Shown here: positions 1-64,000 of the stretch, in pieces
Numbering within the stretch: the first letter of the stretch is position 1
Layout: each line of letters starts with the position of its first letter
Source of the DNA: Tachypleus tridentatus
Taxonomy: Eukaryota; Arthropoda; Merostomata; Xiphosura; Limulidae
DNA: 64,000 bases
Direction of reading: 5' to 3'
NCBI RefSeq assembly: GCF_004210375.1
Contig: NC_134835.1
Span: forward strand, 68,974,447 to 69,038,446
The notes under the pieces: generated by a model
The model's database searches: none
Seen by the model: the letters and a program-made list of their open reading frames with translations, nothing else
Told to the model about the DNA's origin: nothing
Translations under genes and position numbers: made by a program

Positions 1-1309
1 TTGAAGGGAAAAAAATACTGGCTGGTGCAATACTTTTTTTACTGTTAAAAAGTAAATGGATTAATTATTCACTTGAAAGATTTTCCACAAGCCTCACATT
101 CAACAAACAACAGCCAGTAACTGCTTGTGGATTATATTAATATGCTCTTAATTCCTTAAGACCAAGGTACAATAATTCAACACATTTCTAGTATGGTTTG
201 TTAAAATGTATTGTGAAAAAAAACTGCTGGATGAAATAGTTAGAAATTTCAGAATTTTCTTTTCAAGTTTCAGAAAAAAAATTGCTAAGCAATATTTGTG
301 CAATTTTATAGTTTTGAAAGCTTTTGTAGCTATGTTTACAGTAACCAGCATACAATAAAAATAACTTTACCATATCAATTTACATATATATGTGTGTATT
401 TTTTCAGCACTTTTCTTTGATCATTCAATCAGTTACTTATGCTGTTCTAGCCTATTGCATATATGGTTTAACATAATGGCTCTGTCAACAAATAAAAACT
501 TGACATGATTGAGTGCAAAATGATTTACCTAAGCCTTTTGTTTCCTATTGTTTCAACATCATAATTCAAATGAATTACTAAACAATAAAGCATGCTTTAA
601 ACAAGTTTTTTAAAGTTCTTCTAGCAACATATCAGTAAGCTAAGCTTTTATCAATTTCCTGAAAGCTCTACATGAATCTCTATTAAACTGAAAACTATTT
701 TAGATTTTAGAATTCAAACAATGTAAAAAATAGCTTCCATAAAATGTTTATATCAGTAGTCTATGGCTTCTTGAAGCTTAGATGTAAGCAGTTACATCAC
801 ATCAAAACAACTGAGACTTTAAAACACTAGTTGACTAAAAACAGAGGCCTCACATGGTTTTATTGTCTTGAACTGTTTCATGTACCATTATAATTCCTAT
901 ATGCAGAATTTGGAAATAATATTCATTTTTTCCATCATGTAAAGTTTTTTCACAAAAAGTCATATGTACTTTTCCACAAGTGAATAATTTTCATTAAACC
1001 TGGGTCACATTTTGTTATACTTAAAATATTGACAACTCCTAACTATTGATTTCTCTAAACCAATCAATCATTCAAGAACCCATGAGAAACACACCATAAA
1101 TATATAAATGGTTAATAGGCCACGTAATGTGCCATTTCTGGGTAAAATTGTTTGTGTGTGCCCTTTGATATATTTTTTTTTCTTTTCATTATTATCTATT
1201 CATTGCTATGAAAAAAAAAAAGGTTGTATAAATGATCCAAACATATTGTTATATTTGTGGTAAACTTATAGTACAAAAAAGACAAAACATTACAAAATTT
1301 GTCAAAAAA
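1..1309. other. AT-rich intronic sequence
   Basis: This is presumably part of the GRTP1 intron following exon 5. It has poly-A/T runs but no exon with TBC similarity on the minus strand and no clear repeat. Confidence 0.5.
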
Positions 1310-2850
1310 ACACAATACATGTATTTTGGTATAAAACTTGGGGACCAAGACAAATCACGGTGTCAAAGAGTTGAGACAATAGACTAAAGGTAAGAAAAAG
1401 TCTTTGCCTTTTGAAATTCCAATGGTTTGGTGTGAGCCTAGGAACAACAGAGATGACTGCTATTTTTGCAAATGCAAGGCTACAACAATCAAAATAAAAA
1501 TGATATTTTTATCCGAATCTTCAATCTTTTATAAGACCTGTTGCTCATGGACCTGATGTACCAGTATCTACCATTGATACAGTTTCATCTGATTCTGAAG
1601 TCATTAAAAATTATGGTAAGGACTGTTTTCAACCTGAAAAGTCTGATGAAACACAATTTTTCACATAAGATGAACTTAATGAATTGGTGAGAGATATGGG
1701 CCTTCCAAAGGATTCTTCAGAAATTTTCTGGTGCAAATGTTGAGCCACAAACTTACTTTATCAAGGGACATAACTTTACTTGTACAGTAATCATGAGAAA
1801 GAGTTTATATCATACCTTTTGCTGGAATATTTACTGATTTACTGAAACAATACTCTTGAATTAATACCAATGCTAGGAGCTGCAGTTTATGACCTAAGTA
1901 AATGGTGAATGTTCACTGATTTCTCCAAAGATAAAAAAATCTAAAAGGTGTTCTCTTTCACAATGGTAACATATATGCATATATTTCCATTGCTCATTTG
2001 GTTCATTCGAAGAAAACATATGAAAATCTCTAACCTCTTATGGTCAAACACAAAGAAGATGGTTGGCTACTTTGTGGGGATGTCCTAGTCTTTGTATGTT
2101 GTTGGGTCAACAATTCAGTTATACACAGTTTCCATGGTTTTTGTGTGAATGGGAGAGCAGAGTACAAAATTAGCTCTGGAAAAAAAAAAAAACAATGACC
2201 ACACAAAGTCAGCTTGATACAAGGATCAAAATACACCAAGTGTGAAAGTTTGACTGACCCAAAGAAAGTCCTAGTTCTGCCACTTCAATTAAAATTGAGC
2301 TTGAAGAAACAGCTTGTAAAGGTCTTAGACGAATATGTCGACTGCTTCATGTATCTACATGGACAATTCCCAGTTCTTTCAGGAGTGAAACTTACAGAAT
2401 TAAATTTTTTGGAATTCAGATTAGAAAAGTGACTTTGGATAAACAGTTTGAAAGGATAATGAGGAAAGTTAAAAATTAAGTGTGGATAAACATTTAAAGA
2501 TGTTATTAACAAATTTTAGAAAAACAAGGACCCAAATTACAAAAATACTGTCAATAACATGCTTGATAAATTCAAAGAGTTGGGTTGTAATACGAATTTG
2601 AAAGTTCATTCCTTAAACTCATACACTGACTACTTCCCTGGAAATCTCAGTGCTGTCATCAAAAAACAAGAGTAAAGGCTTCATCAAGACATCAGGAAAA
2701 TAGAGAAGGGGTATCACGAATGGTAGAACATCAGCATAATGGCTGGTTACTGCTAGTCATTAAAATGAGATACCCCAGATACAATACATAAAAGAAAGAC
2801 ACCAACAGGTAGGTTTGAAACTAAAAGATGTAGATTTCACAAATAAAAAT
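1310..2850 (+). pseudogene. Decayed copy of a multicopy arthropod gene family of unknown function
   Basis: Read across three frames, the plus strand shows successive blocks I recognise from a family of uncharacterised multicopy arthropod proteins: KLGDQDKS near 1335; a degraded PMVW..EPRNNRDDCYFC block (1420-1465); DELNELVRDMGLPKDSSEI (1671-1727); a WRMFIDSSKDS-like stretch near 1905; KKVLVLPLQLKLSLKKQLV (2262-2318); and FPENLGAV..EQGERFHQDI..KGYHEW near 2635-2730. Stops and frameshifts occur between all blocks. It sits in a GRTP1 intron on the opposite strand. The copy is dead. Whether the family is mobile or amplified by retroposition is unknown to me. Confidence 0.6.
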
Positions 2851-3865
2851 TATGACTAATGAGAATGCACATTCATTTGACATCAATGTCCTTCCCATTT
2901 CTTCCATTTGTATTTTGTTAACATAATAATAAAAAATGTTCATTGTGGTAAACAAGATAATAATTTGATCTAAGTATATGTTTTTTTCATCCTGATTTGT
3001 AAAATATTCTTACATGATTAAAAAAAATGAATATTATTTTCACACAATTTGTGCAGCTGAATTATGGACAATCCTTTATCAAAAAAACATTTACGAAGTT
3101 TAAGTTTACACATTTGTGACATCAATAAAACTACACTTGTATTCAAGTTACAAGGGAAAAATTAGCTCTATTTTGTTCAAAACTATTATGACTGTTCTTG
3201 CTGTATTATTCTTAAAAATTTCAGGAAATTCACGTATATTAATGATTTCTTTGGAAGCTCTCTAAACATCAACTAAAATGAAAAATTTGATTTTTTGACT
3301 TTTTATGTTTAAAAGTAAATAATTAAATAAAACTATTTTGTAGAATAATTTTCAACTCATAAATATATTATTTTCTGCAGGTTGGAAAGTGCTGCAAGAT
3401 CAAATTATCTATCTTTTTTTTTTTAATTTAATGGTGAAATTTTACCCTAGAGGCACACTGCACCCACCTGGGCATGAAAGACTTGATACTCAATTACCTC
3501 AATTTTTAAAGCATATGCTTGTCATCAATTTATTAAAACTAAACGTTTTTTTAATATTTCAATCTTATTCATAGTTATGGATACATGTATAATATTCAAA
3601 CAATACTTACATAGCTTATTAACCCTTTTAACATGTAATTAAATTTCACACTCATTAGATTTCTACCAAATATTTTCTCTGTATAAAGAAATGTTTTATT
3701 CATTAAATCAAAAAAAGCAAGTGTTAATAATGAGGTAATATATCAAAAAAATATCATCATAAAAAGATGTTTAATATGTGTTATTAACAGTGCATGGAAA
3801 CAATAGATGACTCATAGGAGATAATCTAGAGAAAATATTTGAAAAAAAATTTTATTACCACTAAC
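2851..3865. other. AT-rich intronic sequence
   Basis: It lies downstream of GRTP1 exon 5. No exon or recognisable repeat was seen. The small open frame at 3389-3574 has no family resemblance. Confidence 0.5.
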
Positions 3866-3990
3866 CTGGCAATATCCAACTGATGGATTCTTCTGGGCAA
3901 AGGCAACAAGAACATTGTAGAGTGGCTGTCGTTTCCCATCAAGAGAATCAACTTTGAAATAAATATTGTCAGGAAATGTTCGTGGTATGT
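3866..3990 (-). CDS. GRTP1: GRTP1 coding exon 5
   Basis: The exon has 125 nt. It completes Asp112 and encodes IPRTFPDN, then LYNVLVAFAQ and VGYCQ. It ends exactly after the glutamine finger at donor GTTAGT, so the next exon should begin with the family's GMN. No such exon is visible in 1-3865 on this strand. Confidence 0.9.
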
Positions 3991-6900
3991 CTGAAACATT
4001 CAAAATTAGTCAAAAATTTTAAACAAGGACATAGGTTTATATTAACGTAAAATTAATAAATTTTTGGCAAGAAAACAATCAGAAAATAACATTATTTTTC
4101 TTTCACCACCATACTTTTATAAACTAAAAGATAATTAATATAAATCAATACTCCAGAGAATTCTGAAAATTCTCAATTCAAAAGATATAAAAAAATTATC
4201 ACACAAACTTAAAGAAAATGTATTGGGTATTTATTATAACACACAGTTTTTTTTTCATTCTTAACTCTCCAAGTTTAATATGATATGTATTATAATATTT
4301 TGTTTTTCCTGGTATTTTTTAAATTTTGTGTTTGCTATAAAACTTTCTTTCTGTCCCTACTCTACAAGTTTAACTCTTTAAACCCACAATTACTTTTATA
4401 CTGTCCCAATAGCAACTGTCATACCTTACAAAATTTCAGGTCTGTTTATAAAAGGTTTATAATAGCATGGTTTGGATTATTTTTCAGCCAGAGAGACTAA
4501 ACTGTTATCAAACACTATCACCAAACAAAGAGTAAATTGGGATTTTCAGTCAGATGCTGGGAGCATCCACTAAGATTTAAGGAGTTATACAGAATTTACC
4601 ATATGTGCTCCCCAACTATTTATTCTATGCTTATTATGGTACTTACTTCAATAACTTGGCTTCTCCTATCTTTCTATAAACTTCTTTACCATAAAACTAA
4701 AACATAACACATCAAACTTCACCTATTCACAGTTATTTTCACCTTATCTCATCAAGAAGTTGAAATATAACCAGAGAAAAAAAAGAAAAGAAAAAGCCTT
4801 ACAAGATGACAGTAATTTGTTTACTCACCTATTTTTATAGATTCCACAATCTCTGGTGGAATAGGCATTGAAAGAAGAGTGGAATATAGGTCTGGATCTG
4901 CATCTTTCAGATCTTGAGCTTTACTAACCTCCATCCAGACCTAGCAATTATCATACTTTAATTAGTAAATAAAATACTTTTTTTATTCACACAAAGAAAA
5001 TATTTCTCTCTTATTTACATTCAAGTTGTACATTTTTTTTTGTAATTTTAATATTTCTAAGTCTATTAAGTTTTTCAAATACAGCAGACATACACACACA
5101 CACACACACACACAAATGATAACATCAACAGGAATCTACTAACAGTGAGCTACAATATATATTTCTAATAATTTTAAGAAACTCAATATCAATACACTTC
5201 ATACTATAAAATGCATAGTGTAATACATAATATACAATCACTTTATTACAAAAAAAGAGCTTGAAAGATATAAAAGGACATTATTTTAATGTAACTTTCA
5301 TAACACATCTTAGCATATTGTAATTTATAGCAGTTACTAATAGTTCACCCACTATCATACACTTAATTAATGTAGAATAATATGTCTACATAAAACAAGT
5401 AATTTTTTTACACTTTCTAAACCTTTTATATGAATAGTCTTTACACAGTCACAAAATATTCAATATGTGTTTTAGCCCTATACCTCAAAACCCTGGTTAT
5501 AGGTTTGTTTGGAGTTTAATAGTTGTATATTTGTATAATATATTGCACTGATTATAGAATAATTCATATCATTCTAAGCTTAAAAATTCTCACGTTAGAC
5601 ATTTTTATTTCTAACTGAACTAATTCGAATTGTTTTCTCTATACTTCATTAATATTGGATAATTTAAATTGTTCACACAGGATACTGAACATTCACTAAA
5701 CCTATATCTCTAAAGCTAACCTAAGTTCTAACCATGATGTTTTAATACTCACCAAACCTCTATATTCACGTGGTATTCCTTTTCTTATATACCTTTTTAC
5801 TGAAAAAAAAACAGTACAACAGCTCCTAAACATGTTTCTAAATAAAGTTTCAATCAATAACATAACATTAAAAGACAACAAAAGACTACATTAGTGTCAT
5901 CCACTACATTAAACTAAACACAAACTTAAAGCCACCCTTATCATTCAAATATTTATCAAACTTTCCTTTAAACTTTCATAAAATAATTGCTCCTGTCCCA
6001 TCTGATGGCAACCCATTTCAAAGGCTAAGTAACTATCCTGTTAAAAAAGTTAATATTTTTATACACTGAAACAATGTTTCCAACAGACATCTCCACTCTA
6101 CAATGTAGCTAAACCATGCAGAAACATGAACTAGGTAGGAGTTTCAAAGAAAATGACAAGCAAAACAAATTGTGCATATATAGGACAGCACTGGATAAGA
6201 AAAGCTAAAACATCTTAACAAAAATAAAGGTGATTTAACTGAAGATGACTCCTAGTCAACTAAAGTTTTTGTCTCCTTAGTCTTACCATTTTCACCATTA
6301 AATAGAAAATAAAAATATGGTATCAACATTATCAACTTTCTTATTCTTAAAAGACTTCAGTCAGATCCCCTCTAGCTTCTCTTTTCAGGAGAAAACAAGT
6401 TCAGATATTTTAAACTTTCTTCATATGACAACCATTCCATCCTCAGTATCATCCTAGTAACTCTTCTGTGAAACCCTTCCAACAATTCATTGTCCTTTCT
6501 AATGTTAAGGTAACAAAACTGAACACAATGCTCCAAATCTGGTCTCACCCATAACACTATTATTATCTTTATAGACTTGTACTTAATATTTTTGTAGATG
6601 CAACCTACAATCCTATTTGTCCTTCCACTAGCAATAGCAAATTGTTTGAATGACTTAAGAGATTGATCAACCAGGAACATAGAGATCTTTTTCTTCCACA
6701 ACAGAGTTAAAGTTATTCCCTTTAAAATTACACTCATAAATCAAATTGTGATACCTCTCATGAATTACCTTGCTACACTTAAAAGCCATTTGCAATTTAT
6801 TTGCAAATAATATATTTACTACCCTTTCATAACCCTTTCAGTGATACAGATGCAGATTTGAAAAAAAAAAAAAAAAATGGTCCTAACACTGAGCCCTAAG

Positions 6901-9900
6901 GTACACTACTCAGGACATTAATCCAATTTAACTGAACTCCATTTACAACAACCCAGTTCTTTCTTTCCATCTACCCAGTTCTGATTTAGTGAGCAAACCT
7001 ATCACAAAGAGAGAACTTTTTCAAGAAAATTAAATGTTTTCTTCAAATAATATCTATTAAAAGCCAAAAACATATACTGTAGACTGTTACAGAATGTTAA
7101 TTGATTTTGTTAACTATAGGCAAAAGACTACTTGATTAATTGAACTGATACCAGAAAATATTATTAGTTATGGACAGAAAACAATCTACCATTGTAATAT
7201 TCTACTATACAAGTTTTTATGCAGATTTTAATAAGCCTCTGCTGTAGTGAAAAAAAAATTCTTAGCATCTAAAATCATGGTTTTTATACAGTTAGTTAAA
7301 TTAATGCTAGTCTACCTCAGAAGTAACTTTGAATTACATAATGTTATGCAGCTTAAGGTTGCAAGAACATAGATCTATCATAAATGTTAACAACTCATCA
7401 AACTTAAATTGTTAGGTTTTACCTATTTATTAACTTAACCTCACCAAGTAATATTAGCTATTAGCTTTATAAGGCCTACTGTTAGTTGGTGTGTAATTAT
7501 GTTTTGCAAAAGCAAGGTTATGTTACTGTAAATAGCCAGCAACATTACTATCTCTATTTCTTGCAAATCTTGAAAGCTTTTAGTTCTTGTTTTTCTTTTT
7601 ACAGGCATACACTTTGAGAGCATTCAAGGCTTGTCTAACAAACACGAATTGATTCAAGGATATTTCTGAGTAAGAATATAAACATTTACAACATAAACTT
7701 AATCATTACATTAAAAAAAACAACTGAAATCTCTATTAGACATTTCTATTAATTATGGAGTATTAAAATATTACACTCTTCAAAAGTTTTGTTTTAAATA
7801 GCCATTTTATGAGGTAAGTAATAATAACCTTCAGCAGAATTTAAACGAACTTGGATTAATTTCCTTTACAACTGACACTTGGAATGACAGTCACTATTAT
7901 TTGTATTTGAACATAACAGTTAATATTTTTTACAACAACCATGTAGTTGTATTCTCAGGTTAAACAAATTTTTCCCAAGAGTGAATAAAACAGGTCCAAA
8001 GTTGAACAGAAGATTAGACCAAAATAAAACAGTACAAAATGTGGGGAGGAAAGGTGGAAAGTGTGAAAGAAAGTAAGTACCTATCAGAAATACACTTTCA
8101 GTGCAGGAAAATTATAATTTCTGATACAGTACTTACCTCCTTTCACAAGATTAACTAGAATCTCACACTAAAGAGGAGACATGACAAGTGCGAGAGAGAA
8201 ACAGAAGTACCTCCAAAAGCACTAAAATGGTACTTCTGATTATGAAAGAAGGATATCTAAAAAACAGTTGGGAGCATCACACCACTTTTGAGCTAGGTAT
8301 ATACTTTGCCTGTGTGAATAATTTGGGAAACTCATCGGCAGAAAATGCAAGGTGCAGAGAGGTTGGGAAATATCAAACCATACCCAGTAAGTCACCTGAA
8401 TCTAAAACATTCTGTATGGGGAACTAACATCCCACAAGGGTAGGATGAGGACCATACCATATTCACCTACAACCCAATAATTGGAGACCAAAGTCTGCAA
8501 GAACACCTGGGTACAACACAAAAATCAATATCCTACAGCAATCCAGAACTGGCCATTCAGCATTGAGAGGATGGATTCCATTTGTGCAATAACTGACAAG
8601 GAGTGGTTCATTCTAATCCAATACCTCTTCTAGGAGGAACTAACATCTTGTGATGGTAAGATGAAGACACCTAATAAAATGAGTGAACTGCATGTGTGAC
8701 AGCTTAACTCCAAGTGTTATAAAATGTGTAAGCAGTAAGTGCAACTGAATATTGTAGAAAGATTGCATCATCCATTTCGGAGATGGATCAACTCCAGTGA
8801 AAGTGTAAATGGTATCAGAAGGTCACAGTCATTTTTAATGGGATGGACTAACACCAGTAGAGTCTGTTTTATTTACACCAGCAGAACACCACCACCCTAT
8901 TCTCAACTGAATATTTATAGCAAATATTTTAGTAGCAATTATTCAGAAGAAAGCTTTCCCGGTCCAGCACTCTAGCAGCTTGAAACTGGACCGGGACCAG
9001 GACTCCTGTACTCCACTTGAAGAAGGAAAGAACTATGCATTTGGGAGTTTGGAAGACCATCATTACTGGAGACAGTGCAACAGACAGCTGCAAAACCCTA
9101 TTTGAAAAGCAGACCATACTGAGTTCTTCACTCAAGATATGGCAGGGATAGGAAACTGTCCCCTTCTACTTTACCCATGCCATCAATAGGTGGCATGATC
9201 CAGGAAGAACATGTTTAAGAAACAATTATTACAAGGTAGAAAACATTCCAGCAATCTTGTGGAACATCCCATCTCTACAATGATCATACAAAGTCACGGA
9301 CAAGAGCATACAGTCAATATGGCATACAGTGCAGATTTTGTTGTTAAAGTATACATGGCCAGGTACAACTTGCCACACAACATGATTCAAGAGATATACA
9401 TGGCCAGGTACAACTTGCCACACAACATGATTCAAGAGATGAATCCAAAGCAAGGGCTTCTGTTAGAAAAAAAAGCATTAATAAAGACTTACATAGTGTC
9501 ACAGCTGCATCTAAGTGTGAAGTATAACCACATGGTAGGCAATACCCTGAGAATACAGGAATAATGATTGAGATAATGGGAGATAAATGTCAGTGTGGTG
9601 GTCAACATGTCCAATCACAGAACTTCCTCCAAAGGTCAAAGATGATGAGAAATAAGGGACAAGGTAAAGAGGCAGATTGTACACAAGGTAAAATGGAATA
9701 ACAGAAAATGGGGAGGGGATAAGAGGAGTAAGCTAACAGGATGAAACAATGAATCTAACTGAGAATTATGAAAGGGAAGAAAGACCTGAAAATAAAAAGG
9801 TAGTCCAGAAGAAACTGCTGGGAATGTGGACCCTTAAAGGAAACTGTTCAAACAATATAACAATAAACAGCATGAGGCAGGCATAAAATTCTCTCCAGAT

Positions 9901-12900
9901 TATGACAAAGGTAACATGAGAAAGAGTGGGAAGGGAAATGGGAAATATCAAGATTTTACCCTCATGAGCCACTGAAGGAAGAAATGATCCACAGAAAGAA
10001 GATGTAAAGTTGCACAGTATGCAAGGAACAGCTATAGGTAATATACCTGACCTATGTCACCCACAGGCCATAAGAGGAAGGGAGTATGCTTTAAGGGATA
10101 GGTAAGATAAAGAACATGAGGCAACGGACTCAAACAGTAGTCAAATGAGCACAACAGTAATGTCCCAATCCAGAAGTACCAGACACAGATAAACTGCAGC
10201 ACCACAGAAAGTAGCAACAGACAAGGACAGAGAAGGGAAAGTTTGGGAGATAGGAACTGATGCCACAATCAGCTTCAACAGGAATAAGTGGGCCATTAGA
10301 AAAAAAAGGTGGAGTGTTATGGGACAGTAGTAACCCTCGAGTCCAAAGATTCTAATATAAAACATGAACATCATAAAAGAAGCAGGGCCACATGAAGGAT
10401 ATGGAGCCAGGAAAATGTGTCCAATGGAATTAAGGCAATACGACTCAAAAGAACCTCACAACAAACCATATTTGCAGGGCCAGATCTAAAAATGACAAAT
10501 GGGCCAATGTGAAAGTAAGGCATGAGATTAAGTCCCCTCAGAACACCCCTCAGGGATCCAGTGAAGAACCCCTGACAGGAGATGGACTGAGGATAGGTAC
10601 CACAAATAAATTGGCATTGTAAAACAAATATATTTCAATAATAGTTATTCTAATACCATCTCCCATAAGGAAGGTAAAATGCATATTATATCTAAGTTTA
10701 TGATACATACAAATCAACAGGTCTAATCATTAAATACAACAGAACTTAATACTAGCAACTTTGATGAAACAAAATGCTGACCATAAAAAAAAATTACCCC
10801 TTTCAAACCATCTTTAAAATGTCTGAATATTAACAATGACTATTTCACAGTACTGACTGAACACAACTAATGCTTATTATACTTATAAAGCAATCTAAAT
10901 TGCTCTATACACATTCATGGAGTAAATCAAAATTCCATTATTTCAACAAATTTTCATCTGAATAAGTAAGTGACTTTACTATACAAGCAAACCTTATAAC
11001 TCTAATTCTTTCAAATAACTCTTTTCTTGGGTCCAAATGATTTCTTTCTATTACCAAAAAGAATACTTGTGAGTTTGTGTATATATATATATATATAATG
11101 GGAAATATAGCTAACAAAAAGGAACCAAATAAATATAATAAACATTTCTTTTTAATTTTATAAAACAGGAATCAATATATACATTGCCTAGTTAGATTTG
11201 GTAATATAGAAAATTTTACTGCTACCAAAAAGCTAAGCCTACAAAAACTGAGTTACTTAAAATTTAAAAAAATGTTATCCCTCTTTTGGTTAGATTAACA
11301 TAATTACAGTGATTTGCCAAAGAAGAGATAAATTTGCTTAAATGTCTAGTACCTCAGTTGTTGTAGTTTTGATTTTCTTGTTTCATTACTTTCTGTTGCA
11401 TTAAAAATGTTCACATTATTCTAGCTAGGTTACATACACATCAATTCCTTCTTGTCTTTATAAAATTTATACATTTCTTAGAATACTTCTTCCTGAAAAT
11501 GAATTGAGAAAGTATATAAAATATTTTACAACTGTGGTTTTAATTTACCCATTTGAAATATGATTAATTCTAATTATCCTTTAACTGTTGTATGTTGCTG
11601 ATACCACAAATCAATCGCTCCTAACCTTTTTTTTCAACTGAGAACTAGTTAGTTATGATCCCAAAATTATACAGGTGTGTACAATACTAACTTTTTAAAG
11701 TATTTTTAAATTATGTTGTTAAACAATACATTTCAGTTACTTAAAATATAAATACACTTTTTTTTTCATTTTTCAAACAACTTGCAGACCAGCAGCTGTT
11801 AACGACTAATGTCGATAACATGAACTACTCATTCCAGTTACCATGATAACATCAACAAGGAGCTTCAATGTACAATGTTTCTCTAGATTTTCAGGGCAAT
11901 GCCTTCTCACATGCCTACTGAAGCCTGGACTTGGAAAGATCTACCATAACAAAAATTTCTTTTTCTGATACTTACTCAGATAGCTTTTTTTTTCTAGGCA
12001 GTTAAATGTATTAATATTTACTTTGATTCAACCAAGCTCTCATAATATTATGACACAGCATTTAAAGTTAAAAAGAGAACAACAATGCAGCAAAAATTTT
12101 CATTACATGTAGATTTAACTGTTTGTAATTACACAATTACAGATGTTCTTGACTGTAGAAGAGAAAAAGAAGAATTATTTATGCTATTAGTACAGGTACA
12201 CTGTTATTCATATAAAACTTTATTTTTCAACAAAAGGTTATCAATAACATCAGTAGATTTAAAAAAATGTAATTTCCTAATGTGTTTGTGTTAGTGAGTT
12301 TCTTTTCTGATCCAAGTTTTTTATTTTAAGCCAATATAGGAGTTTGAACCTAGTACAAAACTTCTCTTGTTGATGGAAAGGACAAAAAGTAATTATAAAT
12401 TTTCAATTAATCTCTAATACACAATCAGCACAGCTACAATGAAAAAAAATCTGATTTCTTGCCACAAATACCTGTTTTCTTACATTGAAAGAATATTCAA
12501 AAGGGAATTGATAAAATCAAAATACTTTTCCAATGATCAGTGTTGTCGAAAAAACCCACTTGTAAAATATTTCCTTAACCCAAATGAGCCGTTTTTACAT
12601 ATATATATATACTTTTCCAATGGTTTTCATGTTTGTTTACATCCCAAATTAATTAGACATTCTAGACATTCAAGGATCAGAAATCAGTGGCTGAAATACA
12701 ATAATGATGTACAAACAAAGTCTTACCTTTTGTACCTTTCTTAACACTTTTCTCCATACCAAGAAGATCTTCCCATTTCTTTGCACGTCGTGATAGTATT
12801 CCCAAGTAATTGGACATAAAATCATCATAGGATTCATAATCAAAATCATCAGGTCTCTCAAATCCATATGGGTCAACACTGCATCATGCAATTAAGGGAA

Positions 12901-15900
12901 AGTTTTTGAAAAACATTTCTCATCAAGAATTTGGAAAAATATACCTTATAAACATGACCACACATTTTAACTCAGAAGTAAACTGAACATATGTGTTAAC
13001 ACAAAGCATTCCTGTATGTTTTTTAACCAATGTTTTTCTTAAAGACTCATAATGGTGAAAATCTTAATTCTGCTTCTAAAATAGTGCTTTTGTAGTGCTC
13101 AATAATGTAACTTAAAAATTTAAAAACTAGATAGCTTTCATGTTATTTAACTCATACAAGACTTTTCAACATTTTCAACACTAAAAATAAGGCTTTAAAC
13201 AAGTACGTGATGTATACTTAATTCACCCATATTTAATAAATATCTGATGATGATAAAACATGCCCACAATTTTAATCAAGGATTTTTTTAACAAACTAAC
13301 CCTTATAAAAAATTAATATTCTTTACCTTAAAAATAGCACTGTCATCACAAGTTACACTGATTTTATAATAAACATCTTGAACTAGTCATGACTAATAAC
13401 TGTGTTAGTTCTAGGGATTGTCTTAATGTGAATTGTCTAAAAATGATTTAACATCAAAATTGGCTCATTATATTCACAACTTTGTTTATAACAAAACACT
13501 TTTCATCTAAAGGCCTTTTTCTTAATATTTGTATATATATATACCTGCAATATTTTGATTTTTGAGTTAAACTATTGACACAACAGTCACAAAGAGAATG
13601 AGACTACTTGAAATTTTAATTTTGATAAGAGAGTCTCAAAATACTGGTGTAAACTAAGGTTTCTGGATTTATGCACAAGTAAATATCTTAAAATTCTAAT
13701 CCAGTATAATATAAATGGATAATGCTATAAGGCTACAACAATAGAAGAAAAGCAGATTGTAAAGCTTTTAGCATATTTATAACATGATGGTATGTTGGTT
13801 GTGATTGCAGTAGAAAGTATAGTTACCATATTTAAATTGGTTGTCTGAAATATCAAAATTCTGGTATAAAAACATAGTTAACAAAATAATTATATCTGAA
13901 ATGTACTTCAATATTATATTCTAATCCAGTTCTCTTAGTTTGACTGATAATTCTATGCACTGATCTTCTCTCTTCTTCTTCCTGTGTTTTATTGTCTGCC
14001 TTTTGTAATTTCTAGAATCTGAAACTTGCAAAATGATGCATAATGTGGTGGAATACTGCATCCATCTCATGCGTTGAATACTCATTCCTCAATAAAGGTA
14101 AGAGAGAAAAGGATATTATTAAAAGAACCTTTTGTGTGGTGCTAAATTATTGCATAAGTGGATAAATGAAAGATTATTCAACTGGTCATTATTTCTCATG
14201 CAGCCTGCTGGGCATATGTGTGCAGTGTGACTAGAACAATAAATGAGGTCATACCTTATTCAAGAAAAAAAAAATACATGAAATATTTGCTACAATAATC
14301 CAGTGTAGAGAAAACATATCCTGAAGAAAATGCAGGATTAATATGTATGGCATAACCATACCAAACAGCTTGTGTCATATAGCAGTGGGATGGTCTGTAG
14401 TACACTTTTAGGAAACATGGAGAGACATCTCATACCAGTGAGATTACACTGGCTTAAGATGGAATTCTAAACATAGCCAGCACCTCTATTATCCTGAGCC
14501 TGGGAAAGCCAGGATTTTCCCTTTACTCCACTCAAAGAAAGGGGGAATTTGTATGAGGGAGAATGCCAGAGACATACTCAGACTAGACAAGAATCATCAC
14601 ACTTACATAAAGTCCTACACTGATAGACTATGCAATGGATTACCACAAATAAAAACAGCAAATACTAGCCAGGTGTGAGGACAAGTTCACATTTGGTGCT
14701 ATCTTATTTTCTGTAGTATGGTCTGGAAGGAAAAAAATATACAATAAATATATTTACTGTTAAAATAGCAATGAGGAGAGCTCCATTTCAACAGTGGGCA
14801 CTCAGCCATGGTACACTAGTTTCATGCTTTCTGTTATAATCAACATGGATTTCATGAGAAAAAAGTATTTCCTTAGGCAACATCAGCTACTTTGTGGTTT
14901 CCACTGTCTCCATAATATATATATATATATATATATTAGGTGGTTTTGAAACCTATAAAAAAAAAAGAGAGAATCACAAACAACTTATTTTGTGAAGAGT
15001 GAAGAATAATGACTTAAGAGAAACAAAACCTAAAGTACATGAAACCACAATGTGGTTTAAGTAACATGACATTAACATTTCAGGAGTCCTCCAGATCCCT
15101 TCCTAAAAAAAAATCTAAATAAAAGGGAACAGTTAGACACAGAAGCAAGAGAGAGACCATGAAATGACAAAAAGTAACTGGAGGCATTAAAAGTAAGTGT
15201 CATTACCTTCAGAATAATTAACTACTGATGAGGCATATATCCCAACAGTTCAATATCACAGGAGGTAAATTACTTAGGAAGAGGAAATCTATGACTAAAA
15301 ATAAACATTACCAATGAGGTAAAAGATCATACCAAACAAAGGTCAAAATGATTGTATAAGGCAGAATCCAATAACACTTCAGAACAGCCCAAGTTTTGGG
15401 GAGGAAGAAGCTTTCAGCAGAAATAATAAATATGCTCTTTTGATAAATAGCACAGGAAGCAAAAATATAAGAGCCAACACTCTGGCAAGCAGGAATAAAA
15501 ATATTTCTGAAGCATAAATAATGAGACTGAACCACTCCAGATAGTGTTTTTACTTACTACCATATATATAAACAAAATATTTTACATTTTGCAATTAGAA
15601 GAGCTGAAAGATATTTAACTTAGAACTAAAGCCATTAAGCATTTAAACAAATAATAGCAGCTACATCTGTTCTCTCAAAATCATCACTACTATAACTCAT
15701 ATTACAGTCTATCCAGCTTTCATTAAATATTTCTAGTTTGTATTAAGAATGTTGAAATACCATAGAATAATTGAGATAAAAAAACATTAATTTTGTTAAT
15801 GTAAGATAAGAAAATACATTTGGGTTATCAAAATTTGGATTACATGTTCAATACAGCTGGAAACTCACTCACTACCATAACTAAAAATGATCTTAGCATA

Positions 15901-18900
15901 AAGATATAAAAGTTCCTCAAGCTATTAAATCAGTGCTCTGTTGCTTGTAGTGAAGTCAATAGATTTTAGTGATTATTTATAATAATACTCATTATGAATT
16001 AATAAATAATTATGTATAAATTGCTAGTTTGGCCTCATTTGTAATATTATATTTGGTTTTGGTCTCCTTATCTAAAAATGGATATTAACTTAGTGGAAAA
16101 AACATTTAAAGGAAAGCAACTCAACTAGTATGATTCTTGAGACAGAAAGGTTATACTGTGTGAACAAGTTAAGAATGTGTATTTTCTACTGAGAAAAGTA
16201 AGAAGTGATCATATTGAAGTTGAAAAATTATACAGGTGATCAATAGGATAAATGCCTCTGATTTTTTTATACTATATAATGAGGATAGCAGGGTAAGATA
16301 ACACAACCTAGGCTCCAGTTCAGACAACTGTATATTTGTAACAGGGTAACTATATATAGAATGAATTGCCATGTGCACTTGTGAAGGCAGGAGATTCATA
16401 AGTCTAAAAATAAAGTCAGTTGTTTACTGGGAAATAACAGATGGGTATAAATTTTTCCTTCTGCTTAAGGGCAAGTGTGCAGGTACCTTGTTGTTTGCAT
16501 ATTATTTATATAACAAGCAACTATTTAAATAACAAATATATTAAAGTTTATACCTTTAAGAAGTTAAGAATTTTTACCTGGACTTTTATAGATAACACTT
16601 ATTAATCAAGTGTTTTATAATAAAGTTAATTGCTGATGCAATCAAAAACAACTTTTCAGTTTTCTTTTAGAATGCTGTGTTCAATATTGGTTTTCTTTTT
16701 TCAATATAAAAAAGGAACTTTATTTTCAATAAAAGTACAAATATAAAGAATCATACAGTTGACCACTTGATCCATTGAAGTCATTCCTTTAGGCTTTACT
16801 CATCAGTATGATTAACCAAAGTATCAAACTGAAATCAAATGTACCCCTTCAAATAAAACTTTAACAGAATTTCAACAAACATCCCAAATCATCAAGCAAA
16901 CACTTCAGAAGTTTATAATTACAAGAGAAATAACTAACAAATATTTTCTTTACATTTAAAAAAAGAATTAATATGATATTTTCCTCTGTATGTTTAACTA
17001 CTCAACTCACTAACCAACATATCATTGATTGGCAGGTTATCCATGTTCTATAAAGAACTGAATAAATCAATTCTACACATATTTCTCTCACATCCCCATA
17101 GAAAACAAGAGATTTCAAACTTCTCTTTCCATTTTAATTACTTAAACCAGGTATCATTACTATCAATTTGTTTCTGAGCTCTCTCTGTTGACAACCAGTC
17201 AACTACATTTTTAAATTAAAGACATGAATTTTGATGCTAGACTTGAGAATTTATTTATAAGGAAATCTAATATGAGAATTCAAAACAGCGTGGTTGATAT
17301 ATATAATGTTTTACATTAGAATGCAAAATTAGTGTATAATATATATTTCAGTCTGTTTGGTGACTTTACAAACATAAAAAGAAGTACAATAAGATACCTT
17401 GCATCTTTTTGGCTAGCTGATGCCTAATGAATACTTTACTGGAGTCTTCTTCAACCAACTAATTTTCACCTATTTGTAAATCTCTCCCATTAAATAAAGG
17501 TGCTTGACTGAATGTGTTAGCTAAAGGATCAGCTCATATCAGAATCAAATAACTAATAAAATTATTCAATTTCAACAGTAATTTTTCATTTTAAAATTAT
17601 AAAGTTAAAGTAATTGTGGATATTAATGGTAAACTCCAATAATTTTATTGTGCTTCACTGAATTTTGTAATCACTGTGCTTATGTGGTGTCCTTTGAGTT
17701 ACACACTGATGTTTTATTCATACTTTAATCTCATAATTCATGAAGATATACTAAATAAAATCATATCAACAGGTATTCCCTTAATATAAGAAAGAACATT
17801 GATAACAAATACCTGTTTGGTCAATCAAGGTCATCTCTCACACAGCAATATTTTGACCCAGTTTTATTTAGCCCTTTCCATTCAAATTATCTCAAACAAA
17901 AACAAAACAATCCTACAATATGATTACAAAAAATAACTTTGTGAAAAAAATAAGTATGCACCTGAGTTACCCAAGATTAATTATTATCCCTAGAAGTCAC
18001 ATTCACATTTGCATGTACAACTTTTTCATTCTATCCTCTCTAGTTTGAATTTCCTAAGTATCATCATAGTAGCCCATCTATGTAATGTTCCAGGCAGTTA
18101 CTTTTTTGTAATAGGCTGGTTGACCCACAAAAAAAAATGCCTTAATGTGAAGTAAAAGCTAAACCACTAATGAAGTTTAAGAGAAAACTGAATGAGTAAG
18201 TATTCTGGAGATCAGGATAGGAAAGAAAATGATGAAAGAAATGAAAAAAGAAATTTCTACATATGATTCTCAATAAGGTAAAAGTAGAAAAATGGACATC
18301 CTAGATGGGCGAAAGGGTCCTTTTTACCTTGGAAAAGAAATTAAATGTTGATATATTTAGCATAGTACTTGTAATTAACCTTCAGATCCTGGAGAGCTAT
18401 TAGTGTTTTCCCCTATATCCAAACAACCAGATATAACAGGATAGATCATTTCCCAAACTACTAGCTTCAGTTCTTCCAATCAGTTCATTTTCATCTTCAT
18501 ATCAATTGCTAACATAAAATGCAAACAATAAGTCCCTCAACCTGTGTTCATTCAACAATAACAGAATTAATAAAAGAAGTTTTTCTTCTAAAAACTGACT
18601 GGATAATGAACCTTTTTACTCCTTTATTATCAAAAAAATTTTTTTTTTAAATATTGTTCAGTACTACACTACATGTCTTTTATTGACCATAACAATTCCA
18701 GTGGAAACTTTTAAAGGACTAATATCATCTTTGATTTTATTTTTGCAGCTGAAATCTAAGTAAATAATTTACGTCTGGGATATCATCAAGGCAGTCACCC
18801 AGTATTTGATGAATATAACTAGTATTAAATCTTGACCAGGATAAAATTACAACTCATTTTTATTTATACTTGAATTCTGTGACTTAAAAAAAAAAAAATC

Positions 18901-21865
18901 CAATGGCAATCAGGCAACAACCAAGATTAGCACAACTACAACAGCACTTCAAAGCTATAAATGAGCATGAGAGTTTGTTATCATATAGTAATATAAATTC
19001 AAATACTTAAAGGATGCCTTAAAAAACTACAAAGAAAAAAAATTAAATTTAGCACTTATCATACAAATATTTACCTAGCCCTCCCTTGGGGTACAGACAA
19101 TGTCTCACCATATTTTGGATAAAAAGGAAAAGAACAATGTCTCACCCAAATATTTTTTATATAGTCTACCTTTTTATTTATTTTTATTACTTTTTTTGCA
19201 TACATCTTAAAAGTTTGTTGTTTGGAATGGTTTGTTTGTTTTAAAATGAGAACTTAATTATGTCAAAATTACTTTAAAAGAGTGTTTATTTCCAAATGAG
19301 AATCAATTAGATAGGTAAGTTCGTAATTATGACTCGTATTTTTTTCAATATGAAAAATTACACATTGTTGCAAAACGTTTGAAACTTTGTTGCATGAAAT
19401 TGTCATCTCATTAGAAAGAAATTATTCTATTTCAATAAAACAATTGTCAAACATATTGTTCAGTTGAATACAAGAGATTAAACATCAAACAAAAATTATT
19501 AGAAAATACAAGACATAATCATTCAAAAAAACAATTTTGTCCAAACCACAAAACAAAAAATATGACAATTCATGTGAAGAAAAACTTAGAGCAACTGCCC
19601 ACAACTGAAACATTGTTCAAAAAACTTCTTGAATATTTATAAAAATTAAAGAAATTTTTGCTGGTTAACTTCATTTGATTACCAATTCAAGTTTTACAGT
19701 TACAATTTTTCACAAATTTGCATCTTATACTTTACCAAATAAATGTCAAATTTTTGCAACAAAGTACCTCTTGTAATGCACTGAAAACCTCCTTGATCCC
19801 CTCCAATTCTACGAAATATTCATGCAGTCACACCTGCTGAGGAAGACTACACAAACAATCTCTCCAAAACTTGGAATAATGGTTTCAGAGCACTGGTTAG
19901 CTACAAGCATCCATCATTTTTGAAAACTTTAAAAAGTTTTAGAAAGGATGAAGAAGTAATATCAAACCTAATTGTACAGGAGCATCATGGTCAACTTCCA
20001 AGGAAACATCTCATGCATTTGTGTAATTTTTTCTCCAGTGAGACATTGTCCTGGATCCCTCCCTTCAACTTGTTTCAATTTACTGTATGCACTATATCTG
20101 AAGGTAAATAATCTCAAAGGACAACCACTCTATTAAAAAAGTAAAGCTGTCTAAGATCAATATGACTTCTACACTGCCAAAACTAATATTTGTGTCTCCT
20201 AGAACAACCATTCTAACCATTACATTTAAAAAAAGTGATGCGTCACATAATCAATTCCCTTAACAATCTTAAATAATCCAGTCAGAACCCCATTAACTCT
20301 TCTCTTCATAAGACTTTATAAGATTATAACATTACATCTCTAACTTTTCCACATTCCTACTGTTGAAGTAAAAGTTACTCCCAGTGTCAGATAGTAGTTC
20401 ATTACTCTAACTTATTAGCCAAATCATACAAGGTTGATTCATTGAACAAATTCCAAATTTACTCTATGTATTTGCATGTGACAAGCTTTTACTTTTAGTA
20501 AAATGTAAAAGACTAATATAAACAAAGATAGATAAAAATATATATGTAAAAATGGTTGGTTTCGGTTGAGAAAATTTTTATGTAGAGCAGAGAACAACAT
20601 TTCGACCTTCTTCAGTCGTTGACAGATTCACAGAGAAAGAAAGAGGTAACTGACTGATAGCTGACCACATGCTTGAAGGCGGTTGTGTAATTGAGTGTAG
20701 GAATGTAGAAGGCATGCTTAGATGTTGGATTATATTTATTAATATAGGTATAAAGGTGTTCCTTTGTATTGGTTTATTTTGGGCTTGAGTTGTTGTATAA
20801 GTGAGGCTTCTTTAATTTTGCATTTGTTTCTTTATTTGATATTTAGTTCGTTCCTCTACATAAAAGTTTTCTCAACCCAAACCAACCATTCTTAAATATA
20901 TATTTTTCTCTACAAGTGAGATTTCTCATCATCACTGATTAAACAGATAGATAATTATATTAAAAAAGTATATGTACTCAAGTTGCATTTGTAAAGTGAC
21001 AACGTCTGTCTGACTTGGGTTCCAAAAAGCCACAGTGTAAGGTGATGGTCACATGAAAAATAAAAATACAGATTTGGTCAGTTGCAAACTCTCTCTTTGT
21101 TAACCTGAAGATGACCTAGAAAGTTGAAACATTGTTCTCTGATTCATTAGTAAAAGTGTTAATACACGTACCAACTGTCCTGAGATACAAAAATATAGAC
21201 TGCACATACTGACATTATTGTTGCAAACTAAACTTTTGTGAGTAACCTTGTATAATGTATATGATATTTATTCTTCTCTCTCAAGAACTATCATGATTTA
21301 ATAATGTTGGGGAAAATGAGTAATAGGTAACTCTGACACCAAGCACATAATATTGTGTTGAATGGCACTTTGTAAGACTAATACATATATAGGTATTTGG
21401 ACTTCCATCTGTGCAGGGGTCAATCACACTTATCTCTTAATCTTATATTTATAATTTATATAAAAATATTATGTTTTTTAATGATTTGTAACTCCACTTT
21501 TAAACTAGAATCAATCAGTTTTAATAGTACTAGAAGAGTTTTAATACTGACTGCCGCTTCTGTAAAAGTAAAATAAATTCTTAAGAAATTTTTTAAAGTT
21601 AAAACTAAAACGACTTTCCTTTCAAAATTTAAGTTATTCAACTGGAGTCAAGACAAGTATTGGGCCAGCCACGTGGGTGTAAATATTTGAATTAAACAAT
21701 AATACACTATATTCTTATTATAAGCCTTATGTCTTTACATAACGTTCACATTTATAGTTACTTTGATTTTGATAGTATTAAAAAATAGCACGTGACTTAA
21801 CACTGTAAACCCTACTTTTTGAAAATATTTGTAACCACATACCTCGCACGTAAAACTTCTGCCAT
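3866..21865 (-). CDS. GRTP1: GRTP1-like TBC-domain Rab GTPase-activating protein, 5' part (partial, five exons)
   Basis: Joined coding exons are 21865-21843, 12878-12727, 5799-5753, 4940-4829 and 3990-3866 (459 nt, 153 codons). All junctions are AG/GT and phases match (2, 1, 0, 1, 0). The frame reads an N-terminal VDPYGFERPDDF segment typical of GRTP1, then the TBC entry motif KGIPREYRG (about residues 65-73) and VWMEVSKAQ. Both catalytic fingers of TBC RabGAPs are visible: IxxDxxR as IKIDIPR (109-115) and YxQ as YCQ (151-153). The family function is to stimulate GTP hydrolysis by Rab proteins in membrane traffic. The start was chosen because only the ATG at 21865 gives the phase that exon 2 needs; the ATG at 21890 does not. 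The rest of the TBC domain lies beyond the left edge. Identification rests on similarity recalled by eye; confidence is high. Confidence 0.9.
4829..4940 (-). CDS. GRTP1: GRTP1 coding exon 4
   Basis: The exon has 112 nt and encodes VWMEVSKAQDLK through EIVESIKI, ending in phase 1. The acceptor is CTAG and the donor is GTGAGT. The arginine-finger motif IxxDxxR straddles the junction to exon 5. Confidence 0.9.
5092..5114. repeat. (CA)n microsatellite
   Basis: About eleven CA dinucleotide units, in the GRTP1 intron between exons 3 and 4. Confidence 0.9.
5753..5799 (-). CDS. GRTP1: GRTP1 coding exon 3
   Basis: The exon has 47 nt. It completes a Val codon from exon 2 and encodes KRYIRKGIPREYRGL, the start of the TBC domain. 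The acceptor follows a T-rich tract and the donor is GTGAGT. Confidence 0.88.
6235..7015 (-). mobile_element. CR1-like non-LTR retrotransposon remnant (reverse transcriptase end)
   Basis: Going 5' to 3' on the minus strand, the region near 6865-6920 preserves a decayed GVPQGSVLGP reverse-transcriptase motif, read here as SVP, stop, GSVLGP. Then the open frame 6737-6372 reads VRPDLEHCVQFCYLNIRKD, followed by GFHRRVTRMI and LSYEESLKYLNLFSPEKR, the typical C-terminal end of CR1/Jockey-type polymerases. RGDLTEVF follows in another frame. An A-rich run and an internal deletion separate the two halves. It lies in a GRTP1 intron in the same orientation as the gene and is inactive. Confidence 0.75.
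8052..8136. repeat. Imperfect inverted repeat (arms about 31 bp, loop about 24 bp)
   Basis: The left arm has GTAAGTACCTATCAGAAAT and the right arm ATTTCTGATACAGTACTTAC, which are near reverse complements. The arms extend outward through GTGTGAAAG and CTTTCACAAG. The layout recalls two abutting transposon ends, as at 39384-39480. Confidence 0.75.
8957..8996. repeat. GC-rich hairpin with perfect 11-bp arms
   Basis: TCCCGGTCCAG at 8957-8967 pairs with CTGGACCGGGA at 8986-8996 across an 18-nt loop. It is strikingly GC-rich for this region. Confidence 0.85.
9351..9440. repeat. Perfect 45-bp tandem duplication
   Basis: Two identical 45-bp units (9351-9395 and 9396-9440) begin ATACATGGCC and end TTCAAGAGAT. 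The lack of divergence implies a recent event. The length is a multiple of three, so it is visible as a peptide repeat in both overlapping open frames, neither of which looks like a real gene. Confidence 0.95.
10641..12726. other. AT-rich GRTP1 intron sequence
   Basis: This is intron between exons 2 and 3. It contains a short (TA)n tract near 11078-11096 and T-runs. The open frames at 12085 and 12439 look incidental. Confidence 0.5.
12727..12878 (-). CDS. GRTP1: GRTP1 coding exon 2
   Basis: The exon has 152 nt with acceptor GCAG and donor GTAAGA. It encodes the family's N-terminal block beginning VDPYGFERPDDF, followed by SRRAKKWEDLLG, and ends in phase 1. An open frame in another phase overlaps this exon; it is a shadow. 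Confidence 0.88.
12879..14100. other. AT-rich GRTP1 intron 1 sequence
   Basis: No gene or clear repeat is seen apart from short TA tracts (for example near 13532). Confidence 0.5.
14100..15540. repeat. Purine-rich repeat block resembling the 8-10.6 kb block
   Basis: Composition and the segment around 14490-14560 (CTGGGAAAGCCAGG followed by TACTCCACTCAAAGAAAG) parallel 8990-9030 (CGGGACCAGG, TACTCCACTTGAAGAAGG). An (AT)n tract lies at 14913-14936. No coding domain was recognised and the ends are not defined. Confidence 0.3.
15541..18030. other. AT-rich GRTP1 intron 1 sequence
   Basis: Nothing is recognisable beyond AT-rich low-complexity sequence. Confidence 0.5.
18030..18125 (-). mobile_element. 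Short CR1-like LINE remnant
   Basis: The stretch around CTAAGTATCATCATAGTAGC parallels CTCAGTATCATCCTAGTAAC in the clearer LINE remnant at 6440-6460, in the same orientation. Too little survives for a translation. Confidence 0.35.
18126..19779. other. AT-rich GRTP1 intron 1 sequence
   Basis: No gene or clear repeat is seen. Confidence 0.45.
19780..20015 (+). pseudogene. MULE-type transposase-derived protein fragment
   Basis: The plus-strand reading LRNIHAVTPAEEDYTNN, then TWNNGFRALVSYKHPSFLK and FRKDEEVISNLI, matches the C-terminal part of MULE/FLYWCH-associated transposase-derived proteins, which typically show W-N-x-Y, TNN.EGWHNGF and HP-x-W-K-F motifs. The family's conserved E-G-W-H is degraded here. 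The region is bounded by CR1-like sequence on the right and lies within GRTP1 intron 1. Inactive fragment. Confidence 0.5.
20125..20480 (-). mobile_element. CR1-like LINE 3' region remnant
   Basis: The stretch with CAGTCAGAACCCCATTAACTC and TCTTCATAAGAC resembles the reverse complement of the common LDLIGVL..RLKRR-type CR1 end (compare CAGTCAGATCCCCTCTAG at 6358-6375). No frame is intact. Confidence 0.4.
20549..20893. mobile_element. Penelope-type terminal repeat with about 40-bp inverted ends
   Basis: The left end ATGGTTGGTTTCGGTTGAG and the right end CTCAACCCAAACCAACCAT are inverted copies that continue through TTTTTATGTAGAG / CTCTACATAAAAG. A 10-bp AAATATATAT duplication flanks the unit (20536-20545 and 20894-20903), though it is low-complexity. 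The left part, read on the minus strand, carries GAAGAAGGTCGAAAT, the hammerhead-like core seen in Penelope retroelement terminal repeats. A second, right-truncated copy lies at 62487-62705. Confidence 0.6.
21095..21200 (+). mobile_element. Penelope-type repeat end with decayed hammerhead-like core
   Basis: CTGAAGATGACCTAGAAAG is followed by TTGAAAC, compared with GTCGAAAC at 36290-36297. The downstream TAAAAGTGTTAATAC also matches the 36312-36328 copy. Stem II of the ribozyme-like core is broken by substitutions. Confidence 0.5.
21843..21865 (-). CDS. GRTP1: GRTP1 coding exon 1
   Basis: It encodes MAEVLRA plus two bases of a Ser codon completed in exon 2. The donor is AG|GTATGT. The ATG context has G at -3 and G at +4. 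An upstream, out-of-frame ATG lies 25 nt away at 21890-21888. Confidence 0.8.
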
Positions 21866-22184
21866 TTCCAAGGAACGCCTCCAATTCCATTGAGTAAGAA
21901 AAAATCTCAGAATAAATGTTAAAATTAATTTAGAGTAAAATCATTCAACACAAGTAAAAACGTGGAAAAACATTACAGCTATGTGTTATTAATAATATCA
22001 ATTTATTAAAGAAAATCCTGCTCGTATACAAAATAAATATTGTTGTAAGCTATGTTTTAATGTAATTTTGTTAGCTAGAAGGCATAGAATACTTTGAAAG
22101 CTTCGGAGGTTGTACATCAAGTTTTGTTGTAGCATATTCTAGCATAGTTTATAAATACAACGTATAATAAAGAGTTTGTTTTGC

Positions 22185-22240
22185 ATTCAATCGCAAAGCT
22201 ATACAATGGGCTATCTGTCCGCAGAAATACCGACCATGAG
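22185..22240 (-). repeat. Fragment of second SINE family
   Basis: GCAAAGCTATACAATGGGCT followed by ATCTGTCC matches the 3' part of the SINE seen at 34655-34780. Confidence 0.45.
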
Positions 22241-22611
22241 GAGCCATTGTGTTAGTTAGAGAATTAATTGAAAGATTGAAAGATAGTTAAGGTTATATCA
22301 AGATAGTGAGTGAACCACTTAGTCGTTAGCGTATTGGGTTTAGTTGTTACTTTGCACAATTAAGTCGATTCCTTTCAGTTAAGGTTATTTGTAAAGTAGG
22401 CCTGTAGCACTTTACGATAGTACACAAGTGTTATAGTTTGTAGAAACGTTAAAGGATGAAATTCAGTAACATATTATCGTGACTGGAACGGACGTTGAGT
22501 TATTTTTTTCCAGAATTTAAAAGAACCCAGCAACAAAAGTACTTCACTCCTACTGTGCACATTTACACACAATAAAAAAGCTTTACGACAATGCTTTAAA
22601 ATTACAAAAAA

Positions 22612-22887
22612 AAAAGGTTTGGGTTGTTTTGAATTTCACGCAAAACTACACGAGGGCTATCTATGCTAGTTGTCCCTAATTTAGCAGTGTAAGACCAGAG
22701 GGAAGACAGCTAGTCATCACCACCCACCGTCGACTGTTGGGCTACTCCTTTACCAACGAATAGTGTGATTGACCGTCAATTATAACGCTCCCTGAAAGAG
22801 CAAGCATGTTTGGTGTGATGAGGATTCGAACCCGCGACCCTCAGATTACGAGTCGAACACCTTAACCCACCTGACCATGCCGGACCA
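22612..22887 (-). repeat. tRNA-derived SINE, near full length
   Basis: The tRNA-like head (B-box-like GGTTCGAATCC, anticodon-loop-like CTCGTAA) is at the right and the A/T-rich tail at the left, with the characteristic core between (TTAGCAGTGTAAGACCAGAG). Pol III-derived retroposon, non-coding. It lies about 0.75 kb upstream of GRTP1 exon 1. Confidence 0.85.
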
Positions 22888-23680
22888 GGCCAATCGAACC
22901 AGATAGCTTAAGCGAGGTTCAACAATATCAGCTCAGAATTAATTTGCTCGTCGTAGACTTGGATTTTCGATAAAATATTCAGTTCCAGACCAGATATAAA
23001 ACTTAGTATTGTATGTACGTTTGTAAAGCTATTGTATATAAACCATCATTCGCAAGAACTGTTAGTAATAACCGTTATTATAAATTGCATTGCTTTTAGT
23101 TTGTGTATTAAAATATATTTGTGTTAAAAAAGAAAGTTGTGTGTATCAATATTGCTGGTTAATATCACAATTTAATACATACTAACATTTAATTAGCTTC
23201 TAAATTTAAATATAAATTTTCGGTTATTTGAAATAGTAATATATCACCATACCTAACATAATAAATTAGAGGCACGTCCGAAGTAAATTATAATATGTAA
23301 CAATTAAAATTATATTATCTTATAAATGTCGCTACTCGACACTGTATGAGTATGGTTTCGTTTGGGACTGGCATTTTTACATGAATTTCATGGAATTCAA
23401 GTATTAGTATTGGTCAATTCAGATAGTTCCCGTACGAGCCCATTGGCTACTATAACATTTGAGCAAGTTCAACACGCGACAAATAGATGAAAATAAATAA
23501 ATACAGTGCTGTGACACCGGTATTTATTGCAAGTTTTTCTGTTGTAAAATAAAATACACATAGAACTCAACTTCATCTCTTGCAAACTGACTTTAACGTA
23601 ATGTTTCCACAAAAATAATGTCTTTCTCAGAGCATGGAATACTCATTGGCGAGAGAGAGCTAGTTGGTGGAAAGAATGGG

Positions 23681-23947
23681 TTGTTTGTTTGTTTTTGAAT
23701 TTCGCGGAAAGCAACACAAGGGCTATTTGCGCTAGCCGTCCCTAAATTAGCAGTATGAGACTGGATGGAAAAGCAGCTAGTCATCACCGTCCATCGCCAG
23801 CTCTTTTACCAATGAATAATGGGATTGGCCGTAATTTATAACGCTCCCACAGCTGAAAGGGCGAGCATGATTGGTGTGACGGAGATTCGGACTCGCGACC
23901 CTCAGATTACGAGTCGATTGCCTTAACCACATGGCTATGTCGGGCCT
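23681..23947 (-). repeat. tRNA-derived SINE, near full length
   Basis: Same family as 22612-22887. The left end is a TTTG-repeat tail and the right end the tRNA-like head (GACCCTCAGATTACGAGTCG). It is diverged, with a small internal deletion in the GGGCTACTC region. Confidence 0.85.
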
Positions 23948-24107
23948 AGAAAGGTTTGAGTGGAATAAATGTTGAATCTAGGAGTAACCTTCTGGAAACA
24001 GAAATGTTGCTTGTGCTGCAAAGGTCTATAGTATTGGTCAGCCTACAATCACTAACTCAGGGAAACATGTCTTGATCATCCAGACCAATTAAAGCACAGC
24101 AATGAAA

Positions 24108-24385
24108 GGCTCGGTATGGCCAGGTGGTTAAAAAGCTCGACTCGTAATTCGAGAGTTGCGGGTCCGAATCCCTGTCAAATTAAACATGCTCGCCCTTTCA
24201 GCCGTGGGGGCATTATAATGTGAAAGTAAATCCCATTATTCACTGGTAAAAAAGTAGCCTAAGAGCTGGTGGTGGGTGGTTTTGACTAGCTGTCTTCCCT
24301 CTAGTCTTACACTGCTAAATTACGGACGGCTAGCGCAGATAGCCCTCGAATAGCTTTGCGTAAAAATTCAATACAAACAACAATC
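24108..24385 (+). repeat. tRNA-derived SINE, near full length
   Basis: The head is GGTATGGCCAGGTGGTTAAA and the anticodon arm CTCGACTCGTAATTCGAG folds as a 5-bp stem with CGT as the would-be anticodon (Thr-like). The core and CAAA-type tail follow. Confidence 0.88.
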
Positions 24386-27300
24386 AAAACATTGTCGATA
24401 GAAGCTGGAAGTGGTAATGACAGAAGAATTCTATCAGTTAGAGTTATCTCCTATACAGGTAAAGTGGCAGGCACCCACAGATGAAAACCATGGCCAAAGG
24501 TAGAGAGAATGCAAATGTTAATTGTAGAGTTGACAGTATCCCAGATAACTGGTATCAGGTAGGTCTGTGCAAAGAGCCATAACAAGCAACTCATGGCTCT
24601 GCAGCTATGGACCAGAAAGTGATCATCTAATGTGGGGACAATGTACTAGAAATGAAGAATATTGATAATGCTTCTTCTAGCACTTGTCAAAATAAATACA
24701 AGAAGAAGATGCTTTGGCTGATCTTCAAGGGAACCACGAAAAACTTGAAATGGATAGATTATAGAGTAAGTTGTCCAGCACCTGGTCCTAAGCATAGATA
24801 GTCCAACCCTTGACAGTGCTTATCACTTGAATTTATGGTGGTAGAATTTATGGGATTGGCCATATAAGCAGGCAAATGGTACTGATTTTATGGGAAGGCA
24901 TTGGGAGGGCATTTTTATTGTGATAAGATTATTTAGAGACTATCCATTGAACTTAAGTGGCAATACCTGAAGGTTAAACACATCTTTATCTTCACAGAGA
25001 CCATGTATATACTTTGAAGTGATAATTTCAAGCTGGCCATCAAAAAGGAGATAGCCTGCAACAGCAGTTTCACTGACAATTCCACTCTTCCATGTTCCCT
25101 GATGCAATGGGCAAAAACCAACTGAGGGGCCAACCAGTCACCAGCACAAAATGGAAGTCTCAAATAAATTATAGTGTTATATATTCTCTTCAAAAGGCAC
25201 ATGTTATCTCCATGATCAATACTCCCACCTGAACATAATTCGAGATCAGAACAGTGAAGTGTCTTTTTCACCTATAGACAAATGGGATACGAGTAAAGGA
25301 AACTATAAATACTGTGGGGAATATTATGAGATTGACCATCAGTTTGGGTGAACTTAGTGATCAGCCCTATTAAGGTGCAAGGGCAAGAAGTTGAAATTCA
25401 AGTTGGCACTAGTGCAGCAATAATCTTTATGAACCTCACAATCTTCCAAGCCCTTTAAGTGAAGCATCTGCTACATCCAGTGAATACAGATTTTGTTCTA
25501 GCAAATAATAACAGATTAGAGGCAAATCTGTAGCTCAGTCTTCGAGGTGTTTCTTATAGAATAAAATTGTTTGTTTTCAAATTTCTGTTTAGAACAAGCA
25601 TTCTTAGAATGGTTGTATTGCATAGTTTATCAGTCAGTTTTCCTATCCAATAGTTGAATTGATGCTTCAAGAGAAAATGATCCAATATTACCCAGATCAA
25701 GCCCAGAAACATGAAAATATTTGAACAAAATATATTTCATATTTTACACAGTAAGAGCAAAGGAAACCAAAATTTCATCTGCACTTGTGATTTTATCCAA
25801 TGACGGTTCCTCTGGCTACAATTTAATAAAGATGTTTAACTCTAGTGTAAACATTGTATAGGGTGTGCCACCCAAATAAAGAACCAGCTGTGACAAGGTA
25901 AACTCCAAGAGAAAATTATAGGTTCTTATTTATTGGGGATAGCCTTGGATATTTCTAGTCCACCACTAGAGACTAATGGGTCATCATTGCATACTTGTCA
26001 CCATTAATTGCTTCGAAGTATATCCAGTAACTAAACACACTACTACAGATACTAGCAGGTACATTATTTGAGAACTAAATTGTGTAGGTCACAGTACCAA
26101 AAGAGGCCCCTTGGACTAAGGGACAAACTTCAACAGGCAACTATTCACTGCGTTGTGTAAGGCGTCAGGTGTAATGAAGATTTGTAACTCATCTTATTAC
26201 TTTAATTATGATGATTTAGTAGAATAGGCAATACAAAGTATCAAGTGGAAGTTTATGAAGTTTGACGAAACTGATAGAATGACTGGGATGAGCATTTGTC
26301 ACATGTAATAAAGGTATACATTGTAGTAATGAAATAGAAATCAACAGACCTTTCGCCTTCTGTCTTCTTTCGACAAGACGTATGCTGATCCACCATAAAG
26401 AGAAGCCCTCCCATGTTTCCACAAGAGTATAAAGACTGGTTTAGATCAATGCACATAAATTTTCTAGACAACAACTTCGGAAGGTAATATAAAAATAAAA
26501 CGAGAACAGTGAATGAATGGATGTTCCAACATGGTGGCTAAATGTGGTTGTGATGTGTGCTAGCAACAAGGAAGCGTAAAGGGTACGGAAAAACGATAGG
26601 AGTCATGCAACTATAGCTATTGGAGAATGTACGTTATGTCTGAAATTACAAATATAGGAATACAAAACTTTTAATTGTAAAAAATATAGGTACCATTAAG
26701 CAACAACAATGAACTTGTGAAAATTATATGTATAGTGTATACACAAATAGCTTCTATTGGGAAGCTGTGTAGCTGCTTTGGTTGCACGACAAATGTGTGT
26801 TTAGAAACGGAGCCACCATAAAAAGTTTTACCACCATTACTCTAACATGCGAGGTACAGTAGATGTAAGAGAAACAAAATCAAGTGGAGCAAACTAAGAA
26901 GCTATACCCATGAATCACCTTTAAACCCTTTGTGCAATTGGCAGGCCAGGAACATGGGGAGGAAAATGACAAGTCAAGGTAGGACTAAGACACCATCTGA
27001 AGTAATTGCAATACATATGACAGTAACAATATAGTGGTGAATTCCCATCTGGCTCTATCTGCAAGGAACTAGTAGTCAAGACTTCAACATCAACCTTCCA
27101 ACTGGTATGTATGGGATTGATTGACCAATCTTTACAGTTGGAATAACCATTAGTTTGACCATCTGATGAATGAAAGAAAGTGACATTCCTTGTTTTCCGA
27201 GCAATCAGGTTGAGCACAATGTATGGCTTACATGAGACAACTATTACTCAATCTGATGAAACTAGGACAGTCAAGTAGTTGAAAAACAGCTGAACAAAAG

Positions 27301-28379
27301 GGATGTTGTTTTCTTGCTTCAAGAAGTTAATATTTTTATTCAAATGTTATTTGATCTTTCGAAGAAGTCGCTTCAAATATCTGGTGAGTGATGAAGAAAC
27401 TGTATAATATACCACGTGAGATATACCGGATCTAATCAACTGGACCTTCATATATGACAACTAGATGATAACCCAAGGAAGTGGACAATTAAAAGAACAG
27501 CGTGAAAAGCAGTAGGCCAGAATGTTATAGATAGCTGATTAAATGGAGATCTGAAAAGTTATGGAATTGGAAAGTCTTATAATTTCTCTTGCACATGTTC
27601 TGTATGTGAGGAGGGACATGAGTGCACGTTACGTCTGAGGATATAAAATCTGTCATTCAACCAATACCTTGTTTACATTTACTAAAACACCAGACTTGAA
27701 CTAAGAATTCTGAGCTGTTATTGTTTTGCCAGATATGAATAATTACTTCAGTTATTATATTTTTTCACCCCAAGCATTACCAAAATGGAATCCCTTGCTA
27801 ACTTTGAAGCTAATTGCTGCTCCAGGATGACCACGGCTTCCTATGCAGTGAAACAGTCACAAGAAACTGAAGCAAAGAGATGCCCAGTAAGTTGTTTTCT
27901 TTGTGTATGATTACAAGATGGAGATAGAGTATGTGTTCAGATATCTAACTGAGTTATCACATCCTTAAGTCAAAGAACTTTCAAGTTCAAGGAATTCTTA
28001 TAATGTTACAGTTACAGAGGTGTAATCAGCCAGGAAACTAATGGATACACCCCGAAGTAGATAAGAGTAGACCTCACATCCAAGCCACTGAAGGTAATTA
28101 TGAACCAGTCCAGGCTAGAGCAGATTCCTGCGTCAAATGGCACTGTCAAGAAACGAACATCAAACGGGTATTGAACTGTGCATTCTAAAACCAGGAGGAG
28201 CATTAGCTGAGGTGAAGTGCGATTCCTCTATCAATATACAAGAAGATCCAGAACCCACACGACAATCTATAAACCCCCATCGGTTCAAGTTGACCATATA
28301 GTAAAATTCTGGATTCCAAATCCGATAAGCCAGATTCAGAACTATGCCACACTACAGAAATATTCTTCTCTTTTAGTAT
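24386..28379. other. Intergenic block, less AT-rich, probably old transposon sequence
   Basis: About 4 kb between two SINEs with composition unlike the flanks. Scattered open frames (24933-25271 minus, 26921-27217 minus, 28012-28203 minus) have no motif I can assign. No terminal repeats were found by eye. Confidence 0.35.
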
Positions 28380-28487
28380 GTGTGCATTATAGGAATTACA
28401 GTCAATCTCTTAGCATGAACTGTGGGTGGAAGGATCATGTTGACTGGCTGCCTTCCCTCTGATCAACAGTTAAAAATTTGTAGCATA
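28380..28487 (+). repeat. Decayed tRNA-SINE core fragment
   Basis: GCATTATAGGAATTACAGTCAATC and GACTGGCTGCCTTCCCTCTG parallel the SINE core (GTTATAATGTGACGGTCAATC, GACTAGCTGCCTTCCCTCTA). The head and tail are missing. Confidence 0.55.
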
Positions 28488-29484
28488 TAACCTTAGTGAC
28501 TTTACCATAAATATACATACAACTATATATTGTATATAAAAATAATGATTTTTAGATATTTATAAAACATCGAGTTTAGTAAAGCTATGTCACCTCCATG
28601 ACATAGTTCAGTGGTGAGAATTATATGGAACATATCGTCCTGCACTCACTAGAATTTTGCACCTATTTACTTGAGAGGGAGTTGTGTTCTCTGAAAATCA
28701 CTACAATCTGCAGCAAGACCACGAAAAAAATGAGTTTGAGCTCATGTTAAACACTGATGAGCATGAAGTTAACTGCGGTAACAGATCTGGAAAATATTAT
28801 TGGAGAAGTGTATTTGTTATTCTTACTCAAATAAATTTCAATTCTGTTGTTTAGGAAGAAATGATATTTTCATGTAAGAGATAAAATTAGCAAAAACCCA
28901 ACTATGACTAGAAAGAAAAACATAGTTTTACTTGGTAGTTATAATAACATGGTTCTGTGTATCGTACATTGTAGCACAGTACACAAAATATTTTGACTTA
29001 ATCTATTTGAAATATCCAAAAACAGATAAAATTATCAATAGTGCATGGAATTCGTAGATATTATAATGAATATATAAATGTGTTTTATTTGGTTACGATA
29101 GGAATATTTTAATCATGCAGATTGAAATATTTACTTTCACTAAAAGAGATATGCCTATCTTGGAAATTCGAAATCCCTAATCTGAACAGTAACGCGTATT
29201 GATTGTTTGTGCATCAATTTTTGATGGCGTCATAATATGTAATTGATTCAAAAGAAAATGTCAAAATGTAATTCTGGTGCATATTGTTCCACGGCCATTT
29301 TACGTAAGCTGTTTTTGTCACGTAACTCACTGATTTACATATTCAGAATTATTTTAACACAGTGCTGGTTAAGATTATTTTAAATTGTCTTGTACTGGCC
29401 GACAGCAGCGTTTTACCCCTTTTTTCCCTAGCCCTGTTTTCGATATAGTTTCTCTGAAACCCTAAGGAGATGCTGTTCCAAGCC
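28488..29484. other. AT-rich intergenic sequence
   Basis: No gene or recognisable repeat is seen. Confidence 0.5.
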
Positions 29485-29592
29485 TGATGGGACGCGGGCA
29501 AACCTTCGGATTCATAACTCTATATTTAGAGGTTCGATTCTTCTCAGTGAACACAGCAGATAGCCTGATGTAGCTTGCTGTAATAAAGTAAA
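29485..29592 (+). repeat. Fragment of second SINE family
   Basis: GAGGTTCGATTCTTCTCAGT followed by CAGCAGATAGCCTGATGTAG parallels the reverse complement of 34655-34780 (a B-box-like GGTTCGAT, then CACAGATAGCCCATTGTGTA). It abuts the open frame at 29593-29923. Confidence 0.5.
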
Positions 29593-29923
29593 CATTCCTT
29601 TCACTATTTTCAGTATCTACAACCCTTGCACTAAGGCTGATTGTGGCAATCTTACTCTCTTCTTCCTTTGATTTTTTCTTATCTTTAGTGATTTTGATAC
29701 TCGTAACCAGTTTTGTTGTTCTAATAATAGTGACATCAATGGCTGGAACTCGGAACGATTTCTTAAGTATCATATGCCAGTTCTCCTTAAAGATGGAAAG
29801 CCCCGTCCATTTGGATCCATATACTAGTACAGATTCTGCGAAATATTTAGCCATTTCCCATAGCTTCTTGAGTGGCAAATACACATGGGATATAGCAGCG
29901 GATACCTTTATTACCGCTATCAC
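29593..29923 (-). CDS. Unidentified open reading frame (possible exon or transposon remnant)
   Basis: The minus-strand frame is open for about 110 codons here and continues into the adjacent SINE fragment. It reads IAVIKVSAAISHVYLPLKK, KLWEMAKYFAESVLVYGSKW, a WHMILKKSFRVPAIDV block, a lysine-rich KITKDKKKSKEEESK stretch, then ATISLSARVVDTENSERNVY. An in-frame stop lies just upstream (about 29932) and there is no ATG near the 5' end. The base composition is less AT-rich than the surroundings. I do not recognise the family. It could be a retrotransposon ORF1 piece or an old retrocopy. The opposite strand is also open (29643-29936), so the coding strand is inferred only from the more protein-like composition. 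Confidence 0.3.
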
Positions 29924-29939
29924 GTGGTCTTGTTAATGT

Positions 29940-31632
29940 AGCCTCTCCTGTTTTAAAAGTGAAAGTCAATCCCCTTAATCAACTACAAGATTTATCTACA
30001 AAGACTGTGTTTAAAAAGTATTTATTTCATTTATTTTTATGGCTACAACATTTCATTTTATTAACAAAACAGATTCAGATTCCTTCTGCTTTACTACTTG
30101 TTCAAACAAAATCGTTCCTGTAGCCTGCTTTTGCATGGCACATTCATATGATTGAGCTGTAACACCAGGTAAAATATTTTATTACAACTTATATTTCAAT
30201 GACAAATATTGTGTGTTTTCAATTTTATTGTTAAATATCACTTTCATAATTCATTACAAGTATAAATAAGCATAAATATCCCTAAAGGTGTTGGTTACAC
30301 TTTATTACTTCTAATCATGTTTCTTTTTAACTTTGGATAAAAATGTACTACGAAAAGTGTGAAAATACAATACTTATGGCATTATTCTGTTATAATATAT
30401 GATCTGATACAATTACTTTCGTTGACTCTTTTATCAATAATGCAAATAATAAAGGATACATAAAAAGAATTACAACACTAGAAAAATAGAAAATAAACAC
30501 TTCTGATTTGAAAATTTTGTTTCATTCAGGAATGCAATGAATCAGTGTCTTGCAGGTAACCAACAACTTGTCATTACAAATACAAACCTGAAATTAGAAA
30601 TACAAAAATAATACAATTATTTTAAATATGTGACATAACAAAAAGCAAAAACATATGCTAATAGCTAACTATTTAGATACTGTCTGAAACAATACATTGC
30701 ACAACTGGAATTTCAAATGAAATAATTCTAACAAACCCTATGACTGTTTCAAGTTTTTACTCTAAGTTAAGTAATTTTCTTTAATAATTTCTGCTAATTT
30801 TACTTTTCAACAAGTACCACAACCCAACTTAAAGCTTTATTTTTAATGTTCACTGTTTTCTACACTTAAGTGCTAGAGAAACTTCACAGCTGAAGTACAC
30901 ATATTACTTTATTCAGTACAACTTTAGTCATATTATGGATCACTTCAGACATAAACCATACCAAAAGATAAGTTGAATAGCTAATTTTACATGGTTATGT
31001 AATACTGAAATATTTGACAAATGAAAAAAAATTATAATATTATCATAAGGAATATTTTCATGTTTAAAGAGGCACATGTAATTAATTAACATAATGCAAG
31101 TAGTATAAACACATAAATTTGTATACAAACTGGACAGGTTTCCAAATAAATAATGAATACATTTGTACATACACATCATACATTGGCACAAATAATCCTC
31201 ATCAAATACTAGCTTGTTTAAGTAAAATCAAAAGTTAAGGTTAGATACACGATGATGTGGATAATACAATATTCATATAGACTAATCAGTAACTAAGGGA
31301 TTAGGATTAACTGAAAGACAAGTTTTAAAAACAGACTGATCTTACTGAAAAAAAAGTACCAAGTAACAGCAAAATTACTAATTTGTATTAAGACTAAAAA
31401 TTAAAACCTGAGTAATAATGTTGTTACTCAGTGACTAATCTACACAAAGCTCTGAGTGGCTTATATTTATTTTTCACATATAAAAACATACTGTACAAAT
31501 TATACTTTGCTCACTTCTACATATACTGGACAAACAATTTTTATTAAAGTAGAAAAGGAGTTCTGTTTACTGAAATCAATTACCCTCTTACGAAAAAATT
31601 TCTAATGAATCACTAAATATTTCATTCATTTA
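29940..31632. other. AT-rich intergenic sequence downstream of FIS1
   Basis: No exon or clear repeat is seen. Confidence 0.45.
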
Positions 31633-31644
31633 AAATATAGAAGG

Positions 31645-31856
31645 TTTGTTTGTTTGTTTTTGAATTTCACACAAAGCTACTTGAGGACTATCTGTGCTAG
31701 CCGTCCCTAATTTAGCAGTGTAAGACTAGAGGGAAGGCAGCTAGTCATCACCACCCACCGCCAACTCTTGGGCTACTCTTTTATCAACGAATAGTGGGAT
31801 TGACAGTCACATTATAACGCCCCCACAGCTGAAAGAGCGAGCATGTTTGGCACAAC
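31645..31856 (-). repeat. 5'-truncated tRNA-derived SINE with perfect 12-bp target-site duplication
   Basis: The tail (TTTG repeats) is at the left and the core at the right, ending before the tRNA head. Perfect AAATATAGAAGG copies flank it at 31633-31644 and 31857-31868. This is a clean target-primed insertion with 5' truncation. Confidence 0.92.
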
Positions 31857-31868
31857 AAATATAGAAGG

Positions 31869-34023
31869 AAAAATTCTCTAGTACAGTTCCAATAAAATTA
31901 GTATATAGTCAAGACAATTCAAGCATGTATATTAACTACTGTGTCAAAGTGTTCTATTTTTGAGTCACTGTCTCAACATTTTTAAGAGGGTAAAACACCC
32001 TTTTCTCGAAAACAGATTCATGACTTAAAGATGCATGGAAGTGACCTAAGAATTTATACACAAGCCTCAAAGTGAATGTTTAAAATATAATACATTTTCA
32101 GTATTAACATTAACATGATCAAGATTGTATTATTGTTATTTTTACAGTATAACCAAAGTAAAATACACTTGCACATGTTACAACATGTGACTAAACTTTA
32201 AGAACAGTGTTTTCATGACATTGACTAATATCTATCAAAAGAATCACTGGCTAAACTTTTTCTGAAATATGTATACTGGTTGGTGTGTCACAACTGCATT
32301 TTGTCAAGGCAACTATCACATTTGTTGTTTATTAATGGTAGGAAAACAAATGAACATGGTGAACAATACTTATGATCATTTCTATAATATTATACTGAGC
32401 TCAAGGTATCAATTATTTCCACATTTAAAAACGAGATAATGAGAGTTATGTAAAATAAATGTTTAGACTAAAAAGTCTTAGCAAATATTTTGTTAGTATC
32501 AGAAGATTTATATCTGGACCTTAAAAGTACTTTTTACAGACAGACAGCCATCTTAATGTTAAGCACACATGCATAAAAAATTAATGAAATTTGTCTATTA
32601 ACCCTCCATTACAAGTGGGTCAAAGTGCATGTTCCAACCTTTTACAGAGTTTTTACAATATAATTAAGCTACTTTATAATGATTCTATACAAATAAACTT
32701 GACATCAAAACATAGCTAATAAATTATACATTAATATTCTATAAATTTTAAGTTCTTATTTCAGAGAGAAATATTTTTAAAACAATCTTCTCTAGTATGA
32801 AAATTGTGATATTTGTTCTCTCGGTCCTCCCCACTTCTATAATTTATTTACCACTTATCTAAGAAATATAGAATTTAACATACTTATATTGTCTAGTTAC
32901 TAAAGCAAAATAATCTTTACATCCCTCAATCTTATTTGTTTACAAGTCATAAATCGGAAAATTAGACCTACTTACCATACCCGCCTGTCACATTCTCTTC
33001 CAGAAATTATCTGCATTTTTCTGACATTTTATACTATATTATTTATAACCAATAGGAAACCAAGGTATTAGTCTATCAAATGACATATTATATTATGTTG
33101 TTTTATGTTCAGATTATTACTCACTTCATCTCTAGTTTGAAACTGTATCTCGCAGTTTTCAGACTGACAAACTTAAGGTGAGACTTAACAGCTCTTATGC
33201 TAAAATTAGAAGGCCACAAAAATGATGATGCTTACAGGGCACGGTTTGCCTCATACATGTTATTATTCTGTGTTTATAAATGCACTTTTTGAATAAATAA
33301 AAACTATTTATTATACTAGTGTCATTAGAGTAAAAAGCAAGCTTAAGTTTTATTGACAACTTGTAACAAAAAAAAAAGAAAAAAGCTACATGCAAGTGTT
33401 ATATTTCTTGTTTTTCTTCTATACTCTTTATTTATTATTATAAAATACGATGTAAATATCAGAAAATTATTAGGTCAGGTTCGGTAAGGTATTTAAGTAA
33501 TTATAAAAATTTTCACAAGGTATGCTTGTTAACAGCTTGCATGTCACATAAATACTGTAACATCAGCTTGACCTTTCCTGAGTGATATTAGAATTGTGTT
33601 ACTGAAGTATTAGTTTGACATCAAAGGTCAATAAAATTAATAATAAACAGGTGTATATTGCTATGAGTTTTAACATAAACAACTAGTATGCAGTTCAATT
33701 AGCAATCATTAAAAAACATTGTATTTCTTATATTCATGCAAAAATTTTCAGTAAAAATGTTTAAGTAAAAAACCTGATGTTTTGTGTACAATATATTTGA
33801 AATTTTTAACAAAAGCTTAACAAATTTTGTGAAACTATTATAAAGACACTCTGTCACTTTGGGATCACAAGGTTGGGTAATCTACCAATACTGAAGGGAG
33901 AGGGTTAAATGAAAATTATCTTTCTATAAAAATTTAATGTTGTGCTCCAAAAACTAGTTAATTATTTACTACTTCGTTTATGGATAGTATTCTAAACTGA
34001 CCTATGAAACAGCATCATCAGCA
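31869..34023. other. FIS1 3' flank and probable 3' untranslated region
   Basis: AT-rich. Overlapping AATAAA-type signals on the minus strand near 33427-33436 and 33305-33313 could end the FIS1 transcript about 0.6-0.7 kb after the stop codon. No other gene is seen. Confidence 0.4.
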
Positions 34024-34112
34024 TCACTTTTTGGATAGAGCTACTCCAAGACCCACTAATCCACCAAGAGCAATGGCTGCTCCTCCAACAATGGCCATTC
34101 CCATTAAACCTT
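34024..34112 (-). CDS. FIS1: FIS1 coding exon 5 (tail anchor)
   Basis: The exon has 89 nt. It completes Glu121, then encodes a Gly/Ala-rich hydrophobic segment and a short basic end, SKK, before TGA. This is the usual tail-anchor layout of FIS1. Confidence 0.92.
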
Positions 34113-37100
34113 CTACAAAACAGAGATGTTACATGTGATAATTATTCATATTTAAAGATATGTTTCAAATATAACAATTTTTAGCTACCAGAAGGGTAAA
34201 GCAAAAACAAATAATGTAGAATATATAGAATACAAACTGTATCTTAATGAACTAAGTTTAAATCAAAAGACTCCATATTATTAATTATAATTATCTAATG
34301 TGATGTAACAAAAAATGACAGATATACACAACTATTTTAAACTATTATTAACAATTTTCAATTAAATTTAAGACACTGAGAATAAATGGATATATTACTG
34401 GTACAGTATGACCACTAAAAATATATGGTATTCTTCTGTTAATATAACTGTCACTTCCATCCTCCATGTATCAGAATTTAAAAAATTTCATTAACAGAAA
34501 ATCTTTTAGTGTAACATTTTGCTACCAAGATAGAAAATATATTGCATAAAATGAGTATTTCAGTATAACCTTTGTTCATTCGAGGCAAAAATAACTTTTG
34601 CAAGGTTTTTTTTCCTGTTGAAACAATTTAAACAAGTGTAACTGTAGTGAGCTTATTTGTTTAAAAGTTAAGCACAAAGGTACACAATGGGCTATCTGTG
34701 CTCTGCCCACCACAGATATAAAAATGCAGTTCATAGCATTGTAAGTTCACAGACATACTACTGTGCCACTGGGTGCTACAGTGTGCAAAAGAACAATCCC
34801 AACATGAAACAGAAAACTCCGTCTAGTTACCCTTCCTACCAGATATAAAAAAAAAAGGTTGTAAAAGTGATTCTTGTGCTGGTATTTATTGCTACACATC
34901 ATTATTTGTAGACTTTATGTAATGCTGTTAAGATATAGGTTATAAACATATAGATAGCTTTTAACTTCAGTACATCATTCTTCAGAGCATGTTAATAACC
35001 ATTAAGAATAATTGTTACTAATACATTGTTGAAATTGTGTGCAACAAATTTTATGATAATTAGTGTATGTATAAATATTTAAAAGAAATACAGATGAATT
35101 TTCTTTACCAAATAAAAATCATTCAGTTTTATATCTGTCATAATCTGCTCACTCTGATTTTAGCAGAAGTTTATTTGGATGGCTTTAAAGAAACAGGTCT
35201 CTCATCTGCAGATGTAAAACCAAGTTTTTATACATGTTATGTTAAAGAGAATTTTGTTATCTGGCCAACAGTCATGAAAACTTATCAGCCTTTCTCAAAC
35301 ATCTTAATTCCATAAAAAAAAATCACTTCACCATGGAAATAGAGAAACAAACAGCCAACCATTTCTTGATATACTCATCAACAGACAAAAGAATTACTAC
35401 GACTACATACGTTTCCACTGTCTACAGAAAACCTACCCACACTAACAGATACCTACACTTCCAGTCCTATCATCCAAACTCAGGAATATGTAGTATAATT
35501 TAATACCTGAACAACAGAGCTGAAATATCCATCCCAACAGAATGCCAAAACACCATCAAGCATTTTAAATAAAATGCTGTACCTTTATCTGCTTCACCAA
35601 TTCCTTAATGATAATAATATAAAACAAAAGGCAAGGAGAACAATATTACACTATTTACCTCCCCTACATGAAAAACGTAAGTGGAAGACTCTAATGTATA
35701 GCTAAGAAACTCAATACAGATGCCTTCTGAAAACCTTACAAAACAATAACAATTTTCCTGGTCAAAACTAAACAGAAACACAAAAATGTAATTATGAAAT
35801 CCTGTGTTCATGTAACAAAACCTACATTGGAGAAATGAGAAGATAACTTAGAACAGTAATAAAAGGACATGAAGACAGCATAAGACCAATGAAAACACAG
35901 AATTCAGCCACTGCAGGACATACTTTGAATTCACACATCATGGGCATTTTAAACACTAAACCACTCCTGACCTAAATATCTAATTAGACTTAAAGAATAT
36001 TACAAAAAATGTATATTAAAATGATAACCTTACCTTTCCTCATACGACTCTTGATATATGCTTCTAATTCTTGAGCCTGTCGATTTGCTGGCTCCACTGC
36101 AAGGAAGTTTTTCACTTATCTTAGAGCAGTGTTATATTCCTAAGAGAATATTTACAAGATTTTATTATCTCCAAAATCTTTATTTCTTCCATGTATCATA
36201 TCTAAAAATAAATATTTTTTGGATCAATTGTAGAACAGTTGTTGTTAACAGTTGAAAAAAATAATTCCAACTGAAGATGACCTAGAAAGGTCGAAACATT
36301 CTCTGCTTATCAATAAAAATGTTAATACCCACATCAGTCATTCTGAAATATATAAGATGGTATTAATTACTCACCAGTAGATTACACACTATTTATCAAG
36401 AACATAAAATGAGCGCACAAGCCAACCCAGTAACAAGAACATATTGTGTCAACGATTTTCTACCACAATCACTTGAAAATCAATACCTAATAGTAATATT
36501 TTGCCATAAAATTATTTCCACTTAAAAAAAATGAAAGATTATATGGAAATGTGAAGCAGTATCAGAACCTATTAATAAAAAAGTACCTAAATTTTAAATG
36601 TTTATATAAGAATAGATTATTAATTTCATGATGTAAATAAGTAACTTAACACTCCTACGTAAACTGGGGCCTTTTGGCCTTCAGATCATGTTGCAAAGAC
36701 AGTAAATTCAACAGATTTAAAAAAAGAGCTTTATAACAATATGTACAATAAGGGCTGGTTTTTTGGTGTGTTTTTTTATTATTCAATAGGTTTTGTCAGA
36801 GCTAAAGTCTGATCTTTTGCTTCAGGACTACAGAAAAAAAATGATTTGTATTATAAGCATTTCAGTCAGGAAAAACAAAAAAAAACTTATACAGATCTAA
36901 AAGATTTTTTGACAATGTTCTCCTTACATTTTTGGCATTGTAGAAGAATCTTTAAATGCACATCTCAGTAATAACAAATCAAATATATTTCTTTACTTTA
37001 CCTTCAACTTTGTATTTCCTACTCCTAGATAAAACAAGTAGTCACGTTTGGCTTTCTCATCTCCATGTGCAAAAAGATCTATAACAAGATAAATATTAAT

Positions 37101-40100
37101 TAGTTTCTATCTGAGAAAAGCAATGTATAGTTTATTATGAATTATATGTTCTGCTGAAAGTGTTATGACTTGTAAATGTTTCAGCATGCCATTTCTATTT
37201 AAAATTTAGACCTGTTTTAGTCCTAAAAAGTGAAATATCTATTTAAAAGTGCTAAAATTTGAGTTTTTTTTAAATTTGAATGAAATAGATGTCAGAGAAC
37301 AATATAAAATGCACTCTTATCAAAATATTTGTATTTATTTTTGTTAACCTTGTTAAGCATTTTACTGCATGCAAAGAGCACTGTCCTTTTGAATGCAGGA
37401 CAGGAAATGAGGGTCACAACATGGTTGTACTACAATATAGTGATATTTATGCGTTTTCCCATAGCGTGTCAATGTCCAATGAGGCCATGTCCAATAAATA
37501 AACTCAGGAAAAACATGGACACAGCTGATCGAAGTACCTCTTAGTACATACAGGTGAAAATTGCCATTTCATTGAAGTTTTTGGTTTTATAACTGTTCAC
37601 AACAGGTATTAATTGAGTAATGGGCCACAAATAAATTATTATAAAAAATCTGAAAGTAAAGCAATATGACCACCACTTAGTTGATGCCAATAATTACTGT
37701 TGGAAAAATCTCTAAAGCTTAAGCTATTCATACCAAAAAACTCAGTTTGGTTTGATTCTAAACAAACCATAACTCAGTACTCCATCTGACATTAATGAAA
37801 TATTCAGAAGATGAAGGACAAGAAATACTTATTTTTTTGAGACTGTGTTACCTTAGATCACTAAAAAAACTATCAAACTTCAATTTCTTGTCATTTAAGA
37901 CTTTAAAAGATATAGAGCTGACATTTAAATAATGTGTGCACATTGATATTCACTGTGTTAAATTTGTCTCCTGATTGCTAACTGAAGCAATTTTATTGGA
38001 GCCATTGTCAAGCCATTCTCTTAACAAAAAATGATCTTAATATATAACTGAAAATTCTGATAACCCTAAGATTACATGCATCCTGTACTTTGCATTTCAT
38101 GAGATTTTACTTTGTTACATTCAAAATGTAATTAAGCAATTTTACAATTAATGTAACCAATAAAACTAGCATTACAACTTATATTATAGTTGAATGTTTT
38201 ACATTACCTAAGTTTTAAATCTTTTATTTCAAAACAAACCTTAAAGAAATATTCTTAAACTTCAGTTTGCCATAAAACTTCATAAATGTTTAACTTTTGG
38301 ACTTAACTTGAAAACAACTTGACATACACAGAACATTGCATACATAAAGAATTTAGGGTAAATGCTTTGTTTATAAATACTTCTTTCAACTTCCTTAGGG
38401 TACATTCGAAGAAAATACATTTTTCTGAAATCTTGAAAGATGCTATGCCCACTTTCTAAACAATATTACAATTTTTCAGTCAACTTTTTTGAGCTAGAAG
38501 TTTATAACCAATGGAAAGAGTACTTTATAAAATATGCTCTTCTAATAATTATCTTAAAATTACCACAAAATTCCAGAGAGAACTAGTCAAACCATCATTC
38601 CTGCTTTTCTCCTTGCCACTTTGTTTCACACCTAGAAATACATTAGTTTGATGGTTGCATTGAATTTAAGTTTTATTATTATATTATATTTAATCATGTG
38701 TTATTTATATTTTAGATTGTATGTCTGAAATTATTAATAATTTTTAAAAATATAAATCACTTTCTCCTTGGTTCCAGAGAGTTAACAAATGTACCATTCT
38801 ACCAACAGCCTGTGATACATTAATATTAGCTGGAAATGCTCATGGGTATGTGTTACAATGAAAAATAAAAAATGAAAGATAAAAACATGCTAGTAAAAAT
38901 ATAACAAAAAGATGTTTCAAGATTATCTGATGAAAATTAAAATGTATGAACATTTTTTCCTTTTCAAAGCATTTCATTGCACTATATTTTGATGACAAAA
39001 GAGTTAGTAATATGTTAGAGAATACAGAAAATAAAGTATGAACATTTACTTTAAAACTTAAGCTATTCATTAGAAGGTTCTAGAAATGATGTAAATGAAA
39101 TTTGAAAACTATAACATTGAAAATTAACATTTTCCTAAATTGGAAATATATTTCCAATATACTTACCCCTACTGACACTATAGTTATTTCTCAATCTCCA
39201 GGGTTTCCACTCTTTGTTCATCTAAGCATTGAGAATGCTTGCTTCAGCCTTTTATACCCCACTCAAATGCCTTAGGCAAATTCTAACTACAATTTGTCCT
39301 CTATCTAGGTTCTATATATAAGCACCTCATTCAGATAATGTAATCTTCTTTTTGAGACATACATCAGCTTTTAGTGTGGGGGGGGGGGAGTGTCAGCAAA
39401 GGTAAGCATTAATGGAAATACATTTTTAGTTTAGAAAAATGTAAACTTCCAAAACATACCATCCACTGACATCATAGCTAGAATTCCACATTGAGAACAC
39501 AGTGCAGGAACAATCCACACAAAAAAGTGCCTGTATAGAACAGGAGTATACCAAGATTTAGAACAGTACAAAAGTGGGGGAACTGCACTACATCTAGAAC
39601 AGGTGAGCTCTTCTCCTGGAACTTAGTTCCTGTATCAGAGGTGGAACAGAATATAAAAACTCATCAGTACAGGCCAGCCCCAACTAAATAGCTGAGATTT
39701 CACAACTTGGGGTTGGAATTAAAGAGTCATTGGTTAGAGCTATTGGACTACAATGTTATGTATATACATTTGATTGGATCCCAGTTTTTAGCCATAGAGT
39801 GATGCACTTTACACCACCAAAATCACAATGAGAAAGTAAACACCTCAGTGGACAAATTTTTCCTCCACCTGAAGAAGTCCAAAAAGCAACCCCCAAGGCT
39901 TGGAATTATGGGACAATGCATCTTATACACAACCAAAGAAGCAGAACTCATTTGGTCTGGAATTATAAATATTCAACCTCACTACCCAACCAAGTGGAAA
40001 AGGAATATTCCACATGCCCCTGGAAACTGTAGTCATCCAAAGACCTAGGATGGGACCACTTTGCATTCAGAATTATGAAGAAATAATGGACCACTTTCCA

Positions 40101-43100
40101 TGAACAATATATGAAACTGACATTGATCAAAGCTTTGTATCAAATTTGAAACCAAATTACGAGTAGGCTTCCATGGAAGCTGGTGCCACTCCAACCAACA
40201 TTTGAGTAAAACATCTTGAGACCTTAATAGGAGGGCCCTCAACTTCACCCCCTTTTCTCGAAGAGTAGAGGAACACACTTGAACACTATGGAGGAAAAGC
40301 CTCTGTCTGCCAACCCAACCACAGGGAAATGTGTGTAAGATTTACTAGAAGAGTCTGTGCAGTTAAAATACATTGAGGTCCTGAGGAATAATGGTCTGGA
40401 AATTGGGCAATAGTTCCCTACATTTTTAAAAGCAGACCAATTCAGATTTATTCAACCTGAGAATCAGCAGGGATAGACAAGATCCCCTTTAGCTTTACTC
40501 GTGATTGTCTATGATTGGCAGTTTATAATAATGTAAACCACCTGGTGGGCATCTAGATGGTCTTATGGAACATCTAATTTCAACAGAGCGTTTTGCAAAC
40601 ATTTATAATTATAATGATAGGAGTTGCTAGAATGGAAATGAAGAGAGAAAGTATACCTGTCTGTGCAACACTTATCAAAGAGTGGGATCCAGTGAAATAT
40701 AAAAGGACGCCAGAAATAAAAAGAGTAAATGATTGAGAACAATACCTGTGATTAAAGTCTAATGAATTTGATCAAATAGCTACAGGGGGTAGTCAAAAAC
40801 CCTTAGAAGAGAAAACTGTAAGATCACGTAAGTAACGAGATTGGAAAGTATTAGGGGTGGTCCACAATCCAGCCTGCACAATGTTATCCTGAGGGAAATT
40901 CAACTGGATGGCTAATGACATACAGATATAACAAACCTGGTGAGGTGTGACATGCAAAAGATTCCTCTTTTGTAATGATAATCCCTTATAGGCCACGTGA
41001 ATCAACTTTCAAAGACATCTTATAAGGGTAATACATGATAAATCATGGGGAATAGAAAGATCCCAATGAACGAGCAATAGCTTCTTAATACCTCAAAATA
41101 AGTCAGTACTAGCCACATAACATATTGAGAGGGCATAACAAATGGATTAGTGAGAAGGATCTTTTCCTTTGGGTCTTAGGATGAAAATACATATCAGGAT
41201 AAAGCAGGACAAATTTAAAATAGCAGAGAGTCCTCTGCACATGCCAAAAACAAAAAATACAATTTAAGAGAAAGGTGAAACAAAGAACATGGATCTGAGG
41301 GGTCAAAAGAAATATAAGAATGCATGCACAACAACTGTAAAATCCCAATCTGGTAACTTGAAATTCCTGCAGCTACTGAAGAAGCAGAAACCATGCCTGA
41401 GCTGGTCAATAAGGTGCAACCAAGAGAACTTAACAGAGAGTAGAACAAACCATACTCTAAACCCAGGACTGAATTGGGAGAAAGTCACACAGATGTAAAC
41501 CTGTCCAGTTATGACTGAATGCATCAACTGCCCGCACTTGAGAATGATGTGCCGAAGATCAAAACAACTGCAGCTGATAAGCCCAATGAGCCGAGGAAGC
41601 AATCACTGGAGATTTGAACAGAAAATAAATCCACTGAAAAAACCTCGTGATGAAGCAGCCATTCTGTCAGAAGAATCTGGTTGGGTTGAGATTTGTGATC
41701 TGTAGTTAAATTCATCACTCCTGGAACATGACATGCTGAAAGACTCATACAATCGGAAGAACCATAGCAGAGAACATCCAAAGTACAAAAACAAAGGTCT
41801 CAAGAATGTGTGCCTCTTTTTAATAAAACCTGAGATAACACAATGGAATTAACAAAATTTATCATGATAATTTTTTTTTCATATAAGATAGACAAACTTT
41901 GAACAATTGCCTGAAGTTTGAAAATGCTGATATGAAGGGTAGACTGATTCTGTCCAGGTACCCTGGAGCTCCTGACCTTGAACTTAAGCTTCCAATCCCA
42001 GAAGAGAGGCATCTGTGAACAGATGGAACTTCAGATGAATAGTGGAATAGATACTCTAAAAATAGTATTGCTCTCATCCAATGACCATTTGCAATCGACA
42101 CAACTTATTTTGAGAAATAAGATAGGATGATTCACATGATCAGAATGCATAATCTACTGGTTGTGCAGTGATAAATGAGGGGATCCCATCTGTGCTTGTT
42201 CCAAAACAATAAGAGCCTTGAGAGATGCCCACATTCCCTAAGGAGAGAGAAATATCTGTGCAATAGGAGGAGACAGAAGTAAAAACCATGATGATTTTTT
42301 CCACAGTCTAAAGCCTGATAAGGGTTGGTTGAGTGCAACTTAAGTGAGTATTGAAAAATTCACCCAAATAAATGATATTGCAATGGTGATAAAATACATT
42401 TTTTCCAATCTGAGAAGGAAACCCACTATTGTGGCTTCTGAAAAGAGAATTTAAGAGTGTTATTGTGCTAATAAAGCTCAAACAACTCTGCAGAAGATAT
42501 AAAGTGCTGATGCAAGACCAAAAGATAAAGCCCAGAACTATAGCACCTGACCTTTATGCATCAACCTCAGAAACCTTCAGAAAGATATTGCTAAGGGAAT
42601 AAGGAAATAAGTTCTGGTAACATTGAACTTGGTCATCGAAAGTCATGATACAATTTGCTGTTGGTTAAGAAGAGTTTCCATTGGAAAGTGAGGATCTAAA
42701 AACTGGTTGAGTTGAGACAGACTAAAAACTGGATATCAGTCTCCTGTCTTCTTGGGTACCACAAATAAACAAGAATAAAATCTCAGACAGGATAAAATTG
42801 AACCTCTCTACTGTGTTTTTGACTAACAACTTTCTTATGGCCTATAAACAAAGCTTCACTCACCATGGATCTGTTGGAGATTAAAAGATAACAGGTTGAG
42901 CAGACAGTGTTGAAAGTAATGTACATTAAATGACAAATCTTGAAGCAAAAGCACGGAACTCTGGTGAAAGAAATCCTGACAGTGATAAGCCAAAATATAC
43001 TGATTCAATAAGCATGGAGGACAAGATTTAACTTTCATGTCTCGTAACTAAGTGGCAAATCTCCCAGCATGAAAAAGAAATAAAGAGAAACAGGAAAAAC

Positions 43101-46100
43101 CAAGTAGTCACTTGCCATCCTTTCTGCCAACAAGGGAAGTAGAGACTGATGTAATAGGAGAGACCCCCATAACCTCATAAAAAGGTTTGGTTTACCACTG
43201 TAGTAGAAACATTAGCTCAGGAATTCATACCCATTGGTATGGGTTTTTTGTTGTTGTTGTTGTTGTTCAGTAACTTATAAATATTAACAAAGAAATAACA
43301 GTAAAAATATCAATCATGTTCAAATTCACTACATAAACAGTTAATAATCACAACACTCCTGTTGATAGAAACCCATACCAAATGCTTTGTTGAGGAAAGT
43401 CATTATTTGAATGGGGTATTTAACAGTACCTAAATTTAAGGTTCAATGAAGTTGCAGAAATTTGCAAATTAAAATTTGCCTAAGGCATTCAAATGAGATG
43501 CAAGGCTAGAGCAAGTATTCTCAATGTTTATATGGGCAAAGAAAAAAACCCCTGGAGTTTGAGAAGTAGCTATAGTGCCAGAGGATGTTAAATATGTTTT
43601 GAAAAGAATATTTCTATATTTAACATAAAAATCAACTTGCATTCAAACAATTCAGAGTCTGAGTGCAAATAACTACAATAAACAGATGAAAAATTTTATG
43701 GGAAATACTTGATAAAAACAATCTCATTCGTAGTATACAAAATATCTGTAATCTTTAACAAACTCCTCAGTCTTTATGAAGATGCATTAAGAAAGCTCAG
43801 AGTTGTCATAAATATTGTTTAACTGTGTAGCCCCCAGTAGTTTTACACAAAATTCAGAAATAGCACTTTCTATTTATTGCTGATAAACAGAAATTTTCAA
43901 AAAATCAATTTTTTTTGTAATATAGATTATAAATTTCTTGAAAACTATAGATTAACTTCTAAGAAACTAAAAACCAATGAAATGAACAAGTTGAATAATT
44001 ATAACTATATACAATTTAATAGGAAAAAAAATACAAACCTTCTAAAAGAACCACTCCTCTTCTAATGTCTGCAGGATAACGACTGCGAATAAGACACCAT
44101 GCGTATTCAAACTGTGTTTTAGATGTCAAATTTCCATGTTTCAGCTGATTATGATACAACTTTTCAAATTCCTAATATAAGAAAAGATCATATTTAATAT
44201 AACTTTTTGTACATTTAATGAAAATACTTTATAACAATTTATTAGTATTTTGGATTTAACTTCAGAAAACAGGTTTATGAATAGCATCTTATACATTCAG
44301 TATTTAAGGTAATGTCCACCAAAGTTACTATGATATCTACAAATACAAACAAACTAAGCTTAACGTAAACATTTAAATATCTAAAACTATTCAAAAGAAA
44401 TTAAAAATTATTCAGTCTAAAAGAACATGCATATTACCAGGCAAAACTTACAGAAGGTTTATAACTATAAACAAAAAAAAAGTAAAGATGAAGTCCACAT
44501 TTCAGCTTCCAAAGCTTAAATCTGCTAGACTTGATATCAAGTTTATACTCACAATATTTTTAACTTATTCTACTCTTCAGAGGAGTATCATTCATATTTT
44601 CAAGCCTTTTAGAATCCTCAAATTTTTTAAACAATGAATTTTAGTGGCCTATTTCTGTACTCTTCCTAGCATAACATCTGTATGTATAGTAATCCAATAA
44701 AGCTATACATAAGGCTCACCATAATTTTATTCAAGATTATTATATTACCCTGTAATTCAAAATTTGTATAAGTAAATCCTTAAATTCTAGTTTACTCTTT
44801 CAGTAAAACTAAACACAGCTCCTAGCTTTAATCACTAATCTCATGATTATATACCTTTGTGCATCACTTTACACTTTGTAATATCAAAGCTCATCTTGAA
44901 CATTTTGGCTATTAACCAAGGTGGTTTGGTCCCTTCTGAATAAACATCTCAAGTGTCCCCCAATTATGTAATTGTATTACCAACCTAACTTTAAACTACT
45001 ACATTCTGTTTCAGTCCTCTTTATAAAAATAATGTTGTAATAGCAAATTGAAGGATAATTCTAAGACACTGAAACTGAAAGAAGAAGCATGTTTGAACTG
45101 TTTTTTTTTTTTTAAGTATACAAGAACATAGCAGATTTAGGTATTTAAACTGCAAAAGAGTTACGTTGTACACTTTCTGAGGGTAATCTGTTTTCATGGT
45201 AAACTAAAAAGGTTCAAAATGCAAATTTTAATACTATTTTTAGTTTAGTCATAAACTTGTGAAATGGTTTATCAAATCATCTATGTAGTAAAACTGAATT
45301 ATTTTAAAACTTTATTGGATAAACCTATAAACTGAATGACTTCATTTAATTTGGAATTTATATTCTAATTGTTTCCATTGTTAAGATATGATTCATTTAA
45401 TTTAAAATTTATATTTTAATAGTTTCCATTGGTAAGATATGACTTCATGTTATTTTTGGAAAACAAAACACAGAAAAGTAAAAATTTACAAAAGAACATT
45501 ATAGAAAACGTATTTATCCCTTCATACCCCAAAAGCATCACAAACTTTATAAGGATAACAACATGCTAAAACAGGTATTAAAAAAGTTATTACTACTATT
45601 TTAAGAAAGTTTAACAATGGGGAGGTTAAAACTAGTATTTTTAACTACTGGAATGAAGAATCAATTTTATTCACGTGTTCAAAAGTTCTAAAGAGCTTAA
45701 AGAAAGTGGTAATTGGTTGGTTGATTGGTGTTTACTGGTGCAAAACAACTAGGCTATCTGCACCAAACTGGTAAAAATAAAAGTAAAATTATTAAAATAC
45801 ATAAACAGGAATCATGTTAAAACAAACCAAAGACCACTTTTGAATTAAAATCTCAGAGTTAAAAATTTAAAAACACAACTGAGGTGGACAGTGTCTTCAT
45901 TGCTAATGACACTGTCAAAGGTGAATCCATGGTAAAAACATGTCTAAAATGATGCCATCACTCATGATCCTAATGATGGCACAGCAGTAAAATGTGGGCT
46001 ATTGTGACTTGAGTATCACACAGATCACAAATTGGTGCATCAGTCCCAAATAAAAGATACTGATGAATTAAAAAACTGTGACCAATGCATAGCCTAGCCA

Positions 46101-49100
46101 AAAACCACTTCCTCTTTAGGATCCTTACAGAAGCAAGACGGCCAAAGAGCAATAAGAGATTTGATCTGGAAAAGCTTGTTATCACATTGCTTACTCCAAA
46201 GTCAACTGCTAACTGGCATGGAACCAAGTCTTGAATGGTTCACGTATGGCAAAAGATACAGCTGTGATAGAACCAGAGCAGACAGACTTAGTTGCAATGT
46301 CAGAGAGCTCATTTCAACAAATAGCAACATGGACTGGTATCCAGAAAAATTGGAAAGAAGTAGATAATAGGAGAAAATGGGCCAGTTGGTTTTCAATATC
46401 AAGGAGAACAGGATTAGAACTAACATGAAGCAACACTAGGGCCAGTAAAAAGCTAAGAGAGTTGGTATAAATAGAACAATTCGTGTACTGCACAGCTTCT
46501 ACATGAACCAGGGCAAGAGAAATGGTGTACAATTCAGCACTGAACACAGAAACTGTAGAGGAGATTCTGTGTGCAACCAACAAACCACAACATACCTTAG
46601 CAAACCCACAGAGTCACTTGATTTCGAACCATCCATATAAATGAAAATGGAAGGATAGTTCGAAAGATGTTCGGCAAATAGATGGTGATAATTCCAATCA
46701 GAACTATCTGCCTTTTTCAGATGAGTTCAAAGAAAGGTTACATTTTGGAGATGATAATAAGCCACAGTGAGATGGGCTGATCAGTGGATACAGCTACTTT
46801 ATCTAAGGAAAGGTACAATTCATCCAACTGCTCCTGGATACTTAGGCCAAAAGGAACAATAGCAGACCATCTATTCTGAACAAGCATGACCCACTGAGGA
46901 AGGAAATCACAACCCTAGGTGGGATGTTGTGGTAAGCACTGAACTTTTGAAGCATACAGTAAAGACAGTTACAAATGGTTAAGGTATAAAGGAGGTTCAC
47001 GAGACTCAGTGTACAAACTCTGGACTAGAGAAGTGTTATAAAAATCTAACTAACCAAATACTGCTCAGACAAGACATGAAAGACAAACTACCAGTTAGAT
47101 CAATCCATACAAGCTCACATAAACTTGCTAAACATAGGTATACCTGCTAAGAGTGAGAAATACACAATGAAAAACTTATCATAAATCTCCTGCAAAAAAA
47201 AAAAGGACAATATCTAACCCAAGAAATTACATGGAAGTGAAGAAACAGGTAAAAGGTACTATAGAAAGAAATTTCACTCTGTAGTTATAACATTCCTTAT
47301 AAAAAATCATAATATGAAAGGAAGAAATCATTCAATGACTATCAGACTAGAACTCTCTGCAAACTAAAGCCTGCATTTCCCCAGCAGACATCATCAACCC
47401 TAAAACCTAGGGGACTCGTGTCAGAACCATTATTGATTGCCATAGTAATTTCATCATGTCATATTAAATCCTAAATATTTTTGAATGAATTGAAATTCAG
47501 GAAGCAAAACTACTTTTAAAATGAGTAGAAATGGCATAAATCAATGACCAAGTACACTAAAAGTGTCATAGTCACATAGAAAGTAGGTTAAAACATGTCT
47601 ATACACCAGAATTCCAATAGGGAAAGTGAGAATTGTTCTAGAATAGAAAAAGGAACTAGTTGCACAAGTATAGGTGGTTCAGTATGTTTGGTGGAGGATA
47701 GTTACCCAATCAGCTCATTTTGAAATAGCACAAATCTGATGAAGTGTAGCAAATTTTTTTAACACTTCTTAGAGGGCAGAACAGAGCTTTGGATGAAAGG
47801 AGTCAAAACCACTTTGGAACTAGGCTCACAACTTGTGTCAAAGTTAAAGTAACTTGTATTAAATGTTAAGGAAAAAATAAAGAAGTTATTTTCAGTAAGT
47901 CAATTGAACTTGACATTAAGTTTACAAAAAAAAAAAAAAAAAGAATATGCTCAATGATATAGCACTGATTTCAGAAGTGAGGCAATTTTGGAGGAAAAAA
48001 AACCTTTAATACTGACAACCCAGGCATAAACCGAGAATAAAAATTACAGGAAATGATAGAACAATTGAAAACAGGTCAAAATGAGAGATAAAAATGTGAA
48101 GAGTGGGAAAAATTTAAAAGAAAAAAGACAAGAAAAAGGAAGAGAAAGAATGAAAAGATACAAAATTTAAAAAATGATCAAGTGAAGAGAAAGAAAGACC
48201 AAGAAAAAAAAAACAGAAAATTTGAACAATGTGATTAAAACTTAAGAGTTAGAAGAAAGAGGCAGGATATTTTAAAAAATTAAAATGACAAACCTGATTG
48301 TAGATAAAATTAAAGTAGAGAAAAATGACAAAACTGAAGAAATAAAAAGGACATCAATAAAGTAGGAAAATACCTGGAAAACAAATGTGTAAATTCAAAG
48401 AGCAAACCAGCCACATCTCATTACACATATATTCAAATATTCAAACTTAAGCCACCATATATTATAAAAAATGTACCAGAATAAAATCTTTAGTCTACAT
48501 GTTACCATTACTATTGTGCAGTCTTAATTTCACATTTATGAGAATAAGAAAAAGGTTTTCATATAACATACTACATGTATGAAAAAAATTCTTCAGACAT
48601 GTATTGCTGTACATCATACTTAAAGACAAATCAATGTTTTGTTGTAATGTGTTGTACACTCTTTATACAAAAAAATACTTTTTCATTATGTTTATAAATA
48701 ATTTGTTTGTCAACTTACCATTACACACAGCTCCTTTCATCCATATACTTCTTGAATAAAATGTCAATACAATTCAAACAAATTAACTGAAGAACAAGCC
48801 TTCATCTACTTTTCCCAAGGTTACACCCATTACCCTTAACCCTTAAATAGTGGCCATCATCAATTGATGCTGCTACCTTCAACATTCCAGCTGTTTAAGG
48901 GTTAATATTAACCTTTTCCTCCAACCACTCAGACACCCGTACAAAGAATATCAAATGCCTAACAATTTTAAGAACCTGAACAAAGTTCCCTCATAATGTA
49001 CAGATAATTTGTGTATGCTCTAGAAAAAATGGCCAAAATTCCAAGCCTCTTCTCAAAGTTTAAATGGATGAAATCAGATTAAATAAGCAAAAAGATGAAA

Positions 49101-49903
49101 AAATTACTGGACATAAAAAGAAGCTCATGGAAACATTTTAGTTGAAGAATAAGATAACAAAACATTTTAGTATGTTCTTACTATAGTATAAATTGTTGTA
49201 GCATTTCAAGTTTGTCACTGCTTTTCCACTTAGCTGTTCTTTACATACACGATTCCAAGCTTGTAAACAATAATCATTACTGTTTCACCACAGATTTCTT
49301 ACAAAGCCAAGTATTTTTTGTTAAAATAACAGAATGTATCACAATGTAACTTCATTTTTAATTTGATTTTACATCGAAAACGCATTAAAAATGTAAATAA
49401 TCATACTACTGCTTAGAAATATCTTTATCGTCATCATAAGAAAAGAAACACGCTTAATTTAAGGGATAAGTTACTGTCAATACCATAGCTTGATATTTTC
49501 AAATTACAGTTAAAAATTATAAATGAAACGGAATGGTTGTTCTGATCTTGAAAATCTACTTAACTAGTTACACTTAGCCAGCGAACACAGCATAGAAAAA
49601 AACACGCTAAGATATTCATTATACTAGTAGATTTGAGCCAAAATATTCCAAGTCATTATGAAATATACAGGGTTAGGCACTTTCACCCCGGCTCATAACT
49701 CATGTATGTCCTGAATTTGTTCAACTTTCCCATGAGTTTTCTGGTGGCTTATTGCGAAAGATTTTACAACAGATTTATCTTTTTTCTTACGAAATACAAA
49801 TTGGGGTAAAATAATCACTGCTATTAATAGGGTGACATATTTAAAATAATTAATAAACCTTTAAATCATCCGAAGAAACATAATCCTCCAACAAAAGTTC
49901 CAT
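34024..49903 (-). CDS. FIS1: Mitochondrial fission 1 protein (FIS1), five exons, with an in-frame TAA in exon 4
   Basis: Exons are 49903-49859, 44171-44039, 37078-37002, 36139-36034 and 34112-34024 (450 nt, 149 codons plus stop; human FIS1 has 152 residues). The protein matches FIS1 throughout: an N-terminal arm (MELLLEDYVSSDDLK), TPR-like helices with TQFEYAWCLIRSRYPADIRR (about 37-56) and RDYLFYLGVGN, and a C-terminal tail anchor GLMGMAIVGGAA...GLGVALSKK (122-149). FIS1 is a tail-anchored adaptor on the outer mitochondrial and peroxisomal membranes that takes part in organelle division. All splice sites are GT/AG and every phase agrees. The oddity is codon 93: TAA (36118-36116) where relatives have Tyr, which would give 92 residues without the membrane anchor. 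Candidate poly(A) signals lie near 33427-33436. It may be a recent pseudogene, a null allele or an assembly error. Confidence 0.88.
34655..34780 (-). repeat. SINE of a second family
   Basis: On the minus strand it reads CCCAGTGGCACAGTAGTATG, a decayed tRNA-like body and GTGGTGGGCAGAGCACAGAT, then AGCCCATTGTG. It is a distinct tRNA-like SINE from the CTCGTAA-headed family. It lies in FIS1 intron 4. Confidence 0.6.
35160..36000 (+). mobile_element. Penelope-like retroelement remnant: reverse transcriptase end plus GIY-YIG endonuclease
   Basis: In order on the plus strand: a decayed polymerase catalytic block (FYTCYVKENFVIWP, where the family has YVDDTFVIWP) near 35226-35270; FTMEIEKQTANHFL; TTTYVSTVYRKPTHTNRYLH followed by FQSYHP (35397-35470); then degraded YLPYMK..SGRL and an endonuclease block corresponding to CSCNKTYIGE..RRKLRTRIKEH and NSA..H...H. 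Stops and frameshifts are frequent, so it is inactive. The remnant ends about 34 bp from FIS1 exon 4, on the opposite strand. Confidence 0.8.
36034..36139 (-). CDS. FIS1: FIS1 coding exon 4, containing an in-frame TAA
   Basis: The exon has 106 nt with acceptor TTAG and donor GTAAGG. It reads EYNTALR, stop, VKNFLAVEPANRQAQELEA. The stop (36118-36116) replaces the Tyr of the KYVRGLL-like helix. The AG at 36103-36102 could serve as an alternative acceptor beyond the stop, but it shifts the frame and reaches another stop. Nothing else in the exon looks decayed. Confidence 0.88.
36271..36328 (+). ncRNA. Hammerhead-ribozyme-like motif of a Penelope-type terminal repeat
   Basis: CTGAAGA (CUGANGA core) is followed by TGACCT, an AGAA loop, AGGTC and GAAAC, giving a 5-bp stem II and the GAAA core. 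ACATT (36296-36300) can pair with AATGT (36318-36322) as stem III, followed by TTA as a possible NUH cleavage site. Hammerheads in Penelope-like element repeats are established. I could not see a good stem I, so activity is doubtful. Confidence 0.5.
37002..37078 (-). CDS. FIS1: FIS1 coding exon 3
   Basis: The exon has 77 nt. It completes an Asp codon, then encodes LFAHGDEKAKRDYLFYLGVG and NTKLK, equivalent to the family's RDYVFYLAVGNYRLK helix. It ends in phase 0 at donor GTAAAG. Confidence 0.92.
37079..39130. other. AT-rich FIS1 intron 2 sequence
   Basis: No gene or clear repeat is seen. The open frames at 37289-37544 look incidental. Confidence 0.5.
39140..39420. mobile_element. MITE-like element with related inverted ends
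   Basis: The left end reads TATTTCCAATATACTTACC then CTGACACTATAG. The right end reads GTGTCAGCAAAGGTAAGC then TTAATGGAAATACAT. Read inverted, these match in order (ATTTCC, CTTACC, CTGACAC). A G-run of about ten lies just inside the right end. Confidence 0.5.
39425..43640. mobile_element. Large non-coding transposon-like element with related inverted ends
   Basis: The left terminus (TTCCAAAACATACCATCC, then CTGACATCATAGCTAG) and the inverse of the right terminus (TTCAAAACATATTTAACATC, then CTGGCACTATAGCTAC) match in order. The reverse complement of 43461-43590 also matches the MITE at 39181-39300, including GCCTAAGGCATTTGAGT and TATTCTCAATG. The interior is purine-rich and holds no transposase motif that I can see. 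It sits in FIS1 intron 2. Confidence 0.5.
43246..43267. repeat. (TTG)n microsatellite
   Basis: About seven TTG units, near the right end of the large element. Confidence 0.85.
44039..44171 (-). CDS. FIS1: FIS1 coding exon 2
   Basis: The exon has 133 nt with acceptor TTAG and donor GTTTGT. It begins EFEKLYHNQL, carries the highly conserved TQFEYAWCLIRS block, and ends in phase 1 after VVLLE. Confidence 0.93.
44560..45010 (-). mobile_element. CR1-like LINE remnant
   Basis: Segments such as CTACTCTTCAGAGGAGTATC, TAGTGGCCTATTTCTGTACTC and CATCTTGAACATTTTGGCTATT resemble decayed CR1 3' sequence in minus orientation. No frame is open. It lies in FIS1 intron 1. Confidence 0.35.
45338..45440. repeat. 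Diverged tandem duplication, unit about 52 bp
   Basis: GACTTCATTTAATTTGGAAT...TTAAGATAT (45338-45389) is followed by GATTCATTTAATTTAAAATT...GGTAAGATAT (45390-45440). The second unit is one base shorter with a few substitutions. Confidence 0.85.
45712..47037 (-). mobile_element. 5'-truncated copy of the RNase H-bearing LINE
   Basis: The sequence parallels 53061-54685 from the 3' end (ATCAACCAACCAA on the minus strand) through the RNase H part. Minus-strand frames read FSAELYTISLALVHVEAV, FFWIPVHVAICGN-type ends and GTDAPICDLCDTQVTIAHIL. Similarity to the longer copy stops near 47037, just inside GAAGTG. Frameshifts and stops make it inactive. It lies in FIS1 intron 1, in the same orientation as the gene. 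Confidence 0.85.
47040..49858. other. FIS1 intron 1 sequence, partly purine-rich
   Basis: 47040-48400 is A/G-rich and probably old repeat sequence. 48400-49858 is ordinary AT-rich intron. No coding motif is seen. Confidence 0.4.
49859..49903 (-). CDS. FIS1: FIS1 coding exon 1
   Basis: The exon has 45 nt and encodes MELLLEDYVSSDDLK in phase 0. The donor is AAG|GTTTAT. No TATA box was identified upstream. Confidence 0.85.
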
Positions 49904-50329
49904 TTCCGTCTTGATTGATGTAACGTTAACAGCGCTGTCTTCGAGATTTGAAACAAAACTCACCAACCAAAAATATCATTATAAATTACGTGTTTTACGC
50001 TCAAAATGTTAAAAAGGAATGTTTTTACAAATCTAATAATAAATATTTTAATAGTCTTTACAAGTAAGAACTTATAGTAAAGTACATTTTATCAATAAAT
50101 GGTATGAGTACTTATAAAACTAAAAATTGAGTTTCGATACTCGCGGTGGATAGAATACATATAGTCCACTACTTTATAACAAACAAACAAAAATGTTCCT
50201 ATCTAATTAATTCCGAATCTGTGTACATACCGCTATCGGAGACTATTTATTTCACGATAAAAGAGATATTAAGATCGAAACAAGATTTTTAAGGCATGTC
50301 TTTGTATTTCGTATATCGATTATACTATC

Positions 50330-50545
50330 TCCCCGTCACATCAAACATGCTCGCATTTTCATCCGTGAAGGCGTTATAATGTAACGATCAGTCCCACTGT
50401 TCGTTGGTAAAAGAGTTGGCGGTGAGTGGTGATGACTAGCTGCCTTTCCTCTAGTCTTACACTGCTAAATTAGGGACGGCAAGCGCAAATAGCCCTCGAG
50501 TAGCTTTGTGCGAAATTTAAAAAAACAAACAAAAAACAAGCAAAC
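50330..50545 (+). repeat. 5'-truncated tRNA-derived SINE with target-site duplication
   Basis: The element starts inside the tRNA-like head (CCCCGTCACATCAAACATGC) and runs through the core to a CAAA-type tail. GATTATACTATC (50318-50329) and GATCATACTATC (50546-50557) flank it with one mismatch. Confidence 0.88.
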
Positions 50546-50559
50546 GATCATACTATCAC

Positions 50560-51940
50560 AACTACAAAATGATTATATCATCTGTTTAAGAATTAAAGAG
50601 CTTTTCATTATAAAGAAAACTGCAAACAAGGATATCATGCATCCTGAAATATGTTGAGTGAATGTTTCTGATTTTTTCTGTGGCCCACTCTGACTGAGTT
50701 TTTTATTTACTTTTGTTCAGTATACATTGCAGATTTTACAAAGAGTTGTGTATGTTTTATTAAAATTATTTTGAATGTACAAATAATCAAGTCATTTGAC
50801 AATCACAACCTAAATAAAATTTTGTGAAATGATATTTTCCAGCACTAAATTTCTACATCATTAGACGTTTTGTAGGGAGTATGATGATACCGAAAAGGCA
50901 TTTAACAGCTCCTTTCCAACGAAAAATATTTATACATTCAGATCATTAAGATTTATTCAGATTGGGAATTTAGAATTTCCAAGACAGGATATTTATTATA
51001 ATTAATGGCATTGAAAAACAAAGGAATATGGATGGACTTAGAATATCAGGTATACACAGAAAACGACCTACAACAAAATTGTACTTTAATATATGTCAAG
51101 CAAAGTACTGTGCCTTGGAACAGGTACTATATATACATAGGTTTAGGACAAATAATGTTCACGTATAACAAGAAATGGTACACAACATAAACAAGAAGGA
51201 TATTCCTTTGGAAATGAAGCTAATAGTCTCTGTTTACTAATATAAAGCTTTCAGTCATGTGTTGTGCTCAATTATCACATGTCTCAATTATTTGAAGAAC
51301 GAAATGGGTATTTGTGCTATAAGACACGATGACATACACTTCAAGTTGCAGGACATAACATTACAGATTAATGTGTTATTGGGCTGCATGGGCACTAAGA
51401 AAAATGTTTCCTCATCCTTGGTTTTGTAAAGTAATAGGAAGGACAGACGTACTTTGGATATGGTGGTCTTACAAAGGAGCTTTTCACAACGCAAATTACG
51501 CTGTAAGATTATTATTAAGATGCCGATCATTAGACAGGTTATGATTAGGCATGATGAGGCTCCAAAATCGTTTTGATATAACATAATCCACCTCTGTAAC
51601 AAGCAAAAGTACAAATCAATATGACTGTTTTGAGTATTGCATTTATATAGTTGCGGGTTTGTGACCATGTAAAGATGGTTATTCATATTTTTGCTGGAAT
51701 AGTTATCATCATGATGAACAGGATTTAAGTGACTAAAGTTGTCGCATATCGATTATTGTTTCAACGGCATTCCATTCAAAGGTGTGCATACAGTTAAAAA
51801 AGCAATGAAGTTATTGAGTGAATTTGAACTCAAAACAGTGCCAAGCGTTCAGTTGGTTGTTACTAGAATTTGCCAGTTTATTTCTAAGCCTATATATAGC
51901 AATAGTTGATCATCATCCCCTAGATACAAGTGGTCCACCT
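50560..51940. other. Intergenic sequence upstream of FIS1
   Basis: Open frames at 51005-51190 (plus) and 51288-51686 (minus) show no recognisable domain and are probably incidental or old repeat. Confidence 0.4.
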
Positions 51941-51955
51941 CCAACAGAATACAGT

Positions 51956-52227
51956 CCCGGCATGGCCAAGCGTGTTAAGGCGTGCGACTCGTAATCTGAG
52001 GGTCGCGGGTTCGCATCCCCATCGCGCCAAACATGCTCGTCCTTTCAGCCGTGGGGGCGTTATAACGTGACGGTCAATCCCACTATCCGTTGGTAAAAGA
52101 GTAGCTCAAGAGTTGGCGGTAGGTGGTGATGACTAGCTGCCTTCCCTCTATTCTTACACTGCTAAATTAAGGACCACTAGCGCAGATAGCCCTAGACTAG
52201 CTTTGCGCGAAATTCAAAACACAAACA
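51956..52227 (+). repeat. tRNA-derived SINE, full length
   Basis: It begins CCCGGCATGGCCAAGCGTG and has the arm GCGACTCGTAATCTGAGG, the B-box-like GGGTTCGCATCC, the core and a CAAAC tail. AACAGAATA occurs on both sides (51943-51951 and 52228-52236), a likely 9-bp target-site duplication. Confidence 0.9.
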
Positions 52228-52654
52228 AACAGAATAATTAATGTGCAGATTTACTTGCAACAGCATGGAAGTTATCACTGTTGAAATACAATGAATGGTG
52301 AAATGATACAAGCTTCAAAGTGTTTGGTCATCTTAATTCATGATTATGGAGAAGAAATGTACTCCATGGGATTTATAAGTGTTTAAGTTAAATGCGTGTT
52401 GTATTATACTTTACATAGTTTATACAGTATAAAAATTATACTTAGTTATTTTTAGAAGATATAGTTTATCATTAATTTTTAGATAACTATTTACGAATTA
52501 TATGTTGAGTTATTCAATATATATGAATTGGTGATTGTTATATTATCGCAGCATGTCACTAAAACCTTCCGAGTTTTAATCTTTTTTTTTAATTAAGTAA
52601 TATTGTATTATAATATCTAGTAATATGTGAAATGTTCTAGACCTTCGTCGTGAT

Positions 52655-52920
52655 GGCCCGGCATGGCCAGATGGTCAAGGCACTCTACTCGTAATTCGAG
52701 GGTCACGTGCTCAAATCCTTGTCACACCAAACATGCTCGCTCTTTCAGCCGTGGAGGCTCACGGTCAATCTCACTATTCGTTGGTAAAAGAGTAGCCCAA
52801 GAGTTGGCGGTGAGTTGTGATGACTAGCTACCTTCCCTCTAGTCTTACACTGCTAAATTAGGGACGGCTAGTGCACATAGCCATCGTATAGCTTTGCGCG
52901 AAATTTAAAACAAGCCAAAG
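52655..52920 (+). repeat. tRNA-derived SINE, full length with a small core deletion
   Basis: The head is GCCCGGCATGGCCAGATGGTC. The core lacks the GCGTTATAACGTG segment between GGAGGC and TCACGGTC. The tail is AAAACAAGCC. Confidence 0.9.
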
Positions 52921-53477
52921 AAACTGTCGAAAATGTAATTTTAAAGTTAAATCTAGACTACATGATTGTAAGTTTAGCGAAAAAGAGAGTATAGTTGCGA
53001 TTTTTAAGTGATATTATCATAGGCTATATTGTAATAACAAATCAAGAATAATAATCTGTCGTTTGTTGGTTGGTTGATTTAGTGTTTTATGGCACAAAGT
53101 AGCTTGGCACAAAGTGAAAAGTAAAAGGAAATTCAGTAAAAGTCACAAAAGGAAATCAAGGTAAAACAAAATAAAGTTAAAAAATAAATAAGTAGCATAA
53201 AACCAATGTTTACATCTAGTCTACAATATCAAGAGAAAAGCTACATGGATTCAAGTTGTAAAGAACTTTCTGTAGCGTTACTGTAATCATCATAACTCGC
53301 CAGGAAGACAAACAGGTAAGTACAAAAGCCACCGTCAGTGACCTGAAGTTGACATTTCCAGTCCTGGTTTTGAGTTACTTAATGTTACGGTCAGTTTCTA
53401 ATTTCAAATTGAACTAGATGAACTGTGATTTTTAAAAGGGAGCCACATTAAAAGGTGTAAAGTATATATTAAAAAAC

Positions 53478-56400
53478 TTAAATGGCATTAAAAAGATTAA
53501 TGGCCTTTAAAAAAATAAAAACATTACCAAGGTGGACAGCGTCACCATCACCAATAACACTGTCAAACGTTATGAACAAATTTTGGGACAGAACATGCTT
53601 AAAATGGTGCCGTCGTTGTGAATCATAACGATGACAAGAAAGTAAAATGTGGATCTGAATGTTACACAAACTACACACTGGTGCATCAGTTTCAGATAAA
53701 AGAAAACGATGAGTTAAAAACTGTGACCAATGCATAGTCTAGTTAGAACAACTTCCTCTTTCCGATCCTTACGGGAACAAAACGGCCAAAGTCCAATATA
53801 GGATTTTATTCGGAAAAGCTTGTTTTCGCGTTGCTCACTTCAAGTCGACTACCAGCTGGCACGGAGCCGAGCCTTGAATACAGGCCCATAATCCATGTAT
53901 AGGACAGGCACAGCGGTGATAGTGCCAAAGAAGATAGACTTGGCTGCAGTGTCGGCGAGCTCCTTTCCGCGAATACCAACGTGGCCTGGTATCCAGAAAA
54001 AATGGATAGAAGTAGACGTTAAAGAGAAATGGGCCAGTCAGTTTTGAATATTGGCAAGAACCGAGTGTGAACCAAAGTGAAGCGATTCCAAGGGCCAGTA
54101 GAGAACTAAGCGAGTCAGTATAAATAGTGCAGTTTGAATACTACTTAGCTTCTATATGATCCAGGGCAAGAGAAATGCCATACAGTAAAGCAATAAACAC
54201 AGAAGCTGTAGAGTGGATTCTGCGCACAACCACCGAACCACAACAAACCATGGCAGAGCCCACACAATCACCTGATTTCGAACCATCTGTATAAATGAGA
54301 ATGGAAGGATGGTTTGAAAGATGTTCAGCAAATAGCAGACAGTATTTCTAATCAGGAGTGTCAACTTTTCTCAGATGACTTAAAGATAGATCACAACTGG
54401 GGACTGTAAGAAGCCATGGTGAAATGAACTGACCAGTGGGTACAGCAATGTTATCCAAGGAAAGACCCAATTCATCTAACTGTGCCTGGATACGAAGGCC
54501 AAAAGGAGCAATGGCAGACTGTCTGATCTGAAAAAGTATGGCCAATCGAGGAAGGAAAACACAACCTCAGGTGAGATGCTTTGGTAAGGAACGAGTTTCG
54601 AAGCATATAATAAAGACAGTTTCAAACAGCGGAGGTGCAAAGAAGGTTCATGAGACTCTATGTATAAGCTCTGAACTGGAGAAGTGCAGAAAGCCCCAGT
54701 ACAGAGCCAAAGTCCTTGATGATGAATAGGGTCTAGCATCTTTAAGGCTGAGGGTCTGACAGAGCCATAGACCATTGATCCATAGTCGAGTTTTGAACGA
54801 ATAAGAGCACGATATATCTTTAGTAAAGAACGTCGATCCGCTCTCCAAGTGGTGGAAGAGAGGACACGGAAAATGCTCAGTGTTCTTGTACATTTCACCC
54901 GTAGCTGCCTTGATGTTTGGTAGAAAGGTTAGCTTACGGTCAAAGATAAGCCCCAAGAACTTAGTCTCAGAGACTACAGGCAGCATAACTTCACCGATAC
55001 GGAGTTCAGGATCAGGGTGAATACCACGGTGGCGGCAAAAGTGCATGCAAACGGTTTTAGAGAGAGAGAAGGTAAAGCCGTTTGCTGTGGTCCACTTCAG
55101 CAAACAATTGAGGGCATTCTGTAGCTGCTGTTCAATATACCTCATGTTCGACGACTGACATGAGATGTGAAAGTCGCCGACTTAGAGCCCGTTTGCAACA
55201 ATGAGAGGGAGTTGTTCAGTGATAGCATTAATTTTTATACTGAAAAGTGTGACGTTCAGAATACAGCCCTGAGGGACTCCAAGTTCCTGTAAAAAAGAAC
55301 GGGAAAGTGTCGAACCCATACGAACTCGGAATCTCCTGTCCATTAAACAAATTTCAATAGAAATGAGCAAATGGCCACGTGACACATATATATGGAGGTC
55401 TCGCAAAATGCCATACCTCCATGTTTTATCATAAGCATTCTCAATGTCAAAGAATATTGATACAATATGTTGTTGTTTGAGAAAGGCTTATCTGATTGAC
55501 GTTTCAAGTCGAATCAGATGGTCCATGGTGGAACATTGTCGCCGGAACTCACACTGGGTGGGCGAGGAGGTTGTTTGATTCGAGGAACCAAACAAGACGA
55601 GCATTAGCCATCCTCCCTAAGGTCTTACAGAGACAGCTCGTCAAAGCAATTGGATGGTAGATTGAAGGAATCTTGGGATCCTTCCCAGGCTTCGAAACAG
55701 GCAGAACAATAGTCTGGCGCCAGGCATCAGGAAAAACATTCTCTTGCCAGATCCGGTTAAAAACAACCGGAAGGATAGCACGAGAAGCAGGAGATAGATA
55801 GCGCAGCATCTCATAGTGTATATCATCAGGTCCAACCGATGTACTGCCAGACTGATGAATGGCCGGTTTGAATTCCACCAGTGTAAAGAGACGATTATAA
55901 TCATAGAGACAATTAGCTCGAAAGGAAAGAGGTGACTGCTCTGCTCGAGGCTTGATGGTCAAGAAGGTGGAACAAGAGGCAAAAGTGCTAGATACCTGGC
56001 AAAAGCTTTCACCTAGAGTATCGGTGATGCTCTGGGTATTAGTTACTTCCTGGCCATCAGAGAGCAAGATCGAGAGGGGGATAGAGTGATATTGCCCACT
56101 GACCTTTCGAATCTTGTCCCAAATGATTTTGGAACTGGTGGTATAGGATATGCTGGTTGTGAACTAAATCCAAGATTCCTTCTGGCTTTGACGTCTTACC
56201 CATCAAGCATGTGCACGGGCCCGTTGAATAGCGATGCGGTTCGAAAGTGTGGAATATCTACAGAAGTATCCCAGGCTTGTTTTTGAGCCTTCCGTGCCAT
56301 GTGGCAGGTAGGATTCCACCATGGACGAGAATATAGTGGAAAACGTGTCGAGGTTTTAGGAATACATTGAGGAACTGCTTGTATAATACAGTCAGTTACT

Positions 56401-57183
56401 GCTGCCACACAGTCGTCTATTGATGGCTCACAGACGATGGCAGGATCAAGTTCTGTGAGAGCAGTGAAAGAGGGCCAGTTTGCCTGATACAGCTTCCACC
56501 GGAGCAAGCGGGTCGAGTGGCATCGACCGCCGCGGCTAGTCTCTCTCAAGATTATAGGAAAATGATCACTACCTCGTGGATTATTGTCAACACTCCATGA
56601 AAAATGGGAAAATAATGAAGGGGAGGAAATTGAGAAATTAATAGCAGTAAAGGACTGACTAGGTGCATGGAAATAAGTATAAGAACCAGTATTTAAAAGA
56701 AAAGGTTGTGATCAGAGAGCATAAGCTCTACAGAGCGACCCTCTTATCAATACCAGCACTTCCCCAGAGGGGACGATGCCCATTAAAGTCCCCCAGGATT
56801 AAAAAGGGAGACAGCAACTGTTCAATGAGAGCATCAAGGTCTGATTGATCATATGTATCTCCAGGTGACAGATATAGAGAACAAACAGTGAGAGTAAAAC
56901 CAAAGAAAACACGGATGGCTACGGCCTCCAAGGGTGTGTCGAGTGGCAAAGACTGGGTGAGCCCATGCTGATCAACTAACAGTACCACCCCACCATGCAC
57001 TCGTCCATCACACAGCCAGTCATTTCTGTATGAAGAAAACCGCCGAAAGGTGACTGTATCGGCAGGTTTCAAAAATATTTCCTGTAAGAAAAGACAAAGA
57101 GGATGGTAGTAAGTAATCAAGGCTTTGATGTCATCCAGATTAGAAAGTAAACCTTGACAGTTTCTTTGTATCAGAGTGGCCAT
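53478..57183 (-). pseudogene. LINE ORF2 (endonuclease, reverse transcriptase, RNase H), interrupted
   Basis: Its ATG at 57183 lies two bases after the ORF1 stop. The endonuclease shows LQEIFLKP, ILGDFNGHRPLW and, near 56560, SDHFPI, so its catalytic Glu, Asp/Asn and Asp-His residues are largely kept. The polymerase shows TSVGPDDIHYEML, then IWQENVFPDAWR and ELGVPQGCILNVTLFS. The catalytic YVDD box at 55184-55173 reads stop-V-G-D. RNase H and the C-terminal DAPVCSLCNIQIHILLSCHR cysteine-histidine motif lie at about 54350-53478. Several frameshifts break the frame. It cannot encode an active polymerase. Confidence 0.88.
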
Positions 57184-57185
57184 TT

Positions 57186-58454
57186 TTATTTACGTGTTGG
57201 CGAATTGGGTTGAGAACCCTTCTGCTTACGAATTCGTCTTTTTCCTCACTTTTCTTATTCGAGGGAAATCTACTGACTTCCATGGATACTGCCATGGGTC
57301 GATTGGGCAGGTTTTTGCTGTTGGAAGGGTATTCCAGAGACTGAGGACGTGAACGAATAATTGTTTTGCATCTTGGGGTGAGAGAGGAAGATGGATCCGA
57401 GGTAATCCCTGTACCTGGAACTAAAGGATGTGGATCTTGGGGTTTGGTGGAATGTATGTAAGGGACAGAGATAGGTGTCGAAGTTGATTCATCAACTTTT
57501 TTAACCATAGAGGTCAAGAGAATTTTTATTTGTTTGGATAACGATTCTTTAGGAGGCACAGAGAGATCTGTCTGCGCTCCCACAGTAGTTGTGGAATGAA
57601 ATGCAGCAGCATACGTCCGAGATGAGGTGGTGAACAGCAATTTTCAAGCCTCAGAATAGGTAATGTTATGATCGTTTTTAAACGCTGCACCTCTTCTTCT
57701 TCCGACCATTCAGAGCAAGAACGAAAGTATGAAAGGTGAGAGCCATTGCAATTGATGCAATGAGGGTCCGTTTCACACTCATAGGCATCATGGTACTTGA
57801 CACTGCAACGAGCACAGGTCAAGGAGCCACGACATAACATCTTCGAGTAACCGAACCGTTGACACTGGAAACATCGGAGAGGGTTTGGAATGTATGGCCG
57901 TACTCTGCAATTAAGATAACCTGCCTTGATGGTAGCAGGCGGACGTGGTGACATAAATGACATAATAAGGACATTGGTCGGCACCATAATTCCATCTTTG
58001 CGAGTGGAGATATGCCTCACTGGAGAATCTCCTTGTGTGGGAAACCAGCGAGAATCTCCAACTCTGGGATGTTCTTCAAATCCTTCTCAACAATAACTCC
58101 TCGTGATTAATTCAAAGTAGCATAAGGTGTAACGTCAATAAGTATATCCCCAATTGCCTTTGAATGCAACAGGAGTTCACTGTGTTGATATGTGGATGTT
58201 TCCACCAATATGTCACCAGATCGAAGCTTTTTTATTGACTCTGGAGAGCCAGCAAGTCCTTCTAGTCTCTTCTAAATGAAAAAAGGAAGACATTTGCCCT
58301 AAAGGTTTGTCAGAAAGTGAGTGTAATATAAGAAAATGAGGTACAACAGGTGGTACAGATGGTGAGGATTGCTACTCAGAATCTTCAAAACGTGGTCGTT
58401 TACCTATAGACTGTTTTTCACTATTTTATTAAGATTTTTAATTGCAGTATCCAT
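57186..58454 (-). pseudogene. LINE ORF1 (gag-like zinc-knuckle protein), interrupted
   Basis: It starts MDTAIKNLNKIVKNS, then meets early stops. Later blocks read SIKKLRSGDILVETS, RGVIVEKDLKNIPELEI and RISTRKDGIMVPTNVLIM. The zinc-knuckle region follows: CFQC...GYSKMLC, where the first knuckle has Tyr for His, then CARC...HDAYEC intact, then CINC..SH. The end reads GSQPNSPTRK before TAA at 57188-57186. At least one frame change lies near 57530-57640. In this family ORF1 binds the element RNA; here it cannot be made whole. Confidence 0.85.
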
Positions 58455-58896
58455 AATAAAGAAAGGGAAATTTCGGTGTCCACTGACCCCACCCACCATG
58501 GAACCCTACGAGGGGACGCACTACAATGTCAAACAAGGACACTGCAGCAACGCCAGGGTTTCATGAGCACTATAACCAAACACCAGCATCATATATAATG
58601 TCCACAACACCTGTTGAGAACATCCAACACTGGTACTTGGTTGACCCTAGCCCGAGTGGACCAGCCAACTGTCCCAAGAGGGACAACCCCAAGGTCGCCC
58701 GTCTACAAGAATTCATGGCCAAAGTGATCTGTTAGGGTTAGACCCCTCAACCACCAGGATCCTCCCCTCCCCTTCACGGGTTGCCACACACGGCAAACAC
58801 GTGGGTGGATGTTTAGATCCCAGAGGAGGTAAACTGAAAGAACAGAACCTTCCCCTCACCACATACAGGAATCCACACAGAGGGGAATAATCTGTC

Positions 58897-59254
58897 TTGT
58901 CAAAATGTGTTCTAAACTAAGTGAACCAACATGTTTGGACTTTAACAACAAAAAATAGAAAAAAATTATTTAAAGCGTTGGATACAAATGTATTAACCAA
59001 CAGTGTAAAGAACATTTGTTGTATACATTTGACTTGGTTTAATATATTATTTTAAAACAAGTGGACTGTGCTGTCTGTGTATTGTGGAAATCTATTAATA
59101 ACAAGTCAGAGACACCTACTGTAAAATATCCAGCCCATATATAACAATTAGCAGTAGTAAGGCAGTATAGATCTCTAGTAGCAAGTAGGCCTATATGCAT
59201 GGAATTTCAGTAGTGTTGGAAATAATATAATGGTTAAAATCATTCTTTATAACC
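58897..59254. other. AT-rich intergenic sequence
   Basis: No gene or clear repeat is seen between the LINE and the gag remnant. Confidence 0.45.
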
Positions 59255-60365
59255 ATGCTGACTGATTTTGATAAATGGATAGAAAGGAGTGAGCGACTAA
59301 AATAAGACACTTTTCGAGAGTTTGTTTCACAACAACAAGACCAAGTGAGACAAGAGCATCAACAGAGAAGAGATGAAGAATATGAGAAAAAGAAAAGGAA
59401 AGAGATAATGAGAGCACAAATTAAGAAAGAAGCAAATAAGAGAATGAAAGAAAAGATAATAAAAACAGAAATTGCGAAAGAAGAAAAGAATAGAGAGAAT
59501 GCTTTCCTAAAGAGATTTGAAAGATTTGCTCAAAACATAACTGGGGCAAAGATGATGGGGCAGTCTATCTCAATCTCCCTTAAACAGGAAAGTTCATGGA
59601 GAAATGATATCAGAAGATGTCATTTACTATAACAAGTTAAAAGTGAAATATTATAAGCTTACTGAGGAAGGTTTTCTCGTTGGAAGTTCAAAGAACTCAA
59701 AACTAAAAGTGTATTTCAGTTTGTGGCACATCTATGGCGATGCTTCACAAGGTGGACTAACATGTCCAAGTGTGAAAATAGTTTTGAAATCGTTGCAGAT
59801 CTACAAGTACCTGAACAGTTGATGATCACATACTCAACTGACACGTCGTTGGTCCTTAAAGAAAGAGCACCAAAAGACGTATACAAGATTATCAATCTTG
59901 TAGAACGGTATATGGAAGTCCTTGGGGGTTAACTTGCAAGCCCAATAATAACTAGTCAAAGTTAAAACCAGAGATCTCTGACCAGAGGTATAATGCCACC
60001 AAAATGACAAGAAGATGACGAATAAAAGCAGAAGAGATGTTATACTTATTATAATATGAAGAACATTACAAATAATTGCAAGTCTATCACCATCAAGCTA
60101 CAGCAAAAATCTAAACATAAAGTAGTTGGAGCTGCCCATAAATATGATGCTGGAAAGAAAGAAAAAAAGAGGGACTGTAACCATGGATAATGCTGCCAGA
60201 AGAAACCAAATGGAGACAACACATAAGATTCCCCACAAGCAAAAAGTGTAACCATCACGATTACACAGTGCATGATTGATGGTCAGCTCAAGTTATCAAA
60301 TGGGCCAACAGTGCGTGTGGTAATTGGAGCCTATGATAAACTTCAAGAGGCTGCCAGCAAACTTT
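59255..60365 (+). pseudogene. Ty3/gypsy-type gag(-protease) remnant with SCAN-like domain
   Basis: It begins MLTDFDKWIERSERLK, then a stop, then continues in frame into a charged coiled-coil stretch (QQRRDEEYEKKKRKEIMRAQ, 59360-59420). A SCAN/gag-like helical block follows in another frame (SFEIVADLQVPEQLM..LKERAPKDVYKIINLVERYME, about 59774-59920). Beyond it are remnants of a zinc-knuckle linker (KVVGAAHKYDAGKKEKK near 60120) and a segment (MIDGQLKL, VVIGAYDKLQEAASKLL) where the protease would begin. No terminal repeats were identified. Old, inactive fragment. Confidence 0.55.
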
Positions 60366-60655
60366 TAAGTATATATGTTTTTGAAATATTAATTTCATTT
60401 AAAACCATTGACAAAATGTTCACGCCACAGTAAATGTAGAATTTCGTTTTAAAAATTACTGTGAAACTTTTTTCAAGCGTTAATAGAAGATTAATGGAAG
60501 AGTTATTGAATTGCAACAAGAACTGTAGATTCAGTTTGATCAAAATTTATTAATCCATTTGCACACAAGTAAAATTCAAAAAATGGACTTTAACAACGAT
60601 AAAATAATGATATAAACATTTTATTTATTATAATATATTTACTAAACATACACAA

Positions 60656-60728
60656 GTTCTTGTGGTGTAGTGGTTATCACATCCGCCTAACACGCGGAAG
60701 GTCCCAGGTTCGAGCCCTGGCAAGAACA
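60656..60728 (+). tRNA. tRNA-Val (anticodon AAC)
   Basis: The 73-nt cloverleaf has an acceptor stem GTTCTTG/CAAGAAC, a D arm with A-box-like TGGTGTAGTGG, an anticodon arm TCCGC-CTAACAC-GCGGA with AAC, and a T arm CCCAGGTTCGAGCCCTGG containing the B box. No CCA is encoded and no intron is present. A TTTTT terminator lies about 10 bases downstream. Unlike the SINE heads, all stems pair, so it looks functional. Confidence 0.95.
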
Positions 60729-60739
60729 ACTTCCATTTT

Positions 60740-62486
60740 TACTTTATAATTTTACAACATAGAAGAGAAAAGATAAATCATTGTTTCAATTTCAAACGTT
60801 TACATGATCAAACCGTATTTCCTTGAATAACTGTAGCTTTCTAACAGCTTGATATACACAATAAAGTAGAGAATATGGCTAATTAAACCTGACTCTACCA
60901 ACTCGCACATGAACACATTTTTGAAAATGTTTTCGTTACTTATATATACGCAAGCGTGATTAACGCGCAGAGCTTTATAATAATCTTTCTAAGTAAACTT
61001 ACAATACGTGCAAAATTGTGTGAAACTGATTGTCTTGTAAACCACCACATAATGAACTGGAAGATGTAAAGGAGGAGTCCAAACATCTAAACGCGAGTAT
61101 AACTTCCAAATCACGATGTGATAGTCATCTGCTGTTTCAAGAATCAGAAAATAAGAATAAGAATAATACATTTTCACCTGGTCACCAATAGTGTATATGT
61201 ATCATATACATTTACACGTTTCAAACATTTCTATAAATTCAAATATGGAACATGCCAAATCTGGTTGAAATGATACGCTAAACTCAACCTGAAATGTTAA
61301 TTTTTGTAGCAGGTCTGATCAAGAAACTTATGTACTGTTAAATATAGTTATATTGTATCTCGTTTTCATCATTTACTGTCAATTATTGTTATTTTGCGTC
61401 TACATTTATTCGCAGAAAAAAACATAATGTCTAGATTTTGGTGTCAACATCATTGGTCGAACATTTAAGTTTTCAATACAATGGACATCTTCCTCTGAAG
61501 CTACAAATATTCCAAATAAATGATACTACAGTTTTAATTACTCTCATTAAATACAATAAAAACACATCATTAGAAGATTTGGTTGAGGAAAAAAACTCGT
61601 AAATTGCTCTAAGTTTTTTCTTAATTAAGGTACCACAAAATTTATTCAGTTCCGTAGGAAATTAAATAACATTCTTGTTACATATCATGGGTTTAAAAGT
61701 TTTACTGAATATCATAACCTTTTAAAAAGTTTCAAATCTATGCTTTAATCTCCTGGGATGTTCTTTAGGTTAATATTGAATAACTTTAATGTACTGACCA
61801 CCACTGGTTTTAGCTCGAATTATTTTTAAATTATTAGATATAGTAATATTATCTATATTAGAGTTCCGTATACAGTATGACAATAAGTCATTTGTTTAAT
61901 TACATTACCGAACTTGTAACCCCAAAGTGGCCATTAGTTTGCATAGTATAACTTTTATTATGTTTTGTGTATCACCACGAAATCTGACAAATTTCAGGAA
62001 ATATTACTAGTATTTTGTAGACAAAAAATCAGATCTTTTAATTACCTATTTTTGCTAATAATTTATTTATGAACATATAGAATACAAAGCTATTTTCATG
62101 TTAAAATTAAAAATACTTTTCTTCACATGAAAAATGTCAAATTTCATTTGTGTAATTTTTAAAGCACCCTAAATAAATATTAAACGGTTTCTGTCAATAA
62201 AACTTTATATTTTATCCGTTATTGTCTCTACTATAAATCTGCATTTAATTAATTTGACCAACTTTGTAACACCACATAAAAAACGAAATAAATCTAAATT
62301 AATGTTTTTTCTTTATAGGATGACCGCAGATGGAAGCAGGATACTACAATCGTTTTTCTTAAATAGCTCGAAGCTCGTAACTGCATACATCCATTTTTGC
62401 TAATTTATTGTTTTTTTAAATCTGACGCGTGTCTAAGTTGTAATTCGTGATGACGAGAAAACCCACTTGTAGAAAAAATTATATAT
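60740..62486. other. AT-rich intergenic sequence
   Basis: No gene or repeat could be supported. Confidence 0.45.
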
Positions 62487-62705
62487 GTAAAAACGGCTGG
62501 TGTGGAAAGAGAAAGCGCTATGTAGAGGAGCGAACAACATTTCGTTCTTCTTTGTTCATCGTCAGGTTCACCAAGAAAGAAAGAGTTACTGACCGATAGC
62601 TGACCACATATTTGAAGGCGGTTGTGTAATTGATTGTAGGAATGCAGAGGGCGTGCTTACATGTTGGATATATTTATTAATATAGATATAAAGGTGTTCC
62701 TTTAA
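62487..62705. mobile_element. Truncated Penelope-type terminal repeat (second copy)
   Basis: It matches 20543-20762 in the same orientation: TATATATGTAAAAACGGCTGG, then GTAGAGGAGCGAACAACATT, then TTGAAGGCGGTTGTGTAATT, and stops at GGTGTTCCTTT. The right inverted end is missing. Read on the minus strand it keeps CTGACGA and CGAAAT of the hammerhead-like core, but stem II is mutated. Confidence 0.6.
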
Positions 62706-63485
62706 AATTCGGCTACTCAATTTGTAAATCACCCGTCGAACCGTGTATCATACGTTACGATATAGAATGACGTATAGAACTGCTCCTGAGTACATCTTCT
62801 AATCTAGTGAAGAATTATCATTATGTTTTCATCATTTTAACTAATGTAACCTGATTTAATCAAGTGCATTTCTAATTTTTACATATTAGTTATTTTATAA
62901 TAATACATATACATATGCATAAATTTCAGAAATACAAGAAATATAGTATTTACCTGTGACCCTTGACTCTATTCTCTTTTGCCCATTTTATAAGCCTATT
63001 TTTTTTTTTTTATACAAACGGTACTAGTTCACCAAATAATCTTTATTTATTTAAATAATGCACCTAGGAACACAAAATAACAACATGCACAAAGCATACA
63101 ATGCCCTATAATTTTCATAATTTATCTGACTTCTAACAACGGCAAAACAGTTCTTAATTTAAATCTTACCCTTTGTTTTTTCTTTACATATTGTTGCAAC
63201 AGTTAGTCTATTTTCAGTTTTCGACGTTTCTTTCTTTTCTTCAGGAGTTTATTTGCTATTTATGGATAAAGTTCATGCATTTTAATTTGAGTATGTGTGT
63301 ATGTACAGAGCTAGGGTAGAAAAAAATAACAGCTAAAACATAGAGTTTTACTCAAAACAAACATTTAAAACGCATCTGGAAGGTTTTAGACATTATGCAA
63401 ATGAAATTTGAGGTTTTTGAGATGAATAAAATTATTTTTAATCTTAACAAAAAAAATAACTTTGTATACGGAGGAGGAAAAGAAG

Positions 63486-63760
63486 GCCCAACATGGCTAG
63501 GTGGTTAAGGTATTCAACTTGTAATCCGAGAGTCGCGGGTTCGAATCCCCGTCGCACCAAACATGCTCGCCTTTTTAGCCGTGGGGGTGTTATAGTGTTA
63601 CGTCCAATCCCACTATTCGTTGGTTAAAGAGTGACCTAAGAGTTGAGGGTGAGTGGTGATGACCAGCTTCCTTTCTTCTTTTCTTACACTTGTAAATTAG
63701 AAACGGCTGGCGCAAATAACCCTCGTGTAGTTTGGCGCGAAATTCAAAACAAATCAAACC
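63486..63760 (+). repeat. tRNA-derived SINE, full length
   Basis: The head is GCCCAACATGGCTAGGTGG with the arm CAACTTGTAATCCGAG and B-box-like GGGTTCGAATCCCC. The diverged core and an AAAACAAATC tail follow. An open frame at 63643 runs through it and is not a gene. Confidence 0.88.
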
Positions 63761-63835
63761 TTGTAAAAGAAAATATTCGGTATATTCGGGTACATTTTCT
63801 TAGTTTATTAAAAAATACTTCACTAAAAATATAAT

Positions 63836-63851
63836 TTGTGTGTGTGTGTGA
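63836..63851. repeat. (TG)n microsatellite
   Basis: About eight TG units just after the last SINE. Confidence 0.8.
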
Positions 63852-64000
63852 AAGACTTATAATATTTGATGAAAGTCTGCTACATTTTATGGAGATATAT
63901 CAGTAGTATCAAAACTATAAAAGTTTTAAACGAGCTCAAAGAGGTCATGTGGCTGATCAAATTGGCCGAGCCTGTGCTAAAAAAATGACAAATGAAACAA

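Follow-up and report, generated by a model that had tools for sequence, protein, structure and literature searches.

The closest described systems are segregating nonsense alleles, consensus errors of draft assemblies and, among horseshoe crabs, the Unpg-A1 gene of Carcinoscorpius rotundicauda, the pseudogenisation of which is reported, in an extract of PMC7815833, in 9 of 10 animals from Hong Kong. The FIS1 gene of Tachypleus tridentatus described here resembles segregating nonsense alleles in having one stop, a conserved remainder and no further decay seen, but differs from them in that a search with its coding sequence finds no second haplotype of the FIS1 exons in the assembly. With consensus errors it shares an isolated change, in an assembly for which redundancy and mis-assembly have been reported (PMC7210998, in extract). 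It differs in that a base change is found in single-copy sequence, and in that the window, as the 64-kb stretch analysed is called hereafter (C11:68974447-69038446), is devoid of any N. Like Unpg-A1, it is a horseshoe crab gene with a gene-breaking variant; yet Unpg-A1 is a duplicate with paralogues, and its lesion is a deletion (PMC7815833, same extract), whereas FIS1 has no paralogue in the assembly. A literature query combining horseshoe crab with fis1 returned no match beyond a review of marine anticancer peptides.

Two features of these genomes form the background of the case. Ancient whole-genome duplications, invoked in an earlier note on this DNA, are indeed reported for horseshoe crabs, two rounds being given in the extract of PMC6390705 and three in that of PMC7815833. 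The quality of the assembly has in turn been questioned. Table 1 of PMC7815833, in the extract, records T. tridentatus assembly CNA0000821 with 34,966 genes. According to the extract of PMC7210998, 4,855 of the 34,966 proteins predicted from the chromosome-scale assembly of the species have duplicates that are at least 98% identical to them, and no more than two Hox clusters are present, whereas the mangrove species has five; from this the assembly is inferred there to be redundant, mis-assembled and short of many genes.

The window belongs to an assembly of 2,167,478,450 bases in 205 contigs. The FIS1 model rebuilt from it lies on the minus strand and consists of five exons adding up to 450 nt, that is, 149 codons plus TGA. 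Exon 1 (49859-49903) begins with the ATG, in phase 0, and is matched once in the genome by positions 1-46 of the coding-sequence query. Exon 2 (44039-44171) hosts the match to the N-terminal Fis1 TPR (PF14852, 59.7 bits). Exon 3 (37002-37078) was retrieved by genome searches with the window protein and the coding sequence, and exon 4 (36034-36139) by PF14853 and window-protein searches; exon 5 (34024-34112), hit by window-protein and coding-sequence queries, encodes the tail anchor and the normal TGA stop. Each of the four introns is GT..AG, and exon phases agree. Exon 4 bears an in-frame TAA at codon 93 (36116-36118), a position occupied by Tyr in human (PDB 1pc2) and mouse (1iyg) FIS1, the two proteins compared at this column. 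With X at codon 93, both Fis1 TPR profiles are matched above their curated cut-offs (PF14852 at 60.8 bits, PF14853 at 77.2 bits), and human FIS1 matches residues 1-142 of 149 (E 3e-46), in an alignment ungapped over these 142 residues. The identity of the gene, its five-exon, 149-codon structure and the replacement of Tyr by TAA, as put forward in the earlier note, are all borne out.

Apart from the stop the gene looks sound. A second lesion was searched for in the coding exons and none was seen, splice sites, frame and tail anchor being whole. Counting as strongly dissimilar the replacements that score below -1 in BLOSUM62, residues 94-142, encoded 3' of the stop, are identical to human at 27 of 49 positions and strongly dissimilar at none; the corresponding figures for the 92 residues before the stop are 48 and 8. 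Conservation is thus no lower after the stop than before it, and the relaxed constraint or additional lesions that mark unitary pseudogenes were not found. The remark of the earlier note that no other decay is seen agrees with these data. Its statement that truncation removes the C-terminal half of the TPR fold together with the tail anchor holds for the anchor, and has to be corrected in degree for the fold. The N-terminal Fis1 TPR lies entirely upstream of the stop, and 22 of the 53 positions of the C-terminal TPR profile precede it; hence more than half of this second repeat (TPR2) is lost along with the anchor, the sequence of which, though encoded in exon 5, is separated from the start codon by the TAA. 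A truncated product would retain 92 of 149 residues (62%). By arithmetic on the exon model, 82 nt separate the TAA from the exon 4/5 junction downstream of it. The usual rule for the position of a stop relative to the last exon junction predicts nonsense-mediated decay in such cases, which is therefore expected here.

FIS1 is probably a live, single-copy gene hit by one private nonsense change, either a null allele or a consensus error. The two alternatives offered by the earlier note thus become the branches of one reading, to which an isolated stop in an otherwise intact gene well conforms. That the sequenced animal carried a null allele is quite possible, if short of an even chance; that the assembly has a wrong base in its consensus is a possible, more tentative, option. 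A single base change in the assembled haplotype would have converted to TAA a codon that almost certainly specified Tyr, and the change would be both private and very young. If the allele is real, its mRNA would probably be degraded by nonsense-mediated decay; alternatively, a soluble fragment of 92 residues, lacking the end of TPR2 and the membrane anchor, might be made. In both cases function would be lost, and a heterozygote would mask the loss. The redundancy and mis-assembly already mentioned (PMC7210998, in extract) speak for an allele or an error. Errors in older long-read assemblies are mostly indels. The change at codon 93 looks like a base substitution, a point against this interpretation, and the assembled sequence holds no direct sign of error at this codon.

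How often conserved genes of this assembly are interrupted by a stop was gauged on two control families searched in the same genome, Cpn60_TCP1 and kinesin. No interior stop was found in the 56 exon matches of Cpn60_TCP1 (4,022 codons); 41 of them are stop-free, and in the other 15, read by eye, stops fall only outside the likely splice sites. In the kinesin listing of 124 exon matches, which span 6,993 codons, there is one interior stop; scoring covered the best 122 of 271 first-look candidates, and may thus favour intact exons. Stop-free matches are 92 of the 124 listed; of the remaining 32, read by eye, 31 have stops judged to lie outside the exon, and one is interior. Three of the 31 calls (L099, L109 and L110) are less sure, the stops being well inside the match, with a likely splice site separating them from the conserved part. 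The interior stop is a TGA between conserved blocks of a motor exon with good splice sites (C4:66660405-66660554, minus strand, L111); this exon has no near copy in the assembly, the next match being 51% identical. Pooled, the controls give one interior stop per 11,015 codons in 180 exon matches listed, a figure in which some intron is included at match edges, and in which, given false duplicates, not all codons are independent. At this rate, derived from the matches listed, 0.014 stops are expected in 149 codons, a rare event for any given gene, and about 470 genes would be hit if all 34,966 were only as long as FIS1; resting on one event, the rate may be many-fold off either way. That the rate is one event, and that Cpn60_TCP1 alone gave none, weighs against an allele or an error. 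The FIS1 stop is not the only one of its sort, and the control figures argue against regarding it as extraordinary.

Variation between haplotypes may be glimpsed at Mff. The search for this gene revealed one locus on contig C3 and two on C12, and C3 and C12 sequences are 79% alike over a 181-nt exon stretch. The C12 copies (C12:76137604-76150200, minus strand, and C12:77361084-77367001, plus strand; L041, L044, L045 and L046) lie in inverted orientation at a distance of 1.2 Mb. Identity between them amounts to 98.5% in one stretch of about 3.1 kb and to 99.3% in another. Most simply, they are read as the two haplotypes of one locus, falsely duplicated within the pseudochromosome. If both haplotypes have been assembled, their base differences, about 0.4-1%, would correspond to haplotype divergence plus error. 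With haplotypes differing to this extent, a null allele in one of them is a natural expectation.

Other explanations must be weighed against a private nonsense change. The earlier note had suggested that a second FIS1 copy may have freed this one, and that a second locus be sought in the assembly. According to this hypothesis, an intact FIS1 born of the genome duplications, of which two (PMC6390705) or three (PMC7815833) rounds are given in extracts of these papers, took over the function. Five genome searches with different queries detected no other FIS1 copy above noise in 2.17 Gb, and the suggestion finds no support. PF14853, at E up to 0.001, matched only exon 4. With PF14852 and an E limit of 10, exon 2 scored 59.7 bits; three additional matches, of 19 bits or less and over 20 residues at most, were taken as noise. 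The window FIS1 protein, at E up to 10, matched exons 2-5 of the known locus only, and the 450-nt coding sequence, used as a DNA query, found each of the five exons once. Mouse FIS1, a sensitivity control, retrieved no sequence other than exons 2, 3 and 4 of the same locus (54%, 47% and 47% identity, respectively); exons 3 and 4 emerged only at E about 3, so that about 47% identity is near the limit. Retrocopies, haplotigs and decayed ohnologs of FIS1 were looked for by profile, protein and coding-sequence searches of the assembly, and none was found. As three other exon pairs in the assembly are 79-82% alike at the DNA level, the searches would be expected to reveal a FIS1 duplicate dating from the genome duplications, provided that it was assembled; Mff and a CCT gene are each present as a diverged, ohnolog-like pair. 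To look for syntenic neighbours within the window, 13 of its 76 ORFs were put to Pfam, and those above cut-off were only a retrotransposon-type endonuclease and a SCAN domain (27.1 versus 27.0 bits), hence no ohnolog block was traced. This FIS1 is the only copy found in the assembly, as expected of a unitary pseudogene, within the limits set by assembly completeness. Although the assembly is reported to lack many genes (PMC7210998, in extract), a second copy in the species is unlikely, and the notion that such a copy released the stop-bearing gene is very improbable.

Being the sole copy found and bearing a stop, FIS1 could alternatively be a unitary pseudogene of recent origin: T. tridentatus, or one population of it, would have lost its only FIS1 and would tolerate the loss as Mff recruits Drp1. 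Mff resides at diverged loci on C3 and C12, Drosophila lacking Fis1 have been studied as adults, in which myopathy and lower survival after eclosion are described (PMC8208795, in extract), and it is disputed what part FIS1 plays in the basal fission of mammals, conditional knock-down in human colon carcinoma cells having left fission unaffected in the experiments covered by the extract of PMC3578726. In the light of all this a FIS1 null allele, or even loss of the gene, is conceivable, probably at some cost. The coding exons show no second lesion, however, FIS1 has been conserved between yeasts and humans and its loss is harmful in flies (PMC8208795, in extract), and the single assembly of one animal cannot establish fixation. 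A very recent species-wide loss would have an identical appearance; overall, we consider a unitary pseudogene unlikely, and it is more doubtful still that T. tridentatus as a species very recently lost its only FIS1, and is a natural animal knock-out living on two Mff ohnologs. An option that can hardly be credited is that the stop is recoded by read-through, by splicing around it, or by double A-to-I editing of UAA into UGG. Full conservation of the part 3' of the stop would suit recoding, and in-frame AGs, possible acceptors, are found after the stop at nt 48, 63 and 90 of exon 4; their use to bypass the stop would remove at least 16 residues of TPR2. Neither full-length protein nor exon-4 DNA queries revealed a duplicate exon 4 in the FIS1 introns or elsewhere in the window. 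RNA folding around the stop shows nothing out of the ordinary (z -1.37, with 19 of 200 shuffles folding as well), and none of the four inverted-repeat pairs in the 33900-37100 interval covers the site. TAA is the tightest stop, and a following G is not known to make it leaky.

A private nonsense change, as an allele or an error, remains the preferred reading. If private or erroneous, the stop calls for caution towards stray stops in conserved genes of this assembly, and claims of gene loss based on it need to be backed by reads. Were the stop fixed, in turn, T. tridentatus would allow the debated question of whether FIS1 is necessary in animals to be tested in nature.

Other elements reside in the window. 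The 54476-58086 interval (minus strand) hosts a decayed non-LTR retrotransposon, with ORFs in several frames; one endonuclease match exceeds the Pfam cut-off, and reverse transcriptase matches fall below it. Three copies of a dispersed repeat (50380-50540, 51950-52230 and 52650-52920) share a common 3' part, and two of them show, by eye, a tRNA-like head; the repeat is probably a SINE of this lineage. The ORF with the borderline SCAN match (59666-59932, plus strand) may be transposon-derived. SCAN domains are unusual outside vertebrates. An additional ORF (35246-35503, plus strand) lies antisense within FIS1 intron 4; it has no Pfam match above cut-off (DIPSY, 16.1 bits versus 25), and by eye is reminiscent of a Penelope-like element. 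A tRNA-Val (AAC) is predicted at 60656-60728 (plus strand).
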